Source: Tumebacillus algifaecis
GTDB taxonomy: Bacteria > Bacillota > Bacilli > Tumebacillales > Tumebacillaceae
DNA length: 64,000 nucleotides
Assembly (NCBI RefSeq): GCF_002243515.1
Contig: NZ_CP022657.1
Coordinates: 4,437,501 to 4,501,500 of the forward strand
Direction: 5' to 3'
The position numbers were made by a program, and so were the translations under genes. This document shows, one piece after another, positions 1-64,000 of this stretch. Under the pieces are notes generated by a model. It was not told the DNA's origin. It saw nothing but the letters and a program-made list of their open reading frames with translations, and did not search any database. Every line of letters starts with the position of its first letter. Position 1 is the stretch's first letter.

Positions 1-193
1 CACCTCTCACCTCTCACCTCTCACCTCTCACCTCTCACCTCTCACCTCTCACCTCTCACCTCTCACCTCTCACCTCTCACCTCTCACCTCTCACCTCTCA
101 CCTCTCACCTCTCACCTCTCACCTCTCACCTCTCACCTCTCACCTCTCACCTCTCACCTCTCACCTCTCACCTCTCACCTCTCACCTCTCACC
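1..193. repeat. 7-bp tandem repeat (CACCTCT)n
   Basis: About 27 head-to-tail copies of the heptamer CACCTCT run without visible variation from the window edge to the lysS terminator. The array continues beyond base 1, so its full length is unknown. Seven is not a multiple of three, so the array would cycle through all frames and is unlikely to code for protein. Perfect short arrays of this type usually arise by slippage. No spacers are present, so it is not a CRISPR array. Confidence 0.95.
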
Positions 194-195
194 AA

Positions 196-227
196 CAAAA
201 AAAGGACCTAGCCCGAAGGCTAGGTCC
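196..227 (-). terminator. Intrinsic terminator of lysS
   Basis: A perfect 10-bp stem (GGACCTAGCC / GGCTAGGTCC, 204-213 with 218-227) has a CGAA loop. Read on the minus strand it is followed by seven or more T residues. It lies just past the lysS stop codon and separates lysS from the tandem repeat. Confidence 0.9.
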
Positions 228-235
228 TCTCACTC

Positions 236-1750
<1,515 letters not shown>

Positions 1751-1766
1751 TCAACTCCGATAAATT

Positions 1767-2243
1767 CTATTTTTTGATTTCGAGTATCTCATATTCGATC
1801 ATACCTGCGGGTACATTAACTTCAATCTTATCGCCAATCACCCGTCCAAGTAAAGCCCGACCGACCGGAGATTCATTTGAAATCTTGTTCTCTGTCGGAT
1901 CTGCCTCCGCACTTCCGACGATCATGTAGTCCATCACATCGCCAAATTCGAGATCCTTGATCACCACGCGCGAGCCGACGCCGACCGCACCGACCACCAC
2001 GTCCTCATCCCTGATGATCTGAGCATTGCGCAACATTTTCTCCAGCGTCATGATCCTGCCTTCAATAAAAGCCTGCTCGTTTTTCGCATCTTCATACTCC
2101 GAGTTTTCACTGATATCCCCATAACTGATCGCCACTTGAATGCGCTCTGCGACTACGCGCCGTTTCACCGACTTCAGATGGTCCAGCTCTTCTTCTAATT
2201 TCAAAAGCCCACCTTGGGTGAGCAGCGTTTGTTTCTCCAACAT
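1767..2243 (-). CDS. greA: Transcription elongation factor GreA
   Basis: GreA rescues backtracked RNA polymerase by stimulating transcript cleavage. From the start chosen here (M-L-E-K) the protein is 158 aa, the usual family length. An N-terminal coiled coil carries the conserved acidic tip GDISENSEYEDAK, followed by the FKBP-like C-terminal domain (about 80-158). An upstream in-frame ATG at 2267 would add eight residues, but the ribosome site GGGAG lies inside that extension, so the inner ATG is preferred. It lies 22 bp upstream of lysS. Confidence 0.96.
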   Translation of the reverse strand: MLEKQTLLTQGGLLKLEEELDHLKSVKRRVVAERIQVAISYGDISENSEYEDAKNEQAFIEGRIMTLEKMLRNAQIIRDEDVVVGAVGVGSRVVIKDLEFGDVMDYMIVGSAEADPTENKISNESPVGRALLGRVIGDKIEVNVPAGMIEYEILEIKK

Positions 2244-2305
2244 CAGATACCAGCTCCCTTTTTTCAAAAAATGACATAATTTTCGGTGAACAAAAGATTA
2301 TAAGA

Positions 2306-2337
2306 AAAACACTGTCAACCGTCCTCGTCGACAGTGC
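2306..2337. terminator. Bidirectional terminator between the 2384 gene and greA
   Basis: CACTGTC (2311-2317) pairs with GACAGTG (2331-2337). Five A residues precede the stem and CTC plus six T residues follow it, so it can act in either direction. On the minus strand it ends the message of the gene at 2384-3292. A TATAAT-like sequence overlaps the distal side and may begin greA, but no good -35 is visible. Confidence 0.65.
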
Positions 2338-2383
2338 TCTTTTTTATTTCATAAAACATATCTTTCAAAAGATTATAGTTGCT

Positions 2384-3292
2384 TCACACTCGACTTGTCA
2401 ACGTTTCAATTCGCGGTACAAACCCAGTCTTGTCGAGCAGGGCCAGATACTGCACCGGAGCCAACTCCTGACGGCTTTCCTGAATCGCAATGAGCAGCGC
2501 CTCGATCACATTCGTACCGAAACTCCGTCCCTCCAAATCGGGCGTCGTCGTCACCAAATGCTTGACACCGCGCGCTCGCAACAGCTCGACATCGTCCTGC
2601 GTCACCGTGTTCGTCAACACGATCTTCCCATCGAGCCGCTTCGGCAGATGACGCCGAATAAAATGAAAATCCCCAGCGATCACGTCGGCCTCGCGATAGT
2701 GTTTGGCAAATTTCTCTTGAATCTCCTGTTGCTTGTCCCCCGTCGGATACAGAAAACGAATCGGCAAGCGGGTGATCAGCGGGGCGATCATCCGTGCCGC
2801 ACGATCCAGACCCTTGAGCGAGCGGATCGAAAGCGGCAAACCAAGTCCGAACATCAAATCGCCAAACAGCACGACACAATCGATCGCCACCAAAGCCTCG
2901 GCCATGCCAAATCGGTCAACACCTGAGACGAGCAACACCTTTTTGCCGCGCAGCCGGATCAAAGGGTGATCAGCAAGCAGATGCACCACATGACGCTCCA
3001 GCGAATTTTTCAAACCGGAACCGTCCACGATCGGCGAGCGCTTGGCATAACTTGCAATCTCTTCCGCTTCTCGAAACGTGTATCTGCGATTGTTCACATA
3101 TATGTAGCGGTCGATGCCGCCCATTCCGAACGCATCAACCTGTCCGTCCAAGCTTTGAATCGCCGCGATCACTTTCTGACGATCGCCATCGGTACCAAGC
3201 CGTTCGATGAGCACTTCTTGCCCGAACAAACGGATGATCACCTTATGATTGCGCGACGAAGAACCGAGGGAGACGCTGACCACGTGTTTCAC
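2384..3292 (-). CDS. Conserved protein resembling 'quinate 5-dehydrogenase' family
   Basis: The 302-aa product is not confidently assignable by motif. It begins VKHVVSVSLGSSSRNHK, which I recall from Firmicutes proteins annotated as quinate 5-dehydrogenase. A mid-protein stretch, GKKVLLVSGVDRFGMAEAL, could be nucleotide-binding but is not a classic Rossmann GxGxxG. I chose the GTG at 3292 because AGGGGG lies 8 nt upstream. The longer reading to 3442 begins with about 50 low-complexity, Arg-rich residues and has no ribosome site. It sits between dusB and greA, 180 bp from dusB. The biochemical role should be treated as unproven. Confidence 0.7.
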   Translation of the reverse strand: MKHVVSVSLGSSSRNHKVIIRLFGQEVLIERLGTDGDRQKVIAAIQSLDGQVDAFGMGGIDRYIYVNNRRYTFREAEEIASYAKRSPIVDGSGLKNSLERHVVHLLADHPLIRLRGKKVLLVSGVDRFGMAEALVAIDCVVLFGDLMFGLGLPLSIRSLKGLDRAARMIAPLITRLPIRFLYPTGDKQQEIQEKFAKHYREADVIAGDFHFIRRHLPKRLDGKIVLTNTVTQDDVELLRARGVKHLVTTTPDLEGRSFGTNVIEALLIAIQESRQELAPVQYLALLDKTGFVPRIETLTSRV

Positions 3293-3472
3293 GTTTCGAA
3301 CCCCCTGCTGGAAAAGTCTCGAAAATCTTCCCTGGCAATGCGGAACTCGCTCCCTCCGTTGGCAAGCGCCTCCCAAGATCACCTCGAAATCCTCTCTTTC
3401 ATCCTCTCCAGCAAGCGTTCGATTTAGACAGCCCCTCGGCATTTTATCCGTCTTACATGTAGATCAACAATT

Positions 3473-4471
3473 CTAGATCAACACTTCCTGCGCTTCGTGC
3501 CGCACCAGATACTCATAATAGTCGTTCAACGCCTCTTTTAACGATTGCGAAGTTTCGATCAGATTGATCTTATCGCGGAACTGGTTCGAATCGCGCAGAC
3601 CTTTCGTGTACCACGCGATGTGTTTGCGCATTTCCCGCGTCCCTACATACTCGCCCTTTTCATCGACCAGCAAGTCGGTGTGACGCAACGCAACGCGGAT
3701 GCGTTCTTCAGCGGTCGGCATCGGCAGTTCTTCTCCCGTCGCCATGTAGTGCGTGACCGCTCGGAAAATCCACGGGTTACCAAGCGAACCGCGGCCGATC
3801 ATCACACCGTCGCAGCCCGTCTCTTTCAAAAGTTGAACCGCTTTCTGCGGCGAGGTCACATCCCCATTGCCGATCACCGGAATGCTGACCGCAGCTTTCA
3901 CCGCCGAGATGATGCTCCAGTCCGCATGTCCTTGATACATCTGTTTCGCCGTGCGTCCGTGCACCGCTACAGCGCGCGCCCCGGCCTGCTCGACCGCTTT
4001 AGCCACTTCGACCGCATTGATGTTGTCATCATCCCACCCTTTGCGGAACTTGACCGTCACCGGCTTGTTCGGCACCGCCTTGACCACCGCTTCCACGATG
4101 CGCGCCGCATTTTCCGGGTCGCGGGCAAGAGCCGCCCCAGAGCCTGCCTTGTGCACTTTGTTCGCCGGGCAGCCCATGTTGATATCGACAATCGCCGCAT
4201 CGGTCTCTGCGACAAGCTCAGCTGCGATGCGCATCGATTCTGCGTCACAGCCCATCAACTGCATCGACACCGGTTTTTCCTCAGGCAGAATCGTCAGCAT
4301 GGAGCGGGTTTTCGCGTTGCCATGCTGCAAAGCTTTCGTTGCCACCATCTCCGCACAGACCATACCTGCACCCATCTCTTTAGCCAAAACGCGAAAAGAC
4401 GGGTTACAGACCCCAGCCATCGGCGCCAAGATCACATTGTTCTCCAGCTCTACATTTCCGATCTTCAACAT
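3473..4471 (-). CDS. dusB: tRNA-dihydrouridine synthase
   Basis: An FMN-dependent TIM-barrel enzyme that reduces uridines in the D-loop of tRNA. The 332-aa product opens with ILAPMAGVCNPSFR (FMN site) and carries MGCPANKVHKAGSGAAL, which holds the catalytic cysteine of the Dus family. The usual helical C-terminal domain follows. The ATG at 4471 is chosen because TGGAGTGG precedes it; the longer frame to 4570 runs through a terminator hairpin. The gene corresponds to Bacillus yacF/dusB between the XRE gene and lysS. Confidence 0.95.
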   Translation of the reverse strand: MLKIGNVELENNVILAPMAGVCNPSFRVLAKEMGAGMVCAEMVATKALQHGNAKTRSMLTILPEEKPVSMQLMGCDAESMRIAAELVAETDAAIVDINMGCPANKVHKAGSGAALARDPENAARIVEAVVKAVPNKPVTVKFRKGWDDDNINAVEVAKAVEQAGARAVAVHGRTAKQMYQGHADWSIISAVKAAVSIPVIGNGDVTSPQKAVQLLKETGCDGVMIGRGSLGNPWIFRAVTHYMATGEELPMPTAEERIRVALRHTDLLVDEKGEYVGTREMRKHIAWYTKGLRDSNQFRDKINLIETSQSLKEALNDYYEYLVRHEAQEVLI

Positions 4472-4496
4472 GAAACACCACTCCAATCTATAGACA

Positions 4497-4527
4497 GCGA
4501 AAAACACAGACCGACAGACGGTCTGTG
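4497..4527 (-). terminator. Hairpin terminator before dusB
   Basis: A perfect 9-bp stem (CACAGACCG 4505-4513 / CGGTCTGTG 4519-4527) is followed on the minus strand by TTTTTCGC. It lies between the XRE gene and dusB and probably attenuates read-through from the folate operon. Confidence 0.6.
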
Positions 4528-4579
4528 CCTCGCACCGAATTCTTAATGCATTCATCTTACCATCTGTCAACTGCTTTTC

Positions 4580-4798
4580 TCAACCACCAATTGTTAGCGT
4601 CTCGCCTCGCAGCTCTTGTTCCGTCACACCCAACACAGCATGAATGGAGCGCAACAGCTCGTGCGAAGGCATGCGGGTGCCTCGCTCGACCGCCCCGACA
4701 ATCGCGATGGAGACGTGTAATTTGTCAGCCAGTTCCTGCTGGGTGAGGTTCTTCAGCTTTCGGAAGGCTCGCAAACGCTTGCCAATCGTATCTGACAT
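4580..4798 (-). CDS. Small XRE-family HTH regulator (YazB-like)
   Basis: This 72-aa protein is almost entirely a Cro/C1-type helix-turn-helix (LTQQELADKLHVSIAIVGAVE, about residues 18-38). It matches in size and position the small regulator yazB found after folK in Bacillus. The start has a strong GGAAGGGG site 7 nt upstream. Its first 46 bp overlap the 3' end of folK in another frame, which suggests translational coupling. Its target is unknown; its place at the end of the folate operon hints at a local role. Confidence 0.9.
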   Translation of the reverse strand: MSDTIGKRLRAFRKLKNLTQQELADKLHVSIAIVGAVERGTRMPSHELLRSIHAVLGVTEQELRGETLTIGG

Positions 4799-5289
4799 AG
4801 AAAGACCCCTTCCTTCCCATCCACCTGATTGGCCATGTCTGACACGGTTTGCTGCGTCACAGGGTGAACCTTGGCGCCTGCAATTTCAGCGAGCGGTAGT
4901 AGGACAAATGCGCGTTCCCCCATGCGGGGATGTGGTAAGATGAGCTCCGCCGTGTCCATGACCTGCTTGTCCATGAGCAGGATGTCTATATCTAATGTAC
5001 GAGGTCCCCATTTCATATCCCTTTGACGACCCATGTCTAATTCTGTAGAACTGGTGATTTCCAGCAATTTTTTTGCATCGAGTGACGTTTTGATTTCCAA
5101 AGCCAAGTTCAGAAAATCGGGTTGGGCGATCATCCCGACCGGAGCGGTCTCATACACCGAAGATATTTGAGTCACTCGAATATCGGGATGTCGATCCAGA
5201 CGCAAGATGGCTTCGCGCAGAGTCTGCTCGCGGTCACCCAGATTTGAACCGAGCGACAGGTAGGCGGTATGGAGCGGATTATCGTTCAC
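4753..5289 (-). CDS. folK: 2-amino-4-hydroxy-6-hydroxymethyldihydropteridine pyrophosphokinase
   Basis: FolK transfers pyrophosphate from ATP to hydroxymethyl-dihydropterin, the step before dihydropteroate synthase. The 178-aa product shows the family opening YLSLGSNLGDR and the signature KWGPRTLDIDILLMD. The GTG start has GGAGG 6 nt upstream. The gene overlaps folB by 11 bp upstream and the XRE gene by 46 bp downstream, so the group is a tight operon. The C-terminal 15 or so residues lie in the overlap and look unconserved. Confidence 0.96.
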   Translation of the reverse strand: MNDNPLHTAYLSLGSNLGDREQTLREAILRLDRHPDIRVTQISSVYETAPVGMIAQPDFLNLALEIKTSLDAKKLLEITSSTELDMGRQRDMKWGPRTLDIDILLMDKQVMDTAELILPHPRMGERAFVLLPLAEIAGAKVHPVTQQTVSDMANQVDGKEGVFLCQIRLASVCEPSES

Positions 5290-5638
5290 GGATGACCTCC
5301 ACCGCGACGCCCGACAGCAGTCCTGCGATCGGCGGCATCGGCTTGGTAACTTTTACCTGCACCTTTTGCACGCGCAAAAACGAGGTGAGCATCTGCTTGG
5401 CGATTCGCTCGGCCAGCGTTTCGATCAACTGCACCGGCTCCCCGTCCATGATCTGTCTGATCTCCTCATACGCTTCCGCATAATTGACCGTCTTGGTCAG
5501 ATCGTCCGATTCCCCCGCTTCCTGTAGCGAGGTGTACAAAACCAAATCGGCATAAAAGCGCTGCCCCAGCCGATTTTCCTCTTCCAAAACGCCGTGGTAG
5601 CCGTAAAACTCCATGCCGGAAATATAGATCGCGTCCAT
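5279..5638 (-). CDS. folB: Dihydroneopterin aldolase
   Basis: FolB converts 7,8-dihydroneopterin to hydroxymethyl-dihydropterin in folate synthesis. The 119-aa length is typical of the octameric family. Visible signatures are FYGYHGVLEEENRLGQRF, VNYAEAY, and VKVTKPMPPIAG, which holds the conserved lysine. It follows folP by 19 bp and overlaps folK. Confidence 0.96.
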   Translation of the reverse strand: MDAIYISGMEFYGYHGVLEEENRLGQRFYADLVLYTSLQEAGESDDLTKTVNYAEAYEEIRQIMDGEPVQLIETLAERIAKQMLTSFLRVQKVQVKVTKPMPPIAGLLSGVAVEVIRER

Positions 5639-5657
5639 TGTCGGTCTTCTCCTTCGC

Positions 5658-6854
5658 CTAGCGCACCATCGCGTCGGTCATGCGGGCGACGCGCGCCATT
5701 TCTTTTACATCATGCACACGGACGATGTCCACACCTTTGGCGATGCCAAGCGCCACCGTGGCCGCAGTGCCTTCTACGCGTTCTGTGACTGGCAGGTCGA
5801 GTGCATTCCCGATCATCGATTTGCGGGAAGTGCCGAGCAAAACGGGATAGCCCAGTCCCTTAAAATCGTCCATCCGCTTCATCAGATAGAGATTTTGCTC
5901 ATGCGTCTTGCCAAATCCGATGCCCGGATCGAGGATGATGTTTTCCTCGCGCACCCCGGCCTCCCGGGCCAGCGCGATCGACTCACGGATGTCGCGGACG
6001 ACGCCTGTGATCACATCATGCTCATAGGGTGTCTCGCGGTTGTGCATCAAGATCACCGGACAGTCCAGCTCTGCGCAGACTCGGGCCATCTCCGGGTCTT
6101 TTTTGAAACCCCAAACATCATTGACGATGTGCGCACCCGCTTCGATCGCAGCTTTGGCCACATCAGATTTATAAGTATCGATCGAAATCGGGATCGCAAG
6201 CTCTTTCGACAGACGCTCGATGATCGGAATCACCCTCTGCATCTCTTCCTCCGCTGCGACCGGAGCATGGCCCGGGCGGGTCGATTCGCCGCCGATGTCG
6301 AGGATGTCAGCACCTGCTGCGATCATCTCTTGCGCATGTTGGACCGCCCTGTCCAGATCGGTCCAGCTCCCACCATCGGAAAACGAATCGGGAGTGACAT
6401 TTAGTATCCCCATGATCAACGTGCGGGTTCCGAATTCCCAGGTGAATCTATCATTGGCAAAGGTCAGCCGCTGTGGCCGTTTGGCTTCAAATCGGTTCAG
6501 AACCTCGGCCAGTTCAACGCTGAGCTGTTTGAGGCCGAAGGGCTGGATTCGCAATTTGTCGATCACTTCGAGAAACTGCCGCTTGGTGCCCATCAGCACG
6601 ATGGAGGAGTCGCCAGCCGTCAGTCCGGCCACATCGCGATGCACAGCCGCATCGCCGCCGCGAGCCAGCATTTCTTGCTTCAACACGTTGGCCGCCTTCA
6701 GACTGACCTGATCGATGCGAATCACAAAACCTCGTCCTTTGTTCAGCATGATCCGATTCCCGGCCTCTGTGGAGCCGACCAAGCGAAACTCGGAGTACAG
6801 GTGCGCTTCGTTTTCAATATGTATCACATACGGATTGTATCTCACGTTTCCCAT
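5658..6854 (-). CDS. folP: Dihydropteroate synthase with N-terminal extension
   Basis: FolP condenses p-aminobenzoate with the pterin pyrophosphate and is the sulfonamide target. The TIM-barrel core begins about residue 140 with MGILNVTPDSFSDGG, followed by DILDIGGESTRPG and the SRKSMIG loop near the end. The protein is 398 aa, over 100 residues longer than the Bacillus enzyme (about 285). The extra N-terminal domain of about 130 residues is of unknown function. The frame is open to 6968, but a terminator and a promoter lie at 6877-6918, so the start must be the ATG at 6854 or the GTG at 6845, which is better spaced from GGGGG. The pab genes usually beside it are absent. Confidence 0.93.
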   Translation of the reverse strand: MGNVRYNPYVIHIENEAHLYSEFRLVGSTEAGNRIMLNKGRGFVIRIDQVSLKAANVLKQEMLARGGDAAVHRDVAGLTAGDSSIVLMGTKRQFLEVIDKLRIQPFGLKQLSVELAEVLNRFEAKRPQRLTFANDRFTWEFGTRTLIMGILNVTPDSFSDGGSWTDLDRAVQHAQEMIAAGADILDIGGESTRPGHAPVAAEEEMQRVIPIIERLSKELAIPISIDTYKSDVAKAAIEAGAHIVNDVWGFKKDPEMARVCAELDCPVILMHNRETPYEHDVITGVVRDIRESIALAREAGVREENIILDPGIGFGKTHEQNLYLMKRMDDFKGLGYPVLLGTSRKSMIGNALDLPVTERVEGTAATVALGIAKGVDIVRVHDVKEMARVARMTDAMVR

Positions 6855-6876
6855 TCCCCCTTGCCAAACTTTATTT

Positions 6877-6885
6877 ATTATAGCA
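6877..6885 (-). promoter_or_regulatory. Extended -10 promoter of the folate operon
   Basis: On the minus strand TGCTATAAT is a perfect TGnTATAAT extended -10 element, about 22 nt before the folP ATG. No convincing -35 is visible, as is common with an extended -10. It lies between the cysK terminator and folP, so folP-folB-folK-XRE form their own transcription unit. Confidence 0.7.
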
Positions 6886-6893
6886 AATGACAC

Positions 6894-6918
6894 AAAAAAA
6901 GATTGCCCGCCGGCAATC
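6894..6918 (-). terminator. Intrinsic terminator of cysK (distal)
   Basis: GATTGCC (6901-6907) pairs with GGCAATC (6912-6918) and is followed on the minus strand by seven T residues. It is the second of two hairpins after cysK and lies inside the over-long reading of folP. Confidence 0.88.
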
Positions 6919-6937
6919 TTTTCGGACTGCAAACAAA

Positions 6938-6966
6938 GCCCTTCTGTTGCCAAAGCAACAAAGGGC
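6938..6966 (-). terminator. Second hairpin after cysK (proximal)
   Basis: GCCCTT-TGTTGC (6938-6950, one bulged base) pairs with GCAACA-AAGGGC (6955-6966). On the minus strand it is followed by TTTGTTTG, a weaker tail. It probably acts in tandem with the terminator at 6894-6918. Confidence 0.6.
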
Positions 6967-7016
6967 ATTTGTCTGCTCTATAAAACGCTCTTCATGGCGC
7001 TTGTTGGAACGATCGA

Positions 7017-7940
7017 TTACTCGAACTGGAACAGTGCGGTAGACAGGTAGCGCTCACCGGTAGACGGAGCTACGGTCAGGACTTTCTTGCCCTTGCCGAG
7101 CTTCTTCGCGATTTGCAGTGCAGCGTACACGTTGCCGCCCGTCGAGATGCCGACGAGAATGCCTTCGTCTTTCGCCAGACGACGCGCATACTCGAATGCG
7201 ATCTCGTTGTCCACTTGGACGATCTCATCGACTTGCTCGGTGTTCATGATCGACGGAACGAAACCTGCACCGATCCCTTGGATCTTGTGCGGGCCCGGCG
7301 CACCACCGGAAAGCACCGGAGATGCGGACGGCTCGACCGCGACGATCTTGATGTTGGCATTCTTGCCTTTCAGCACTTCACCGACGCCTGTGATCGTACC
7401 GCCCGTGCCAACGCCTGCTACAAAAGCATCCAGCTCGCCATCGAACGCTTCGAGAATCTCAACTGCGGTCGTTTCGCGGTGGATCTTCGGGTTGTTCGGG
7501 TTATCAAACTGTTGCGGAATGAACCAAGAGGGATTTTCTTCTTTCAGCGCTTTAGCCTTGGCAATCGCACCTTTCATGCCTTCCGATCCTGGCGTGAGCA
7601 CGAGTTCTGCACCATAAGCGCGCAACAGGTTACGACGCTCGATCGACATGGTGTCCGGCATGACCAGCACGGCACGGTAGCCTTTCGCTGCAGCAATCAT
7701 CGCCAGACCGATCCCAGTGTTGCCCGAAGTCGGCTCGACGATTGTGTCGCCCGGCTTGATTTCGCCAGCCTTTTCCGCTTCCACGATCATCGAGTAGGCG
7801 ATGCGGTCTTTTACAGAACCGCCTGGGTTGAACGATTCAAGCTTTACATAGATCTCCGCATCATCCGGGCCTGCGATGGTGTTCAGTTTCACGATCGGCG
7901 TCTGGCCGATCAGCTCTGCAATGTTGTTGGCAATACGCAT
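7017..7940 (-). CDS. cysK: Cysteine synthase (O-acetylserine sulfhydrylase)
   Basis: A PLP enzyme that makes cysteine from O-acetylserine and sulfide. The 307-aa product shows [12 protein letters not shown], with the PLP lysine at about residue 43, then [11 protein letters not shown], which binds the substrate carboxylate, and [10 protein letters not shown] for PLP phosphate. The ATG has AGGGGAGG upstream. It has its own promoter region with a candidate operator and two tandem terminators, so it appears monocistronic. In Bacillus it lies in the same place between hslO and the pab/fol genes. Confidence 0.97.
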
Positions 7941-7968
7941 GAAAAAAACCTCCCCTGTTTATATAAAA

Positions 7969-7992
7969 CCAAGTATTGTAGTTGGAATTATA
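7969..7992 (-). promoter_or_regulatory. cysK -10 region with overlapping imperfect palindrome
   Basis: A TATAAT element (7987-7992, minus) lies about 50 nt before the cysK start. Just downstream, where transcription would begin, is a 17-bp imperfect dyad of CCAAnTA/TAnTTGG form (7969-7985, 6 of 8 pairs). In Bacillus cysK is repressed by CymR, so an operator here would make sense, but I cannot match the site to the CymR consensus with confidence. Confidence 0.4.
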
Positions 7993-8033
7993 CTGTATGT
8001 TGGTTCCAGTTTATCGCGGAACGGCTTTTTCTG

Positions 8034-8930
8034 TCAATCCCTCTTCGCATCTGTGACCAACCCGAGCAGTTCGGCCTCATTAAAATGGTAGACTTCGCCG
8101 CAGAAATGGCAGGACAGTTCGGCCTGCTTGTCCTCTTCGACAATCTTGACCAGTTCCGCTTCACCGAGCGAGATCAGACCGCGGGCAAAACGATCGCGTG
8201 AGCAGTCGCACTGGAAACGGATCTCGACTTTATCATTGAAATTGACCTCGCCTGGAATCAAGCGCTGCAAAATCTGCTCTGGCGTATGGCCTTTTTCGAG
8301 CAATGTCGTGACGTGTGGGAACTGCTTGATCTGATCTTCGATATAATCGATGTCTTCGTCAGAGACACCGGGCAGCAATTGCAACAGGAAGCCGCCCGCT
8401 TGCGTCACCGTTTGATCTTTGCCGACCAACACGCCCAGACCGAGCGCAGACGGCGTCTGTTCGGACTGCGCGAAGTAATAGAGAAAATCGTCGCCGATCT
8501 CTCCGGTCGCCAGCGGTACCGAGCCGATATACGGTTCTTTCAAGCCCAGGTCTTTGATGACAAAAAGGAACCCCTCACCAACTGCACTGCCGACGTCGAG
8601 CTTTTCCACATCGCCAAAGACGATGCCGTCGTTCGGAGGCAGTTCGACCTGCGGGTTCTCGACATAGCCGCGCACATGCCCTTCGCTGTCTGCCGTCGCT
8701 ACGATCCGACCGAGCGGCCCATCCCCGCGAATCTGCAAGGTTACGGTCTCTTTGCCTTTTAACATCACACCCATGATCGCAGCCATCGTCGCCGTCCGGC
8801 CCAGTGCGGCACTGGCCAGCGCCAGCGCATTGTTGCGGTCCGAAAGCTCACGGACAAGTTCTGTCGTTATACATGCAAACGCGCGCAGTTTCCCATCGAG
8901 TGCAGTTGCGCGTACCAAATAATCGTTCAT
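8034..8930 (-). CDS. hslO: Hsp33 redox-regulated chaperonin
   Basis: Hsp33 is a cytosolic holdase activated when its zinc-bound cysteines oxidise. The 298-aa length is typical. The C-terminal zinc module is intact: QCDCSRDRF gives CxC and LSCHFCGEV gives CxxC. The N-terminal substrate-binding domain begins MNDYLVRATA. The start has a GGGGAGG site. In Bacillus hslO (yacC) also precedes cysK; here the upstream neighbour coaX is missing and a divergent ATP-grasp gene takes its place. Confidence 0.97.
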   Translation of the reverse strand: MNDYLVRATALDGKLRAFACITTELVRELSDRNNALALASAALGRTATMAAIMGVMLKGKETVTLQIRGDGPLGRIVATADSEGHVRGYVENPQVELPPNDGIVFGDVEKLDVGSAVGEGFLFVIKDLGLKEPYIGSVPLATGEIGDDFLYYFAQSEQTPSALGLGVLVGKDQTVTQAGGFLLQLLPGVSDEDIDYIEDQIKQFPHVTTLLEKGHTPEQILQRLIPGEVNFNDKVEIRFQCDCSRDRFARGLISLGEAELVKIVEEDKQAELSCHFCGEVYHFNEAELLGLVTDAKRD

Positions 8931-9073
8931 CTTGTTTATTCCTCCCCAAAACTAACCGGTTCAACAACCTGTTGTGTGGTTGGAAAATCTTGCCCACCCC
9001 AACCGCTTTCTCTATGTTAGCATGTTCCTTCTGCTGTTGTAAGTATACGATGTCGCTTGAAAATGGTGAGTCA

Positions 9074-9099
9074 CTGTGCCGCTTTCTTTCATAAGATAG
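9074..9099 (+). promoter_or_regulatory. Candidate sigma-K promoter of the YheC/D-like gene
   Basis: CATAAGATA (9091-9099) fits the sigma-K -10 pattern CATAnnnTA. An AC dinucleotide (9074-9075) lies 15 nt upstream, slightly short of the usual 16-17. The downstream gene belongs to a spore-coat-associated family, which agrees with mother-cell expression. Confidence 0.35.
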
Positions 9100-9130
9100 G
9101 TGAGCAACCCCGCACAGGAGGGTGAGCCGA

Positions 9131-10183
9131 TTGAACCAACCTCTGCTCGGCCTGATGACGACCGACCTCCCGAAATTCCATGCCAAAAGCAAGCTGTCAC
9201 CGACCTGGCAACTGCTCGCAGCGGCAGGACGCGCGGCCGATTGGCAGGTGCTTTTTTTCCATCCGCACGCCATCTCCCCTCATAAGCGCACGATGCGCGG
9301 CTTCTGGCTGCGTACAGATGGGACGTGGCACATCGGGACGGCTCCGCTGCCCACGGTGGTCGTCGATCAAGTGTATGTTCATCTCGCCCGCACCGACCCT
9401 CGCTATGTGCTGGCCAAACGAGCCTTAAAGCAACATCATATCCCAGTGGTCAACCCACGACTGCCCGACAAGCGCGGCGTTTGGCGCGCTCTCACAGCGT
9501 TTGCACCGCTTCAGCCTTACCTGCCGGAGACGGCGGTGCTGGGCCGATCGGACGATGTGGAAAACTGGCTCGCCCGTCATTCCACCGTGTTCATCAAACC
9601 TGCCCGCGGCTCTAAAGGGCGCGGCGTGACGCGCATCGGTCGCACAGCGGACGGACGTTATGACGTGACAGAACAGCACAGGCAGACCCTTGGCGCTCCA
9701 GCGCTCCGCAAACTGATCGCCAAACGGTTGCAGCAGGAACGGCACCTGATCCAGCAAGGACTCGACCTTGTCGAAGCGGAGGGGAGCAAAATCGACCTGC
9801 GCGTCGTGCTCTTTCGCGATGGCGAGAAAGTCTGGCGCCCGGTGGCGACCGTGCCACGCGTAGGCAAATCGGGTCAGGCGGTGACCAACTTGGCTCAAGG
9901 TGGCCGCACCGAGACGCTTCGGTGGTTGGCGGCGGAGATGCGCCAACAACACATCGCGATGCCCAGCCGCGAGCAGATCGAAGCGGTCGCCGTCCGGACC
10001 GCCCAAGCGCTCACCCCGCTGCGCCCGACGCTGGCCTTTCTCGGCATCGACATCGGGCTGACCGAAGCGGGCCGCCTCTATCCGCTCGACATCAACCCGC
10101 GACCGGGAAGGCAAGTGCTGTCGCTGGATGATCGCCACACGGCCTACACCTATCTGGCCGAGTTCTGTAAGACGCTGCTCTGA
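9131..10183 (+). CDS. YheC/YheD-family ATP-grasp protein
   Basis: A 350-aa ATP-grasp protein of the type annotated in bacilli as endospore coat-associated YheC/YheD. The C-terminal two thirds carry the fold: FIKPARGSKGRGVTRI (about 155-170) is the ATP-binding loop, and IDLRVVLFRDG and LYPLDINPRPGRQVLSLD hold the metal and substrate residues. The N-terminal part (LLGLMTTDL) is the usual pre-ATP-grasp segment. The TTG at 9131 is chosen because AGGAGGG lies 8 nt upstream; the GTG at 9122 overlaps that site. It is monocistronic, divergent from hslO, and ends at a clear terminator. The substrate is unknown. Confidence 0.88.
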   Translation: MNQPLLGLMTTDLPKFHAKSKLSPTWQLLAAAGRAADWQVLFFHPHAISPHKRTMRGFWLRTDGTWHIGTAPLPTVVVDQVYVHLARTDPRYVLAKRALKQHHIPVVNPRLPDKRGVWRALTAFAPLQPYLPETAVLGRSDDVENWLARHSTVFIKPARGSKGRGVTRIGRTADGRYDVTEQHRQTLGAPALRKLIAKRLQQERHLIQQGLDLVEAEGSKIDLRVVLFRDGEKVWRPVATVPRVGKSGQAVTNLAQGGRTETLRWLAAEMRQQHIAMPSREQIEAVAVRTAQALTPLRPTLAFLGIDIGLTEAGRLYPLDINPRPGRQVLSLDDRHTAYTYLAEFCKTLL

Positions 10184-10261
10184 TCACTGTCCCGCCTGTG
10201 TCGATCGATCGTCTGGCCATGACTTGGCATGTCGAGTCTCGCGCTGTAAACATTTGGAGGA

Positions 10262-10297
10262 AAACCGTTTCCGACTAGAGTCGGAGCGGTTTTTTTG
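10262..10297 (+). terminator. Terminator of the YheC/D-like gene
   Basis: AACCG...TCCGACT pairs with AGTCGGA...CGGTT around a two-base loop, followed by seven T residues. It lies between the ATP-grasp gene and dinB. Confidence 0.85.
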
Positions 10298-10313
10298 TTA
10301 TGCTGGAAGAAAG

Positions 10314-10327
10314 GAAACACTTGTTCG
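10314..10327 (+). promoter_or_regulatory. LexA-box-like site upstream of dinB
   Basis: GAAACACTTGTTCG agrees at 11 of 14 positions with the Bacillus SOS box CGAACRNRYGTTYG; the right half GTTCG is perfect. It lies about 40 nt before dinB, a gene often under SOS control. No -10/-35 pair could be placed with confidence. Confidence 0.4.
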
Positions 10328-10367
10328 GATCAAATCGGATCAATAAGGAAAAGAGGGGGCATGGCGC

Positions 10368-11564
10368 ATGGAACGAACGATTCTACACCTAGACATGGAC
10401 GCATTTTTCGCATCGGTCGAGCAGCGCGATGCGCCCGAACTGCGCGGGCGTCCGGTGATCATCGGCGGGTCGGCCGAAGGGCGTGGCGTCGTTTCCACCT
10501 GCTCCTATGAAGCGCGAACGTTTGGCGTCCGCTCCGCCATGCCCACTGCACAGGCCAAGCGGCTCTGTCCGGACGGCATTTTCCTCTTTCCCAATATGAA
10601 AAAATACAGCCTCGTCTCGCGCCAGATGTTTGCGATCCTCGAACGCTACACCCCGCTGATCGAAAAGCTGTCGGTCGATGAAGCGTTTCTCGATGTGACC
10701 GGAAGCCGCAAGCTGTTTGGCGACGGGGTGATGATCGCCGAGCGCCTCAAGCGCGAAATCAGCGCAGAGTTGGGCCTGACTGCATCGGTCGGCGTCGCCC
10801 CCAACAAATTCCTCGCCAAGCTCGGCTCCGATCTCGACAAGCCGAATGGGCTGGTCGTGCTCACCCCGGACGATCTGGTCGCCCGCATCCACCATCTGCC
10901 GGTCAACCGCCTGTGGGGCGTCGGGGCCAAAAGTGCGGAACAACTGCTTCGGCTCGGTTTGAAAACGATCGGCGATGTCGCACAGATGGATCTCAAGCGG
11001 ATGCGCATGCACCTCGGCGATTTTGCCGATCACCTTTATCTGCTCGCCAACGGCATCGACGATCGCCCCGTCGAAACACAGCGCGAAGCCAAATCGATCG
11101 GACACGAAACGACATTTGCCGAAGATGTGCGCGATCTGTCTTTTCTCGAAACCACCCTGCTCGGCCAAGCGGAAAAGGTCGCCCGCAGGTTGCGACAAGC
11201 CGGTTTGGAAGGGCGAACCATCACCTTAAAACTGCGCTACGCCCCCTTTCGCACGATCACGCGCAGCCACACGCTGGAGATTCCTACCTGTTTGGAACTG
11301 ATCCTCTATGAACCGGTCAAAACGCTGCTCGCCAAATGCGCCCTCACCCCAAGCGATGCGATCCGACTGATCGGGGTCTCGATCGGCGGACTGGTCCCGG
11401 CGGGCGAAACACACACGAAACAGCTCAGCCTGTTCGATGATGCGCCGATCTCCACCCCTGATCCGCGCCAACAGGAACTGTCCAAAACGGTCGATAAACT
11501 GAAGGACAAATTTGGCGAAAATATTCTCACTCGTGCCAGATTGATCAAGCGCAATGACTCGTAA
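10368..11564 (+). CDS. dinB: DNA polymerase IV (Y-family)
   Basis: An error-prone translesion polymerase. The 398-aa product has the catalytic LDMDAFFASVEQ near the N-terminus and LSVDEAFLDVTG (D-E pair) at about residue 103. The helix-hairpin-helix thumb and little-finger domains follow. The C-terminal region contains QLSLFDD, a near-perfect QLxLF sliding-clamp-binding motif. The ATG at 10368 has GAGGGGG upstream. A LexA-like box precedes it. Confidence 0.97.
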   Translation: MERTILHLDMDAFFASVEQRDAPELRGRPVIIGGSAEGRGVVSTCSYEARTFGVRSAMPTAQAKRLCPDGIFLFPNMKKYSLVSRQMFAILERYTPLIEKLSVDEAFLDVTGSRKLFGDGVMIAERLKREISAELGLTASVGVAPNKFLAKLGSDLDKPNGLVVLTPDDLVARIHHLPVNRLWGVGAKSAEQLLRLGLKTIGDVAQMDLKRMRMHLGDFADHLYLLANGIDDRPVETQREAKSIGHETTFAEDVRDLSFLETTLLGQAEKVARRLRQAGLEGRTITLKLRYAPFRTITRSHTLEIPTCLELILYEPVKTLLAKCALTPSDAIRLIGVSIGGLVPAGETHTKQLSLFDDAPISTPDPRQQELSKTVDKLKDKFGENILTRARLIKRNDS

Positions 11565-11614
11565 TCCTGTATAATATAATAGATATAAAATTCTGATAAT
11601 ACAGGAGGATCGAC

Positions 11615-11992
11615 ATGGCAACCCATACCTTTTCGACGATGATCCAATTCATGCTGATCGCAGCCATCTTGCTTAACCTTTACACCGTCTTGGTGCGCTC
11701 CAAACAGAAAAAGTTTGCCCAAGCGGACAAGTACCTGTACCTGATCGGGCTTGGCGCTCTGTTACTCGCACTGCTCTGCAAATGGGTTGGCTTCGGTCCT
11801 GCGTTTTTGTTCGGCACCATCGGTGTCCTCTCCTCACTGCTCGTCCTGATCCGCAACTCGCAGAAGATTGAAGAGGTGCGCAACTCCCTGCCGCCCAAAG
11901 AGCGGGCGCAACTGCTTCGGCTGTATCTAGGCGCCATCTGCATCGCGGGCATCCTCGGCGGACTGTTCGGATATAACACGTTTGGCGCGTAA
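11615..11992 (+). CDS. Small integral membrane protein of unknown function
   Basis: I do not recognise the family. The 125-aa protein has a hydrophobic N-terminal segment (about 9-27), a Lys-rich loop (SKQKKFAQADK), then two close hydrophobic spans (about 42-59 and 63-80). A charged cytoplasmic stretch (KIEEVRNSLPPKERAQLLR) and a last span (about 106-123) follow. The ATG has CAGGAGG upstream. A TATAAT-rich tract precedes it (11568-11590) and a strong terminator follows, so it seems to have its own transcript. Confidence 0.75.
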   Translation: MATHTFSTMIQFMLIAAILLNLYTVLVRSKQKKFAQADKYLYLIGLGALLLALLCKWVGFGPAFLFGTIGVLSSLLVLIRNSQKIEEVRNSLPPKERAQLLRLYLGAICIAGILGGLFGYNTFGA

Positions 11993-12000
11993 ACACTTGG

Positions 12001-12034
12001 CATGACGCACTTTTTTTGCGTCATGTCCTTTTTT
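12001..12034 (+). terminator. Terminator after the 11615 membrane gene
   Basis: CATGACGCA (12001-12009) pairs perfectly with TGCGTCATG (12017-12025), followed by CC and six T residues. The loop is itself T-rich. Confidence 0.85.
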
Positions 12035-12098
12035 GTGTCACAAAAACCGTTCCGGCGGTTTCATACAGATAGAAGCAAGCGATGAAAGGAGGCGCAGA

Positions 12099-12641
12099 AT
12101 GGAGGGTTATGCACGCATGGCAGAACACCCAAGTCCACAGACGGCCCCGCCGTTTCAGGACGTGTTTACCAACTACTACGCGCAGGTCGTCCGCCAGATC
12201 ACTCGCATCACCCGCGATCAGGCGACTGCAGAAGACCTCGCCCAGGACGTGTTCCTCAAGTTGTATGACCAAGATCTCCGCGAGATCGAAAACCTCGGCG
12301 GCTGGCTGACCCAAGCGGGCATCTACGCCGCGTACAACCATTTGCGCAGTGAACGCAGGCGCGCCTCGCGCGACGGACAACAAGAACTGCCTGGCGGAAC
12401 GCTCGAGCCATCGACCGAAGAACGCTGGCTGAAACAGGAGGAGATCGAAGCGGTACGCGAGGCTCTGACAGCGCTTGGCGAACGCGACCGCGTCTTGCTC
12501 CTGATGAAATACTCCGGCTACAACTACCAAGAGTTGGCGCAGGCCACCTCAATCGACTCCGGTTCGGTCGGCACGCTGCTCGCCCGCGCCCGCCGGAAAT
12601 TCCGAGATCTCTATCAACGTAAAAGGGAGGGAGACAGATGA
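12099..12641 (+). CDS. ECF-type RNA polymerase sigma factor
   Basis: The 180-aa product has sigma region 2 (ATAEDLAQDVFLKLY, about 46-60) and region 4 (YNYQELAQATSIDSGSVGTL, about 141-160), with no region 1 or 3. That is the two-domain ECF layout. The ATG at 12099 follows AAAGGAGG by 6 nt; the frame is open farther upstream but lacks a ribosome site. It overlaps the next gene by ATGA, so sigma and anti-sigma are translationally coupled. An AACC motif at about 12043 could be part of an autoregulated ECF promoter, but this is not certain. Confidence 0.93.
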   Translation: MEGYARMAEHPSPQTAPPFQDVFTNYYAQVVRQITRITRDQATAEDLAQDVFLKLYDQDLREIENLGGWLTQAGIYAAYNHLRSERRRASRDGQQELPGGTLEPSTEERWLKQEEIEAVREALTALGERDRVLLLMKYSGYNYQELAQATSIDSGSVGTLLARARRKFRDLYQRKREGDR

Positions 12642-13849
12642 TCCAATGTCCACAAGAAGCGCGCATTCAGAGCTATCTCGACGGCGAGCTGACGCGTGAT
12701 GAACGCAAAGAACTCGCCCGTCACCTCGATCACTGCACCCTCTGCACGCAGGTTCTTCACGAATTGAAGCGCCTCACCGCTTGGAGCGATGAAGCGTTGT
12801 CCGAAAGCTTTTCTCCGCTTCCCGATGAAGCAAAGATCGACGTCGCACAAGCTTGGGACACCTTTCAAGCCCGTCTGCACCAGCGTAATCAGACGGTGGA
12901 ACCGCCTGTCGAGACTTCCGAAATGATTCAACCCACATCCTCAACCAAAATGAAACGGAGCTGGTTTACTATGGCGAAAACGTATCAAAAATGGATCGCG
13001 GGCACCGCTGCAGCAGCTGTCGTGATCTCTGTGCTGACCATCCCGCAAGTACAGGCCGCAGCAGGTGATCTGCTCTCGATCTTCCGCGTGAACAAAATCG
13101 AGTCGGTCAAAATCACCCAAGAAGAGCTGCGAAGCATCGAGCAACTCTTCAACGGCAACGAGATCGGCGAAAAAACGATCGCAGGCCTCGGGACGTTTTC
13201 TGTCGATCATCCCAGCGAATACCAGTCTTTCGATTCTGAAGCCAGCCTGAAAGAAGCTGGCCATCCGTTGGTGCCGATGCCAAGCGGTTACAAGTTCTCG
13301 TCGGCCAGTACCAATCCCGAGTATACGGTGCACATTCAACTCGACACGGTGAAAGCGAACAAAATGCTCACTCAGCTGGGCGCTGGCGTGCAATTTGACG
13401 AAAAGCTGAACAACAAGCGATTCTCCCTGACCGTGCCGAAAACCACCCACTACTATTTCTCGGACGATGCCAATCCGAATACGAACCTGTCCTATCAGCT
13501 GATCGGAGCACCGAAACTCGACGTGCCAGCCGATGTGGATGTTGAAGAACTGCGCCGCACCATTCTCGCTTCCCCGCTGATTCCAAGCGGCGTCAGCAAA
13601 CAGTTGGCTTCGATCAAAGACTGGCAAAGCACGCTGCCCATTCCGTTCGTCGAAGGCAACGACCAAGTAGAGGAAGTAAAAGTGAACGGTCACAAAGGCT
13701 TGTTTATCAAGAACCGCCATGGATACGGCGGTTCCCTGATGTGGGAACAAGACGGACTGATCCGCCAGTTGGAGTACAACAACTACGCTGACCCATCGAC
13801 GCAAGACGCGAAGTCGATTTTGCTCGACACGGCGAAACTGTACAACTAA
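12638..13849 (+). CDS. Membrane anti-sigma factor with zinc-finger (ZAS-type) domain
   Basis: A 403-aa partner of the upstream sigma factor. The cytoplasmic N-terminus carries HLDHCTLC, the HxxxCxxC zinc motif of anti-sigma domains (about 31-38). One membrane span lies at about 112-134. A large extracytoplasmic domain of about 265 residues follows, containing a DUF4367-like stretch (GHPLVPMPSGYKF) near 210-225. The long outer domain suggests a sensor of an envelope signal. A hairpin separates it from a downstream ABC transporter, which may be part of the regulon. Confidence 0.88.
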   Translation: MIQCPQEARIQSYLDGELTRDERKELARHLDHCTLCTQVLHELKRLTAWSDEALSESFSPLPDEAKIDVAQAWDTFQARLHQRNQTVEPPVETSEMIQPTSSTKMKRSWFTMAKTYQKWIAGTAAAAVVISVLTIPQVQAAAGDLLSIFRVNKIESVKITQEELRSIEQLFNGNEIGEKTIAGLGTFSVDHPSEYQSFDSEASLKEAGHPLVPMPSGYKFSSASTNPEYTVHIQLDTVKANKMLTQLGAGVQFDEKLNNKRFSLTVPKTTHYYFSDDANPNTNLSYQLIGAPKLDVPADVDVEELRRTILASPLIPSGVSKQLASIKDWQSTLPIPFVEGNDQVEEVKVNGHKGLFIKNRHGYGGSLMWEQDGLIRQLEYNNYADPSTQDAKSILLDTAKLYN

Positions 13850-13860
13850 CTTTCCACATT

Positions 13861-13893
13861 GACAAGAGCAACCGCATCGCGGATGCTCTTGTC
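13861..13893 (+). terminator. Hairpin between anti-sigma gene and ABC transporter
   Basis: A perfect 10-bp stem GACAAGAGCA (13861-13870) / TGCTCTTGTC (13884-13893) is followed by GTATTCTTTG, a weak tail. It is likely a partial terminator that lowers expression of the ABC genes relative to the sigma operon. Confidence 0.55.
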
Positions 13894-13922
13894 GTATTCT
13901 TTGTATCGAAAGGAGCCTTGCC

Positions 13923-14888
13923 ATGAACGAGATGGTGATCGAAACCTGGAACCTCACCAAACAATATGACGGCAAAGCGGGCTGCAAAGACATCTCCTTG
14001 CAGGTGCCACGCGGAGTGGTCTACGGCTTTCTCGGCCCGAACGGAGCCGGAAAAAGCACATTTGTCCGCACGATGCTGGGCCTGATTCATCCGACGGGCG
14101 GGCGCGCGGAAATGCTAGGTCGCCCGATTGGCGATATTGAAGCACGCCAATCTGTCGGCTATCTGCCCGAACTGTTTCGCTATCAGGAGTGGTTGACGGG
14201 TCGCCAACTGCTGGATACGCACGCAGAGCTGGCCAAGGTGCCTCGCCCAGAGCGGAAAAAGCGCGTCGATGACCTGATCGAGCGCGTGGGGCTGAACGGA
14301 CGGGAAAATGAAAAGATTCGCGGCTATTCCAAAGGCATGCAACAGCGCATCGGACTGGCCGCCGCTTTGATCAGCAACCCAGATCTGATTTTTCTCGACG
14401 AGCCAACTTCGGCCCTCGACCCAATCGGACGTCGCGAAGTGCGCGATCTGATGGCCGAGCTGCGGCGAGAAGGCAAGACTGTCTTCTTGAACTCACATCT
14501 GCTGTCCGAAGTGGAGACTGTCTGTGACCATGTGGCGATCATCCACAAAAGCGAACTGATCGTGCAGGGCGAATGGCGGAAACTGACAGACGTGCAAGCG
14601 AAAGTGTCGATCCGGGCAGGTGGGATGACGCCCGCCGTCTGGGGAAGCTTGGAGGGGCTGGTCACAAGCTGGGAGCCGCTCGAGCATCATGCCCTTGACG
14701 GGACGGGGCGCTTTTTGCTGCATCTGACCGCTGAGGAGCAGATTCCCGAACTGGTCAATCGCTTGAGCCAGCGCGGTGTGATGCTGTATGAGCTGTTGCC
14801 GACGCAACCGCACTTGGAAGATGTCTTCCTGTACTGGGTCAACCGAAAGGAGCAAGAGCATGTTCTCAATCGCCAAGCTATCGTTTAA
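13923..14888 (+). CDS. ABC transporter ATP-binding protein (ABC-2 type)
   Basis: A 321-aa ATPase of the drug/lipid-exporter class. It has Walker A GPNGAGKST (about 38-46), signature YSKGMQQRIGLA (about 135-146), Walker B LIFLDEPTSALD and H-loop NSHLL. About 100 residues after the nucleotide-binding domain form the accessory C-terminal region common in CcmA/NatA-type ATPases. The ATG has AAAGGAGC upstream. It overlaps its permease by 29 bp. The substrate is unknown. Confidence 0.93.
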   Translation: MNEMVIETWNLTKQYDGKAGCKDISLQVPRGVVYGFLGPNGAGKSTFVRTMLGLIHPTGGRAEMLGRPIGDIEARQSVGYLPELFRYQEWLTGRQLLDTHAELAKVPRPERKKRVDDLIERVGLNGRENEKIRGYSKGMQQRIGLAAALISNPDLIFLDEPTSALDPIGRREVRDLMAELRREGKTVFLNSHLLSEVETVCDHVAIIHKSELIVQGEWRKLTDVQAKVSIRAGGMTPAVWGSLEGLVTSWEPLEHHALDGTGRFLLHLTAEEQIPELVNRLSQRGVMLYELLPTQPHLEDVFLYWVNRKEQEHVLNRQAIV

Positions 14889-15732
14889 AGAAACGCTCTA
14901 CAAGCGCATCTTTCTGATCGCCGTGCTGATGACCCTCGCCTTCTTAGCTTTCTTTGGCATCGCCAATCATTATGCGTCCAAAGATATGACGGAGAACTTT
15001 GACTTTGCGGGGATGGAGATCGGGCAAGCGCTGTTGCAAAATACGTTTTTTGCTGTGCAAGTGCTGTCGATCGGACTGTTTTTTGCGAACTTTATCACTA
15101 TATTACTGACGATTTTGTCCACTGTCGGCACCGTGTCCGGCGAAATTGAAAGTCATCAGATCGATACGCTGCTGGCCCGCCCTTTGAAACGGCGTGATCT
15201 GATCTTGGGGAAATTTATCGGGCTCGGGGGCTTGATGATGCTCTACTCGGTGTTTATCTTCGGCGGTGTGATCTTGATGAACCAACTGTTTGGCGGCGTG
15301 TTAGCGATCCATTTGAGCGCCGGGCAGATTGTGAAAGCTGGCTTGATGTTCGCCTTGCTGCCACTGCTCGTCACGGCCATCGGGCTCTGGCTCTCCACAC
15401 GGCTGACCACGATCAATGGCGGCATCATCATGATCGTGATGTACGGCATCGGTTTCATCGGCGGCTTTATGGAACAGTTTGGTGTGCTGATGAATAATCG
15501 GTCGTTGGAAAACATCGGCATTCTCTCCTCAATCGTCTTCCCGCTCGATTCGCTGTTTCGTCGGATGAGCGTCTATCTGTTCGATGTGGCCGACAACCCG
15601 CTGTCGTTTGCCTCGCAAGGTATATTTGCCAGTGCCTCGACCCCTAGCAATCTGATGCTGGTCTATTCGGCGCTGTACGGTGTGCTGATTCTGTTTTTTG
15701 CGATTCGCAAATTTACGAAGCGCGACGTGTAG
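14860..15732 (+). CDS. ABC-2 type permease
   Basis: A 290-aa membrane partner of the preceding ATPase. Six hydrophobic spans are visible (about 16-35, 60-85, 100-120, 135-160, 165-195 and 255-285). The cytoplasmic loop RPLKRRDLILGKF is the coupling region typical of ABC-2 permeases. The ATG at 14860 (MFSIAKLSFKE) is preceded by AAAGGAG; the frame is open earlier but that reading overlaps the ATPase more deeply. Transcription ends at 15756-15790. Confidence 0.9.
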   Translation: MFSIAKLSFKETLYKRIFLIAVLMTLAFLAFFGIANHYASKDMTENFDFAGMEIGQALLQNTFFAVQVLSIGLFFANFITILLTILSTVGTVSGEIESHQIDTLLARPLKRRDLILGKFIGLGGLMMLYSVFIFGGVILMNQLFGGVLAIHLSAGQIVKAGLMFALLPLLVTAIGLWLSTRLTTINGGIIMIVMYGIGFIGGFMEQFGVLMNNRSLENIGILSSIVFPLDSLFRRMSVYLFDVADNPLSFASQGIFASASTPSNLMLVYSALYGVLILFFAIRKFTKRDV

Positions 15733-15755
15733 TGATCTTGATTTCCATGCGAATG

Positions 15756-15790
15756 AAAAAGGCACTTTCCGCTCTGGGAAAGTGCCTTTT
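15756..15790. terminator. Bidirectional terminator between ABC permease and thrS
   Basis: GGCACTTTCC (15761-15770) pairs with GGAAAGTGCC (15777-15786). Five A residues flank it on the left and TTTT on the right, so it serves both the plus-strand ABC operon and minus-strand thrS. Confidence 0.88.
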
Positions 15791-15800
15791 GTGATGCGTC

Positions 15801-17744
15801 TTATGCTTCGGTCGGTGCCAAGTGCGACTGGGACAGACGCTTCTCGTTGATTTCGGCGAGAATGTCGGTGATGAACTGATCGACCGACTTGCTGCCGAGG
15901 TCGCCCGCTTCGCGGCTGCGAACCGAAACCGAATTCGTTTCCGCTTCGCGGTCGCCGACGACGAGCATGTACGGAACTTTTTGCAGCTGGCCGTTGCGGA
16001 TCTTATAACCGATCTTCTCGTGGTCGGAGTCAACGGTCGCACGAATCTCCAAGTCGAGCAACTTTTCTTTGAGCTGTTCGGCATACTCAACGTGACGGTC
16101 AGCGATGGCGAGGATGCGGACTTGCTCCGGTGCGAGCCAAGTCGGGAACGCACCTGCAAAGTGCTCGATCAGGATGCCGATGAAACGCTCGATCGAGCCG
16201 AAGATCGCGCGGTGGATGATGATCGGCGTCTTGTGGCCGCCATCGCGATCCACGTAGCTCAGGTTGAAGCGGATCGGCAGTTGGAAGTCGAGCTGAAGCG
16301 TTGCGCACTGCCAGGTGCGGCCGAGCGAGTCGGTCACATCAAAGTCGAGCTTCGGACCGTAGAACGCGCCATCGCCCGGGTTGAGCACCCAGTCTGCGTT
16401 GATGTCGTTCAGCGTTTTTTCCAACGTCGCTTCCGCTTGGTTCCACAGGTTGATATCACCCATGAACTCTTCCGGACGGGTGGACAACTTGACCTTGTAG
16501 GACAGGCCGAGCGTGGTGTACGTCTTGTCGAGCAGTTTCAGCACGCCCATGATTTCCGATTCGATCTGATCTTCGGTACAGAACAGATGGGCATCGTCTT
16601 GGCACAGTCCGCGCACGCGCATCAGACCGTGTACCGCACCCGACATCTCCCAGCGGTGCAGACGCTCATACTCGGAGTAGCGGATCGGCAAATCGCGGTA
16701 GGAATGGACCCCTTCGGAGAAGACCAAGCAGTGCGCCGGGCAGTTCATCGGCTTGAGGCCGTACTCGGTGCCGTCTTGGTTCATGAAGTACATGTTCTCT
16801 TTATAGAAGTCATAGTGGCCGGACTGATGGAACAGATCGACCTTGAGCACCTGCGGAGTGTTGATCTCCTGATAGCCCAAGCGCAATTGCGTCTTGTACG
16901 ACCAGTCGCGCAAGGTGTTCCAGAGCACGCGGCCCTTCGGCAGCCAGAACGGGATCGCCGGGGACTCGTCGCGCAAAGAGAACAGGCCGAGCTCTTTGCC
17001 GAGACGGCGGTGGTCACGCTTCTTCGCTTCTTCGATGCGGAAAATGTATTGGTCGAGCTCTTTTTGCGACGGGTAGGATACGCCGTACAGCCGTTGGAGC
17101 TGTTTGTTGTTTTGGTCGCCGCGCCAGTAAGCACCTGCGATGTTGGTGATCTTATGCGCTTTGATCTTGCCGGTTGATGGCAAGTGCGGGCCGTAGCAGA
17201 GGTCGGTGAACTCGCCTTGTGTGTAAGCGGAGATCACTTCGTCCTCCGGCAGATCTTTGATGATCTCTACTTTATATAGCTCGCCGATGCTGGTGAAATA
17301 TGCGATCGCGTCCTCACGGGACAGCTCTTTGCGAACGATCGGGAAATCCGCTTCGATGATCTTCTTCATCTCCGCTTCAATCTTCTCCACATCTTCCGGC
17401 GTCAGCGTGCGCGGAGTGTCAATATCATAGAAATAGCCTTCGTCGAGCGTCGGCCCCACTGTCAGCTGTGCATCCGGGAACAGGCGTTTCACCGCTTGTG
17501 CCATGATGTGTGTCGAGGTGTGCCAAAACACCTCATGACCTTCAGTGGAATCCCACGTCACGATCGCGATCTCTGCATCTTGTTTGATCGGATGCGAAAG
17601 ATCCACGAGGCGACCGTCAACTTTAGCGGCAAGAGCTGCCTTGGCGAGCCCTTTGCCGATGCTTGCAGCCACCTCTGCCGGTGTGACTTGTTCGCCCTCG
17701 TAAGAACGCACGCTTCCATCCGGCAAAGAAATGTTAATGGACAC
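15801..17744 (-). CDS. thrS: Threonyl-tRNA synthetase
   Basis: A class IIa synthetase of normal length (647 aa). The order is TGS domain (1-65), editing domain (about 65-225) with HIMAQAVKRLFP, catalytic core, then anticodon-binding domain (about 545-640). The zinc ligands are visible in MNCPAHC and DDAHLF, and motif 2 in RVRGLCQDDAH. The GTG start has GGAGGGG 6 nt upstream. A strong sigma-A promoter lies only about 75 nt away. That leaves no room for the T-box leader that controls thrS in many Firmicutes. Confidence 0.97.
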   Translation of the reverse strand: MSINISLPDGSVRSYEGEQVTPAEVAASIGKGLAKAALAAKVDGRLVDLSHPIKQDAEIAIVTWDSTEGHEVFWHTSTHIMAQAVKRLFPDAQLTVGPTLDEGYFYDIDTPRTLTPEDVEKIEAEMKKIIEADFPIVRKELSREDAIAYFTSIGELYKVEIIKDLPEDEVISAYTQGEFTDLCYGPHLPSTGKIKAHKITNIAGAYWRGDQNNKQLQRLYGVSYPSQKELDQYIFRIEEAKKRDHRRLGKELGLFSLRDESPAIPFWLPKGRVLWNTLRDWSYKTQLRLGYQEINTPQVLKVDLFHQSGHYDFYKENMYFMNQDGTEYGLKPMNCPAHCLVFSEGVHSYRDLPIRYSEYERLHRWEMSGAVHGLMRVRGLCQDDAHLFCTEDQIESEIMGVLKLLDKTYTTLGLSYKVKLSTRPEEFMGDINLWNQAEATLEKTLNDINADWVLNPGDGAFYGPKLDFDVTDSLGRTWQCATLQLDFQLPIRFNLSYVDRDGGHKTPIIIHRAIFGSIERFIGILIEHFAGAFPTWLAPEQVRILAIADRHVEYAEQLKEKLLDLEIRATVDSDHEKIGYKIRNGQLQKVPYMLVVGDREAETNSVSVRSREAGDLGSKSVDQFITDILAEINEKRLSQSHLAPTEA

Positions 17745-17793
17745 TGCTAACCCCTCCTAATCAGCACACTGGTACCCTTAGTACATTCTTTTT

Positions 17794-17823
17794 ATTATAG
17801 GGACGGGTAGACAGCAATGTCAA
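17794..17823 (-). promoter_or_regulatory. Sigma-A promoter of thrS
   Basis: A perfect TTGACA (17818-17823) is separated by 18 bp from a perfect TATAAT (17794-17799) on the minus strand. The predicted start is near 17787, giving a leader of about 43 nt. No T-box elements are seen. Confidence 0.85.
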
Positions 17824-17916
17824 GAAAAGACAAGCATTGCGGGGGTTTCTGGATAATATTTGCTTTCGTAAATTCGAGTTTACAAAAAACATTCGACAAA
17901 CGTCACAATTATGCAT

Positions 17917-17966
17917 CCTAATCTAGTATAATGATGACAGATTACTATCTTCTTAGCTAGATTAGG
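17917..17966 (+). promoter_or_regulatory. -10 element inside a 10-bp split inverted repeat
   Basis: TATAAT (17927-17932) precedes the nucleotidase gene. It sits between perfect arms CCTAATCTAG (17917-17926) and CTAGATTAGG (17957-17966), 40 bp apart. The right arm overlaps the start of the ribosome site. The left arm lies upstream of the predicted transcription start, so the dyad is more likely a DNA operator pair than an RNA hairpin. No clear -35 is visible. Confidence 0.45.
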
Positions 17967-17981
17967 GGGACACATTTCACG

Positions 17982-20135
17982 ATGAAAAAGTCTACTGTTA
18001 AGTTTGGCGTGTTGGCAGTTGTCGCATCTCTTACGACCGCTCTGTACAGCCCGCAAGCACTGGCGACCGGCGTTGAGGCAACCTCCGCACCGGTAGTTCA
18101 AAAGACTGATCTTCAACTCGCTCAAATGAAAGGTGCAATCGTGGGTTACCCGGGCACCACCGATTTGAAAGCAGAAAAATACGTCACCCGTGCAGAACTT
18201 GTCGCGATGATCAACAAAGCGCTGAGCCTGCCAGATGTAAAAGTGAAAAAATCTTCCTTCCATGACCTGGCGCAATGGCAGAGCCAAATCGTCGAAAATG
18301 CAGTCGCAGCAGGTCTGGTTTCGGGCGTTGGCAACGGTGCGTTCGAACCGAACCGCGAAGTGACCCGCCAAGAGATGGCTGTGATCATCGGCGCATCGAT
18401 GAACGGCGGCAAAGTGCCGACCGTCAACCAAAACGTACTCAACTATTTCAAAGATAGCGACGCGATCGCTTCTTGGGCGAAACCGTTCGTCGCCTACAGC
18501 ACGATCGCTGGTATTTTCGAACCGAACGCAGACGGCAACTTCGACGCGAACAAAAAGATGACCCGCGGCGAAGCGGCAAAAGCGCTGAAATATGTGCTGT
18601 TCGACGTGCTGGACATCCTGACCACCAACGACATTCACGGCAATATCGAAGTGCAATTTGACAAGAACAAGAACCAAAACCAAGGCGGCATGGAAACGAT
18701 CGGCGGGATCGTCAACGACTTCCGCGCGGTCAACCCGAAAGGCACCATCGTCGTCGATGGCGGCGACGCTTGGCAAGGTACTCTGATCTCCAACCTGTTC
18801 AACGGCGAATCGGTCATCGAGTCGATGGAAGAGATCAAGTACGATGCGATGGCAATCGGCAACCATGAGTTCGACTTTGGCCGCGACGTGTTGATCAACA
18901 ACATCAAGAAGTCGTCGGTGCCGATCATCTCCGCCAACGTGATCGAAGACTCGACTGGCAAACTGGTTGACTGGACCAAGCCGTACGTGATCCTCGACAA
19001 AGGCGGCGTCAAAGTAGGCGTGATCGGCTTCTCCACACCGCAAACGTCAACGACCACCAAATCGACCAACATCGAAGGCCTGTCCTTCCCTGATCCGGCA
19101 CCGATCGCAAAAAAACTGTCGGAAGAGCTGAAAGCACAAGGCGTCGATGTCGTCATCGTCACCTCCCACTTGCCGGGCGAGCAAGAAAAAGCTACGAAAG
19201 AAATCATGGGCGAACTGGTTGACCTCGCGAACGGCACCGGCAAAGGCTACCTCGACGCGATCGTCGGTGGCCACTCCCACCAACGCGTGGCAGGTCATGT
19301 CAACGGCATCCCGGTGGTAGAAGCTTCGCAATGGACCTGGGCGCTGGGCCACATCCAACTGTTCGTAGACAAAGACAACAAAGGCATCGTGTCCTCCAAC
19401 GCAGGTCTGCTGGAAACGTACACCAACCTGACGACTGGCGATGCAGCCGTGAAACAGATCGTCAAAGGCTACAAAGACCAAGTGGCAGTGAAAGAAGCAG
19501 AAGTGCAAGGCATCGCTGCAACCGCACTGTCCCGCAAATCGTACCGCATGGCGAAAAACGGCAACCAAGACCGTGACGGCGTGACCGCGCTTGGCATGAG
19601 CATCACCGACTCGATGCGTAAATCGTCCAACTCCGACATCGCCTTCACCAACGCAGGCGGCGTCCGCGCCGATGTGGACGCAGGCGAAATGACCTACGGC
19701 GAAATGTTCGCAGTTCTGCCGTTTGGCAACGTGAACATGACCGGTACGATGACCTCCGAGCAAGTAAAACGCGCGGTTGACGTCATCGACAAGTATTCCA
19801 AACTGATCGCACTGCAATGGTCGGGCATCAATGTCGAGTGGGACGGCACCCGTCCGGCTGGCGACATGGTCACCAAGATCACCTTGACTGACGGCACCCC
19901 GATCTACGTGGACGGCAAATACAACACCGACCGCACCTTCAAAGTGACCACCAACGACTTCATGGCAACCGGTACCGGCGACGGCTACCTCGTGTTTGGC
20001 GAAGTGAAGGACTGGCAGTTGGGCGATGTAATGCTCGACGGCTGGGTGAACATGGTCAAAGAATTGCACACGCAAGGCAAACAAGTCTCCGTAACTCCGG
20101 ACGGCCGCGATATCCGCACCGACCTGGACAAGTAA
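17982..20135 (+). CDS. SLH-anchored 5'-nucleotidase / UDP-sugar hydrolase
   Basis: A secreted nucleotide-scavenging enzyme of 717 aa. A signal peptide (about 1-28, ending ALA) is followed by three S-layer-homology repeats (about 40-205; TRAELVAMINKAL, TRQEMAVIIGASM, TRGEAAKALKYVL). The repeats would bind it to the pyruvylated cell-wall polymer. The metallophosphoesterase domain starts at about 206 with LTTNDIHGN, then GGDAWQG, GNHEFDFG and GGHSHQR, which hold the two-metal ligands. The 5'-nucleotidase C-terminal domain follows (NAGGVRADVDAGEMTYGE, about 552-569). The ATG has GGGGGA upstream. It is monocistronic with a good terminator. Confidence 0.94.
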   Translation: MKKSTVKFGVLAVVASLTTALYSPQALATGVEATSAPVVQKTDLQLAQMKGAIVGYPGTTDLKAEKYVTRAELVAMINKALSLPDVKVKKSSFHDLAQWQSQIVENAVAAGLVSGVGNGAFEPNREVTRQEMAVIIGASMNGGKVPTVNQNVLNYFKDSDAIASWAKPFVAYSTIAGIFEPNADGNFDANKKMTRGEAAKALKYVLFDVLDILTTNDIHGNIEVQFDKNKNQNQGGMETIGGIVNDFRAVNPKGTIVVDGGDAWQGTLISNLFNGESVIESMEEIKYDAMAIGNHEFDFGRDVLINNIKKSSVPIISANVIEDSTGKLVDWTKPYVILDKGGVKVGVIGFSTPQTSTTTKSTNIEGLSFPDPAPIAKKLSEELKAQGVDVVIVTSHLPGEQEKATKEIMGELVDLANGTGKGYLDAIVGGHSHQRVAGHVNGIPVVEASQWTWALGHIQLFVDKDNKGIVSSNAGLLETYTNLTTGDAAVKQIVKGYKDQVAVKEAEVQGIAATALSRKSYRMAKNGNQDRDGVTALGMSITDSMRKSSNSDIAFTNAGGVRADVDAGEMTYGEMFAVLPFGNVNMTGTMTSEQVKRAVDVIDKYSKLIALQWSGINVEWDGTRPAGDMVTKITLTDGTPIYVDGKYNTDRTFKVTTNDFMATGTGDGYLVFGEVKDWQLGDVMLDGWVNMVKELHTQGKQVSVTPDGRDIRTDLDK

Positions 20136-20152
20136 GTCAATTCGCACATCAG

Positions 20153-20182
20153 AAAGCCGGGAGCTCATGCTCCCGGCTTTTT
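20153..20182 (+). terminator. Terminator of the nucleotidase gene
   Basis: GCCGGGAGC (20156-20164) pairs with GCTCCCGGC (20169-20177), followed by six T residues. The stop codon of the convergent sortase gene overlaps the hairpin. Confidence 0.92.
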
Positions 20183-20782
20183 TGCCGTTGCATAGACAAG
20201 ATAGCGGTAGTCGGTCGCCCGCAGCGCATCGAGCGGATAGCAGCTTTCCAGCACTAAGCCCGTTTCGTTCAGCGCGAAGACCCCATCGCGCACGTGTACC
20301 ACGCGCGCGGCGGTCACTTCATAGCTGAACGTGCCTTCCGCTGTGGAGACGCGAACCGTGTCGCCGCGCTGTAAGCGATCCAGATGGCGAAACCAAGTGG
20401 CGTTATGCGCGGCGAGCAGTGCTGTACCCGCAGTGCCCAGCTTGGCACTGCCCGTCAAATGGCCGACCGCAACGCTGATCTGCTCCTCCTCCGTTCCTTC
20501 GACGATCGGCGCTGTCAATTCCAGCGCGGGGATGTGCAAGACACCTAACGGCGAAGTGGTCGAATCAGCGCCCGAGCCGACTTCTTGGCCGACCGTTGTG
20601 GAAGCTGGCGGTGTTTGAGCTACTTCTCGCGGAACGCCTGAGACGGTATCGAGCGCTTCTGCTAAAAGCTCACCCCCGACCGCATCGGAGCGCAGAAAAA
20701 AGAATGGAATCTGCGAAAGCCATACCAATCCTGCGAGCATCACGAGTAGTCCTGTGACGGTGAGCACCTTTTTGGATCGCAC
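20165..20782 (-). CDS. Class D sortase
   Basis: A membrane transpeptidase that would link sorting-signal proteins to peptidoglycan. The 205-aa product has an N-terminal signal-anchor (about 8-30), a disordered linker, then the sortase barrel (about 80-200). The catalytic triad is in place: His in LLAAHNATWF, Cys in LVLESCYPLDA, Arg in ATDYRYLVYA. The CYP context fits class D. The GTG start abuts the stop codon of the upstream gene with no gap, so it is translationally coupled to its probable substrate at 20783-21880. Confidence 0.92.
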   Translation of the reverse strand: MRSKKVLTVTGLLVMLAGLVWLSQIPFFFLRSDAVGGELLAEALDTVSGVPREVAQTPPASTTVGQEVGSGADSTTSPLGVLHIPALELTAPIVEGTEEEQISVAVGHLTGSAKLGTAGTALLAAHNATWFRHLDRLQRGDTVRVSTAEGTFSYEVTAARVVHVRDGVFALNETGLVLESCYPLDALRATDYRYLVYATAKKPGA

Positions 20783-21880
20783 TTAGTGATGTCCCCTGCG
20801 TCTGGCAAGCAGGATCAACAGACCACCAAACAGGAGCAGTCCGGCACCTTGCCAGACGGTCTCGATCACAGCAACGCCAGTACGGGGTTGAGTACCGCCT
20901 GGGATTTCACCAGCCAGAGGCGGCTTGGTCGGAGGTGCTGGTTTGGGATCTGGATCATTTGGCTTAGGCTCGGTCGGTGGCTCAGTTGGCGGGCAAGTAC
21001 CAGACTCTTCACAGGCCGGTGGGCAGGTCCCAGACTCTTCACAGGTTGGCGGACATGTTCCAGACTCTTCACAGGCCGGTGGGCAGGTTCCAGACTCTTC
21101 ACAGGCCGGCGGACATGTTCCAGACTCTTCACAGGCCGGCGGACATGTTCCAGACTCTTCACAGGCCGGTGGGCAGGTTCCAGACTCTTCACAGGCCGGT
21201 GGACATGTTCCAGACTCTTCACAGGTTGGCGGGCAGGTCCCAGACTCTTCACAGGTTGGTGGGCAGGTCCCAGACTCTTCACAGGTTGGCGGACAGGTGC
21301 CCTTCTCTTCGCACGTCGGCGGCGGCACCGAAACCTCGTGGGCGATCACATGCACATCCAGTTGCCCCTCTTGCCCCTGATAGTCGTTGCCCGCTTCGAG
21401 CGGCATGGCATACGTATAGCTGATGATCGCTTGCTCGTTACGACCCAATTCAAAGCTTGGCGAGTTCTGATTGGATGAGAACACCGGAACCTCGATCTTC
21501 GTGCCCACAGGCAGTTGAAAACGGTTGTAAATCTGAATCGCATAGGAGATTTGTAGCGGATGATCAGAATTCGGAAACTGTTTGAAGATCGCTCCGTCAA
21601 GCACGTGCTTCAAGTAGACGCGCACCCTGCTGTTTCCCTTGTTCTTGACAGTCAGCGACCCGGTTTCCTGATCGCCTGGCGCAATGTTGCCGATATGTTG
21701 TGCACCTGCGAAAATTGGGTCCGGTGACGCCGTGATGTTGATCGTCCCCATCCCCTGCATCGATGCCTCTTCCTGTAGAGACAAACTTGCTAGGGCAAAC
21801 GTCGTGCCTCCTGCCACCAGCATGATGACCAACAGGACGATCGTAAGCAGACGCAACTTGCGTAAGTATCCGCTCCCCAA
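20783..21880 (-). CDS. TasA-like surface protein with Cys-rich repeats and LPXTG-type anchor
   Basis: A 365-aa exported protein, probably the substrate of the adjacent sortase. In order it has a signal peptide (hydrophobic LLTIVLLVIMLVAGG, ending near FALA) and a TasA/camelysin-like domain. That domain shows NIAPGDQETGSLTVKNKG and YAMPLEAGNDYQGQEGQ, both closely paralleled in the TasA at 22118. Eleven copies of a 10-residue unit PPxCEESGTC follow, then a Pro-rich stretch. The C-terminal sorting signal is QPRTG, a hydrophobic span and ARRRGHH. QPRTG replaces the usual LPxTG. The frame is open to 21919, but TTG at 21880 is preferred because GGAGGAGG lies 11 nt upstream. Confidence 0.85.
   Translation of the reverse strand: MGSGYLRKLRLLTIVLLVIMLVAGGTTFALASLSLQEEASMQGMGTINITASPDPIFAGAQHIGNIAPGDQETGSLTVKNKGNSRVRVYLKHVLDGAIFKQFPNSDHPLQISYAIQIYNRFQLPVGTKIEVPVFSSNQNSPSFELGRNEQAIISYTYAMPLEAGNDYQGQEGQLDVHVIAHEVSVPPPTCEEKGTCPPTCEESGTCPPTCEESGTCPPTCEESGTCPPACEESGTCPPACEESGTCPPACEESGTCPPACEESGTCPPACEESGTCPPTCEESGTCPPACEESGTCPPTEPPTEPKPNDPDPKPAPPTKPPLAGEIPGGTQPRTGVAVIETVWQGAGLLLFGGLLILLARRRGHH
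20990..21315 (-). repeat. 30-bp coding tandem repeat (11 units)
   Basis: Eleven head-to-tail 30-bp units encode PPxCEExGTC with x mostly T or A. The copies differ at a few positions, mainly the Thr/Ala codon and third bases; the first unit has EEK in place of EES. The array supplies 22 cysteines. Array length could vary between strains by recombination. Confidence 0.95.
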
Positions 21881-21928
21881 CGTCTCCTTCACCTCCTCCA
21901 GATGAGTTCCGCTCCACACACGACTTGT

Positions 21929-21954
21929 GACTGCGACAATTGTCTGCCGCAGTC
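21929..21954 (-). promoter_or_regulatory. Inverted repeat upstream of the sortase-substrate gene
   Basis: GACTGCG and CGCAGTC arms frame a central ACAATTGT palindrome, about 50 nt before the preferred TTG start. It could be an RNA hairpin processing or attenuating tasA read-through, or an operator. There is no T-tract. The 237-bp gap between this gene and tasA has no other clear signal. Confidence 0.4.
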
Positions 21955-22117
21955 CAAATCTTTATTTGAAGGGGGAGGGAACTCGTGTTCAATCATCAGT
22001 CGTGGGCCGTGTTGATCACCGTGCCTGCCTATATATTGTTGTGATTTGCGTCAGAGCTTGTGAACAGCTGCGCGTAGAGAAAAGGCAGGGTGGTGCGTAC
22101 ATCACCTTGCCAGTTCA

Positions 22118-22633
22118 TTAGTTCCAAGCGATCGGGCCGTTATTTTGGTGGTTCGTGTTATTACGTGCTTGCACCGCTTGCACAACCACGTTGAACGAAC
22201 CCGTAGTGCCCTGGTAGGAGTTATCTGCTGCCAACGGGAAGTTATAGGTCACATCAAACGTTGTCGTGCCGCCTGCTGGCACTTTCACAACCCCATTATC
22301 AAAGCCCAGTTGGAGTGGCGTTGTGCCGCCGAACAGATTGCCCGCACGAGATGCGTTGGAGGCCGTTTGGTTGATTTTTACCCATGCATCGAGTGAGCCG
22401 TTGTTCTTAACTTTCATTTTCACCTTGCCATTGTCGCCAGGTGCCAAGTTGTTGAAGTAGAGCGCTTGCGATGCGATCGGGCCGCCGGACAGATCTTCGA
22501 GATTCAAAGTGCCGGCTGTGAAGGTATTGCCCTTGTTGCTCACCTCTGCTGTGAAGAGCGCGAAGGAACCTGCGCCGATCAGTGTTGCACCCAATGCTGT
22601 TGTCACCATGGCCAATGCAATTTTCTTTTTCAT
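22118..22633 (-). CDS. tasA: TasA/camelysin family biofilm matrix protein
   Basis: A secreted fibre-forming matrix protein, 171 aa, shorter than Bacillus TasA. The signal peptide (about 1-27) ends in the SFALFTAEVSN context that SipW-type peptidases recognise. The domain shows TFTAGTLNLEDL, NNLAPGDNGKVKMKVKNNG and YNFPLAADNSYQGTTGSF, hallmarks of the family. It has no cysteines in the mature part. AAAGGAGG precedes the ATG. It lies directly after sipW, as in the Bacillus tapA-sipW-tasA operon. Confidence 0.92.
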   Translation of the reverse strand: MKKKIALAMVTTALGATLIGAGSFALFTAEVSNKGNTFTAGTLNLEDLSGGPIASQALYFNNLAPGDNGKVKMKVKNNGSLDAWVKINQTASNASRAGNLFGGTTPLQLGFDNGVVKVPAGGTTTFDVTYNFPLAADNSYQGTTGSFNVVVQAVQARNNTNHQNNGPIAWN

Positions 22634-22736
22634 AAAACTACGTCCTCCTTTTCATATGAAGAGCTATATGGATTGTTTCTCGCTCTGTGACGACAGCGTG
22701 TTTCATCTTCCCCGCCATGCAGAACGAGAAAACATT

Positions 22737-23336
22737 TCAGACAGGCTGATTGTGATCTTCTGACGTTGCCGCCGTCGTGGCGGGCGCCTGTTCCTCTTGC
22801 TTTGGCTTCATCACTTCTCGAAACAGGGAGATGATCGGGCCTGCGATCAGCACGATCCCCGGAATGATCAGCATGATCGCAAGACCTGGTCCGGTCGTCA
22901 CCCAGTTAAAGAAGAGCCCGAGCTTGGGAATGTGAAAGTTCGCATACGAACCGATGACTTGCGCCTGACGCACCGGCTCAGTATCGCTCACTTCATTGGC
23001 ATCCCCTTGGGTCAGATAGACGGGAAAGCTGTCTTCCACCTTTACTTCGATGATGCGGTGGGTGATGATGATCGAGGCGTCTTCAGCCGATCGGAAGGTG
23101 ATGACGTCGCCCACTTGATAGGCGGTGGTGAGATCGCCCGGTTTGACAGCGATCAGATCACCCGTTTCAAACACCGGACTCATCGAGCCGGAGAGTACCT
23201 TCATCAGCAGGTGTCCGAACACTTTCGGTTCACCGCCGGTGATCTTCGAACTGACCACGAAATACAGATTGAAACAGAGCAAGACGATCAGGAAGCCGGT
23301 GATGATTTTCCCTGTGATGTTCATTGCTTTTTTCAT
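22737..23336 (-). CDS. sipW: Signal peptidase I, SipW (ER) type
   Basis: The peptidase dedicated to maturing TasA-type precursors. The 199-aa product has an N-terminal span (about 9-27), the Ser motif VLSGSMSPVFETGD (about 48-61) and IITHRI, where ER-type enzymes have His in place of the bacterial general-base Lys. GDANEVSD follows. A C-terminal span lies at about 145-170, followed by a charged, Gln/Glu-rich tail. AAGGAGG precedes the ATG. It follows the first operon gene by 21 bp. Confidence 0.93.
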   Translation of the reverse strand: MKKAMNITGKIITGFLIVLLCFNLYFVVSSKITGGEPKVFGHLLMKVLSGSMSPVFETGDLIAVKPGDLTTAYQVGDVITFRSAEDASIIITHRIIEVKVEDSFPVYLTQGDANEVSDTEPVRQAQVIGSYANFHIPKLGLFFNWVTTGPGLAIMLIIPGIVLIAGPIISLFREVMKPKQEEQAPATTAATSEDHNQPV

Positions 23337-23357
23337 AACAGTCCTCCTTGCGTGTAG

Positions 23358-23867
23358 TTAAGCCAGCGGAGGAGGCGTTTGAGAGTGGTTCTGCTGCAAA
23401 TCGGCAGGTTGCGGCGACGAGCGGTAGTGATCAACAGATGATTCCGGTTCGGGTGCCGTCACCTCTTGATTCTCTTCCGGTGCCGCCTCCTTGTCTTCTT
23501 CCGGCAGGGCAGGTTGCTCTTCCGTTGTTGCCGGGGCGTCGTCTTGATTTTTGTGCGGCTTACAATGTCCATAGCCGTTACCTGGCGGATGCGGTTTGTG
23601 CTTGTCGCCGTTGCGATGGGTGTCTTCGTCACAAAAGTTAGCTGCTGCTTTGACCGTCGAAGCGTTGACTACACTCGCTGTAAACAGCGCATTGGTCGAC
23701 CCTGTGTTCTCAACCCCCAGCAAGATGGTCGTCGAGAAAGCTGTCATCGCGGTGACCATCATCATCCCCCACCGTTTGCGTCGCTCTTTGCGCAGGCGTC
23801 GGTTGTGTTCCAGATGCGATTCCTGTCCCTGCGGTTCGTGGGAATCGAACGACTCGATGCCGTCCAC
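23358..23867 (-). CDS. TapA-position exported protein
   Basis: The first gene of the matrix operon, 169 aa, in the place where Bacillus has tapA. I see no clear sequence match to TapA. A basic N-terminus (RRLRKERRKRWG) precedes a hydrophobic span (about 34-52). Then comes TNALFTASVVN, the SipW-type cleavage context also present in TasA. The mature part starts with a His/Pro/Lys-rich segment with two cysteines, then a long disordered Glu/Pro/Gln tail. The GTG at 23867 lies too close to GGAAGGAGG, so the true start is uncertain. Function as a fibre nucleator or adaptor is inferred from position only. Confidence 0.7.
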   Translation of the reverse strand: MDGIESFDSHEPQGQESHLEHNRRLRKERRKRWGMMMVTAMTAFSTTILLGVENTGSTNALFTASVVNASTVKAAANFCDEDTHRNGDKHKPHPPGNGYGHCKPHKNQDDAPATTEEQPALPEEDKEAAPEENQEVTAPEPESSVDHYRSSPQPADLQQNHSQTPPPLA

Positions 23868-23924
23868 CTCCTTCCTTGCTCAGCCTCGCTGTCGTCTTAC
23901 ATCATCACTTTATGACCTATATAA

Positions 23925-23970
23925 CGAACAAAGAACTACAAATTTCGACCATGTTTTCTTTTTATCGAAC
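23925..23970 (-). promoter_or_regulatory. Candidate SinR operators upstream of the matrix operon
   Basis: The minus strand carries GTTCTTT (23930-23936), an exact match to the SinR-box GTTCTYT. It is directly followed by GTTCG (23925-23929), with another GTTCG at 23966-23970. They lie 60-100 nt before the TapA-position gene, where a repressor could block its promoter. The promoter itself is not clear. Confidence 0.5.
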
Positions 23971-24115
23971 ATATTTTAGTGATCGACAGCATTCGCTTGG
24001 CGGCCATCGTATTCCAAAAATTTCGCGAGCTATATGAATGACGATTTAACGAATTAACCTTCACCCGGGACTATCTGTATAGCAAGTGTCATAAGATACT
24101 ACTAGTCATCCTTAT

Positions 24116-24144
24116 TTACCAGTCGGGAAATCGTTTGTTACAAT
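24116..24144 (+). promoter_or_regulatory. Sigma-A promoter of sinR
   Basis: TTACCA (24116-24121) and TACAAT (24139-24144) are separated by 17 bp. The predicted start is about 27 nt before the TTG start codon of sinR. Confidence 0.65.
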
Positions 24145-24177
24145 AGAAGTGCGTAACGAAAAGAAGGAGGGATACCT

Positions 24178-24555
24178 TTGCTCGGGACGAAGATACGTCA
24201 ACTTCGTAAAGAAAGAGGGCTGAGTCTTGGTGAGTTGGCTTTGCGAGCCGACTGTGCGAAGAGTTACCTGAGTGACATCGAGCGCGGTGTCCGTGACAAT
24301 CCATCGATCCAATTCATTGAGAAGATCGCGTTGGTGTTGGAAGTGCCGACCGAGTTCTTTTTCGATAAGAGTTACACCACAGCCGAAATGCTGGCGAACG
24401 AGTTAGCGCCTGAGATGATCGAATTGGTTAAACAGCTCGACCTCGGCTGGTTGCAGTTGACCCAGCAGGCGGCATCCAGCGGCTTGACCAAAGAGCAGTT
24501 TCAAGAGTTTATCGAATATGCGCGCTGGAAATCATCCCAATCTTCCGGCGACTAG
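24178..24555 (+). CDS. sinR: SinR-like master biofilm repressor
   Basis: A 125-aa homologue of Bacillus SinR. The N-terminal XRE domain (GLSLGELALRADCAKSYLSD, then NPSIQFIEKIALVLEVP) closely follows SinR. The C-terminal LDLGWLQLTQQAASSGLTK, then EQFQEFIEYARWK, matches the SinR/SinI multimerisation hairpin. The TTG start has GGAGGG 7 nt upstream. It is divergent from the tasA operon, which SinR represses in Bacillus, and candidate boxes lie between them. No sinI is visible nearby. Confidence 0.92.
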   Translation: MLGTKIRQLRKERGLSLGELALRADCAKSYLSDIERGVRDNPSIQFIEKIALVLEVPTEFFFDKSYTTAEMLANELAPEMIELVKQLDLGWLQLTQQAASSGLTKEQFQEFIEYARWKSSQSSGD

Positions 24556-24556
24556 C

Positions 24557-24609
24557 AAAAAACCGTTTCATTTTGCCCTGGTGCCGTGGCATAAATGGAG
24601 CGGTTTTTT
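24557..24609 (+). terminator. Terminator of sinR
   Basis: AACCG-TTT-CATTT-TGCC pairs imperfectly with GGCA-TAAATGG-AGCGGTT, followed by six T residues. Confidence 0.75.
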
Positions 24610-24659
24610 GCATGGTAGGTCTAGAAACAAGACGATCTCCATAATCTTTGTAACGGAGT

Positions 24660-24772
24660 ACCGCCGAGTGTCAAAGGTAAACCATGTGAAAGCATGGGAC
24701 ACAAAGCCTCGGGCCTAAGGTGAGGAGGATGTGGGGGTCATCTTCGCGATGGCAGCCGGGCTGCCGACAGAG
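24660..24772 (+). ncRNA. Cyclic-di-GMP-I (GEMM-I) riboswitch
   Basis: All conserved parts of the class I aptamer are present. AAAGGTAAACC (24673-24683) opens it. A P2 stem CCATG/CATGG is capped by a GAAA tetraloop (24688-24691). GGGACACAAAGCC (24696-24708) and the tetraloop receptor GGCCTAAGG (24712-24720) follow, then P3 with ATGGCAGCCGGGCTGCCG (24749-24766). It senses the biofilm second messenger c-di-GMP. It lies 58 nt before a 58-aa gene. No intrinsic terminator is evident between aptamer and gene, so control may be translational, though the pairing was not resolved. Confidence 0.93.
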
Positions 24773-24829
24773 CTTTTGCATAGCAGAGGATTTTCACGTT
24801 TCTATCAGGGGTAGGGGGAACGAAACGCA

Positions 24830-25006
24830 ATGCAAATGCCCGCTTTTCTCACACGCTTCACCATGAAGCAACAACTGATCGAACTGGAAGCGACGGACAG
24901 TGTTACCCATCCGCTTCCGATGCCTCAGACGATGCGGCTCGGTCCGAAACCAATTCCGAATCCGCGCCGCACCGTTCCGAAGCAAATGAAAGAGCCGATC
25001 TCCTAA
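24830..25006 (+). CDS. 58-aa orphan protein under c-di-GMP riboswitch
   Basis: A 58-aa, Pro- and Met-rich protein of no recognised family. The first 20 residues could form an amphipathic helix (FLTRFTMKQQLIELEA). The rest is a basic, Pro-rich tail (LGPKPIPNPRR) and probably disordered. There is no signal peptide, cysteine or membrane span. The ATG at 24830 lies 11 nt after AGGGGG; a second ATG at 24836 is possible. The stop codon lies in the loop of the terminator. Being the only ORF behind the riboswitch, in a biofilm locus, supports a real gene. Confidence 0.6.
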   Translation: MQMPAFLTRFTMKQQLIELEATDSVTHPLPMPQTMRLGPKPIPNPRRTVPKQMKEPIS

Positions 25007-25025
25007 TCAGGAGATCGGCTCTTTT
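24991..25025. terminator. Terminator of the riboswitch transcript; also faces pyrG
   Basis: A 13-bp perfect stem AGAGCCGATCTCC (24991-25003) / GGAGATCGGCTCT (25010-25022) is followed by T residues on the plus strand. On the minus strand CTCTTTCATTT follows, so it may also end pyrG transcripts. Confidence 0.88.
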
Positions 25026-25050
25026 GTTTGGCAGATCGCGTCCGTTCGTT

Positions 25051-26673
<1,623 letters not shown>

Positions 26674-26712
26674 CTATGTATTGCGTGGTTGAATGTAGTG
26701 TCTCAATCCGTA

Positions 26713-26740
26713 CACAAAAAAAAACGAATCCGTTCGTTTT
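26713..26740 (-). terminator. Attenuator-like terminator in the pyrG leader
   Basis: AAAACGAA (26721-26728) pairs with TTCGTTTT (26733-26740), and nine T residues follow on the minus strand. It lies between the pyrG promoter and the pyrG start codon, where Bacillus pyrG has its CTP-responsive attenuator. Confidence 0.75.
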
Positions 26741-26758
26741 TTCCAAAATACCTTTTGT

Positions 26759-26787
26759 ATCTTAGCGTTCCGTTTCCGTGTTGTCAA
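26759..26787 (-). promoter_or_regulatory. pyrG promoter
   Basis: TTGACA (26782-26787) and TAAGAT (26759-26764) are 17 bp apart on the minus strand. The expected initial transcript is A/G-rich and lacks the GGG-start used for reiterative initiation at Bacillus pyrG. Confidence 0.7.
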
Positions 26788-26799
26788 TAGAAGACCAGC

Positions 26800-26833
26800 A
26801 AAAAGAGCCGCGCCCTTTTCAGGTTCGCGGCTT
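26800..26833 (-). terminator. Terminator of rpoE
   Basis: GCCGCG (26807-26812) pairs with CGCGGC (26826-26831), extended by an outer AAAG/CTTT. The stem is followed on the minus strand by CTCTTTTT. Confidence 0.75.
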
Positions 26834-26876
26834 TGTTCGTTATATCGAATGGCAATGTGGTGCTTGGTACTGCTAC

Positions 26877-27431
26877 TTAGAACTCGTCTTCCTCTTCATC
26901 ATAGGAATCGAGATCTTCCTCTTCGTCAGACTCCTCGATTTCATCCTCTTCGAAATCCTCGTCGGCTGCCGCTTCATCGTCGCCGTCTTCCGCATCTGCG
27001 TCGAGATCATCCTCTTCGTCAGCGCTATAGTCACCGAAGGAATCATCTTCGTCCGCTTCTTCCTCGAACGAGTCATCTTCTTCATCGTAGAAGTCGTCAT
27101 CATCGTCCATATCTTTGCGGACGAATTTCTTGCCGGTGGCAGCCTTTTCAGGAGCAGCTTTATCGGTCGGATACCAACGCTTGAGGCCCCACACGTTGCT
27201 ACCGATGCAGACAAATCGGCCGTCGATGTTGATCTCGGTGTACAAACGCGCGATCACTTCGTTGACTTGCTCCTCGGTCAGCCCTTTCAGACGCGCCAGC
27301 TCGGCCATCAGATCGCGAAAATGGTACGGCTTGTTGGTGGTGCGAAGAACTTGATACGCAAGGTCCACGAGGGACAGCTCCGCGATTTGCTGCGGGTTCA
27401 AATGCAATGCGTGTTCGGACAAGGCCGGCAC
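26877..27431 (-). CDS. rpoE: RNA polymerase delta subunit
   Basis: A Firmicutes-specific subunit that speeds polymerase recycling. The 184-aa product has the folded HARE-HTH domain at about 10-85 (VDLAYQVLRTTNKPYHFRDL and INIDGRFVCIGSNVWGLKRW). A long, almost wholly Asp/Glu tail (about 105-184) follows, the hallmark of delta. It precedes pyrG, as in Bacillus. The GTG start at 27431 overlaps the GGAAAGGAA site, so a start a few codons inside (TTG) is possible. Confidence 0.95.
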   Translation of the reverse strand: MPALSEHALHLNPQQIAELSLVDLAYQVLRTTNKPYHFRDLMAELARLKGLTEEQVNEVIARLYTEINIDGRFVCIGSNVWGLKRWYPTDKAAPEKAATGKKFVRKDMDDDDDFYDEEDDSFEEEADEDDSFGDYSADEEDDLDADAEDGDDEAAADEDFEEDEIEESDEEEDLDSYDEEEDEF

Positions 27432-27638
27432 TTCCTTTCCGTTTCAACTTATGTATGTACAAATTCGACACATCCTGCGGTGAGTGAGTCCAATACTCTA
27501 GTCTAGCCACCCACAGGAAGAATATTCATTTGCAAACAGACAGCAAGACCGATTATATCACAAAAATGCAGGAGGTAAAAGGGTTCCCACAAAAACTTGG
27601 GGGCATACTACCAGCAAAGACGATCTAAGGAGGCGGAC

Positions 27639-27749
27639 ATCATCAGTCACTATGTTTGGTCATATATCGGGATCACGCTCGCGGTGGTAGTGTTAAGCGG
27701 GGTATCCATCTGGTGGGTGTACTCGAAGTACCGTCGGAAAGCCAAATAG
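27639..27749 (+). CDS. 36-aa single-span membrane micro-protein with possible ATC start
   Basis: An open stretch encodes a short polar N-terminus, one membrane span (YIGITLAVVVLSGVSIWW) and a basic tail (KYRRKAK), which looks like a genuine small membrane protein. A strong AAGGAGG (27627-27633) lies 5 nt before the first ATC codon. No ATG, GTG or TTG exists in frame after the ribosome site and before the span. A strong terminator follows 23 bp after the stop. Initiation at ATC (27639 or 27642) is inferred; a sequence error is the alternative. Confidence 0.45.
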   Translation: MISHYVWSYIGITLAVVVLSGVSIWWVYSKYRRKAK

Positions 27750-27772
27750 CCTGCTCAGGGCGCCTGCAAAGA

Positions 27773-27808
27773 CCAAAGCCACCCAGCTGAATGGGTGGCT
27801 TTGGTTTT
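27773..27808 (+). terminator. Terminator after the 36-aa gene
   Basis: A perfect 13-bp stem CCAAAGCCACCCA (27773-27785) / TGGGTGGCTTTGG (27792-27804) is followed by TTTT. It supports plus-strand transcription of the micro-gene. Confidence 0.88.
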
Positions 27809-27815
27809 GCCGAGC

Positions 27816-27953
27816 TTATTTGGTTTTATCGAACTTTTTGACATATGCAAGCCAATAGCCAAAGCGCGACCAGTACTGCTCAATTTCCTTAATCCGCAAC
27901 TCGTGACATTTTTCCAGATTGTACTCTTGGATGTCGTTCAGGTTAAAACCCAC
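27816..27953 (-). CDS. 45-aa hypothetical protein
   Basis: The reading frame begins at a GTG with GGAGGG 7 nt upstream and encodes a charged, aromatic-rich peptide (EQYWSRFGYWLAYVKKFDKTK at its end). It has no signal peptide and no recognised family. The convergent terminator at 27773-27804 closes it. The good ribosome site and biased composition support it, but it is short. Confidence 0.45.
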   Translation of the reverse strand: MGFNLNDIQEYNLEKCHELRIKEIEQYWSRFGYWLAYVKKFDKTK

Positions 27954-28101
27954 AATGATTCCCTCCAACGTCTTGCCTTTTTTATCGTGATGTTTCCGGC
28001 TGACGATATACCTTATGTAGGAGGAACTCGTTTGTGAACGGCTTTTATTAAAATGGAACTATTCCGAAAATTAATTAGATTTGGACTCCTTGTCGGAAAA
28101 T

Positions 28102-28136
28102 AAAAAAACCCTCCCGCGGGTGGAGAAGGTTTTTTC
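28102..28136. terminator. Bidirectional terminator
   Basis: A GC-rich imperfect hairpin (ACCCTCCCGCGGGTGGAGAAGGT) has seven A residues on the left and six T residues on the right. It ends the minus-strand gene at 28160-28354. Confidence 0.65.
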
Positions 28137-28159
28137 GGGTTCCCGCGCCTCTCATTCCA

Positions 28160-28354
28160 TTAGGAAGGCGAAACTTGGGACGAAATGACCGCAGACGCAA
28201 CCATGACCACAACAGAGATGAACATGAAGCCTGCCAAACCCAACTTGCGTTGCTTGATCATGGATACCATCGTGAATACGCTGAGCACCGCGAAGATCAG
28301 GAACACAAACGCGATGGAATACGGATGGAGCGTCATTCCTTCGAACAACATCAT
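28160..28354 (-). CDS. Small two-span membrane protein (YqgW/DUF2759-like)
   Basis: A 64-aa protein with two hydrophobic spans (SIAFVFLIFAVLSVFTMV, about 13-30, and LAGFMFISVVVMVASAVI, about 41-58) joined by a basic turn (KQRKLG). Size and pattern resemble the DUF2759 family (Bacillus YqgW); this is from memory and tentative. The ATG at 28354 follows AGAGGTGA. A longer reading to 28417 passes the ribosome site. It has its own promoter. Confidence 0.7.
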   Translation of the reverse strand: MMLFEGMTLHPYSIAFVFLIFAVLSVFTMVSMIKQRKLGLAGFMFISVVVMVASAVISSQVSPS

Positions 28355-28427
28355 AAGACTGTCACCTCTTAACTTCATATGATGAAAACTAACATTCCAT
28401 AGAATAGACCGTTCCACAGACTATTTT

Positions 28428-28457
28428 ATTATAATGAACAACTACATGTTGTGTCAA
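28428..28457 (-). promoter_or_regulatory. Sigma-A promoter of the 28160-28354 gene
   Basis: Perfect TTGACA (28452-28457) and TATAAT (28428-28433) are separated by 18 bp on the minus strand, about 65 nt before the gene. Confidence 0.85.
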
Positions 28458-28587
28458 AACGGGAAACTTTATGTAGATCCCGTGAACAAAATATTGGAAA
28501 CGGACGAAGGTATGGAAGGTGCGACAGAACAAAAGGCACCTCCAAGAAAACTGTCTGGAGATGCCGTTGTTGACTATCTTGAAAGGA

Positions 28588-29091
28588 TTAGCCTCTTCGG
28601 CCGCCACGCCCGCCGCGTTTCGATTCATGACGCTTGAGGGCAGAAAGACGGTCTTCGCTTTCCTTCATGAAGCGAGCCACTTTATCTTCAAAATTAACTC
28701 GGCCGCCACCACCTTGCGGACGTCCACCACCACGGTTACCGCCACCACCGCGCGGTCTGTCATCACGGCCGCCTTGCGGACGATCGGGACGAGGAGGACG
28801 GTCACCGCCGCGTGCAAAGTCACGCTTCGGACCAGGAGCTGCCTGACCGGGCTGCGGTTCTTTCGCTTGGCGGATCGAAAGGCCAATCTTACCGTCTTTG
28901 TCAACATTGATGACTTTGACGGTCACTTCGTCGTTGACTTTCAGATGATCATTAATGTCTTTTACGTAGGTGTCTGCAATTTCAGAGATATGCACGAGAC
29001 CTGTGACGTTGCCGGGCAGTAACACGAATGCACCAAAGTTGGTGATGCCGGTTACTTTCCCTTCCAGTTTACTGCCCAATTCAATGGCCAT
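28588..29091 (-). CDS. yabR: S1-domain RNA-binding protein (YabR-like)
   Basis: A 167-aa protein with one S1 domain (about 4-75; GSKLEGKVTGITNFGAFVLL and GLVHISEI). A low-complexity Arg/Gly/Pro-rich linker (about 90-135, RGGGGNRGGGR type) follows, then a conserved C-terminal patch (FEDKVARFMKESEDRLSALK) and an RGG-like end. It is longer than Bacillus YabR because of the RG-rich insertion. It lies next to divIC as in Bacillus. Such RG-rich tails usually bind RNA. Confidence 0.92.
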   Translation of the reverse strand: MAIELGSKLEGKVTGITNFGAFVLLPGNVTGLVHISEIADTYVKDINDHLKVNDEVTVKVINVDKDGKIGLSIRQAKEPQPGQAAPGPKRDFARGGDRPPRPDRPQGGRDDRPRGGGGNRGGGRPQGGGGRVNFEDKVARFMKESEDRLSALKRHESKRGGRGGRRG

Positions 29092-29179
29092 GTTCGAGAA
29101 AGCTCCTCCTTAAGGGTGAACACAAGTTTCCAACTAAAATTATAACGAGAGAACCCCAATAATTCAAGAAGGGAGACGT

Positions 29180-29545
29180 TTACTGTTTTGGTTGCACGAA
29201 CAGCGTTTCTCCGTCTTTTACCATCAGGTACTTTTTACGAGCTAGTTCTGCGATATAATTCGGGTCGTTGAGTTGATCAATTTTCGTCAGGAGTTCCTGA
29301 TTGGTCTCCTTGATCTGCAGAATCTCCGTACTGAGTTGCTGTTGATCCTGCTTGAGTCGATCGAAGTCGGGTGACTGCACGAAGAAGAACACATAACCAG
29401 CCCAGGTGAGGAAGCCCAGAAGCAACAGATTGCGCACCTTCCATCTCTTCCTCGTTTTCTTTGGCGCCATGTTGCGGGTCGGAGAATTCTTCTTCTCCGG
29501 TTCTTGCGGCAGCGGCAATACATTCGAACGAGCCGGTTTGTTCAA
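29180..29545 (-). CDS. divIC: Septum formation initiator DivIC
   Basis: A bitopic division protein of 121 aa. A cytoplasmic basic region (KKTRKRWKVRN) precedes one membrane span (about 38-55) and an extracytoplasmic coiled coil (about 60-95, heptads through QQQLSTEILQIKETNQELLTK). It forms a complex with FtsL and DivIB. TTG start with AGGAGG upstream. It lies between yabQ and yabR as in Bacillus. Confidence 0.94.
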   Translation of the reverse strand: MNKPARSNVLPLPQEPEKKNSPTRNMAPKKTRKRWKVRNLLLLGFLTWAGYVFFFVQSPDFDRLKQDQQQLSTEILQIKETNQELLTKIDQLNDPNYIAELARKKYLMVKDGETLFVQPKQ

Positions 29546-29564
29546 CGTGTTCTCCTCCTGTTCG

Positions 29565-30248
29565 TCAGCGCTTCGGCGGAATGTTATTGTCGTCCTGATC
29601 TTTATCGACTAACCATTTCGCCACGGAGCGCAGAAATCCTTTCCACTTCCTGCGCACCTTCCCGCTAAATTTTCGAAGAGGAGCCAGCCATGTTTCGATC
29701 ATTTTTGCCAACGGTTTGAACATCGGCTCAATCAACGGGCGAATGGTCCACCTGTATAGTGTGCGCCCAAGACACGAGACCATGCGCAAGAGCGGCTGGA
29801 ACGGCCAGAGGATCAGGCGCTCGATCATGGCAGCCATTCGGTCGATCATGCGCCAAAGGGCGAGCAGAGCCGTCCCAATCCAGACCAGCGGCGTGACAAC
29901 GAACAACAGAAACAGGCGATAGAGCAGTTTCATAAAATACGTGATCGCAAGCACCATTCCGACCGTACTGCCAACCACCAGTTTACGCAACAGCAGGCGA
30001 TAAAGTACGAGGCCGATCCCTAAGAGGATGAACACATAAAACCGAACGTCAGCATGGTTCGCTTCGTGTAACGACCAGAGCACCAGGATGAGGGCGAACA
30101 CCCAAAATGTGAAGTCGAGTATCGGCCCAGTCCAGCGCAAATATTTCCACTCCTGCAAGATCGTGCGATAGACATCATAAACGGCACCGAGCACGGCGCC
30201 GCTTAGACTCATCGCCAGGATGGTGAGGTATTGCGTGTACAGGCTCAT
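29565..30248 (-). CDS. yabQ: Spore cortex biosynthesis protein YabQ
   Basis: A mother-cell membrane protein needed for cortex formation. The 227-aa product has four to five hydrophobic spans in the first 130 residues (starting SLYTQYLTILAMSLSGAVLG) and a basic, amphipathic C-terminal half. The N-terminal part is the recognised YabQ domain. It follows yabP by 24 bp in a sporulation operon with divIC downstream. Confidence 0.92.
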   Translation of the reverse strand: MSLYTQYLTILAMSLSGAVLGAVYDVYRTILQEWKYLRWTGPILDFTFWVFALILVLWSLHEANHADVRFYVFILLGIGLVLYRLLLRKLVVGSTVGMVLAITYFMKLLYRLFLLFVVTPLVWIGTALLALWRMIDRMAAMIERLILWPFQPLLRMVSCLGRTLYRWTIRPLIEPMFKPLAKMIETWLAPLRKFSGKVRRKWKGFLRSVAKWLVDKDQDDNNIPPKR

Positions 30249-30272
30249 ACCAGTCTCCCCTTTCCGGTCTCC

Positions 30273-30572
30273 CTAGCGGAAGAGTTTGCTGAACAAGCCT
30301 TTCGCTTTCTCACCTGCCGTCATCCCTTCGTCAAAGTACCCCATGTCATAGATCAAACCTTCAATCGCCACAATCCCGTTTTCCAGGTTCAGCGTCTTGA
30401 TGTGCAAATTTTCTCCGCGAATGGCCAGAAAGCCGTACTGCGTCTTCAGGACGAACTCCTGAGCATCAAAACTCTCGACGTTGAGCACGCCGTTGACCTC
30501 AAGGTTTTGCCTGTTGCGGAGGATGACTTCGTGCTGCGGGTAATTTTTGGTGCGCAAACGATCATCAGACAT
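30273..30572 (-). CDS. yabP: Sporulation protein YabP
   Basis: A 99-aa protein of the YabP/YqfC family required for spore cortex formation. It shows NYPQHEVILRNRQNLEVNGV and the end GYFDEGMTAGEKAKGLFSKLFR. The ATG at 30572 is preceded by GAGGAGGAGG; the open frame to 30650 runs into a terminator. A sigma-E-like -10 lies about 33 nt upstream. Confidence 0.93.
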   Translation of the reverse strand: MSDDRLRTKNYPQHEVILRNRQNLEVNGVLNVESFDAQEFVLKTQYGFLAIRGENLHIKTLNLENGIVAIEGLIYDMGYFDEGMTAGEKAKGLFSKLFR

Positions 30573-30604
30573 CAGATTGTTCCTCCTCCTCATTCCTTTG
30601 GTAC

Positions 30605-30612
30605 AATCTATG
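30605..30612 (-). promoter_or_regulatory. Candidate sigma-E -10 element before yabP
   Basis: The minus strand reads CATAGATT, matching the sigma-E -10 consensus CATACAnT at all but one defined position. The -35 is weak. In Bacillus yabP-yabQ are sigma-E controlled. Confidence 0.4.
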
Positions 30613-30634
30613 CGATGGGTCGTCCGCCTACTAC

Positions 30635-30676
30635 AAAAAAAACAGAGCATCAGACCAGTTCCTGGTCTGATGCTCT
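30635..30676 (-). terminator. Terminator of the hup-rqcP operon
   Basis: A perfect 15-bp stem (AGAGCATCAGACCAG, 30644-30658, with its complement 30662-30676) is followed on the minus strand by eight T residues. It separates rqcP from the yabP operon. Confidence 0.92.
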
Positions 30677-30685
30677 ATGTACGTA

Positions 30686-30985
30686 TTACGCTTCATCCTC
30701 TTCGTCGTCATCGTCCAGGTCGGGCTCGCCCGAACGTCTCGTCTCCGAGAGGATCGTATACATTTGGGCGGCGAGGTCCTTTTTCGCAGATTCCTGCAGA
30801 ACCTCGATGCGTGCTTCCACGATCTTCTGGCCAAACGTCACCGTCAGCACATCACCGACCGAAACGGCGGTGCTGGCTTTAGCCGGGCGTCCATTGATCG
30901 AGATACGGCCCTGATCGCAAACTTCTTTGGCCAGGGTGCGCCGCTTGATCAGGCGGGACACTTTGAGGAATTTATCGAGGCGCAT
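30686..30985 (-). CDS. rqcP: S4-domain protein RqcP (YabO)
   Basis: A 99-aa S4 RNA-binding protein that works with RqcH in ribosome-associated quality control. The S4 domain covers nearly the whole chain (MRLDKFLKVSRLIKRRTLAK, then GRISINGRPAK). It ends with an acidic tail (DLDDDDEEDEA). It starts 4 nt after the hup stop and is clearly co-transcribed with it. Confidence 0.94.
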   Translation of the reverse strand: MRLDKFLKVSRLIKRRTLAKEVCDQGRISINGRPAKASTAVSVGDVLTVTFGQKIVEARIEVLQESAKKDLAAQMYTILSETRRSGEPDLDDDDEEDEA

Positions 30986-30989
30986 CGGC

Positions 30990-31262
30990 TTACTTCGTCG
31001 CTTCCTTCAGTTTGTTGCCCGGTTTGAATGCCGGTACAACCGATTCCGGAATCGTGATCTCAGCACCAGTAGCCGGGTTGCGACCGGAGCGTGCTGCGCG
31101 TTTACGGGTTTCGAACGTGCCAAAACCGATCAGTTGCACTTTGTCGCCTGCTGCGAGCGCTTCTTCGATCGTTTCCAAAAAGCTGTTAACCGCAAGCTCA
31201 GCGTCTTTTTTCTTCAGACCGGATTTCTCTGCCACTGCGGTGATCAGTTCTACTTTGTTCAT
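30990..31262 (-). CDS. hup: HU family DNA-binding protein
   Basis: A 90-aa histone-like dimeric protein. It carries the HU signature [18 protein letters not shown] (about 46-63) and the usual helical N-terminus ([16 protein letters not shown]). The ATG at 31262 fits the family length; the frame to 31355 has no support. A hup copy between yabN and rqcP is unlike Bacillus subtilis, where hbs lies elsewhere. Confidence 0.97.
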
Positions 31263-31386
31263 GGTAAAAAAATGCCCCTTTCCAAAAGCCCATGGTGTTT
31301 GTGGGATAAAAAATACCAAGAGGTATTTCGTGCTTTCGTTGTGAGATTCCTGCAACCTTCCATAAATTTGCGGACAGGTTGGGCAA

Positions 31387-32865
31387 CTACCGTTGTTTCG
31401 CCTCGTTCCACAGGCGATCCATTTCTTCTAGACTGCTTGACTCAGGGCTCTTGCCCTGTTCGCGCAGTCGCTCCTCGATGTACTGGAAGCGGTCGCGGAA
31501 TTTCAGGTTGGTGCGGGCGAGCGATTCTTCCGGATCGACCGTTAAGAAACGAGCCAAATTGATCATCGCAAAGAGCAGATCGCCAAATTCGTCCGCGTGA
31601 TCGGTCGTCTCCTGCAACTCTTGCAGCTCTTCTTTTACTTTCCCATATACATCGGCGATGTCATCCCAATCGAATCCAACTTTCGCCGCTTTGTTCTGCA
31701 GTTTGATGGCTGCGGTCACAGACGGCAATCCGCGCGGGATCTCGTCGAGCATCGACTGTGCCGTCTCGCCCTTCTCCGCTTTTTCCTGCGCTTTGATCTC
31801 CGCCCAGTTTGCGACGACCGCTTCAGGCGTATCAGCTTCCATCCCGCCGCCAAAGACGTGCGGGTGGCGACGGATCATCTTGTCTGTCACCAAGCGGATC
31901 ACCTCATAGATGTCAAACGTGCCCTCCTCGGCGCCGATCTGCGCATGGAGCACGATCTGCAACAGCACATCGCCCAACTCATCGGCGAGCGCAAATGGAT
32001 CATCCTGATCGATCGCATCGGCCGCTTCATACGCCTCTTCCAGCAGATACTTGCGCAGCGATTGGTGGGTCTGTTTCAAATCCCACGGACAGCCCGTGTC
32101 CGGATCGCGCAACGCTTTGATGACCTCGACAAACTTCCACATTTGACGGTTGACGACTTCTGCCGCGTCAGTCTTCGGGACAAAAAGCGAGGTGAGGTGG
32201 TCGATAAAATCCAGTCGGTCTAGCTCGTACAGCGGCACCGTAACCACTTTTTCCTCCCCTGCTACACCAAGCGCACGCACCACCGTCACTTCGTACTCAT
32301 CCGAATACTGCTCCATCAAGGTCAGCTTGATGTCCGATGCCACATCCTGCGAATAGACCTGCATGATCACCGTGTTCAGGCCGGGGTTGAGCTGGCGAGG
32401 CAACAGGCTTGTCCCATCGAGCAGCAACATCCCGTCGGCCGGATCACTGCCGACATGGACGAGCAGATCGTCGAGAAAGGAATGGCCCGGGCCGATCTCA
32501 ATCTCTACGCCAGCCGCTTTCCCTTGGCGGCGCAAGTTCTGCACCGTCGTCTCGGCCACGCCTGGATGACCGGGCACCGCGTAAACGATCTGGCCTTTGG
32601 TTTGCGCTTCTGTGATCAGATGATCGGTGATGTTTTGATACACGTCTGTGAAATGTTCGGCTTGCTCATAAAAGTGATCAAGCGCAACGAAGACGATCCC
32701 CTTGTCGCGGAGATCGTCTACTACAGGATGGCGTTCGGTGCGAAAATAGATCGCACCGCCTGCGCCCTGCTGCTGTTCTAATATTGTATAGGTACCGAGG
32801 GGCAGCCCGCTCCACGAGCCAGGCCCAAGCCCGACGACTGTCACTTTCGCCAGAGAAGAACTCAT
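31387..32865 (-). CDS. yabN: YabN: SAM methylase-like / MazG nucleotide pyrophosphohydrolase fusion
   Basis: A 492-aa two-domain protein. The N-terminal part (1-225) is a tetrapyrrole-methylase-like fold ([19 protein letters not shown] and [14 protein letters not shown]). The C-terminal part (about 230-490) is Maz[23 protein letters not shown] and [17 protein letters not shown] hold the metal-binding EExxE/ExxD pattern, and a second degenerate repeat follows. It probably sanitises nucleotide pools. The ATG at 32865 is used because AAGGAG lies upstream. Confidence 0.95.
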
Positions 32866-32889
32866 TGCAGAAATCACTCCTTACCGCCG

Positions 32890-34512
32890 TTAGCGGATCA
32901 ATCCAAGTTTTGAGAACAGATCGGCCAGTTTCGGCCCCACCTTCGGAATGGCCATCATGTCGGAGCGCGTCACCGTCCCGGTCACCAGCAGCGCCACCGT
33001 GTAGACGAGCGAGGCAGCCCCGATCGCCCCAAGTGAAACGAGCGCTGCGGCCATCCGCTCTGAGTCGCTGTGCTGGGCCAGATAAGGCCAAAGTTCGCGC
33101 ACGCAGCTGTATGCGGCCACCGCCATCAAGAAGGTGGCCAAGAGCGGGCGAAACAACATCGCGCGCAAGTCGAACACCACACCGGTATGGCGGTACATGC
33201 TGTATAGGTTCATGATCGAAGCGATCAGATACGAGATCACCGTCGCCAATGCCGCGCCGTTGATCCCCCAGATCGGTACGAACAGGAAGTTGAGGCCGAG
33301 CTTGGCGAGCGCGCCGATAAACAGATTGCGCACCGGGATGTAGATCACGCCGATGCCTTGCAGAATCGAACTGGTCGTCAATTGAATGGACGAGAACAGC
33401 GTGGCCGCCGCGATCGCGATGATCGCCTGCGTGCCTTCCGTATTTTTAAAGAGCATGATATCGACCGGGGCAGCCAACAGCGCCAAGCCCACAGCGGACG
33501 GCAGGGCCACCAGAATGGTCATGCGCATCGCCATCTCCATGCGGCGTGCGACCAAGCGGCTGTTTTTCACCGCGATCGCCGCCGCGATCGCAGGCAGGAG
33601 CGCCGTGCCGATCGCCGACGCAAAGGTCGTCGGAAGCAACATCAATTTAAACGCCCGTCCCGTCAGAAGTCCAAACATCTCCGTCGCTTCCTGCTGCGAG
33701 TAGCCGCACGCTTTGAGCAGGTTGACGACGGTGACCACGTCGATATTATTCATCAGCGGCACGACCAGCGCGCCAAGGGAGATCGGCAGGGCGTACCAGC
33801 AAAGCTTTTTGATGTGTCCCCAAGTCCGCTGGGGCGGAATTTTGTTTTTAAAACGGACGTCATGACGAAACAGCTCGCGTTTGCGCCAAGCGTAGATGAG
33901 CAAGATCAACAAACCGAACACCGCGCCCGTAAAAGCCCCAAACGCAGCACCCGCTGCCGCATGCGCCTCCGAATAGCCCCATTGCAAAAGAATGATCGCC
34001 GCCGCCAAAATAGTGCCGACGCGGATCAACTGTTCGGTCACCTGTGAGATCGCCGTCGGCTCCATCCGTTGCCAGCCTTGAAAATAGCCGCGAATCGCAC
34101 TCATAATCGGCACGACGAGCAGAGCCGGAGCGATCGCTTTGATCGCCAGCGCTGCGTCTGTGTCACCAAACCAAACAGCAAATTGCTCCGCCCCGAAGAA
34201 CAGGGCGAGAAAGCAGACGATGCCAGACAGGGTCAGCAACACGGAAGAGACGCGAAACACTTTTTTCGCACCTGCGTAATCTCCGAGCGCGATATGTTCG
34301 GCGACAAATTTGGAAACGGCGACCGGAAATCCTGCCGTAGACAGGATCAGCAGTGTCGAATAGATCGGATAGGCCATCTGGTACAGGCCGATCCCGCGGT
34401 CTCCGATGATGTTTTGCAAAAAGATTGTATAGACAGATCCCAACACTTTGGACAGCAGGCCAGCAAGTCCTAGCACCAATGCCCCGCGCAGGAACAGGTT
34501 GCGTTCGGTCAT
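32890..34512 (-). CDS. SpoVB/MurJ-type polysaccharide flippase (YabM-like)
   Basis: A 540-aa membrane protein of the MATE-like MVF superfamily with about 14 spans. It starts GALVLGLAGLLSKVLGSVYT and contains RGYFQGWQRMEPTA, typical of SpoVB/YabM lipid-carrier flippases. It lies between spoVT and yabN, as Bacillus yabM does. The ATG at 34512 has GGAGGGGG upstream. The spoVT terminator separates it from spoVT. A role in cortex or wall precursor export is inferred from the family. Confidence 0.93.
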   Translation of the reverse strand: MTERNLFLRGALVLGLAGLLSKVLGSVYTIFLQNIIGDRGIGLYQMAYPIYSTLLILSTAGFPVAVSKFVAEHIALGDYAGAKKVFRVSSVLLTLSGIVCFLALFFGAEQFAVWFGDTDAALAIKAIAPALLVVPIMSAIRGYFQGWQRMEPTAISQVTEQLIRVGTILAAAIILLQWGYSEAHAAAGAAFGAFTGAVFGLLILLIYAWRKRELFRHDVRFKNKIPPQRTWGHIKKLCWYALPISLGALVVPLMNNIDVVTVVNLLKACGYSQQEATEMFGLLTGRAFKLMLLPTTFASAIGTALLPAIAAAIAVKNSRLVARRMEMAMRMTILVALPSAVGLALLAAPVDIMLFKNTEGTQAIIAIAAATLFSSIQLTTSSILQGIGVIYIPVRNLFIGALAKLGLNFLFVPIWGINGAALATVISYLIASIMNLYSMYRHTGVVFDLRAMLFRPLLATFLMAVAAYSCVRELWPYLAQHSDSERMAAALVSLGAIGAASLVYTVALLVTGTVTRSDMMAIPKVGPKLADLFSKLGLIR

Positions 34513-34618
34513 CCACGGCTCCCCCCTCCAGTATAGCATACCTGGCAGAACATCCCTGCAAGGCTTGTTCTCTCTATGCTATGTGGAGGCGGGACGAGTT
34601 AGGACAAAATGGGGGCAA

Positions 34619-34649
34619 GAAAAAGACAGGTCGCCGCCAACAACCTGTC
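34619..34649 (-). terminator. Terminator of spoVT
   Basis: GACAGGT (34625-34631) pairs with ACCTGTC (34643-34649), followed on the minus strand by TTTTTCTT. Confidence 0.8.
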
Positions 34650-34671
34650 CACGTCTTCATAAACTATAGGA

Positions 34672-35214
34672 TTATTGCTCCATTTGCTTGGCGAGGAAGC
34701 CGGCTGCAGTTTCAGCAAGTTTGATTTCGAGTTCGCCCATCTTGACGTTCTCTTCGCGGGAGAGGAGGATGACCGATCCGATCGGGTCACCGCCGGCGAT
34801 GATCGGGGCGGTGACATGTGCGGCAAACGTTTCTGCCCTGTCGCGGGTGATGCCATACTCGCCCGGTGTGAAGCCGGTCATCGTCTTGCGCTCATCCATC
34901 GCTTTTTCCACATCGGGTCCGATCGGTTTTTCCATAAAATCTTTCTTGGAAGAGCCCGAGACGGCGATGATCACATCGCGGTCGGTGATCAGGCAGATGT
35001 GTCCTAGCGTTTCGGCCAACGACTCCGCATACTCTTTTGCAAAATCGCCAAGTTCGCCGATCGGCGAGTATTTCTTGAGAATGACTTCACCATCACGGTC
35101 TACGAAAATTTCAAGCGGGTCACCTTCACGAATGCGGAGCGTTCTTCTGATTTCCTTCGGAATAACGACACGGCCCAAATCGTCGATTCTGCGTACAATA
35201 CCTGTTGCCTTCAT
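34672..35214 (-). CDS. spoVT: Stage V sporulation transcription factor SpoVT
   Basis: A forespore regulator of sigma-G genes, 180 aa. The N-terminal AbrB swapped-hairpin DNA-binding domain is MKATGIVRRIDDLGRVVIPK onward (1-50). The C-terminal GAF-like domain covers about 55-178. The ATG at 35214 is chosen by homology; the frame is open to 35337. The upstream region (35215-35495) contains one terminator and no clear forespore promoter by eye. Confidence 0.97.
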   Translation of the reverse strand: MKATGIVRRIDDLGRVVIPKEIRRTLRIREGDPLEIFVDRDGEVILKKYSPIGELGDFAKEYAESLAETLGHICLITDRDVIIAVSGSSKKDFMEKPIGPDVEKAMDERKTMTGFTPGEYGITRDRAETFAAHVTAPIIAGGDPIGSVILLSREENVKMGELEIKLAETAAGFLAKQMEQ

Positions 35215-35461
35215 TTCTTCGATTCGACCTCTCTTTCCTCGGAAGAATGTGAATAAGGGTATGGATAGGTATCTGTGGTCGATCTGTATGTGTTTCGATA
35301 GATAGCTATCATCTGTTGGAATTATCTTGTCCATCAACCTAGATATTTACCATTGGAACATTGTGGGTGTGCAACCCCTCCTTGCTTTTGGTTGGGAAAG
35401 TGAGGTTAGTATGGAGCCTGCTTGGAATCTTTATGCACCTGGAGACAGGTCTTGCATAGGC

Positions 35462-35494
35462 AAAAAACAACAGGCTGCTGTGTGCCGCCTGTTG
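35462..35494 (-). terminator. Terminator of the 35496-36309 gene pair
   Basis: CAACAGGC (35468-35475) pairs with GCCTGTTG (35487-35494), followed on the minus strand by six T residues. Confidence 0.8.
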
Positions 35495-35495
35495 C

Positions 35496-35995
35496 TTATT
35501 CGGTCTTGATGATGCCGAACCAGATAGTTTCCACCTTTTCTTCATACAGCCAAAATTCAACATAGGTGCCGCGTTCTCGATCGGCATACGCGATGATCGG
35601 CAACCCTTGCTTGTCCAGTTTCGCATAGTGCTGACCATAGGCGTTGATGATGTCTTGTTTCGAGCTCCCGACTCGAATCCCCTTTTGCGTTGCCAGCGCT
35701 GAATTGGGACGCACGATCAGTTCGGTGATGTTCCCCCGCCTTTTTCGGTGGCGAATTCAAAACCATCGGGAAGCACGTAGTAGTCATAGAACTCGTGATC
35801 TATTGCCGAAAGTTTTACTTTGTCTCCGTACTGCTTGACGAACGACTCCTCTTGCACATTTTGCCCGATCTTCACTCCGCCAATCGCATCTTCTGAAAGG
35901 TCGGTTGAGGCTTCGGGCAGGGCATTGTTTGCACATCCTACGAGAAATAGACAATAGGCGAAAAAGACGCTCAGGATCATCGTCCAGCGTTTCAT
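35496..35995 (-). pseudogene. Frameshifted lipoprotein gene
   Basis: Two abutting frames form one protein. The first (35717-35995) begins with a lipoprotein signal (FFAYCLFLVGCANN) and stops just after TEKGGG. The second (35496-35714) continues with SALATQKGIRVGSSKQDIIN and ends KVETIWFGIIKTE. Removing one G from the run of five (35733-35737, C on the plus strand) joins them with a sensible peptide (GG-NITELIVRPNS). The intact product would be about 165 aa. The family is not recognised. The upstream gene overlaps its start by ATGA. It may be a real mutation, a phase-variable tract or a sequencing error. Confidence 0.75.
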
Positions 35996-36309
35996 GGTTG
36001 ACTTCCTCCTTTATTAGAGAAAACTTCTTCTTGCATCGGTTGATCCAACGGGTCGTAGATGATGGCAAACGGGAAATGCTTGGATCGAATGGAGAGGCTG
36101 ACATTTTGCCCGTTTTCATTCTGATAAGTAACCATATACTCCCCAAAATGTGGATCAAACTCCATCCCTTTGTATTCCAACTGCTTATCGTGATGCTTGA
36201 CTACCATGTAGACGGTTGCAGTCAATCGCACTTCCGCTTGTTGCATGATCGGGGTAAACTGCAACAAAACTAGTAGTACAGCCAGTAGCAGATATTTTCT
36301 TTTCGCCAT
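35992..36309 (-). CDS. Small exported or anchored protein (possibly DUF3139-like)
   Basis: A 105-aa protein with one N-terminal hydrophobic segment (YLLLAVLLVLLQFTPIM, about 6-22). The outer domain is rich in aromatic residues and ends with GYMVT-type beta strands. The pattern (signal anchor, then short beta-rich domain) reminds me of DUF3139, but this is uncertain. The ATG at 36309 follows GGGGAGGAG. It overlaps the frameshifted lipoprotein gene by 4 bp, so the two form an operon. Confidence 0.65.
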   Translation of the reverse strand: MAKRKYLLLAVLLVLLQFTPIMQQAEVRLTATVYMVVKHHDKQLEYKGMEFDPHFGEYMVTYQNENGQNVSLSIRSKHFPFAIIYDPLDQPMQEEVFSNKGGSQP

Positions 36310-36407
36310 ACTCCTCCCCATCAACCCCTTTCTTGCCTAGAATTGACTTGTAAAAACGAGGATTGCCTGATCAGTCTGAAATTTTACCATATGTAGAAGA
36401 AAATAAC

Positions 36408-36438
36408 AAAGCAACAGGCAGACTCGCCTGTTGCTTTT
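36408..36438. terminator. Terminator of mfd
   Basis: AAAGCAACAGGC (36408-36419) pairs with GCCTGTTGCTTT (36426-36437). T residues follow on the plus strand and GTTATTTTC on the minus strand, so it may work both ways. Confidence 0.8.
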
Positions 36439-36444
36439 GGTTTG

Positions 36445-39400
36445 TTAGAGCGCCATGTTATCAACCGTGTCCTGCTCCCTCTTGGGCACGATGTTGTAAC
36501 AAGTCATGAACTTCTCCAGCGTTTGCAGGATCTCCGCTTCTTTAAGTCCTTTGACCTTGAGCGTGATCACGATCTGCTGTTGTGCGGTCAGTTTCATGCG
36601 GTTCGGGAACTCGCGGGTGAGCGAGAACAGTTTTTCGCCGTCGATCTTTTTGTTCTGGTCTTCGTTCAGGCGGATGATCACATCGCCCTGCGGCGTCTGC
36701 TTGATCTCGGTCATGCCGTAGCGAATCGCGTTCGCTTTGAGACGCGAGACGGCGAGCAGGTTGCGGACTTCGAGCGGGATATCGCCGAAGCGATCTTCCA
36801 CTTCTTCCTCCAGATCGCGCACTTCTTCCAGCGTCCTGGCCGCGACAAATTTCTTGTAGATTTCGATCTTCTGCATCGCATCGGTGATATACGTGCCCGG
36901 AATGTACGCATCGACCGACAGCTCCACCGTCGGGTCGGGCAGTTTTTCGACCTTCTCGACATCCTCTTTTAACTCCTCGATCGCTTCGGAGAGCATCTGG
37001 GAATAGAGGTCGAATCCGACCGAGGCGATAAAGCCGTGCTGCTGAGCGCCGAGCAGGTTGCCCGCCCCGCGGATCGACAGGTCGCGCATCGCGATTTTGA
37101 AACCGGAACCGAGCTCGGTAAACTCTTTGATCGCCTGCAGGCGCTTCTCGGCCACTTCGGTCAGCACTTTATTGCGCTGGTAGGTGAAATAGGCGTAGGC
37201 GATTCTGTTGGAGCGCCCGACGCGCCCGCGCAGCTGGTAGAGTTGCGAGAGGCCGAGATGGTCAGCATCGTGCACGATCAGCGTGTTCACGTTCGGCACG
37301 TCAAGGCCCGTCTCGATGATCGTCGTCGATACGAGTACATCGGCATCCCCTTGTAGGAAATCGAGCATCGTCCGCTCCAGCTCCTCCTCCGGCATCTGGC
37401 CGTGTCCGATCAGCACTTTTGCATCGGGGACGAGCTGTTTCAGATGATTGGCCATCTCCTGAATCCCGTTTACTTTATTGTACAGATAGTAGACCTGCCC
37501 GCCGCGTCCCAATTCCCGTTCGATCGCTTCTCGCACGATGCCGTCCTGCTGCTCGACGACAAAAGTCTGCACCGGAAAGCGGTTCTCCGGCGGCGTCTCG
37601 ATCACGGAGAGGTCGCGCACCCCGATCATCGACATGTGCAACGTGCGCGGGATCGGAGTCGCCGTCAGCGTCAATGCATCGACGTTGGTGCGCAGTTGTT
37701 TCAGCTTTTCTTTGTGTGACACGCCAAAGCGCTGCTCCTCGTCGATGATCAACAGCCCGAGGTCTTTAAACTCCATCGTTTTGGACAAGATGCGGTGCGT
37801 CCCGATCACAATATCGACCGAGCCGTTCTTGATCCCCTTGGTTACCTCGCTGACCTGCCCTTTGGTGCGGAAACGGGAGATCAGTTCCACGTTGACCGGA
37901 AAGCCTGCACAGCGCTCTTTGAAGGTCTGGTAATGCTGTTGTGCCAAAATGGTCGTCGGGACGAGCACCGCCACCTGTTTGCCGTCCATCACCGCTTTGA
38001 AGGCCGCGCGGATCGCCACTTCCGTTTTCCCATAGCCCACGTCTCCGCAGAGCAGACGGTCCATCGGACGGCCCATCTCCATGTCCTTCTTGATCTCTTT
38101 GATACAGCGGAGTTGATCGTCCGTCTCGTTGTAAGGGAACATCGCTTCAAACTCGCGCTGCCACGTCGTATCACCGACAAACGGATGACCTGGCGTCGCT
38201 TGGCGTTCGGCATACAGTTTGATCAAATCTTGGGCGATGTCCTGCACCGCCGACTGCACCTTACTTCTGACGCGCTGCCATTCGGAGCCTCCGAGCGAGT
38301 ATATCTTGGGCTCCTTTTCTTCCTGCCCGATGTATTTTTGGACGAGATCGATCTGCTCGACGGGGACGAACAGCTCGTCTTTGCCTTTGTATTTGATCTG
38401 CAGATAGTCTTTGTGAATGCCGAGGATCTCCTTGGTGGAAATCCCCATATATTTGCCGATCCCGTGGTTGACGTGCACCACATAGTCCCCCACTTTGAGG
38501 TCTTGGTAGGACTTGATCTTCTGCGCATCTGAAAGCGTCTTCATCTTGCGCGTCTTCTTTTTATTCGTAAAGACTTCCGTTTCGGTGATCACAGCAAGGC
38601 GCAGCAAACTCAGTTCAAAACCGGTAGCCAAGTTGCCGATCAAAATCAACGGACCTTGTCTCGTGCCGTCCCATTCATGCAGGATATCGGCCTGCATCTT
38701 GTAATCTTCGAGCACGCGCTGTAGCCGTTCAGCCCGCTCCTCGGTCGCCGCCAAAAAGACGACTTGGTACGACAGTTTCGCCCACCGTTCCAATTCGGAC
38801 TTCAGCACGTTCATCTGCCCGTGGAAATTTTGCATCGAGCGCGTGTTGGTATTGATGATCGCCTGCGGAGTCAAACCGGGGATGGCGCGGGTGAACAGCG
38901 AGAACAGCAGCTTGGTGTGCGACTTTTCGGTAAACATGTCGTTGCGCTTTTTGTCCGCGACGAGCCCAGGCAACATTTCGCCATACTCCAGCGCGGTAGT
39001 CAGGTTCTCCAAGTCCTCTTTTTCTAACGCTTTGATCGTCTCTTTCAAGCGCCCCGGTTCGTCGTAGATGAACACAGTATCCTGCCGCACATAGCGAAGC
39101 AGGTTGAACGGCTGTGGATCGATCAGCTCAAAGTAACGGATCAAGTTGGGAAACCAGATTCCCTGTTCCATCCGATCGAGGTCGGCGCCTATGTTTTCGC
39201 GGAGCTTTTCGGCCACCTCGGCGTTTTGCAGTTTGGCTAAATGCGCCTCCAAACGCTTGGACAGTTCAACTCCTGCCGCTTGAATGCGCTCAGGCGGCGC
39301 GATCACTTCTCGGATCGGCCAGACCGACACTTCGTCCAGCTTCTCCAACGAGCGCTGGTCGGTCGGGTTGAAACTGCGGATCGAGTCCACCTCGACGTCA

Positions 39401-39990
39401 AACAGTTCGATGCGCACCGCATCTTCGCGAGTCAGCGGAAACAGATCGACAATGCCGCCACGGACAGAAAATTCCCCTTTGGCCTCCACCATCTCCACGC
39501 GTTCATAGCCAAGATAGGAAAGGTGGCGGGAAAGCTCGTCAATTTCGATCTCATCGCCAACTTTTAGCGTCCGAGCAGCTTTTAAAAATTCGTGCGGAGA
39601 GGTCAAAGTCTCATGCAGCGCGGCGATCGGGGCGATGATGATCGAGTCCTCTCCGCGCACCAACGACTCCAGCACCGAGAGGCGCGAAGACGCCAGCTCC
39701 GGGCTGTAGGCGAGCACATCTGCATACCCCATCTCCCGGTTGGGAAAAAGACGAATCTCCTCTTGCGGCAACAGTTCCAGCAAGTCTTCAATCACCTGCT
39801 GAGCCCGCCCCATGCTGTGGGTGACGATCAGAAGCGGACGCGCCAAAGAGCCCCGAATCCCTGCAAGCCAGAGATGCTGAGCTGATCCGGTAAGGCCGGT
39901 GATCAGTTGGTCGCGGATGCCGTCCTGACGATTCTGCAAAGCGCGCAGAAAATCGCCATCCGAACTTAAAATTCGAACTAATGATTGCAC
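36445..39990 (-). CDS. mfd: Transcription-repair coupling factor
   Basis: Mfd removes stalled RNA polymerase and recruits UvrA. The 1181-aa protein has the UvrB-like N-terminal module, a CarD-type RNA polymerase-interaction domain (VGDYVVHVNHGIGKYMG, about 505-521), then the RecG-like translocase. The translocase shows Walker A GDVGYGKTEVA, Walker B DEEQRFG and motif VI QLRGRVGRS. The TRCF C-terminal domain follows. The GTG at 39990 with GGAGGGG upstream is preferred over the longer frame to 40056, which runs into the fin terminator. Confidence 0.97.
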   Translation of the reverse strand: MQSLVRILSSDGDFLRALQNRQDGIRDQLITGLTGSAQHLWLAGIRGSLARPLLIVTHSMGRAQQVIEDLLELLPQEEIRLFPNREMGYADVLAYSPELASSRLSVLESLVRGEDSIIIAPIAALHETLTSPHEFLKAARTLKVGDEIEIDELSRHLSYLGYERVEMVEAKGEFSVRGGIVDLFPLTREDAVRIELFDVEVDSIRSFNPTDQRSLEKLDEVSVWPIREVIAPPERIQAAGVELSKRLEAHLAKLQNAEVAEKLRENIGADLDRMEQGIWFPNLIRYFELIDPQPFNLLRYVRQDTVFIYDEPGRLKETIKALEKEDLENLTTALEYGEMLPGLVADKKRNDMFTEKSHTKLLFSLFTRAIPGLTPQAIINTNTRSMQNFHGQMNVLKSELERWAKLSYQVVFLAATEERAERLQRVLEDYKMQADILHEWDGTRQGPLILIGNLATGFELSLLRLAVITETEVFTNKKKTRKMKTLSDAQKIKSYQDLKVGDYVVHVNHGIGKYMGISTKEILGIHKDYLQIKYKGKDELFVPVEQIDLVQKYIGQEEKEPKIYSLGGSEWQRVRSKVQSAVQDIAQDLIKLYAERQATPGHPFVGDTTWQREFEAMFPYNETDDQLRCIKEIKKDMEMGRPMDRLLCGDVGYGKTEVAIRAAFKAVMDGKQVAVLVPTTILAQQHYQTFKERCAGFPVNVELISRFRTKGQVSEVTKGIKNGSVDIVIGTHRILSKTMEFKDLGLLIIDEEQRFGVSHKEKLKQLRTNVDALTLTATPIPRTLHMSMIGVRDLSVIETPPENRFPVQTFVVEQQDGIVREAIERELGRGGQVYYLYNKVNGIQEMANHLKQLVPDAKVLIGHGQMPEEELERTMLDFLQGDADVLVSTTIIETGLDVPNVNTLIVHDADHLGLSQLYQLRGRVGRSNRIAYAYFTYQRNKVLTEVAEKRLQAIKEFTELGSGFKIAMRDLSIRGAGNLLGAQQHGFIASVGFDLYSQMLSEAIEELKEDVEKVEKLPDPTVELSVDAYIPGTYITDAMQKIEIYKKFVAARTLEEVRDLEEEVEDRFGDIPLEVRNLLAVSRLKANAIRYGMTEIKQTPQGDVIIRLNEDQNKKIDGEKLFSLTREFPNRMKLTAQQQIVITLKVKGLKEAEILQTLEKFMTCYNIVPKREQDTVDNMAL

Positions 39991-40025
39991 TCTATCCCCT
40001 CCGTAAGAACAAAACCAATACGAGC

Positions 40026-40054
40026 AAAAAAAAGCCTTAGCCGCGCGCCAAGGC
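40026..40054 (-). terminator. Terminator of fin
   Basis: GCCTT-GC (from 40034) pairs with GC-AAGGC (to 40054) across a GC-rich loop, followed on the minus strand by eight T residues. Confidence 0.75.
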
Positions 40055-40080
40055 ATTGTTCATCCCGAAGCTTGGGGTTA

Positions 40081-40314
40081 CTATTGCAACGGATTGGACA
40101 ATAAGTTCAATTCCGGGTGTGCCTCAAGAGCTTCCTGACAGTACTCGCATACCGTTTTAACATAAGTTGAGTTCTCAATTGAATTATAAGTAATTATATC
40201 GGCGGCTTCATCCGGAGTCAAGGAACTTAGGCCCAGCCGGGCTTCCGTCGCATGGCTTCCGTCCACTTCGCCGATGCGGTTCTGACAGTGACGGCAGTAG
40301 TAAATGATCTTCAA
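40081..40314 (-). CDS. fin: Anti-sigma-F factor Fin
   Basis: A 77-aa forespore protein that helps switch from sigma-F to sigma-G. It has two zinc-type pairs, YYCRHCQNRIG and VCEYCQEAL, and the conserved middle LTPDEAADIITY, matching Bacillus YabK/Fin in length and order. It lies between pth and mfd as in Bacillus. The TTG start has only a moderate ribosome site (GGGGG 12 nt upstream). Confidence 0.93.
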   Translation of the reverse strand: MKIIYYCRHCQNRIGEVDGSHATEARLGLSSLTPDEAADIITYNSIENSTYVKTVCEYCQEALEAHPELNLLSNPLQ

Positions 40315-40460
40315 AGTATGTTCGACCCCCTGTGCGCATACCCGACTCGTTCATCTGAGGCAAGTATGGTCAACTTGCCTCGTTTGAATCGAATGGCCGG
40401 ACGAGTGATTACGTTTCCAGTATGCTCACAGGAATCGGCGCCCATACCCCGATGTTTCCC

Positions 40461-41024
40461 TTACTTGGTGTTGAAGCGGTTCATCGCCTTTTGAAACCCA
40501 TCCTCTAGAATACAATCTATGACGCTCTTCATGTTTAAGACCACTTTTTCCACATCTTCCATCTCTTCTTTGCGGAAGTTGGTCAGCACGTGCTTGATCA
40601 CATCGGTGCCAGGGTGCGGGCGACCTACGCCTAAGCGAATGCGGTTGAACTCTTCCGTGCCAAGATGTTGGATGATCGACTTGATGCCGTTGTGGCCACC
40701 TGCGCTGCCTTTGGTGCGCAGGCGCATGCGACCGAGCGGCGTATCCATGTCATCATAAATGATGAAGATGTCCTCGATGCTCGGCTTGTACCAAGCGATC
40801 GCCTGGGACAGCGCATCGCCCGAGAGGTTCATATAGGTCATCGGCTTGAGCAGCACGATTTTTTCGCCTTTGTAGGTGCCTTCGCCATACAGCGCTTTAA
40901 ATTTGCTTTTGTTCACCTGAATCGACAGTTCATCTTCCAGAAGGTCGATCGCCAAAAATCCGATATTGTGGCGGGTCAGTTCATAGTTAGGCCCTGGATT
41001 GCCCAGACCGACAAAAAGTTTCAC
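40461..41024 (-). CDS. pth: Peptidyl-tRNA hydrolase
   Basis: Recycles peptidyl-tRNA; called spoVC in Bacillus. The 187-aa product has the N-terminal VGLGNPGPNYELTRHNIGF with catalytic His, LLKPMTYMNLSG, and IYDDMDTPLGRMRLR. GTG start with GGGAGGG upstream. It follows ctc and its terminator. Confidence 0.97.
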   Translation of the reverse strand: MKLFVGLGNPGPNYELTRHNIGFLAIDLLEDELSIQVNKSKFKALYGEGTYKGEKIVLLKPMTYMNLSGDALSQAIAWYKPSIEDIFIIYDDMDTPLGRMRLRTKGSAGGHNGIKSIIQHLGTEEFNRIRLGVGRPHPGTDVIKHVLTNFRKEEMEDVEKVVLNMKSVIDCILEDGFQKAMNRFNTK

Positions 41025-41100
41025 GGGGGATTCCCTCCCATAGTCTCTGTTTCAAGGCATTCATCTATTAGCGTACTTGTTCTCATGTTGGGATGCAAGC

Positions 41101-41125
41101 AAAAAGCCGCCCATTTCGGGGCGGC
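41101..41125 (-). terminator. Terminator of ctc
   Basis: GCCGCCC (41106-41112) pairs with GGGCGGC (41119-41125), followed on the minus strand by TTTTTGC. Confidence 0.85.
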
Positions 41126-41141
41126 TTCTCTAAATCGTACA

Positions 41142-41792
41142 TTAGCGGGCCACTTTGTCGGCAGCATTTTTGCCCTTGCCTTCCGTATCGTGCACCAGTT
41201 CGGGCTCTTTCGGCTCGATCTCCGTGTCGGCGGGCGCATTCTTCGCCGCGATGACCGAGCAGACCACCTCATCTGTCGGCGAGAGCATCGTCACGCCAGA
41301 AGGCATGGTCAGATCGCCACAGGTGACGCTCCCGCCGATGCTGAGCGCAGCGATGTTGTGCAAAATAAACTGCGGCACATCGGTCGGCAAGCATTTGACC
41401 AACACCTCGCGCGTCTGTTGCTGGATGATCCCGTTCGTTTTCTTCTCGACCGCTTCCAGCCCGTCGAGGAAGATCGGGATCTCCACATGGATCGGCTCGG
41501 CCAGGTTGACCGCATGCAGGTCGATGTGCAACGGCTTCTTGTTCATGATGTCGCGCGTGACTTCATGCACCATCGCAGAGATGCGGTCGCCATCGAGGGT
41601 CAACTCGACCAGCGTCCGCCCGTTGCCGCGCAACTGTTTGAACGATTCTTCGGTTATGTAAATTGCTTGTGGTTCTCGCGTTTTGCCATACACCACGCCC
41701 GGCACATCACCACGCCGGCGGATGCTGTTGCGTTCGCCTTTGGTCATGTTCAATCTCGGATGTGCTTCCAAGTTGATCCGGTTCATCGCCAT
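41142..41792 (-). CDS. ctc: Ribosomal protein bL25 / general stress protein Ctc
   Basis: A 5S rRNA-binding protein with the long CTC form of bL25. The N-terminal L25 domain covers about 1-95 (VPGVVYGKTREPQAIYI, HIDLHAVNL); the TL5-type C-terminal beta domain extends to about 185 (LPTDVPQFILHNIAALSIGG). An acidic tail ends the 216-aa chain. ATG with GGGGAGG upstream. No sigma-B promoter could be recognised. Confidence 0.96.
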   Translation of the reverse strand: MAMNRINLEAHPRLNMTKGERNSIRRRGDVPGVVYGKTREPQAIYITEESFKQLRGNGRTLVELTLDGDRISAMVHEVTRDIMNKKPLHIDLHAVNLAEPIHVEIPIFLDGLEAVEKKTNGIIQQQTREVLVKCLPTDVPQFILHNIAALSIGGSVTCGDLTMPSGVTMLSPTDEVVCSVIAAKNAPADTEIEPKEPELVHDTEGKGKNAADKVAR

Positions 41793-41955
41793 CGATATCG
41801 TACCTCCCCTGATTCACCTGTACTGGACTAGGATGTCCAAGATGGTGAGGAGATAGACCTAAAGGGAAGGGAATCGGACGGTTAGTCTTGGATATCGTGG
41901 CATTCTCGTAGTTTGTTCAATCAACATAGAGGTATCACGAGATTGGGAGAAACAT

Positions 41956-41977
41956 AAAAAACCCTCCAAAGGAGGGT
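41956..41977 (-). terminator. Terminator of glmU-prs
   Basis: ACCCTCC (41961-41967) pairs with GGAGGGT (41971-41977) with a 3-nt loop, followed on the minus strand by TTTTTATG. Confidence 0.85.
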
Positions 41978-41990
41978 TTTCGAACTCAGA

Positions 41991-42944
41991 TTAAAACAAG
42001 CTAGAGACAGACTCTTCTTCATGAATTTTCATGATCGCGTGACCGATGAGGGCTGCGACCGACAATTGCGTGATCTTATTAGTGCCCGCGCGCTTTTCTT
42101 CATCGAGGGCGATCGTGTTGCAGACGACCACTTCTTTGATCACCGAGTTTTCGAGGCGGGTGATCGCCGGACCAGAAAGCACCGGATGGACACAGCACGC
42201 GTAGACTTCACGGCAGCCGCGCTCCATCAGCGCCGCCGCGCCGTGGGTGATCGTGCCAGCCGTGTCGATCATGTCGTCGATCATGATCGCCGTCTTGCCT
42301 TCAATGTTTCCAATGATGTTCATCACTTCCGAAACGTTCGGCTCCGGACGACGCTTGTCGATGATCGCGATCCCTGCTCCCAGACGCTCCGCCATTCCGC
42401 GAGCACGGGTGACTCCGCCCATGTCGGGCGAGACGATGACGACATCTTCCAGCCCTTTTTGCGCAAAATAATCGGCCAGCAATTTTTCGGCCAGCAAATG
42501 ATCAACTGGAATGTCGAAAAACCCTTGGATCTGTCCGGCATGCAGGTCCATCGTAATCATGCGATTGGCCCCTGCCGTCTGGATCAGATTAGCGGTCAAT
42601 TTAGCCGTGATCGGTTCACGAGCCCGCGATTTGCGGTCCTGACGCGCATAGCCGAAGTACGGCACGACAACGTTGATGCTCTTCGCCGATGCACGCTTCA
42701 ACGCATCGACCATGATCAAGAGCTCCATGATGTGCTCATTGGCCGGAGCGGACGTCGGCTGAACGACAAATACGTCACAGCCGCGCACACTCTCATCGAT
42801 CTTGGTGCGAATCTCGCCGTCGCTAAAGCGAATGACAGTCGAGGAACCGAGCGGCAGGCCGACTTGATTGGCAATTTCCATCGCCAGCTCTGGATTGGCA
42901 TTCCCTGCAAAGATCTTCAGCTTCTTGTCTTTATATGGCGTCAT
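41991..42944 (-). CDS. prs: Ribose-phosphate pyrophosphokinase
   Basis: Makes PRPP for nucleotide, His and Trp synthesis. The 317-aa class I enzyme shows [16 protein letters not shown], the flexible-loop region [16 protein letters not shown], the signature [18 protein letters not shown] and the PRPP loop [14 protein letters not shown]. It starts 12 nt after the glmU stop and is co-transcribed with it. Confidence 0.98.
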
Positions 42945-42956
42945 GATGAAAGCCCC

Positions 42957-44342
42957 CTACCTTTTATGCTCTTTCAGGCGCGCTTCTAACTTGTCTGTAT
43001 ATCCTGCTTTGTTCACCTGACGCTCTCTTGCGATCGCCAGCGCCCCGTCCGGCACGTCGTCGGTGATCGTCGAACCTGCCGCCACGTATACTTTTTTGCC
43101 CAGCGTCACCGGAGCGACCAAGTTGGAATTGCATCCGATAAACGAGTCATCCCCGACGATCGTCTTGTGCTTGTTCACACCGTCATAGTTGACGGTGATC
43201 GTGCCACAACCAACATTGACACCACTGCCAATCTCCGCATCGCCGATGTAGGAAAGGTGCGACACTTTGCTACCTGCCCCGATCACTGCGTTTTTGATCT
43301 CGACAAAATCGCCGATCTTCGCCCCTGCGCCGATGTGTGCTTTCGGGCGCAAGTAAGCATATGGCCCTACGGTCGCGCTGTTTTCCACCACCGCATCGGT
43401 CAACACCGAATGCTGGATGCGCACACCGTCTTGCACGGTGACGTTAACCAGGTGTGCATTCGGGCCGATCTTGCAGTCTTCGCCGATCACCGTGGTGCCT
43501 TCGAGCACCGTGCCCGGCAGGAGCACCGAATCAGCGCCGATCACCACGCCAGCATCGATATAGGTGGCTTTCGGATCGACGATGGTCACACCGTTTTTCA
43601 TATGGGTAAGCGCGATGCGCTCGCGAATGATCTCATTTGCGATCGCCAATTGCGCTCGGTCGTTAATCCCTTGAATTTCGCGCGGGTCATCGGTCACGTA
43701 AGCGTTTACTTTGTGTCCCTCGCGGCGCAATACTTCCAAGCAGTCCGGAAGGTAATATTCCCCTTGCGCATTGTTGTTATCAATTTGCCCCAACGCATGG
43801 AACAGCAGTTGGTTGTCATACAGGAAGACGGAAGAGTTGATCTCTTGGATCTTGCGCTCTTCGTCCGACGCGTCCTTCTCCTCGACGATGCGCAACACAT
43901 TGCCCGCTTCATCGCGGATGATACGCCCAAGCCCAAACGGATTGTCAACCACCGCGGTCAATACGGTCACCGCAGCGCCGCTCGCTTCATGTGCACGAAG
44001 CATCGCTTGCAACGTCTCTTGTCGGATGATCGGCGTGTCTCCTGCGCAGACCAGCGTCAAGCCCTCTTCTTGGCCCAACTTGTCCTGCGCCATCATCACC
44101 GCATGAGCGGTTCCGAGTTGCTCCGCTTGCACCGCATATTCCTGCTCGCCAATCCGATCCATCACTTGCTCTTTGAGGGCACCAACGATGATCACTTTGC
44201 GGTCAAAACCGGTCGCCGTCAGCGTGTCCAGCATGTGCTGGATCATCGGCTTGCCGCAGATCTCGTGCAAAACTTTGTGCTTCTTGGATTTCATGCGGGT
44301 GCCCATGCCCGCTGCCAAGACTACCGCGAATGTACCTGCCAC
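42957..44342 (-). CDS. glmU: Bifunctional UDP-GlcNAc pyrophosphorylase / glucosamine-1-P acetyltransferase
   Basis: Makes UDP-GlcNAc for peptidoglycan. The 461-aa product has the uridyltransferase N-terminal half (VVLAAGMGTRMKSKKHKVLH, about 7-26) and a left-handed beta-helix C-terminal half with hexapeptide repeats (IGPNAHLVNVTVQDG, IGDFVEIKNAVIG). The GTG at 44342 has GGGGAGGA 7 nt upstream and is preferred to the ATG at 44372. Same spoVG-glmU-prs order as Bacillus. Confidence 0.97.
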   Translation of the reverse strand: MAGTFAVVLAAGMGTRMKSKKHKVLHEICGKPMIQHMLDTLTATGFDRKVIIVGALKEQVMDRIGEQEYAVQAEQLGTAHAVMMAQDKLGQEEGLTLVCAGDTPIIRQETLQAMLRAHEASGAAVTVLTAVVDNPFGLGRIIRDEAGNVLRIVEEKDASDEERKIQEINSSVFLYDNQLLFHALGQIDNNNAQGEYYLPDCLEVLRREGHKVNAYVTDDPREIQGINDRAQLAIANEIIRERIALTHMKNGVTIVDPKATYIDAGVVIGADSVLLPGTVLEGTTVIGEDCKIGPNAHLVNVTVQDGVRIQHSVLTDAVVENSATVGPYAYLRPKAHIGAGAKIGDFVEIKNAVIGAGSKVSHLSYIGDAEIGSGVNVGCGTITVNYDGVNKHKTIVGDDSFIGCNSNLVAPVTLGKKVYVAAGSTITDDVPDGALAIARERQVNKAGYTDKLEARLKEHKR

Positions 44343-44465
44343 TGTGCCATCCTCCCCAATCGGGTTTACCATCTATCAATTGTAAACTTAGGTTTACAGG
44401 GTTTGTCCAACACAAACTATATCTTATAAGATTCCCCATTTCAACCGACTTCACAAGATCGAAAT

Positions 44466-44505
44466 AAAAAACAGACCTCGTAAGCGGGGGCTTTACGAGG
44501 TCTGT
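44466..44505 (-). terminator. Terminator of spoVG
   Basis: A 13-bp stem ACAGACCTCGTAA (44471-44483) / TTACGAGGTCTGT (44493-44505) is followed on the minus strand by TTTTTATTTC. Confidence 0.92.
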
Positions 44506-44529
44506 TATGTAACGAGTAACGATCTTATG

Positions 44530-44817
44530 CTAGGCGATCGTCGCTTCTTCTTCTTCACTTTCTTCTTCAACCCGATAGTATTCATGCAAAATTGCATCTT
44601 GAATCTTTTGACGAGTCTCAGAAGAAATCGGATGTGCGATGTCGCGGAATTCTCCGTCCGGAGTACGCTTGCTCGGCATCGCGACAAACATTCCGTTGTT
44701 TCCGTCAATAATACGAATGTCATGAATAACAAACTCGTTGTCAATCGTAATCGATGCAATGGCCTTCATACGGCCCTCTGTGTTCATTTTGCGAAGTCGA
44801 ACATCAGTGATCTGCAC
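44530..44817 (-). CDS. spoVG: Septation regulator SpoVG
   Basis: A 95-aa nucleic-acid-binding regulator of septation, capsule and sporulation. It is almost identical in pattern to Bacillus SpoVG ([20 protein letters not shown], then [21 protein letters not shown] with F to M at one place). The GTG at 44817 gives the family N-terminus; the upstream GTG (44826) overlaps the ribosome site AGAGGTGA. A sigma-H promoter lies upstream. Confidence 0.97.
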
Positions 44818-44890
44818 ACCTGTCACCTCTTTAAACGTTTGTGATAGTACGTGTTGCCTAACTTAATCTAATAATACGACTCTTCATCGC

Positions 44891-44922
44891 TTAATTCCTT
44901 CTTACAGATCAAAATTCCTTAA
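44891..44922 (-). promoter_or_regulatory. Sigma-H promoter of spoVG
   Basis: On the minus strand AAGGAATTTT (-35, AGGAwww) is followed after 18 nt, counted from AGGA to GAAT, by AAGGAAT (-10, RnnGAAT). Spacing and motif match the classic Bacillus spoVG promoter. The flanks are AT-rich, as AbrB-bound regions are. Confidence 0.7.
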
Positions 44923-44995
44923 AACTAAATCGAAAAAAGTTAGTCTGACTCTTATGATTATACATTGATATTGATGTTAACTTTTCACACAAAAT

Positions 44996-45021
44996 AAAAA
45001 AGCGCCCCGCTGAGGAGCGCT
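44996..45021 (-). terminator. Terminator of purR-ridA
   Basis: AGCGC-CC (from 45001) pairs with GG-GCGCT (to 45021), followed on the minus strand by TTTTTATTTTG. Confidence 0.8.
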
Positions 45022-45034
45022 TTCTGTGGGTAGC

Positions 45035-45415
45035 TTATTTTACGAATGCGATCAGTTCAATTTCCACGCCGACATCTTTCGGCAGGCGCGCCACTTGCAC
45101 GGTGGAACGTGCCGGGCGATGGTCACCGAAATACTCAGCATACACTTCGTTGATCTCGACGAATTGGTCCATGTCGGCGATGAAAACGGTTGCTTTCACA
45201 ACGTCGGTGAAGGAAGCGCCCGCAGCTTCGAGCACGCCTTTCAGGTTTTTGAACACTTGGTGCGTCTGGTCTTTAATCGCGCCGGTGACGAGATCGCCCG
45301 TCGGCGTGAGCGGGATTTGACCGGAAGTGAAGAGCATGTTGCCCACTTTCACCGCTTGGGAGTACGGGCCAATCGCGGCCGGTGCATGTTCGGTAGAGAT
45401 GATCGTCTTTTCCAT
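45035..45415 (-). CDS. ridA: RidA family enamine/imine deaminase (YabJ)
   Basis: A 126-aa trimeric protein that clears reactive 2-aminoacrylate. It shows [21 protein letters not shown], with the conserved Arg in [13 protein letters not shown]. It follows purR by 12 bp as yabJ does in Bacillus. Confidence 0.97.
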
Positions 45416-45427
45416 TCCTAATTCCCC

Positions 45428-46234
45428 CTAATTAAAATACGTGCCGAGAACGATTTCCACCTGGCTCGCCTGCTCGTCAAATTCGCGTAGGGTAGCCAGC
45501 GACACATAATCTGTAAGCATTTTTTCCTGTGGCTCTTCGGTTGACATGAAAATGCCAGTGCCGACCACTTCGACCTGAAACTCTTTCATCAGATCGACCA
45601 ATGCCTTGACGGTGCCACCCGCCTTCATGAAGTCGTCGATGATCAACACCTTGGACTTCTCCGGCAGGGAACGGCGAGACAATGACATCGTCTGAATCCG
45701 CCGCGAGCCCGACACATAGTTGATCGACACTGACGAGCCTTCGGTCACTTTATGATCGCGCCGCACCACCACCATCGGCACGCCGAGATAGCGCGCGGTG
45801 GCGACGGCGAGCGGAATGCCTTTCGTCTCCACGGTGACCACATAGTCGCATCCCGCATCTTTAAAACGAGCTGCAAACATCTTGCCTGCGGTGTCGAGCA
45901 GCATCGGGTCGCCCAGCACATCTGACATGTACAAAAAGCCGCCCGGCAAGATGCGCTCGCCACTGCCCAGCAGCTCGCCGATCTTTTGGACATACCCCGT
46001 TCCCAAATCTTCGCGGAACCCCGGCACATAGCGCACACCGCCTGACGCTCCAGCCTGCGTCTCCAACGTCCCGAGCCCTTCGGCTTCCATCACTTCGCGG
46101 ATGATCGCCAAGTCTTCGCTCAGCGACGATTTCGCAGAGGAGAGCTTGTCGGCCATCTCCGTAAGCGACAGCACGCGGTGCGGCTGTTCCAATAGAATCT
46201 GCGTCAGTCGCACGATACGCTCACTGCGTCGCAT
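45428..46234 (-). CDS. purR: Purine operon repressor PurR
   Basis: A 268-aa PRPP-sensing repressor of purine genes. The N-terminal winged helix (AKSSLSEDLAIIREVMEAE) is followed by a phosphoribosyltransferase-like domain with the PRPP motif VLIIDDFMKAGGTVKAL (about 203-219). The ATG at 46234 gives the family start (MRRSERIVRL); a GTG three codons earlier is also possible. A PurBox-like site lies just upstream, compatible with autoregulation. Confidence 0.96.
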   Translation of the reverse strand: MRRSERIVRLTQILLEQPHRVLSLTEMADKLSSAKSSLSEDLAIIREVMEAEGLGTLETQAGASGGVRYVPGFREDLGTGYVQKIGELLGSGERILPGGFLYMSDVLGDPMLLDTAGKMFAARFKDAGCDYVVTVETKGIPLAVATARYLGVPMVVVRRDHKVTEGSSVSINYVSGSRRIQTMSLSRRSLPEKSKVLIIDDFMKAGGTVKALVDLMKEFQVEVVGTGIFMSTEEPQEKMLTDYVSLATLREFDEQASQVEIVLGTYFN

Positions 46235-46260
46235 TTTACTCACCCACCTGTCCCCTTCCG

Positions 46261-46273
46261 AAACACGAACAAT
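46261..46273 (+). promoter_or_regulatory. PurBox-like sequence upstream of purR
   Basis: AAACACGAACAAT agrees at 11 of 13 positions with the PurBox consensus AWWWCCGAACWWT, including the central CGAAC. It lies 27 nt before purR. A second, weaker CCGAA precedes it (from about 46258). Confidence 0.4.
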
Positions 46274-46283
46274 GATATTTGGA

Positions 46284-46997
46284 TCATATCACTTCTTTCG
46301 TGTTTGTGACAAGCTGTTCGACCAGAGCCAGGTCGGTAAGCTTGTCGATGTCCGTGCCGATCTCCGCATGTTCGCTGATCACCGCTTTGGCCTTGATCCC
46401 ACAGAGCCGCTCGACCTGCCGTTCCACTTTGGCGATCGACAGCGTCCCGAGCAGCGCCGATGCGGCAAAAGACAGCGTCGTTCCCCACCCGAACTCGCGC
46501 GCCAGCAACAGCGGACGCTTCCGATTTTGAAACATGCGGTGGAGGCGCGCACTGAGCGGCGGCAGAACAGCAGCTCTGACCAAAAAGAGATTGCCGCCTG
46601 TGAACGTCCCGTCCTTGAGTTTGACATAGGTGCGCCGCACGCCCGGAAAACGCGTTTCACATACCGCTTGGCTTACGACCGGATAGTAAAAATCATAGCC
46701 GGGCGGACAGGCATCCAAAAAGCTCGTCACCGCCTCCGGGGTCAGAAAAGGAATGTCGCAGGAAGCGATCAGAAGGTAGTCGCTACTCTCCGCCTGCCAG
46801 CGCTCGATCGCTGTAAGCAGGTTGGTGACGAGCGAATCGCTCTCCCCATGCTCGATGCGAATCTGGTCCAGCGCCGGAACCTGCTCCAACGCGGCGACAA
46901 CATGATCGACCATGCGTTTGCCATCGATCAACAGGTTCGCTTTTTGCAAAACGGGCAGGTCATCGCTGTGACCGCCCGCAAGCACCAACACATCCAT
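46284..46997 (-). CDS. MobA-like NTP transferase
   Basis: A 237-aa nucleotidyltransferase of the MobA/GlmU N-domain fold (LVLAGG at the N-terminus, YLLIASCDIPFLTPEAVTSF with the metal Asp at about 82, and TFTGGNLFLV). It is too long and divergent for MobA itself. Genes of this type often lie between ispE and purR in spore formers. The substrate is unknown. It starts 24 bp after ispE with GGAGG upstream. Confidence 0.88.
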   Translation of the reverse strand: MDVLVLAGGHSDDLPVLQKANLLIDGKRMVDHVVAALEQVPALDQIRIEHGESDSLVTNLLTAIERWQAESSDYLLIASCDIPFLTPEAVTSFLDACPPGYDFYYPVVSQAVCETRFPGVRRTYVKLKDGTFTGGNLFLVRAAVLPPLSARLHRMFQNRKRPLLLAREFGWGTTLSFAASALLGTLSIAKVERQVERLCGIKAKAVISEHAEIGTDIDKLTDLALVEQLVTNTKEVI

Positions 46998-47021
46998 GTT
47001 GTTCTGCCTCCAACTGTGCCC

Positions 47022-47870
47022 CTAGTAGAAGCGGCAGAGATAAACTTCACGGGAAAAGCCGCGCAGTGCGTTGTAGATGCGGGTCGCCCGATGCTCTTTG
47101 TCGGCGAGCGCAAACACGGTCGGACCGCTGCCCGACATCAAGGCGCCGACCGCCCCGAACTTCAAAAGCTGGCTCTTCAGTCGTTCCACTTCCGGGTACA
47201 TCGAAAAAGTTACGTTCTCCAGCACGTTGCCGAGATGTGCGGCGATCTGGCGCACATCGCCTGTGGCCAACGCTTCGACCATCGCCTCGGTGTGTGGATG
47301 CTTGTCGATCTCCGCCACATTCAGCCGTCCGTACACATCGCCCGTCGAGACGGCGATCGGTGGCTTGACCAGCACTACCCACGTCGGAGCGACTTTGGGC
47401 AGATGGCTAATCATTTCCCCGCGCCCGCGGGCGATGGCAGTACCGCCGTAGATGCAAAACGGCACGTCCGATCCGATCTTCGCCCCGAGCTCCGCGAGTT
47501 GATCCAAACTTTGTCCGAGTCCCCACACCCGATTCAGACCGCGCAGTGTCGCCGCCGCATCGCTGGAACCGCCAGCGAGTCCTGCTGCAACCGGAATCCG
47601 CTTGTCGATATGTATGCGGATACCCTCTTTGATCCCAAACGTTTCTTTGACCAACTGGGCAGCCTGATAGACGAGGTTGCGGTTGTCGAGCGGGATGTAG
47701 GGCACTGTGCAAGACAAAACAATCTCACCCTGCTCCGACGGGGTAAACGTCAGATGGTCAGACAGATCGACCGTCTGCATCACCATCTCCACTTCGTGGT
47801 AGCCGTCCGGGCGCTTGTGGAGCACGTCGAGGGTCAGGTTGATTTTGGCTTGCGCTTTTTCTGTCCACAT
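47022..47870 (-). CDS. ispE: 4-diphosphocytidyl-2-C-methyl-D-erythritol kinase
   Basis: The GHMP kinase of the MEP isoprenoid pathway, 282 aa. It shows [19 protein letters not shown] near the start, the ATP motif [20 protein letters not shown] (about 90-109) and [12 protein letters not shown]. It heads the ispE-MobA-like pair; upstream is the cphA terminator. Confidence 0.97.
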
Positions 47871-47957
47871 GAGAGATGACCTACCTTCATACGAATCGTG
47901 GGTTGCTTTTGGCTTAGTGTTTCCATGTGATAGGTCATTTTCCTGCCAAACGTGGAG

Positions 47958-47984
47958 AAAAAAGCGTAGATTTCACGCTTTTTT
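47958..47984. terminator. Terminator of cphBA
   Basis: AAAAAAGCGT (47958-47967) pairs with ACGCTTTTTT (47975-47984). It is symmetrical and can act in both directions; it ends the cyanophycin operon. Confidence 0.88.
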
Positions 47985-47992
47985 CCTGATAC

Positions 47993-50644
47993 TTACACTT
48001 TTACAGGTCGGTTGGGCAACGCCATATGCGAGACGCTGACCGCCTCATGGCGCCGCAACACCTCAAGGATCGGAGAGAGCTTTTCGTAGAAGACGACGAT
48101 CAGCTCTCCTTCCACCAGCTCCTGCAAAGCCGCTTCCAGCGCATCGCACTCGTTGTGGATGACCCGGCACTCTTTTTCCGGCGTCACCTGTTCGATCGCC
48201 AACTTGAGCAGCCCGGCGATCTCCCCTTGCGCACGTCCGCGCAGGTCGAGGTCCTCTTTGACGAACAGGCGATGGAAGCCGTTTGCCGCCACTTTGCCCG
48301 ATTGCCAGACGATGTCGTTGTTGCGGTCGCCCGGCACGCCGACCACTCCGGTCACGCGCCGATTGGGCAAGCGACCTGCCATCTCGCAGATCGCTTGGAA
48401 GGAGTGAGGGTTGTGCCCATAATCGACCAGCACGTAGCCGCGCCCGACCTGATAAAGATTGACGCGCCCCGGATTGTGCACATCGCTGCGAAAACCTTTG
48501 AGGGCACTCGCGATCTTTTCACAGGACAGCCCGTACGCTCGGCATGCGGCGATCGCAGCCATCGCGTTGGCGACGTGAAAATGGGCAGCCCCAAGCATCG
48601 TCACCGGAATCGCTTCTGCGCGCATCACGCGGCGCGCTCGCTCCCCCGTCGCTTCGTAAATCCAGCCGTCGCGGTAAAAATAGCCGGTGCCACCTTCGGA
48701 CAGATGGCGGCGCAGCACGCGAGAAGCACCGTCGAGCGTGAAGAACACAAAGTTGCGCCCTTTGCTGTGTCGCTCCTTCATCGTCTTGGGCAACGTGCAT
48801 AGGTGCGGGTCATCGGCGTTGAGGATCACCGTACCGCCCGGGCGGACGCGCTCGGCGATCAACGTCTTCACGCTGATCAGGTCTGCCACCGTGTCGATCC
48901 CGTCCTGTCCGAGATGATCCGGTTCGATGTTGGTGATGATGCCGATATCCGCGTAGTCAAAACCAAGTCCGGCCCGCACGATGCCGCCTCGCGCCGTCTC
49001 CAGCACAGCGACTTCGACGCCCGGATCACAGAGGATCGCCCGCGCCGAACGAGGGCCCGTCGTGTCGCCTTTGGCCACGCATTTGCCATCGATGTAGATG
49101 CCGTCTGTGGAAGTCATGCCGACCGTCTTCCCCGTCGTCTGCATCGCATGGCCGATCATCCGCGTCGTCGTCGTCTTGCCGTTGGTGCCCGTGATCGCAA
49201 TCACCGGAATCCGTACCTCCGCCCCCGGCGGATAGAGCATGTCGAGGATCGCTTCCCCGACGTTACGCGGCTCGCCACCGCTTGGCGACTGGTGCATCCG
49301 AATGCCTGGTGCCGCGTTGACTTCGATCACCGCGCTCTTCTGCTCGTCAAAGCACGCAGCGATGTCCGGGCAGACAAAATCGATCCCGCAGACATCAAGG
49401 CCGACGATCCTGGCGGTGCGCACCGCCATATCGGCGATGGTCGGGTGCAAGCGCGCCGTCACATCGCAGGCCGTGCCGCCCGTGGAGAGATTGGCACTAT
49501 CGCGCAGCAGCACCATCTCGCCTGCGTGTGGCACATCGTCCACCGTGCGGCCATCGCGCGCCAACTGCGCCTGGACCACCTCATCGACGCGAATTTTGGT
49601 TAGCGACCTGACATGTCCATCACCGCGACACGGGTCTTGATTCACCTTGGACACCAACTGTAAAATCGTGCTCGTCCCATCTCCGATCACATGAGCGGGC
49701 ACGCGCTCCGAAGCGGCCGCCACCTGCCCGCCGACGACGAGGATGCGATAGTGGCGTCCTTCCACATAGTCCTCGATCACCACGCCGGACGAATATTCCT
49801 GCGCGATCCGAAAGGCGCTTCGCACTTCCGCTTCGCCGACCAGATTGATCGACACGCCTTTGCCTTGGTTGCCATCGCGCGGCTTGACGACGAGCGCGCG
49901 GCCCAGATAACGCCATAGCTCGACCGCTTCCTCTTCCGTGTACGCCACACCGCCGTGCGGCACGGGAATCGCCGCCATGTCGAGCAGTTGCTTGGTCATC
50001 TCCTTATCGGAAGCGATATCGACGCCTGTGCAAGACGTATTCTCGGTGATCGTCGCTTGAATCCGTTTCAAAAAGCGTCCGGTGCCTAACTGCACCAGAC
50101 TTCGGTCGTTCAATCTATAAGACGGGATGCCGCGCGACTCGGCCGCTTCGACGATCGAGCGCGTGCTCGGCCCGAGCGCCGTGCGATCGACCAGATCTTT
50201 TGCCGTTGCCAGTCGCTCGCCAAGCGGAAAGGGTTTGTCGTCGATCAGCGCCTGCACCAAATCGAACGCGGTACGGAGCAAACTTTCCATGCCCGCTTCG
50301 TTCGCACACTCGACGATCACATCATAAACGCCTTCTGCGACGTATAACGTCTTTCCGCGATTCACCCCGATGCCAATTTGCTGCGATAGTTCAATCGCCA
50401 CATGTTCGATCACATGGCCGATATATGTACCCTCGTGCAGACGTTCGACGAAACCGCCCGGCTCGCCTTTTGCACAGTGATGGTCATGGATGCCTGGCAG
50501 AAGGGTCAACAAACGATCGACCAGCCCCGGAACTTGATTCGATTCCTGTCCGGTGTACTCTTCCAGATGTAAGCGCATCACCATCACGGGACGATGCAAA
50601 TAGAGATTCGGTCCAAGGATGAACCGAATGTCCTCGATTTTCAT
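47993..50644 (-). CDS. cphA: Cyanophycin synthetase
   Basis: Polymerises Asp and Arg into the nitrogen store cyanophycin. The 883-aa protein has the N-terminal domain (MKIEDIRFILGPNLY), an ATP-grasp domain (LVVKPRDGNQGKGVSINL, about 243-260) and a Mur-ligase-like domain with P-loop ITGTNGKTTTTRMI (about 495-508). The layout is that of full CphA1. The ATG at 50644 has GAGGAG upstream; the frame is open to 50764. It follows the cyanophycinase by 14 bp. Confidence 0.95.
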   Translation of the reverse strand: MKIEDIRFILGPNLYLHRPVMVMRLHLEEYTGQESNQVPGLVDRLLTLLPGIHDHHCAKGEPGGFVERLHEGTYIGHVIEHVAIELSQQIGIGVNRGKTLYVAEGVYDVIVECANEAGMESLLRTAFDLVQALIDDKPFPLGERLATAKDLVDRTALGPSTRSIVEAAESRGIPSYRLNDRSLVQLGTGRFLKRIQATITENTSCTGVDIASDKEMTKQLLDMAAIPVPHGGVAYTEEEAVELWRYLGRALVVKPRDGNQGKGVSINLVGEAEVRSAFRIAQEYSSGVVIEDYVEGRHYRILVVGGQVAAASERVPAHVIGDGTSTILQLVSKVNQDPCRGDGHVRSLTKIRVDEVVQAQLARDGRTVDDVPHAGEMVLLRDSANLSTGGTACDVTARLHPTIADMAVRTARIVGLDVCGIDFVCPDIAACFDEQKSAVIEVNAAPGIRMHQSPSGGEPRNVGEAILDMLYPPGAEVRIPVIAITGTNGKTTTTRMIGHAMQTTGKTVGMTSTDGIYIDGKCVAKGDTTGPRSARAILCDPGVEVAVLETARGGIVRAGLGFDYADIGIITNIEPDHLGQDGIDTVADLISVKTLIAERVRPGGTVILNADDPHLCTLPKTMKERHSKGRNFVFFTLDGASRVLRRHLSEGGTGYFYRDGWIYEATGERARRVMRAEAIPVTMLGAAHFHVANAMAAIAACRAYGLSCEKIASALKGFRSDVHNPGRVNLYQVGRGYVLVDYGHNPHSFQAICEMAGRLPNRRVTGVVGVPGDRNNDIVWQSGKVAANGFHRLFVKEDLDLRGRAQGEIAGLLKLAIEQVTPEKECRVIHNECDALEAALQELVEGELIVVFYEKLSPILEVLRRHEAVSVSHMALPNRPVKV

Positions 50645-50658
50645 TCGTTGTCCACTCC

Positions 50659-51489
50659 TCATGTTGGTTCGGACGTGTTTGCTGTGTCCTGTTGTAGTAG
50701 CGGTGCGCGGTCTCGCAGATGAAAGCGGTGACCTTTCGGCAAAATGTGCATCGTCACGCCGCAAAGAGCCAAGTCATCCCCGTTTCGCACCTGTTCCAAA
50801 TTCGTATACGAGAGACTTCCGGCGTCGATCACGCTGACGGCGCCCGATCCGATCACTTCAAACTCCTGCCCATGCACCACAATCGCGGTGTTTTCATCGA
50901 TGCCAAGCCCTAGATGGTGCGGGTACTGCGCCACAGCGGAGAACAGACGGCCATACCGCCCGCGCTGGGCGAAATGCTGGTCGATGACCACCCCTGGCAT
51001 AAATTCCATGCCAGGCGCCATCTCCACGATCCCGATCTTCGGATTGGTTTCGCTCTGGCCCGAGACGATCATCGTGCTGGACATCATCGATGCTCCAGCA
51101 CTCGTTCCGGCGAGCACCATTCCCTCTTCATACCGCTTATGCAAAGCAGCGTCCATCCGTGTCCCGCCGAGCAGTTTGGTCACACGCACCTGATCGCCTC
51201 CGGTAAAAAATACACAGGTGGCGTCTTCCACCGCTTTGATCGCCGAATTCACATTGGCAGCCGCGCGGGTGGACACATCAAACATGCGGACATCGGCGAC
51301 GCCGATTTTGTCAAAGATCTCGATGTAGTCGGCGCCGACTTCGATCGGCAGTTCGGTGGCGACCGTCATCACGACGATGCGCGCATGTTCCCCGCCTGCG
51401 AGCCGCACGACTTCACGAAGGATGACCTTGTCGCCTTGTTTGTCCTCCGCTCCACCGATGATCACCAACTTGCCGGGTCCTTTGCTCAC
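50659..51489 (-). CDS. cphB: Cyanophycinase
   Basis: A serine-type exopeptidase that releases beta-Asp-Arg dipeptides from cyanophycin. The 276-aa product shows LVIIGGAEDK, FFTGGDQVRVTKLLGGT and the nucleophile elbow AGTSAGASMMSSTMIVSG. GTG start with GGAGG 7 nt upstream. Placing the hydrolase first in the operon gives coordinated storage and use. Confidence 0.95.
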   Translation of the reverse strand: MSKGPGKLVIIGGAEDKQGDKVILREVVRLAGGEHARIVVMTVATELPIEVGADYIEIFDKIGVADVRMFDVSTRAAANVNSAIKAVEDATCVFFTGGDQVRVTKLLGGTRMDAALHKRYEEGMVLAGTSAGASMMSSTMIVSGQSETNPKIGIVEMAPGMEFMPGVVIDQHFAQRGRYGRLFSAVAQYPHHLGLGIDENTAIVVHGQEFEVIGSGAVSVIDAGSLSYTNLEQVRNGDDLALCGVTMHILPKGHRFHLRDRAPLLQQDTANTSEPT

Positions 51490-51614
51490 GAAGTTGCCTC
51501 CTTACGTCTGCTCAAACTTGGAAATACTGCTTCAGGTTGACAGTCTGCCCAGAGAGGCAGAGCGCTTATTCATGCCAGCGGCAAAACGTCCCGGTCGAAC
51601 GAGGAGGCAAGACA

Positions 51615-51637
51615 GACCAGGGCGGGACGCCCTGGTC
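51615..51637 (-). terminator. Perfect 10-bp hairpin between sspF and cphB
   Basis: GACCAGGGCG (51615-51624) pairs with CGCCCTGGTC (51628-51637) around a 3-nt loop. No T-tract follows on either strand, so it may be a weak terminator or an RNA-processing or stability element rather than a classic terminator. Confidence 0.45.
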
Positions 51638-51663
51638 GCGGAACGCCGTCTCAAACGGGAGGA

Positions 51664-51846
51664 TTAGCGATTGCCGCGCGCCATCGCTTCTTCGGCCAGC
51701 TCAATGGCGCGCTTGACCATGTTTCCGGCGTCTTTGGCTTTGATGCCGCCCCACCCTTCAGATTGAACGGTGTCGTAAAAGCCAAGCTCTTTGGCCAACT
51801 CATACTTCAGTGACTCACTCATCACGCCACGGCGTCTGCGTCCCAT
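51664..51846 (-). CDS. sspF: Small acid-soluble spore protein SspF-type
   Basis: A 60-aa alpha/beta-type SASP relative of Bacillus SspF. It starts [20 protein letters not shown] and contains [20 protein letters not shown], followed by the conserved [15 protein letters not shown]. These proteins coat spore DNA or accompany it. The ATG at 51846 has AAGGAGG upstream; the frame is open to 51894 without support. Same place as in Bacillus (veg-sspF-ispE). Confidence 0.96.
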
Positions 51847-51898
51847 GTGCAATCCCTCCTTGGCTGGTTTGACGTTCCTTGGTAGTCTGCCCAAAAAG

Positions 51899-51927
51899 AA
51901 AAAAGCCTTTCACCAAAAGTGAAAGGC
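51899..51927 (-). terminator. Terminator of veg
   Basis: GCCTTTCAC (51905-51913) pairs with GTGAAAGGC (51919-51927), followed on the minus strand by six T residues. Confidence 0.92.
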
Positions 51928-51952
51928 CGCGGCGGGGCAAACTCCCCATCTT

Positions 51953-52240
51953 CTATGCTTCTAAGATCCCTTGCGAATACGTCAGGCGTACATGACCGTC
52001 ATCGTTGCAGACCATCAATTCGACCGTTTCGGTGAGGATGTCCGCATAGCTGTACGAGACTCGCTTAAAGGAGTTCTCCTGATCTAACTTGATGACAAAA
52101 ACAGAAGGGTATGTCTCTTCGAGAACGCCGGTGCGCTCGATCGTTTTGCGGCGTCCGCCATTGGCGCGCAGCAAAATCTTCTCACCAACATGACGGTCAA
52201 GGCTGCGCTTAATCTCGTTTAGTGCGTTTTTCGCTGACAA
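51953..52240 (-). CDS. veg: Veg protein
   Basis: A 95-aa conserved Firmicutes protein linked to biofilm control and spore outgrowth in Bacillus. The core [34 protein letters not shown] and [16 protein letters not shown] is nearly that of Bacillus Veg. The TTG at 52240 follows AGAGGTG by 7 nt; a GTG one codon earlier is possible. The ORF start at 52294 lies inside the promoter and cannot be used. Confidence 0.95.
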
Positions 52241-52265
52241 CACACACCACCTCTTTCCAAGATAC

Positions 52266-52294
52266 AGTGTAGCATGTTTGACGAACTTTGTCAA
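52266..52294 (-). promoter_or_regulatory. Strong sigma-A promoter of veg
   Basis: TTGACA (52289-52294), 17-bp spacer, TACACT (52266-52271) on the minus strand, with an AT-rich tract upstream. It corresponds to the well-known strong veg promoter of Bacillus. Confidence 0.85.
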
Positions 52295-52431
52295 AGAAAG
52301 TTAATAATTATATCAGCGCGCCAAAAAACCTGTCAATGGGCTTTACGTAGGAATTACAATCATTTATTTCCAAAAAGTTATCAGAAAGTTCGTTCTTCTC
52401 GTTGATGCTCTAAGTTTCACCTCATTTTGTT

Positions 52432-53292
52432 TTAATAGGGCGAGCGAGGCAGTCCAATCCTGTATTTTCCACGTGATTCCACGCCGCCAAGCCCGTCAGT
52501 TCCGGTGATCGTCGATTTGACCACATCGAAAATATTCACCGTCTGGTTGATCGGCGTGTAGGCAATTTTTTCGGCGATGAACACCGGGTCGAGCGCGTGG
52601 ATCAAGATCCGGTGCGGCGAGGAGGCAAAATTTGCCCCGGCGTCGAGCAGCGACTCATAGTGCGATTGGCAGGCTCCAGCGAAGATGATCAGGTCATCAA
52701 AGGAGCGCTCATAACGCCTGGCCGCTTTGACCGCTTTGATGAAATTTTCGGTGTTGCGGTAGTTGAACACATTCGATAAATCCTGTCCTTTGCGCAACAG
52801 ACCGTCATGTCCGGTCAGGATCAGGATGTCCGGATGGTATTGTTCCAAAAAGTGCGGTAGGACTTCAGACATACGAGATTCGGGCACATGATGACCGATC
52901 GCCGGGATGCGAAGCTCCTCATAAAACATCAAGCATTTATCCAGGTAGGAACCGTCTCCATCTAAGTGCAGAACCCGTCCCGGCTTTTCAAAAAAATCGT
53001 GGTTGTCGCGAAACTTGCGATCGGAGCGCATCATTTGTTTTTCGACCTCGACCACGCGGCGTGAACGGATCAGGCGCAGCACGTCATCCTCTTCACGGGT
53101 GTAGCCTGCGATGTAGTCCTTCAGTTCTTTGTCGCTCAGCTTTTCAAGGTCGCTGCAGGGGGCGTCTGCGAGCAGGCGGACTTCGATTCCCTTGAGCACG
53201 GCCGATTGGTTGCTCTTATCCAGCTCGACGATATGAAAACAAATGTCTTTTCCGTAAGACTTCCGCGCGACAAGGTCGCCAACTTTCCACAT
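52432..53292 (-). CDS. yabG: Sporulation-specific protease YabG
   Basis: A cysteine-type coat-processing protease, 286 aa. It shows VGDLVARKSYGKDICFHIV, VLHLDGDGSYLDKCLMFY, HHVPESRM and DILILTGHDGLLRKG, all hallmarks of YabG. ATG with AAGGAGG upstream. A good sigma-K promoter precedes it, as in Bacillus. Confidence 0.95.
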   Translation of the reverse strand: MWKVGDLVARKSYGKDICFHIVELDKSNQSAVLKGIEVRLLADAPCSDLEKLSDKELKDYIAGYTREEDDVLRLIRSRRVVEVEKQMMRSDRKFRDNHDFFEKPGRVLHLDGDGSYLDKCLMFYEELRIPAIGHHVPESRMSEVLPHFLEQYHPDILILTGHDGLLRKGQDLSNVFNYRNTENFIKAVKAARRYERSFDDLIIFAGACQSHYESLLDAGANFASSPHRILIHALDPVFIAEKIAYTPINQTVNIFDVVKSTITGTDGLGGVESRGKYRIGLPRSPY

Positions 53293-53312
53293 GGCAGCTC
53301 CTCCTTTCCCCG

Positions 53313-53340
53313 TATTTTATGAGCGGAGGCATGGTTTGGT
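53313..53340 (-). promoter_or_regulatory. Sigma-K promoter of yabG
   Basis: On the minus strand AC (53339-53340) is followed after 17 nt by CATAAAATA (53313-53321), an exact fit to AC-n16/17-CATAnnnTA. It lies about 20 nt before the yabG start. Confidence 0.65.
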
Positions 53341-53394
53341 CACTTGCCGGGGGTTTTTCTGCATATCATGATCGGAGACGGGAGGTGAGTGCTT

Positions 53395-54189
53395 GTGTAT
53401 GCTGTGATACCGGCCCGCAATGTCAGCAAGCGCATCGGCGTCGCCATCCGCAATGTTCGCTTCGCCGGAGTGGAGCACATCATCGTCGTGCTCAACGGCT
53501 GCGAGGACGACACGCGGGAATGCGTGCTGGCGCTGCAAGACGAAAAGATGACGGTGATCACCTTTCAGGCCGAGCTGGGCTTTGACGTGCCCCGCGCGAT
53601 CGGAGCTACCTACGCCTACCAGCAAGGGGCGGAACACGTCCTGTTTTACGACGGCGACCTGATCGGACACCACCGCCATGAATTAAAACAACTGACCGCA
53701 GACACGGTGCGCTTCGGCCTCGACCTCGGATTGACCGACACCTACGGCACCGCGCACCGTCTGGACATGTCCAGAAACCCGCTCCTGCGCCTGAGAAGCT
53801 CGCTGAACCGCAAACTAGGGTTGGAGCCGCGCATCGGCCTGAGCAGCCCGTCACACGGCCCTCACGTCGTCTCTCGCCGCCTGCTTCGCGACATCCCGAC
53901 CGCCTTCCTCGCCGTGCCGCCGCTGGTGCTCGCCCACGCCAAGCTGCAAGGCATGCGCATCGACGCCTTGACCCACATTCCGCAAGCGCGGCTCGGCTCG
54001 GCGCACAAAGGGCCGGCCCATTTCGACCTGATCCGCGAAACGATCATCGGCGACCTCCTCGAAGCGCACTGTCTCCTCGCCGGCCGCACCCGCTCTCGCC
54101 ATTTTCGCGGCCATCACTTCGACGGCTACCACTCCAAACGCCGCTTCGATCTGTTGGAGCGGTTTATCAAACGGCCGACCCCCAATTGA
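53395..54189 (+). CDS. GT2-like glycosyltransferase
   Basis: A 264-aa protein whose first 115 residues look like a GT-A fold: YAVIPARNVSKRIGVAIRN, HIIVVLNGCEDDT, and LFYDGDLIG, which gives the DxD metal motif. The rest is Arg/His-rich and unfamiliar. The GTG at 53395 follows GGAGG by 9 nt. It is divergent from yabG and has a sigma-K-like -10 (CATATCATG, about 53363), so a role in spore surface glycosylation is possible but unproven. Its terminator was split by the IS element downstream. Confidence 0.75.
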   Translation: MYAVIPARNVSKRIGVAIRNVRFAGVEHIIVVLNGCEDDTRECVLALQDEKMTVITFQAELGFDVPRAIGATYAYQQGAEHVLFYDGDLIGHHRHELKQLTADTVRFGLDLGLTDTYGTAHRLDMSRNPLLRLRSSLNRKLGLEPRIGLSSPSHGPHVVSRRLLRDIPTAFLAVPPLVLAHAKLQGMRIDALTHIPQARLGSAHKGPAHFDLIRETIIGDLLEAHCLLAGRTRSRHFRGHHFDGYHSKRRFDLLERFIKRPTPN

Positions 54190-54267
54190 GCGAACATAGA
54201 AAAGAGACCCCCGCCAAATGAACATATCCCTGTCAAGTAGACAGCGGGTAAAAAGCCACCCTATGAA

Positions 54268-55326
54268 TTAGGCACAGACCTGAGTTCGGTATTCTACTGG
54301 GCTCAGGTCATTTAATTTCCGTTGTATTCTTTGCTGGTTGTAAAATCGAATGTAGCTAGCCACAGCGTTCATCACCTCTGCCTTGGTGCGAAACTTGTTG
54401 AGATACATGAGTTCCGACTTCAGATGACCAAAGAAGTTCTCTACGCAGGCATTATCCAAGCAGTTTCCTTTTCTGGACATACTCTGCGCTATGTTGTATG
54501 TTTGAAGCAACTTGTTATATTGGTGAGATGTGTACTGGAACCCCTGATCACTGTGAAGAAGGGTGTCGGTCACATCTCTTTTTTTATTGGCGAGCTTGAC
54601 GGTATCAAGAACCAGTTTAAGATCGTTCCGCTCTCCGATGCGGTAGGCGACAATTTCGTTGTTAAACATGTCGTAGATGACCGACAGAAATAGCCTCTGT
54701 CCATTGAAAAGCAGGTAGGTGATATCTGTCGCCCATTTTTCATTTGGCCGCGAGGCCTTAAAGTTTCGGTTCAATGAGTTTGGTGCTGTATAATTCTCTG
54801 ATTTCTTGCCAAACCAGCGTTTCTTCTTCCTTGCAACGCACTGGATACCTAGTTCTTTCATAAGCCGGTACACACGTTTGTGATTGATCTTGAGATTGTG
54901 TTTTCGACGTAGCCAAGCACGAACACGATAGTAACCGTAGGTTCCTCGGACTGCTTTATGACATTGCAAAATAAGTTTTTTGAGCTGCCGCTCCTCCTTT
55001 TGTTTGGATGTAATCATTTGTCGACGTTGAACCCATTTGTAATACCCACTCCGTGATACTCCTGCGGTTTCACACAACAGTGACGTTGAATAGCTACCAG
55101 TAAGATCTTGGATGACTTGGTAGCACTGACGAATCTTCGCTTTACCTCTCACCTCCTTTGCAAAAGCAACAGCTTTTTTAAAAAGTCGTTCTCCGCTCTC
55201 AACTTTTGCACTTCTTGTTCGAGCGTAAGCTTTTTCGTTCTCGGACGACCAGTGAACGGTGTTCTCGTCTTTCCTCTGCGTTCCTCTAAGCCCTCCGCCC
55301 CAAGCGTTTTGTAGTTTTTGACCCAC
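54268..55326 (-). CDS. IS3 transposase OrfB (DDE catalytic part)
   Basis: The rve-type integrase domain of an IS3 transposase. The DDE residues are visible in KWATDITYLLF, TLLHSDQGFQYTSHQ and NACVENFFGHLKSE; an HTH_21 segment (RGTYGYYRVRAWLRRKHNL) precedes them. In life it is made as an OrfAB fusion by -1 frameshifting, so its first residues (before FKKAVAFAKEV) are not real. The C-terminal signature PVEYR is present. Confidence 0.95.
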   Translation of the reverse strand: MGQKLQNAWGGGLRGTQRKDENTVHWSSENEKAYARTRSAKVESGERLFKKAVAFAKEVRGKAKIRQCYQVIQDLTGSYSTSLLCETAGVSRSGYYKWVQRRQMITSKQKEERQLKKLILQCHKAVRGTYGYYRVRAWLRRKHNLKINHKRVYRLMKELGIQCVARKKKRWFGKKSENYTAPNSLNRNFKASRPNEKWATDITYLLFNGQRLFLSVIYDMFNNEIVAYRIGERNDLKLVLDTVKLANKKRDVTDTLLHSDQGFQYTSHQYNKLLQTYNIAQSMSRKGNCLDNACVENFFGHLKSELMYLNKFRTKAEVMNAVASYIRFYNQQRIQRKLNDLSPVEYRTQVCA

Positions 55327-55466
55327 TTCCTTACCATGCTGTGGTCGGGGATCTGCAGCTCACTTGCGACCGATTTATAACCCATTCCTTTTTCCAAATA
55401 CATCTTTACCGCAATGAACTTGAATTCTCGTGAATACGTTTTTCGTTTCCGCGCTGTCTTTTCCAA
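55149..55466 (-). CDS. IS3 transposase OrfA (helix-turn-helix part)
   Basis: A 105-aa HTH_Tnp_1-type protein (KTYSREFKFIAVKMYLEKG, then MVRKWVKNYK) with a C-terminal leucine zipper (LEQEVQKLRAENDFLKKLLLL). The slippery heptamer A-AAA-AAG at 55173-55179 lets ribosomes shift -1 into OrfB to make the full transposase. Confidence 0.93.
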   Translation of the reverse strand: MEKTARKRKTYSREFKFIAVKMYLEKGMGYKSVASELQIPDHSMVRKWVKNYKTLGAEGLEERRGKTRTPFTGRPRTKKLTLEQEVQKLRAENDFLKKLLLLQRR

Positions 55467-55556
55467 AAGAAAATCCCCCTTGTGTAGTAACAGTAAGGGG
55501 GCTTGCTTCCTACTGTCTACACAAAAGGGATTATCTCAAAATGCGAGGGTCTCTCT

Positions 55557-56492
55557 TTATCCTAGCAAGTCTTCAAAACGCTTCACGATGTTCTGCAAGA
55601 GCACGTGGAGATCGCCACCTTTCGCTCGGTACCCAGCAAACAGCGCGTAGCCCCAAGCGGTGCCTTGGTCCATGCCGGGCATGGTGCGAAACTGTTCGGC
55701 AGCGTCGAGGTGATGCATCTCGGCCAGCTCTTGGCGCAGGTACATGCGAATCTCCACCTCCTCGCCTTTTGCAAAGCCGACCACCGATACGTCGGCGCCC
55801 AAATCGAACAGAGCGCGGGCAGCAAAGGTCGGGATGTTCGTTTCGATGTCGCTGACCAGCACGTGATAGCCGCCAAACGTGTACTTTTTGGCAGCCAATG
55901 CCGCTTGGCAGATCGCGCCGCGGGCATGGCGTTCATCAACGATATACAGGCGCTGCACTTCTTCATAGGTCAGGGCACAGCGCGCTAAAATTTCACCAAA
56001 CGCATGGAACGCTTCCGGGTCGCCTTTATGAAAATTGATCGTGTCGGTCATGATCCCCGCCGCCAGCGCGATCCCGATCTGGCGGTCGAACGGCGCGTCC
56101 AGCTCTTTGAGCAGGCGAAAGACAAGTTGACAGGTCGAAGATACCGGGTCGTACAGCCCGCCCAGCGCGTTCTCCTGTAGCGTGTTGATCGGGTGGTGGT
56201 CGATGAACCAGTAGCGCTCAGGCAGCGACTTGCCGAGCTGAACAGGGGAGGCTGCATCCACCACGACCACATGCTCATATCGGCTCGGGTCCGGGCCGAT
56301 GAGAACGTTGATCTGCAACTCCTCCAGCAATTTGTGTGTATGCGTCGCCACCGCTTGCGGCACGCCGATATCAGCACCGATAAAGCGCGACAAGGCATAG
56401 GCCGCCCCGATGGCATCACTGTCAGCCTGGTCATGGCAAAGCACGAGGTTTTGCCCGCCTTTCATTTTGGCGATCGTCTCCGAAAACATCAT
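55557..56492 (-). CDS. DHH-family phosphoesterase
   Basis: A 311-aa DHH/DHHA1 protein related to NrnA-type nanoRNA and c-di-nucleotide hydrolases. Motif I is VLCHDQADSDAIGAAYAL (about 17-34), the DHH box is WFIDHHPIN (about 94-102), and a Gly-rich DHHA1-like end (GYRAKGGDLHVLL) is seen. The exact substrate is not predictable. It ends at the terminator half left of the IS insertion site; the ribosome site is weak. Confidence 0.82.
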   Translation of the reverse strand: MMFSETIAKMKGGQNLVLCHDQADSDAIGAAYALSRFIGADIGVPQAVATHTHKLLEELQINVLIGPDPSRYEHVVVVDAASPVQLGKSLPERYWFIDHHPINTLQENALGGLYDPVSSTCQLVFRLLKELDAPFDRQIGIALAAGIMTDTINFHKGDPEAFHAFGEILARCALTYEEVQRLYIVDERHARGAICQAALAAKKYTFGGYHVLVSDIETNIPTFAARALFDLGADVSVVGFAKGEEVEIRMYLRQELAEMHHLDAAEQFRTMPGMDQGTAWGYALFAGYRAKGGDLHVLLQNIVKRFEDLLG

Positions 56493-56658
56493 GAAACAGT
56501 TGCACCATCCTATATCCGTAACCCTTGTTGGGTTCGCATGTTCTTCTTTGTAAACCGTCGATCTTCACGCTCGTCCTCAGATGTTATCCTTATTATATAG
56601 GATATGAGCCAGCGAAGGAAACGGTTCATCGCTTATCTTATCCAACTCCCCCCTCCAT

Positions 56659-57597
56659 TTACACATTTTCGCGCACAGACGCGACTTTTTGTTGTGACGG
56701 CGAGCGGGTGGTGATTAGCACGCCGGAGACGGTCAACATCACGCCCACCGCATGTGCCCACGTCACCTGTTCCCCGTACAACAGCACGGCGATCGTCGTC
56801 GCACAGATCGGCACGAGGTTGACGTACGCGCTCGTTCTCGACGCTCCGATGCGCTGAATCCCGAGATTCCAGACCACAAAGGCGATCACCGATGCGAACA
56901 CTGCCATGTAGACCAACTCGACCATCGCTTGCATCGACAAGTCGGGCACCTTGGCCCAGCCACCTTCAAACAGCGAGGCGACAAACAGCGCGATCGCGCC
57001 TGCAACGGTCGTCACTGTGGTGACAAACAGCGAGGACATACCTTTTAACAGCACTTTGCCAGTCGCCGAATAGATCGACCAACTCGCCACTGAGCCAAGC
57101 AGCATGATGTCACCTGTGTTAAACGACATCGTGCGGATCGTCTCCCAGGAGCCGCCGGTGATGACGACGAGCAACCCGCATAACGACAGCGCCATTCCCA
57201 ACCCAAGTCGTCTGCTCCACGCTTCGCCTAAAAAAATCACCGCAGCCAGCGTCGTAGACACCGGATTCATCGCTACGACCAGCGACCCATTGGTCGCCGA
57301 CGTAAACTGCAAACCCATAAAGAAAAAGGCATTATAGCCAAAAATTCCAGTCAACGAAAGCAACAAAAGCCCCTTCCACCGCTCCTTGAGCAGTTTGAGG
57401 TCCCAGCCCTTTTTAAGCGTCAACCAACCTACCAAAATCAACCCGGCCAGCCCAAAGCGCAGCGTGGCTGTCACAAACGGCGGAATCTCCGACAAGACAT
57501 GCTTGCTCGCCCCAAACGCCCCGCCCCAAAACAGCGGTACCAATAAGAGCAGCAGATAGATGCTGGTCTGACCCTCTGCACGTACATTCTTTTCCAT
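56659..57597 (-). CDS. EamA/DMT family transporter
   Basis: A 312-aa membrane protein with ten predicted spans in two EamA repeats (PLFWGGAFGASKHVLSEIPP and GDIMLLGSVASWSIYSATGK). Members export amino acids or metabolites; the substrate is unknown. ATG with GGGAGC upstream. It is a single gene. Confidence 0.92.
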   Translation of the reverse strand: MEKNVRAEGQTSIYLLLLLVPLFWGGAFGASKHVLSEIPPFVTATLRFGLAGLILVGWLTLKKGWDLKLLKERWKGLLLLSLTGIFGYNAFFFMGLQFTSATNGSLVVAMNPVSTTLAAVIFLGEAWSRRLGLGMALSLCGLLVVITGGSWETIRTMSFNTGDIMLLGSVASWSIYSATGKVLLKGMSSLFVTTVTTVAGAIALFVASLFEGGWAKVPDLSMQAMVELVYMAVFASVIAFVVWNLGIQRIGASRTSAYVNLVPICATTIAVLLYGEQVTWAHAVGVMLTVSGVLITTRSPSQQKVASVRENV

Positions 57598-57729
57598 CTG
57601 TTACCGCTCCCATCGATCTTCTTGATTGTTTCGAATTCCGTGATAGTTTGTTTTGTATTATACCACGCGCATCGATTCTGCAAGATCAAAGAATGCGAGT
57701 AAAATGTGAGCCGCTCTGCGCGGCAAAAA

Positions 57730-57756
57730 GGCGACCCAAAGGGCCGCCTATTTTTT
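57730..57756. terminator. Terminator at the end of the peptide operon
   Basis: GGCG-CCC (from 57730) pairs with GGG-CGCC (to 57748) with one A/C mismatch. Six T residues follow on the plus strand and TTTTT on the minus strand. It closes the operon that begins at 63788. Confidence 0.8.
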
Positions 57757-57775
57757 GTATAAAATTTGTTGAAAC

Positions 57776-57883
57776 CTACAGCTTGCCGTTTTCGTCCAAC
57801 ACAGCGAGTTTGTCATCCACCGAACAGGTGTACGCTTTGCCATATGCGATGAACGAACTCAAACAAGCGATATACGCTACCAA
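57776..57883 (-). CDS. Possible 35-aa peptide at the operon end
   Basis: A frame from a TTG, 10 nt after the ATPase stop codon, encodes VAYIACLSSFIAYGKAYTCS and a polar tail ending DENGKL. It could be a small hydrophobic peptide. The ribosome site is weak (AGGAA, 13 nt) and the case rests mainly on location between the ATPase and the terminator. Confidence 0.25.
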   Translation of the reverse strand: MVAYIACLSSFIAYGKAYTCSVDDKLAVLDENGKL

Positions 57884-57893
57884 TCGTGACCGT

Positions 57894-58562
57894 TTATTCC
57901 TGATGAAGTTGCCCGTTGTCCATCCGCCAAACCGTATTGGCGTGACTAGCCACATAAGGATCATGCGTGACGATGATCACCGTGATTCCTTCCTGATGCA
58001 ACGCTTGCAGAAGTGCGAGCACTTCCTGCGTCGTTTCGGAGTCAAGGTTGCCCGTCGGCTCATCAGCGATCAGCAGCCGCGGGCGGTTTGCCAATGCGCG
58101 CGCGATAGCAACACGCTGTTTTTGACCACCGGAAAGCTCGTCAGGATAAGACTGCGCCTTTCCATCTAGACCAACACGTTTTAACATGTCTCGAGCTTGC
58201 GAATGGCGCTCTTTTTTGCTGTATCGATTGGAATAAGCCAATGGAATCTCCACATTTTCTAGCGCCGTCATATCGCGAACCAACTTAAAGTCCTGAAAGA
58301 TAAAGCCGATCATGCTGTTACGGATCCGATGATAATCTTTTTCTGAAAGCTTGGTCACTTCTTCGCCTTGCACAAAAATCTGCCCGCTGGTTGGCAAGTC
58401 CAGCAACCCGATCAAGTTCAATAGTGTCGATTTCCCAGCGCCGGAGGTCCCGATGATGGCGAGGAAATCTCCTTCCTCAATCTTAAAATCTATCTCGCAC
58501 AGGACTTCAGTCCGCAGATTTTTTGTCTGGAACGTTTTGCTGACATGTCGAAGTTCAATCAT
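57894..58562 (-). CDS. ABC transporter ATPase (LolD/MacB type)
   Basis: A 222-aa ATPase for the two FtsX-type permeases upstream. Walker A is GTSGAGKST (about 38-46), signature LSGGQKQRVAIARAL, Walker B LLIADEPTGNLD, H-loop VTHD. This subfamily drives mechanotransmission in MacB, LolCDE and BceAB systems rather than ordinary import. ATG with AGAGAGGTG upstream, 4 nt after the permease. Confidence 0.93.
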   Translation of the reverse strand: MIELRHVSKTFQTKNLRTEVLCEIDFKIEEGDFLAIIGTSGAGKSTLLNLIGLLDLPTSGQIFVQGEEVTKLSEKDYHRIRNSMIGFIFQDFKLVRDMTALENVEIPLAYSNRYSKKERHSQARDMLKRVGLDGKAQSYPDELSGGQKQRVAIARALANRPRLLIADEPTGNLDSETTQEVLALLQALHQEGITVIIVTHDPYVASHANTVWRMDNGQLHQE

Positions 58563-58566
58563 GTGA

Positions 58567-59706
58567 TCACCTCTCTTGTTTTAACGCTTCACTCAACCGA
58601 ATTTGACGGATTTGCAGGTACGGAATCAACGTAACAGTTCCGACAACAAAAGCGAGTAACAGCGAAATGCCGCCAATCAGCGGAAGGTTCACCGTAAGAT
58701 CAGGGAAGAACTGCTGTAGCAACAATTTTGAGCCCGCCAACGATAACAAGATCGCTGACAAGGACAATATGGAAAAGTAATACACTTGTACGCGAATCAA
58801 ATCCCAGCGACTGGAACCATACACCATATGGGTAGCCCACTCATGTCGTTTGGATAAAAATGCTACAAAGTTGGTACCGACCATGCCAATGGTAGAGACA
58901 AGCAAAATAAATATGCCAAACAGCAAAAACGCTGAAGCTACAAGTTTGACATAATCAAGCTCTTGTTGCGGATATTCCAGGGCGGGTTTATACGCATATG
59001 TCCATTCCCCGGTTCCCTTCGCTTCCAACTCTTTGAGCAGTTGGCCCCGTACACTCGTTGAGAAAGTCTCCATTCCTTGTAGCCAGACCTCTCTTCGCCC
59101 GTTGTCCGATCGACGAAGACTTTCGGCATCTACCGGCTGGATCGCATACCACCTTGGCAGAAAACGATAGGTAGTAATCACATGCTGGAGAAGTTCTTGA
59201 TTCACCACTGCACTATTTGTTATCTGCAGCTGCTGACCGTTGATTTCCCAATTTTTCGATGCCTCAGTAATCAAGGCCGGGCTAATCAAAAAAGCAGGCG
59301 GTTTTGCATACCCCATCGAAGCTGCAACCGCCTCGTAGAATCGCTTGTCCATTCGTATCAGTTCTAATGGCTCTGCCACATCGGGGACTCGTACTGTCGA
59401 TTGTACGACTTCATAGATTTCGTAATGACCATTCGCATAGTACTCGAGAGCCGCCCACTGTTCCGGCACTAAATCCGTCTTCGGCGGTGGTCCATTGATT
59501 AGCTCGCCGACATATGCGATGTTCAATTGGTATAATCCTACGCCAAACGCGTTCATCATCGAATCGAACTGTTTTTGTTTATCTTGGTACACAGTGAACA
59601 CGGACTGAACGATCAACAACGCTAGAAACAATTGGAGGAATGACATCACTGCCCTTCCCTTGTGTCTAACGAGCTGCTTCACAGCTTGTTCCAACGAATA
59701 GGACAT
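58567..59706 (-). CDS. FtsX/MacB-type permease 2
   Basis: A 379-aa permease with the four-span layout: one N-terminal span (about 21-40), a large outer domain (about 45-250), then three C-terminal spans (about 255-285, 305-325, 340-365). It pairs with the next permease and the ATPase. The ATG at 59706 follows GAGGGGATG. The outer domain shows no match I know. Confidence 0.85.
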   Translation of the reverse strand: MSYSLEQAVKQLVRHKGRAVMSFLQLFLALLIVQSVFTVYQDKQKQFDSMMNAFGVGLYQLNIAYVGELINGPPPKTDLVPEQWAALEYYANGHYEIYEVVQSTVRVPDVAEPLELIRMDKRFYEAVAASMGYAKPPAFLISPALITEASKNWEINGQQLQITNSAVVNQELLQHVITTYRFLPRWYAIQPVDAESLRRSDNGRREVWLQGMETFSTSVRGQLLKELEAKGTGEWTYAYKPALEYPQQELDYVKLVASAFLLFGIFILLVSTIGMVGTNFVAFLSKRHEWATHMVYGSSRWDLIRVQVYYFSILSLSAILLSLAGSKLLLQQFFPDLTVNLPLIGGISLLLAFVVGTVTLIPYLQIRQIRLSEALKQER

Positions 59707-59710
59707 CAAC

Positions 59711-60826
59711 TCATCCCCTCAGTTCCTGAAGTAAATTGCCTTTTCCGATTCGCCGCAGGGACATCCAAGCCAGAAAGAGCGATGTCAACACGCCCGCTGC
59801 AAACAAGCCGCCATATACGAGCGGTGAAAAAACGGTGTTCAGCTCAAACTGCTCTACGATCTGTTTGACGACCGCTGCACCTGGGAACAACAATACCAAC
59901 GCTACTACCGAATAGAGGAGCGATTCGGTATACACTTGGCGGCGCAAATTCCGGTTCGTGGCCCCAAATGTATATGCAATGGCCCACTTCTGCCGATCCT
60001 TTTCATATTTGTAGACAAGCAAAGACACGGTGTTCAGCAATGTGAAGATCAGAAGCAACAAACACATGCCCAATGAAAACAAAAAGTCTCGATAATAACC
60101 GCTCATTTGGTTTTCTGTGTAATCTGTATAATCCTCAAAGTTCGCTCGGTAGCCTTGTTCGGTCATGATTCGGCTGGCTTCCCCCAGCGCATCCGGATTC
60201 GCTTCACCAAGTTGTACAGTTATCGTTTGTACCAGAGGTTTTTGATTACCGATCATCCCATTTGCAGCGTCAATGGAGGAATAAACAGTTCTTTGCCCAC
60301 CTTTCAACACGCCCGCTACCGTAAAATCCACTCCCGCGATACGCAACGTTTTCCCAACTGGGTCAACCGCTGGCGGGAACAGCGCTTCCGCCATGTTCGA
60401 AGTGAGCAGCATCTGATTGGGCTTGGTAAATAAATCACCAATTTCTTCAGCAGGCACGCCTTTGAGCGATAGCGAATCGCGAGTTTCCAAAGCAATCGGC
60501 CCATTGACCAGCGCAGTCTCCGAGGATATTGGGAGGACGGAATTCGACTCTAGCACCGCCTTCTCAACCCCAGGAATCTTAGCGATCATTTGGGCGACCT
60601 GATCTGCATGTGCATAATCAATGCGCGGAGTGAAGTGATTCTGATAAAGATGCTCTCCCTGTAAAAAGCTGCCTTGCATCTGATCATACGCACCAGCAAA
60701 GACTGCGAGATTCACGGCCGGAAAAATCAAACCAATGGTCAACGACATCGTGATGAGCAGACTTAATAAGAGATGCCGCTTGATCGAGTTGTATGATTGT
60801 TCTAAATCATACAGCCACATACTCAT
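59711..60826 (-). CDS. FtsX/MacB-type permease 1
   Basis: A 371-aa permease of the same layout (first span about 18-45, outer MacB-like domain about 50-255 with VDPVGKTLRIAGVDFTVAGV, three C-terminal spans). The phrase DPVGKTLRI followed by a VAGV strand is common in MacB periplasmic-core domains. Overlaps the upstream thioredoxin gene by 4 bp (ATGA). Confidence 0.88.
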   Translation of the reverse strand: MSMWLYDLEQSYNSIKRHLLLSLLITMSLTIGLIFPAVNLAVFAGAYDQMQGSFLQGEHLYQNHFTPRIDYAHADQVAQMIAKIPGVEKAVLESNSVLPISSETALVNGPIALETRDSLSLKGVPAEEIGDLFTKPNQMLLTSNMAEALFPPAVDPVGKTLRIAGVDFTVAGVLKGGQRTVYSSIDAANGMIGNQKPLVQTITVQLGEANPDALGEASRIMTEQGYRANFEDYTDYTENQMSGYYRDFLFSLGMCLLLLIFTLLNTVSLLVYKYEKDRQKWAIAYTFGATNRNLRRQVYTESLLYSVVALVLLFPGAAVVKQIVEQFELNTVFSPLVYGGLFAAGVLTSLFLAWMSLRRIGKGNLLQELRG

Positions 60827-61335
60827 GCCTCTTCAGCCTTCCTCTCCATCGTCACCTGAATCGAGTCTGAGAAGCCCAAGCCATCCCAGATCACCTTGTT
60901 TTCTGCATCCAGCATATAAAAACGAGGCGTCATGCTCCAGCCGTATGTGTCATTATCCAGTTTGCGTTCATTAAGAATCAGATTGTGGATCTTTTCATGC
61001 TGCACAGAATTCGGCACACTTTTAGGTTTATCTTTCCATACGTAGTAAATTCCGAAGTCATCCAAATTTAAAATCTCTGACGTAATCAGTGCATCCATCG
61101 CCTCATGACAGGTGTGGCACTCATCACTGACAAACGCAACCAGTTTGACTCCGCCCCCACTGATTTTCATCTTTTCCCTTCCGTCAATTTGCTCCAAGCT
61201 GACTTCTGGGAATTCATGCAGAGTGCCGATAGCAACCGGCTGCGGATCATCTGCGAACAACACATACACACTGCCGCCGACCAGCGTAAATGCCAATACA
61301 GCACCGATCAGCACCGAAAACTTCTGTTTTGCCAT
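60823..61335 (-). CDS. Membrane-anchored thioredoxin-like protein (CHTC)
   Basis: A 170-aa protein with an N-terminal span (about 7-27) and an outward thioredoxin-like domain whose active site is DECHTCHEAMD (CxxC, about 82-85). A cis-Pro in SMTPRFYML fits the fold. It is probably an oxidase or isomerase for exported cysteines. Translationally coupled to permease 1. Confidence 0.88.
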   Translation of the reverse strand: MAKQKFSVLIGAVLAFTLVGGSVYVLFADDPQPVAIGTLHEFPEVSLEQIDGREKMKISGGGVKLVAFVSDECHTCHEAMDALITSEILNLDDFGIYYVWKDKPKSVPNSVQHEKIHNLILNERKLDNDTYGWSMTPRFYMLDAENKVIWDGLGFSDSIQVTMERKAEEA

Positions 61336-61360
61336 ATGTTGACTCCCTCCTTTACCTCCT

Positions 61361-62338
61361 TTATTTGGCCAGCAATTGAATCAGTTCGCCTTGTACTTCT
61401 TTGGTGGTATAAATCGAACCATTCTTGTCAAAGACCATCGCCAACCCGAATTCTGAACGGAAGCGAACTTCATATTTATTTCCACCAAAATAGTCGTAGT
61501 GGGTGGTCAGGATGTTACCTTCTGAATCCAATTGAATCAATCTCTTATCCACATCCCATGCGTAGAGTTGGTTATCAACAGGATTTACAACCAGTTGGCC
61601 AATCCCTGACCTTTCCGGAGCTGGCAGCTCTTGTTTTCCTGACCCATCCAAACTGTATTTCACAAATCCGTTGTCAAATTTTTCTTCATTACCCGCCTGA
61701 TCTTTAACGATCGCCTCATTGCGGAGGAAATACACCATATCGTTGTACATGGTGATCGAAGACACCATCGGCTCTGCAAAGACGTGTGCGCGTTTTCCAT
61801 CTGCATCATATTTGACCACATGATCTTTGAACCCGACATATGCGTGCTCTTGATCATCGATCCCCATCGTCGTGATCAGGCTTTTCTCATCCAATGTGAT
61901 ACCAAATTGATACTTCCCATTTTCATCGAACACTTTCACCATCGAAGCTGCACCGTCCAGTACCCATAACCGTCCCTGACTGTCCACTCTCACCGTTACA
62001 GGTGTAGCCACATTTTCTTTGCCACTGCCCGATGTGAGGAACGTCTCCAACTTACCATGTTGCCACTTCATCACTTTCGAGCTTTTCGGGTCGGCAATAT
62101 ACAAGGCATCCTGCCTCGCATCGTAGCCAAGGCCACGCGGTGTCTGCATCGACTTGTCGATCACCTGAGGGTCCTGATACGTTTGTTTGAATTGAATCAT
62201 CGCCGGAGCTTCGACTTTTACATCTTTCAATTTTGGGTCTAACCAATTTTCGTCAGATTGCTTGCTTTCTTGTGCGCAACCCGTAGCCAGCATGGAGACC
62301 ATGATCGTTGAAACCATCAAAGATTTCACAATTTTCAC
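61361..62338 (-). CDS. Beta-propeller lipoprotein (NHL-like)
   Basis: A 325-aa lipoprotein: signal peptide ending SMLATGCAQE (lipobox LATGC), then repeated blades such as GLGYDARQDALYIADPKSSKV, VRVDSQGRLWVLDGAASMV and VVNPVDNQLYAWDV typical of NHL/6-bladed propellers. The GTG at 62338 has GGAGG 9 nt upstream; the frame to 62437 crosses a hairpin and is rejected. It probably binds the secreted peptide or a partner at the membrane. Confidence 0.85.
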   Translation of the reverse strand: MKIVKSLMVSTIMVSMLATGCAQESKQSDENWLDPKLKDVKVEAPAMIQFKQTYQDPQVIDKSMQTPRGLGYDARQDALYIADPKSSKVMKWQHGKLETFLTSGSGKENVATPVTVRVDSQGRLWVLDGAASMVKVFDENGKYQFGITLDEKSLITTMGIDDQEHAYVGFKDHVVKYDADGKRAHVFAEPMVSSITMYNDMVYFLRNEAIVKDQAGNEEKFDNGFVKYSLDGSGKQELPAPERSGIGQLVVNPVDNQLYAWDVDKRLIQLDSEGNILTTHYDYFGGNKYEVRFRSEFGLAMVFDKNGSIYTTKEVQGELIQLLAK

Positions 62339-62378
62339 TGATGAAAACCTCCAGATAAATAGGTTATAATGATAAGGA

Positions 62379-62416
62379 GTCTTCGTTTGTTGCTGCAACA
62401 ACAAACGAAGACTCTG
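62379..62416 (-). promoter_or_regulatory. 16-bp perfect hairpin between peptide and lipoprotein genes
   Basis: GAGTCTTCGTTTGTTG (62379-62394) pairs fully with CAACAAACGAAGACTC (62401-62416) around a 6-nt loop. On the minus strand CCTTATCATTATAACC follows, so it is a weak terminator at most. It likely attenuates read-through or protects the 3' end of the peptide message, letting the peptide be made in excess. Confidence 0.7.
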
Positions 62417-62462
62417 ATCGAGGATGTAATGATGCAAATCACAGACGATTCGCTGGATTAGA

Positions 62463-62735
62463 TTAGCAGCAACCTACAGCTTCCGACTGCACGAAGTAGC
62501 TGTAATACACGCTACCATTAGACTTTTCGCAGGTTTCTTTCATCATGTAGTCCTGCATATTGGTAGGCGGCTTGGTGAACGGGTTAAACGGCGAACAGTC
62601 GATAGAAGCGTTGCAGTACGTGGAACCGGTCGGATATTGCATGGTTTTGTTATAGCAGTAATCAGCAGATGCAACTCCGGACAAAGACGCTGCCAGAACG
62701 ACAGCAGCAAACATACCAGTTACGATTTTTTTCAT
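62463..62735 (-). CDS. Secreted six-cysteine peptide (putative bacteriocin or signal)
   Basis: A 90-aa precursor with a clear Sec signal peptide (KKIVTGMFAAVVLAASLSG, cleavage after VASA, about residue 24). The mature part of about 66 aa has six cysteines (DYCYNK, STYCNA, IDCSPF, KETCEK and the terminal GCC), enough for three disulphides, and is rich in Tyr, Asn and Ser. I recognise no family. The ATG has GAGAGGGG upstream. It sits between two thioredoxin genes and shares an operon with an ABC transporter, which strongly suggests an active disulphide-bonded product. Confidence 0.8.
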   Translation of the reverse strand: MKKIVTGMFAAVVLAASLSGVASADYCYNKTMQYPTGSTYCNASIDCSPFNPFTKPPTNMQDYMMKETCEKSNGSVYYSYFVQSEAVGCC

Positions 62736-62847
62736 TTAAAATACCCCTCTCGGATTGAATTAATTATGGTTGCTTGTTGATCAAAACGGTACACAATGAG
62801 TTGTGATTTGCACGTAGCCATTACATCCTCAGGTTATTTCGCAATAC

Positions 62848-63357
62848 TTAATATGTAAAATCGAAGTTCTTTTCCACATAGCGGCGGCCCTCATAATCTC
62901 CGAAGTCCACCTCAAGAACTTGGTTTTCTTCATCAAGCCAGATGGTAGTCGGTGTTACATTACTTAGTTTTAATGAGGCATTCAGATAGAATTGATCTTC
63001 CATATTTTTGAAATCCTTGAATGATTTTTGTTCTTTATCCTGGTATATCACCAGGGGAACAACGCCTTTGGTTTGCAAATGCTTAGCAAAGCTGTCGAAG
63101 CGATCCTTTTGTTCATTGCACACTTTGCAAGTTGTTGTTACCACAAAGATCACTTTTTGTTTGTTATCGAATGTCTTGAGGTCAGCCTGCTCCCCTTGCT
63201 TCGTTACCAACTGGAGGTCTGGGAAAGCCTGCTTCAGCTCGAGCTTCATTGCTGTCCTCTCATCCGGAAGGTATGATTCGTAACTCAGCCCTACGTAGAT
63301 GGCAAGCACGATGACAAAAGCCCCGAGCAACAACCACAGCCTGCTTTTTCTGCTCAA
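62848..63357 (-). CDS. Membrane-anchored thioredoxin-like protein (CKVC)
   Basis: A 169-aa TlpA/thioredoxin-like protein: basic N-terminus, span (about 7-27), then a fold with TTTCKVCNEQKDRF (CxxC, about 97-100) and a cis-Pro in VTPTTIWLD. The TTG at 63357 overlaps the stop of the MauE gene (TTGA) and has GGGAGG 8 nt upstream; longer in-frame starts are rejected. Confidence 0.85.
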   Translation of the reverse strand: MSRKSRLWLLLGAFVIVLAIYVGLSYESYLPDERTAMKLELKQAFPDLQLVTKQGEQADLKTFDNKQKVIFVVTTTCKVCNEQKDRFDSFAKHLQTKGVVPLVIYQDKEQKSFKDFKNMEDQFYLNASLKLSNVTPTTIWLDEENQVLEVDFGDYEGRRYVEKNFDFTY

Positions 63358-63788
63358 AATTGATCCCTCCCTTCTTTTCTCATCCACATCATCAATCCCA
63401 ACATGGACAACAGCAGTACATTTTTCATGATATCCTTCATCCCAACAGCATGACCTGTATCATCTCCGACGCAACCACAGCCGTATTCCAGCCAGTCACC
63501 GTATTTGTACGTGAGAATTGCGGTGAAAACAATCAACAGAACTGCACTCAGGGCAACACCCCAATTTTGTTTGCGCGGCCATATCATCAGAACAGAAGCT
63601 ACAATTTCCACGATGATGATCAAAATGGCTACCGTACCGATGATCCAGTCAGTGTCAGGCAATAGTTCATAGCTTTTGATTATCGCTTGCGTATCGGTCC
63701 ATGTAAACGCCTTCCATATTCCACTGTACAAAAACAACGCCGCAAAGACGCACCTAACCAACCATTGCAGGATCTTCCACTTGCTCAA
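63354..63788 (-). CDS. MauE/DoxX-type redox membrane protein
   Basis: A 144-aa protein with four spans (about 10-25, 48-68, 75-95, 118-136) of the MauE family, which supplies or removes electrons for disulphide formation in partner thioredoxins. An outward-facing YGCGCVGD gives a CxC pair near residue 103-105. TTG start with GGAGAGGG upstream. It is the first gene of the operon, with a sigma-A promoter about 100 nt upstream. Confidence 0.88.
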   Translation of the reverse strand: MSKWKILQWLVRCVFAALFLYSGIWKAFTWTDTQAIIKSYELLPDTDWIIGTVAILIIIVEIVASVLMIWPRKQNWGVALSAVLLIVFTAILTYKYGDWLEYGCGCVGDDTGHAVGMKDIMKNVLLLSMLGLMMWMRKEGRDQF

Positions 63789-63892
63789 CCCACCCTCTCC
63801 TTTTTAATCAAATAGAAAAATTTCAAAATGATATAACAAAATACACTTATGCCTTTCATCAATTACCATTTACTTAACCTTCTCATGCTTGC

Positions 63893-63922
63893 AGTTTACC
63901 ACTCAGGATTTGGGAGTGTCAA
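63893..63922 (-). promoter_or_regulatory. Promoter of the peptide operon
   Basis: TTGACA (63917-63922), 18-bp spacer, TAAACT (63893-63898, 4 of 6) on the minus strand. The remaining bases to 64000 are AT-rich and hold no gene I can support. Confidence 0.6.
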
Positions 63923-64000
63923 TCCTTATTCTGGAAAAAATATAGATTTCAATCGAAACATTTTACTATTAATCAATAGATAAATGCAGGCTCCCCATTT

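Follow-up and report, generated by a model that had tools for sequence, protein, structure and literature searches.

A TasA paralogue with a sortase signal in the matrix operon of Tumebacillus algifaecis: a candidate wall anchor for TasA fibres among Bacilli

How TasA fibres stay on the cells that bear them is unsettled. TapA, the product of the first gene of the tapA-sipW-tasA operon, was first regarded as the anchor of these fibres. Later work gives TapA chiefly the role of a chaperone that supplies the initiating donor strand (PMC10151520, PMC9674648). In the TasA fibre, each subunit n inserts its N-terminal strand into the groove of subunit n+1, P62 of n+2 is held jointly by F29 of n and Q232 of n+1, and the first strand of the fibre comes from TapA (PMC9674648, PMC10151520). 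Related systems have been described in Bacillus cereus (PMC13082335) and in Clostridium perfringens, where deletion of the sortase gene srtB left polymers of the fibre protein BsaA and the pellicles unchanged (PMC7395162). A search of the open-access literature returned only general or contrasting papers and no description of a sortase-anchored TasA paralogue; the novelty of the protein described here is relative to that literature.

The window analysed here is a stretch of 64,000 nucleotides from the complete, 4.5 Mb genome of Tumebacillus algifaecis (NZ_CP022657.1:4437501-4501500). It contains a matrix operon of five genes on the minus strand, in the order tapA-like, sipW, tasA, a gene for a second TasA-like protein with a sorting signal (hereafter the anchored gene and the anchored protein) and a sortase gene. 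A previous reading of the DNA from the sequence alone (the sequence-only reading) had proposed these five genes, and all of its elements are present where it placed them, with the GTG of the sortase gene following the TAA of the anchored gene at zero gap (CACTAAGTGCG). The features of the locus are as follows.

20165..20782, minus strand: class-D-like sortase (PF04203, 84.9 bits, cut-off 26.6)
20783..21880, minus strand: TasA-like protein, predicted to be wall-anchored (PF12389, sorting signal, AlphaFold model, repeat analysis)
21905..21970, minus strand: intercistronic hairpin GACTGCGGCA..TGTCGCAGTC, just 5' of the anchored gene and kept in three species
22118..22633, minus strand: TasA, fibre-type (PF12389, 56.3 bits, cut-off 22.5; alignment)
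22737..23336, minus strand: SipW signal peptidase (TIGR02228, 127 bits, cut-off 51.85)
23358..23867, minus strand: TapA-like protein (TIGR04087 partial match, E 0.001, 18.8 of 80 bits; conserved in loci L013 and L014)
23915..23945, minus strand: conserved block 5' of the operon, containing the SinR-type site GTTCTTT (TAGTTCTTTGTTCGTTATATAGGTCATAA), near-identical in three Tumebacillus species
24178..24555, plus strand: divergent SinR/SlrR-like regulator (HTH_3 and SinI domains over Pfam cut-offs; NF046032 below cut-off)

The TapA-like protein has an N-terminal ALFTASVV segment resembling the donor strand of TasA, a Cys pair and a Pro/Glu-rich tail. Its match to TIGR04087 is below the cut-off and covers the N-terminal third of the model only; neither a folded TapA domain nor a full-length TIGR04087 match with an Ig domain was recognisable in this protein. 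The locus had been contrasted with the Bacillus model, in which TapA was taken to do the linking. The first gene is, however, itself TapA-like at its N-terminal end, so that the arrangement adds to the Bacillus scheme rather than simply replacing TapA. SipW and TasA both score under the cut-offs of their equivalog models (163.9 of 190 for the Bacillus SipW model NF046067; 41.3 of 450 for the TasA model NF046066), and the window TasA has equivalents of F29, F39, P62 and Q232 in the alignment. Its AlphaFold model has a pLDDT of 79, is disordered in the donor segment at the N terminus and matches TasA 5of2 with a Z of only 5.7. The hairpin GACTGCGGCA..TGTCGCAGTC is present as a single copy in the genome. 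The 7-mer GTTCTYT by itself is not above chance frequency in the window, and the predicted SinR control consequently rests on the conserved block and the divergent regulator and not on the 7-mer.

The TTG at 21880, 8 bases 3' of the conserved GGAGGTGA, is the most likely start codon of the anchored gene. The protein consists of a SipW-type leader, a TasA-like domain (approximately residues 31-190), a stalk of 11 C-x5-C/Pro units, a Pro-rich linker and a C terminus (IPGGTQPRTGVAVIETVWQGAGLLLFGGLLILLARRRGHH) with the QPRTG sorting signal, the hydrophobic span and the RRR tail that had been pointed out before. With an xPxTG motif, a hydrophobic span and a positively charged C-terminal tail all present and a sortase gene adjoining, the prediction that this protein is anchored to the wall by a sortase is well supported. 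The stalk units have the form C-E-E-x-G-T-C, are linked by P-P-[TA] and hold 22 Cys in total, and the underlying DNA has a 30-bp period with 10.4 copies; disulphides within the C-x5-C units would make the stalk stiff. A weak stalk match in another genome (G003, locus L015) was dropped as low-complexity sequence in an unrelated gene. The sortase matches Pfam PF04203 with its His, Cys and Arg active site, and His126, Cys181 and Arg193 are invariant in the alignment of three Tumebacillus species. Its earlier assignment to class D is right as far as the nearest class goes, but goes too far as a class assignment, with scores of 87.4 of 165 bits (NF033746) and 94.5 of 140 bits (NF058671) against the curated class D cut-offs. 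The genome has two sortases, each adjoining its own candidate substrate. In a family search for substrates, the only strong LPXTG protein was found 4.9 kb from the second sortase, and each of the two enzymes thus appears to have its own substrate.

The locus was compared with its counterparts in relatives, as the sequence-only reading had suggested. Tumebacillus avium (G005) and a second congener (G006) have the same operon with the same genes around it, and identity to the window is 64-65% for the anchored proteins and 66-67% for the sortases. Both carry an extra TasA-family gene of 301-304 aa between tasA and the anchored gene, which is absent from the window. The stalk unit has 10 residues in the window and 11 in both congeners, a difference that suggests repeat turnover, and the sorting signals in the genus are TQPRTG and TDPETG. 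A contig scan with a Tumebacillus-only alignment returned T. avium only, because the peptide patterns of that alignment are genus-specific.

The anchored-TasA arrangement is not peculiar to the T. algifaecis genome and recurs in 12 families of Bacilli. PF12389 was found in 63 of 399 Bacilli genomes, and the loci were read from all 63. A scripted scan of these 63 genomes detected sorting signals in 19 of 153 TasA-family ORFs, as against 2 of 1596 other ORFs; this concentration and the conservation in the two congeners argue that the operon layout is real beyond chance. Anchored TasA-family members are present in 19 of the 63 TasA-bearing genomes (counting the doubtful G306, with LPMTN) and always lie within sipW-tasA clusters. 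A sortase is encoded near the cluster in 9 of these 19 genomes and in none of the 44 others, while in the remaining 10 no sortase gene lies close to the anchored one; every genome checked with a member bearing a sorting signal has at least one sortase. The nearby enzymes are SrtD with LPNTA, LPDTA or LPNTS tails, diverged SrtD with xPxTG tails (Tumebacillus and L079) and, at one locus (L092), a class C-like sortase with an LPQTG tail. The group that contains Tumebacillus has seven members, with the motifs QPRTG, DPETG, NPVTG, APVTG, KPVTG and SPVTG; a second anchored group has LPNTA or LPDTA tails, of which L066, L091 and L099 score over the NF058670 cut-off. C-x5-C stalk units occur in two further lineages (L066, L086), and in other anchored members the linker is short or Pro-rich. 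The long Cys-rich stalk named in the sequence-only reading is present here and is an elaboration of some lineages.

In one pair of congeners the motif and the enzyme vary together: the orthologue of the anchored protein in G286 is 60% identical to that of G268, with LPATS changed to LLGSS, and no sortase was found in the G286 genome, which is 99% complete, as against three in G268. Motif and enzyme have thus been lost together, as would be expected if the motif were a sortase signal. Four Enterococcus-like loci (L081, L082, L093, L098) encode divergent proteins with anchor-like tails; none of these enters the residue count on 19 anchored proteins given below, and only L093 contributes to the 19 genomes with an anchored member.

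The kinship of the anchored domain with TasA was approached through sequence profiles and predicted structure. The window protein exceeds the PF12389 gathering score narrowly (23.2 vs 22.5 bits) and over the N-terminal half of the profile only. A profile made from the anchored domains alone (17 sequences) finds TasA (5of1, 8aur) at 1e-5 and everything else at 0.5 or above; the match to TasA falls into two colinear segments, one around NLKPGD and one around NKYQG. The phrases NIAPGDQ/NLAPGDN and DYQGQEGQ/SYQGTTGS, noticed previously as shared by the anchored protein and TasA, are indeed present in both, and they mark the two regions where the anchored group as a whole matches TasA proteins of solved structure. 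On this evidence the anchored domain is assigned to the TasA/camelysin family. The AlphaFold model of the domain is a jelly roll with a mean pLDDT of 90. Compared with TasA 5of2 by VIA-align it gives a Z of 8.2 over 125 residues in order, with unrelated jelly rolls reaching a Z of 9.6; TasA was absent among the best 50 Foldseek matches of the model and was listed in the second look with VIA-align. As regards the shared TasA fold that had been claimed, a structural match to TasA was found, though jelly rolls with no relation to TasA give scores at least as high, so that the relationship rests on sequence, the predicted fold being compatible with TasA and not diagnostic of it.

Which parts of the fibre interface the anchored members keep was read from an alignment of 145 domains, comprising 126 free TasAs and 19 anchored proteins (18 with sorting signals and one orthologue, L090). 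P62 is kept and the N-x-[YF]-Q region is invariant in all 19 anchored members. Q232 is found in none of them but in 113 of the 126 free TasAs, F39 in 3 of 19 vs 115 of 126, and the F29 column is aromatic in 5 of 19 vs 108 of 126, in the anchored members only where the leader slides into it. The window anchored protein follows this pattern, with P62 kept and the equivalents of F29, F39 and Q232 replaced, and by these residues it is classed within the TasA family, though not as a TasA of the fibre type. In all three Tumebacillus anchored members the equivalents of F29 and F39 are Ala and Met. In most anchored members outside Tumebacillus the first strand follows the leader after only a few residues, which leaves no room for a donor strand; those of Tumebacillus keep approximately 20 residues before that strand, possibly as a degenerate donor strand. 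A tree built without the interface columns places the anchored members in two supported groups, and a single anchored clade is rejected (AU p 0.0015), a result to be read with caution given the few columns and some long branches; two origins are favoured on this basis. With approximately two independent origins the residue counts are not independent, and Fisher p-values computed from them make the evidence look stronger than it is. What counts is that both groups retain one and the same half of the interface and have lost the other, and that the losses lie on the donor side.

We propose, and consider the chances to be about even, that the operon makes a TasA fibre together with a dedicated wall anchor, an acceptor-only end subunit that captures the free donor strand of the fibre. 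The TapA-like protein would give the first donor strand, and SipW-processed TasA subunits would polymerise by donor-strand exchange. The sortase would cut the anchored protein between T and G of Q-P-R-T-G and join it to peptidoglycan, and the Pro/Cys stalk would hold the TasA-like domain out from the wall. There, this domain would receive the free donor strand of the last subunit and pass none on, ending the fibre and tying it to the wall. It is read as acceptor-only because the groove side and P62 are kept, while the normal donor strand and Q232 are gone. The gene layout, the family membership, the sorting signal beside a sortase, the recurrence across families and the residue pattern are observed; that the protein is joined to the wall in living cells, touches TasA and sits at the fibre end is inferred.

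A missing donor side would also be expected in a protein that no longer takes any part in the fibre. In the strongest rival, a wall-bound surface protein of TasA fold acts alone, as adhesin or spacer, makes no contact with the fibre and shares the operon only through biofilm life and, in Tumebacillus, SipW. Absence of both the donor strand and Q232 is what such an exit would leave behind, and P62 and N-x-[YF]-Q may have been retained for folding; yet P62 is a fibre-interface residue (PMC10151520), both elements persist without exception in the anchored members, and the gene never leaves the sipW-tasA clusters. We regard this as a serious but minority possibility. It is improbable that the anchored protein instead starts the fibre, its own N-terminal strand entering the first TasA groove like that of TapA, with growth outward from the wall. 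The SipW-type leader and the normal distance to P62 in the three Tumebacillus members would suit such a starter, but the Ala and Met at the F29 and F39 positions would not, most other anchored members have no N-terminal segment to donate, and a TapA-like donor is already encoded first in the operon. Polymerisation of the anchored protein or of TasA into a covalent pilus, in the manner of class C sortases, might be suspected from the sortase adjoining its substrate and from the class C-like enzyme of the related locus L092. This reading was rejected because the window sortase scores best as class D and far lower as class C (94.5 vs 52.9 bits) and because TasA carries no sorting signal; the substrate, moreover, has a single globular domain, and we see hardly any chance for it. 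That QPRTG is no sortase signal and the protein is held merely by its C-terminal membrane span, as the absent canonical first Leu and the LPXTG_anchor score below cut-off (14.2 vs 15.9 bits) might suggest, is very improbable in view of the xPxTG motif, span and Arg/Lys tail in 7 of 7 members of the Tumebacillus-containing group, with a sortase directly downstream in 4.

The proposal of an acceptor-only wall anchor may be extended, more tentatively and at somewhat less than an even chance, to Bacilli at large: TasA fibres would end in a sortase-fixed, acceptor-only paralogue that arose at least twice, completing a three-part Gram-positive donor-strand pilus in which the TapA-like protein starts as donor only, TasA forms the body as both donor and acceptor, and the wall-bound paralogue closes the fibre as acceptor only. 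The missing link between fibre and cell has a specific candidate in the anchored paralogue, which keeps only half of the fibre interface and thereby predicts which end of the fibre would be wall-bound. The finding joins sortase anchoring and donor-strand exchange, which are usually treated apart.

Compared with described systems, the locus is closest to the Bacillus subtilis operon (PMC9674648, PMC10151520), with which it shares the gene order, the SipW-type leaders, a SinR-type regulator and site, and a TasA with equivalents of F29, F39, P62 and Q232. It differs in the added anchored TasA paralogue and its sortase, in a TapA-like protein without a recognisable folded domain, and in a shorter TasA. 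The Bacillus cereus TasA/CalY/CapP system likewise has two TasA-type proteins, SipW and a wall-associated accessory protein with a repetitive C-terminal domain; in contrast to the window, it is described as sortase-independent, and CapP is a DUF4047 protein that is not TasA-like and for which no sorting signal is reported (PMC13082335). The sipW-bsaABCRSD operon of Clostridium perfringens, with srtB upstream, resembles the window in its SipW-dependent fibre protein and in the sortase gene beside it, but BsaA has no sorting motif and no anchored BsaA paralogue is described (PMC7395162). Class D sortases with LPxTATN substrates (NF058671, NF058670) are the nearest sortase class, and SrtD-type enzymes lie near the second anchored group in some genomes; the Tumebacillus enzyme differs in scoring below the class cut-offs and in its xPxTG motif without Leu. 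In chaperone-usher pili, the pilin domain of FimH is acceptor-only, taking a donor strand and giving none, and stands at one end of the fibre, where FimH binds its receptor at the outer tip. The anchored end proposed here would be acceptor-only as well, but tied by a sortase to the wall of the producer or of a neighbour.

The intergenic region on the 5' side of the gene for the anchored TasA-like protein contains a hairpin that is kept in all three Tumebacillus species (the window's, T. avium and G006), with one copy in the window's genome and no T-run found at the hairpin:

21905-21970, minus strand, hairpin GACTGCGGCA..TGTCGCAGTC, its lower stem extended.

This element might set the ratio of the anchored protein and its sortase to TasA. 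T. avium and G006 also carry a second free TasA-family gene encoding 301-304 aa, which was found neither in the window's operon (at 21919-22118) nor elsewhere in its genome:

L013 (T. avium/G006 loci), 4009-4923, second free TasA-family gene.
L014 (likewise), 4111-5016, second free TasA-family gene.

Stalk units of the C-x5-C plus Pro-rich type (CKDPKGC, CEDRGDC) are found in anchored proteins of two families besides that of Tumebacillus, and the stalk is therefore shared or convergent:

L066 (tasA locus), 8020-9090, anchored protein with such units.
L086 (tasA locus), 7472-8446, anchored protein with such units.

In genome G286, the orthologue of the anchored protein retains its membrane span despite the decay of its sorting motif, and no sortase was found in that genome:

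L090, 11750-12415, sorting motif LPATS changed to LLGSS.

Elsewhere among the surveyed Bacilli, four loci of family f26 (L063, L083, L084, L085) have two sipW-tasA clusters per genome, a few kb apart, one of which encodes TasA-family proteins of 417-452 aa, suggesting two SipW-dependent fibre systems in parallel. The sipW clusters of families f37 and f9 (L081, L082, L093, L098) hold up to four TasA-family genes, one with an anchor-like tail (LPMTN, FPRTG, FPMTG, LPKTN) and domains too divergent for comparison. At two loci of family f11, whose genomes have several TasA paralogues, very long TasA-family proteins (611-711 aa) are encoded outside the main cluster:

L101, 4367-6502, very long TasA-family protein.
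L102, 6474-8309, very long TasA-family protein.

At its 3' end, the sortase gene, whose last seven encoded residues (TAKKPGA) are invariant across the genus, shares a terminator-like hairpin with a convergent gene that is also present in both congeners:

20150-20182, terminator-like hairpin AAGCCGGGAGC-ATGA-GCTCCCGGCTT, the loop holding the sortase stop codon.
17982-20135, convergent neighbour gene.

The product of this neighbour looks like a phosphoesterase of the 5'-nucleotidase type that carries SLH-like repeats, and NCBIfam nucleotidase models are also matched by the tails of L066 and L091 (another tasA locus). The known substrates of the class D sortase of B. subtilis are nucleotidases.

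Follow-up and report, generated by a model that had tools for sequence, protein, structure and literature searches.

The Locus between the SinR-Like Gene and pyrG

The window, that is, the whole stretch of 64 kb of Tumebacillus algifaecis DNA analysed here, includes a gene for a protein of 58 amino acids (aa) at 24830-25006 on the + strand, which starts with ATG and has pyrG as its convergent neighbour. On its other side lies a gene for a SinR-like regulator (24178-24555, +) with an HTH_3 domain (E 4.4e-15) and a SinI domain (E 4.2e-8), whose terminator, as read from the sequence, is situated at about 24557-24609. Next come a TapA-like gene (23358-23867; a weak match, E 0.001) and, by domain matches, a SipW-like gene (22737-23336) and a TasA/camelysin-like gene (22118-22633), in agreement with a sequence-only reading of this DNA which had placed the small gene beside sinR and the matrix operon.

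Some minor features of this neighbourhood may be mentioned. The gap between sipW and tasA (22634-22736, - strand) seems, by eye, to contain a hairpin conserved in relatives (L027, about 800-900; L060, 1480-1580), the arms of which are ACAGA/TCTGT in the relatives and AGAGC/GCTCT in the window; it may be a processing element. In addition, a camelysin-like protein encoded on the - strand (20783-21919) contains the repeat CPPxCEESGT about twelve times, and a gene for a class D-like sortase (20165-20782, -) adjoins it.

The only Rfam match in the whole window is a c-di-GMP-I (GEMM-I) aptamer, RF01051, at 24666-24768 (+), and it occupies the same place in two related species. The match scores 75.8 bits, far above the gathering score of 35 (E 4.4e-13), and covers the full model from 1 to 87, so that, judged by its sequence, the aptamer is a plain RF01051 member; five c-di-GMP-I aptamers are found in this genome in all. 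What sets it apart is that its expression platform is not of a recognised terminator type and that its sole apparent target is a 58-aa protein matching no known family. A weak candidate promoter, consisting of TAGGTC (-35-like), an 18-nt spacer and CATAAT (-10), lies at 24616-24645 (+); it was not called by a simple promoter scan, and CATAATCT with the GTAACGG directly after it is invariant in an alignment of three species.

Between the aptamer and the gene, a leader segment at 24772-24781 (+; GCTTTTGCAT) is able to pair with the start-codon region at 24830-24839 (ATGCAAATGC), and folding predicts an equivalent helix in both relatives despite their differing leader sequence. Predicted folds also contain a hairpin, CGTTTC/GAAACG (24797-24827, +), which holds the G-rich Shine-Dalgarno (SD) sequence in its loop and one arm of which is kept as GAAACG or GGAACG in the same-genus alignment. 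The aptamer would control the 58-aa mRNA in cis, most likely at the level of translation, because no terminator was found in the interval between aptamer and open reading frame (ORF) and because base pairing between leader and start codon is possible. When the aptamer was enforced in folding of the leader, no consistent change in the exposure of the SD or the AUG was seen.

The unit is closed by an intrinsic terminator at 24989-25024 (+), a 16-bp hairpin followed by TTTTGTTT, which covers codons 54-58 and the stop codon and has pyrG facing its far side. The gene has the same position, frame and start, and the same overlap with the terminator, in all three same-genus genomes, namely those of the window, of T. 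avium (NZ_CP021434, G001) and of G002. Consequently, the arrangement proposed from the sequence alone, a GEMM-I aptamer followed by a single small ORF and a terminator, was confirmed, as was the expectation that the ORF would be conserved behind GEMM-I in relatives; loss of the frame where the aptamer is kept was looked for, and the frame proved to be conserved.

The 58-aa Gene and Its Product

The 58-aa protein is 60% and 52% identical to its two same-genus homologues, and the differences are unevenly distributed. Codons 1-20 are under strong purifying selection (dN 0.03-0.08, dS 0.78-1.53, dN/dS about 0.05), codons 21-49 are near neutral (dN 0.28-0.91, dS 0.62-0.90), and the last seven codons are conserved again, probably because they make up the terminator arm. 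The codon-by-codon pattern therefore points to the N-terminal segment of about 20 residues, MQMPAFLxRFTMKQQLxExE, as the selected product, with a variable tail behind it. The protein had been called Pro-rich; Pro does make up about 17% of it, but it is the Pro-rich tail that lacks conservation.

It had also been suggested that the RNA itself could be the product of this locus. An untranslated ORF in a regulatory transcript would fit the very short length of the ORF and the strong conservation, at the RNA level, of the leader and the first codons. However, changes in the first 16 codons comprise six synonymous ones and only one which alters an amino acid, an indel is of three bases, and start and stop are kept in four genomes. 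By these patterns of substitution the ORF is a real protein-coding gene under selection, so an RNA product is highly unlikely at the 58-aa locus.

Searches of Pfam and NCBIfam gave no family match for the protein. AlphaFold2, run on two sequences, predicted a helix at residues 5-20 and nothing else structured, with low confidence and a disordered tail (mean pLDDT 63.8, pTM 0.20), which is too weak for a fold search. A membrane-peptide reading of the N-terminus was considered and is not put forward, because the helix is not amphipathic by the Eisenberg hydrophobic moment.

Antagonism of SinR, in the manner of SinI, is a further proposal from the sequence-only reading. SinI is 57 aa long, similar to the protein described here, and both are small proteins encoded next to a SinR-like gene, in this case one which itself carries a SinI domain. 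The SinI domain (PF08671), however, is in that SinR-like neighbour and not in the 58-aa protein, whose only predicted structure is one N-terminal helix of low confidence, which by its hydrophobic moment is not amphipathic, before a disordered tail; moreover, the ORF persists in a sister-genus genome in which it has no aptamer. The idea did not hold up and is now given very little credence.

That GEMM-I targets should mostly be large proteins is likewise a weak premise here, since aptamers in this family of genomes precede ORFs of 33 to 106 aa; it is further weakened by four C. difficile GEMM-I elements which precede conserved hypothetical genes (PMC3649979). Small proteins thus appear to be common GEMM-I targets in the Tumebacillus family. 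At six loci (L003, L008, L010, L041, L043 and L045) the aptamer is followed within about 15 nt by a small-protein ORF of roughly 75-106 aa with a hydrophobic N-terminus, and at L033 (match 1501-1593, - strand) a hydrophobic ORF of about 33 codons, MDMSFFRGVMYGFIPAAVIWFMIAYTLVLVVSN, comes directly after a c-di-GMP-I aptamer.

The Gene without the Aptamer in a Sister Genus

In one genome of a sister genus (G005) an ORF of 55 aa, MQMPVFLAQFSMREQ..., lies between sinR and pyrG, and a terminator again covers its end, so that this overlap is kept in all four homologues. It was missed by pairwise search and detected by profile search (E 1.4e-19), and no aptamer was found at the locus. The riboswitch is therefore tied to the 58-aa gene in one genus only. 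In G003, G004 and G006 the genes next to pyrG are different, and the 58-aa gene was not found. Searching the order with a profile of the four homologues did not turn up other convincing members of the family; its weak matches align mostly with the unconserved tail region and lie within long open frames. The distribution suggests that the gene is an old resident of the gap between sinR and pyrG, and that the riboswitch is an addition to a gene already in place or, where it is absent, may have disappeared from it.

A Proposed C-Rich RNA behind a Second c-di-GMP-I Aptamer

Outside the 64-kb window, another c-di-GMP-I aptamer is followed by a segment for a putative C-rich RNA. In seven Tumebacillaceae genomes the aptamer is succeeded by terminator 1, then by an invariant block (TGACTCATC...CCCTTTTTGTAATCCCCCTACCCCCCACA) and finally by terminator 2; terminator 1 is predicted in all seven, the block is invariant across two genera, and the C-rich segment TCCCCCTACCCC sits just before terminator 2. 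The latter covaries, with eight of 15 pairs changed on both sides and a covariation score reached by none of 500 shuffles. In the Tumebacillus family a chemotaxis-receptor gene lies further along, past the producer RNA. Two observations at this locus are added here. The terminator-2 loop contains an invariant CCCCAAC in the seven genomes (L002, 1684-1790, and orthologues), possibly a second C-rich seed, and the C-rich RNA is followed, at about 1888-1960 of L002 and in the orthologues, by a conserved element in which a strong SD occurs together with ATGAAAAAGT and which would encode 14 aa in one genus and only MKK before a stop in most genomes of the other.

In four same-order genomes of another family, a hairpin comes after the aptamer, then the AATCCCCCTACCCC stretch again and, last, a terminator; the unit contains no ORF, and no terminator was found between its aptamer and the C-rich part. 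An aptamer with a non-coding segment and its own terminator is thus found in 11 genomes. In the four same-order genomes the comparison indicates that the C-rich RNA itself would be the product, because aptamer, C-rich stretch and terminator are constant while the downstream genes differ; at L062, the one sequence followed further downstream, what reads like a PAP2-type phosphatase gene comes after the unit. Among 398 genomes of the class the C-rich stretch was found nowhere else apart from one match with two mismatches (G288), and no Rfam relative of the C-rich part was found.

Complementarity between the C-Rich Segment and the 58-aa Leader

The G-rich SD of the 58-aa gene contains a 12-mer, GGGGTAGGGGGA (24808-24819, +), which is the exact complement of the seed of the C-rich RNA. 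The leader from the aptamer onwards is diverged among the three same-genus species save for CAGGGGTAGGGGGAACG, which is identical in all of them, and the 12-mer is kept at 12 of 12 nt; the complementarity is accordingly conserved in three species. The 12-mer occurs 12 times in seven family genomes, always at one of three orthologous sites: (a) the SD of the 58-aa gene, in each of the three same-genus genomes; (b) the region behind the other c-di-GMP-I aptamer, where it lies on the opposite strand and reads TCCCCCTACCCC, in all seven; and (c) the sipW-tasA gap, in two same-genus genomes out of three, the window's own genome being the one without it. The reversed pattern, used as a control, gave four stray matches in the seven genomes, about 0.6 per genome. 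The 11-mer lacking the final A has stray coding and intergenic matches, so only the 12-mer is specific.

Pairing energies agree with this pattern. When the C-rich 19-mer was compared with both strands of the window, its best partner was the 58-aa SD (-28.3 kcal/mol; the next, -22.9), and in G001 and G002, over 18 kb surrounding the locus, the sipW-tasA gap and the 58-aa SD ranked above all other sites. Dinucleotide shuffles reached the observed energy in 0 of 3000 cases for the leader and 21 of 3000 for the seed. The mean duplex energy of real SD regions is -11.8, against -28.3 for the 58-aa SD.

The 58-aa gene could nevertheless be governed by an ordinary cis riboswitch only, in which case a strong G-rich SD would match a C-rich loop by chance. 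Any G-rich SD will pair with a C-rich RNA, stray 12-mers do arise at the rate of the reversed control, aptamer and gene make sense without the match, and the sister-genus gene exists without the match. Coincidence accounts poorly, however, for matches confined to three orthologous sites, for an SD intact in three species within a diverged leader, for a second site about 2 kb off in the matrix operon of two species, or for a duplex energy so far below the mean of real SD regions, and it is regarded as rather unlikely.

Alternatively, the 12-mer could be a DNA site, used in either orientation by a transcription regulator of c-di-GMP and biofilm genes rather than for RNA pairing. Both orientations of it are indeed seen, biofilm genes and a chemotaxis gene lie nearby, and there is a precedent in Zur, which in B. 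thuringiensis binds the dual-terminator DNA belonging to a c-di-GMP-I riboswitch (PMC11218506). On the other hand, the sites lie deep in transcribed leaders, in an operon-internal gap and directly before a terminator, and none is at a promoter; moreover, the C-rich strand always precedes a terminator and the G-rich sites are always on the sense strand of the neighbouring mRNAs. A DNA site is therefore improbable.

Pairing of the C-rich RNA with the 58-aa mRNA in vivo, suggested by sequence and energy, is judged to have slightly better than an even chance. The 58-aa mRNA cannot have been the original target, because the pairing of the G005 gene with the C-rich segment is unremarkable (-18.1) and because the C-rich RNA occurs in the remaining sister-genus genomes without a detected 58-aa gene. 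The genome-wide search for targets used exact and one-mismatch patterns, with energy ranking within the window and the 18 kb of G001 and G002, and one-mismatch sites genome-wide were at or below the control level. A one-mismatch site in the window's own genome, GGGGTAGGGGAA (L122, around 1500; G000:C1:80152-80162), lies 26 bases ahead of the start of a gene for a large secreted protein, possibly a further target; its duplex with the C-rich RNA has -23.8 kcal/mol.

Possible Regulatory Circuit

The SD, with its 12-nt exact match to the C-rich RNA, is predicted to sit in a hairpin loop. The C-rich RNA would pair with the 58-aa SD and block translation and, in two species, would also pair with the sipW-tasA matrix mRNA with the same effect. 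Its own synthesis could be switched in the producer RNA: the invariant UUGAUACGG overlaps the 3' strand of the aptamer helix P1 and is able to pair with GUAUCC in the arm of terminator 1, and the resulting antiterminator, GAUAC/GUAUC, which is predicted in the seven Tumebacillaceae genomes and not in the four same-order ones, would compete with terminator 1. Because of this overlap and competition, c-di-GMP should favour P1, with termination before the C-rich part, and thereby stop synthesis of the C-rich RNA. High c-di-GMP would then leave less C-rich RNA, so that the 58-aa protein and the other targets would be derepressed, which fits matrix production at high c-di-GMP. The switching model is not applicable unchanged in the four same-order genomes, because the terminator before the C-rich part is absent there.

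The comparisons suggest that two c-di-GMP switches are wired together through the C-rich RNA. The wider scheme for the locus, a monocistronic small-protein gene under double c-di-GMP-linked control, is marginally favoured. The complete circuit, in which a c-di-GMP-gated small RNA (sRNA) from a riboswitch leader would silence the 58-aa mRNA and, in some species, sipW-tasA as one RNA circuit, is put forward more tentatively, as somewhat short of an even chance. The sequence-only reading was right about a true aptamer with one small cis target, its suggestion of SinR antagonism found no support, and it missed the complementarity between the SD and the C-rich RNA. If the proposed circuit is true, second-messenger riboswitches would communicate through antisense RNA, and the motile state, represented by the chemotaxis-receptor gene, would be linked in trans to the control of the biofilm matrix. 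In addition, the 58-aa gene offers a testable small protein whose functional part would be a peptide of about 20 residues.

Comparison with Known Systems

In a literature search of partial coverage, no paper dealing with Tumebacillus together with riboswitches was found, and no c-di-GMP riboswitch with an antisense output was found in the part covered, outside which many subscription papers lie. The nearest systems are EutX and Rli55, in which B12 riboswitches control a trans-acting sRNA (PMC7602753). Like these, the proposed C-rich RNA lies downstream of an aptamer, has its own terminator and is predicted to be shortened when the ligand is bound; unlike them, its ligand would be c-di-GMP, and whereas EutX and Rli55 sequester the protein EutV, the C-rich RNA is predicted to act by antisense pairing to an SD. 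RsaA and RoxS are C-rich, SD-targeting sRNAs of Firmicutes (PMC3961350, PMC5419742) which share with it a single-stranded C-rich stretch beside the terminator, complementary to the SD of a target, but the RNA described here comes with a riboswitch aptamer and is without an Rfam relative. Bc1 of the B. cereus group is a c-di-GMP-I riboswitch with two terminators (PMC11218506), and in both cases two closely spaced terminators come after the aptamer; the producer RNA differs, however, in having an invariant C-rich block between the terminators, and in the same-order genomes the first terminator is absent while the C-rich block remains.
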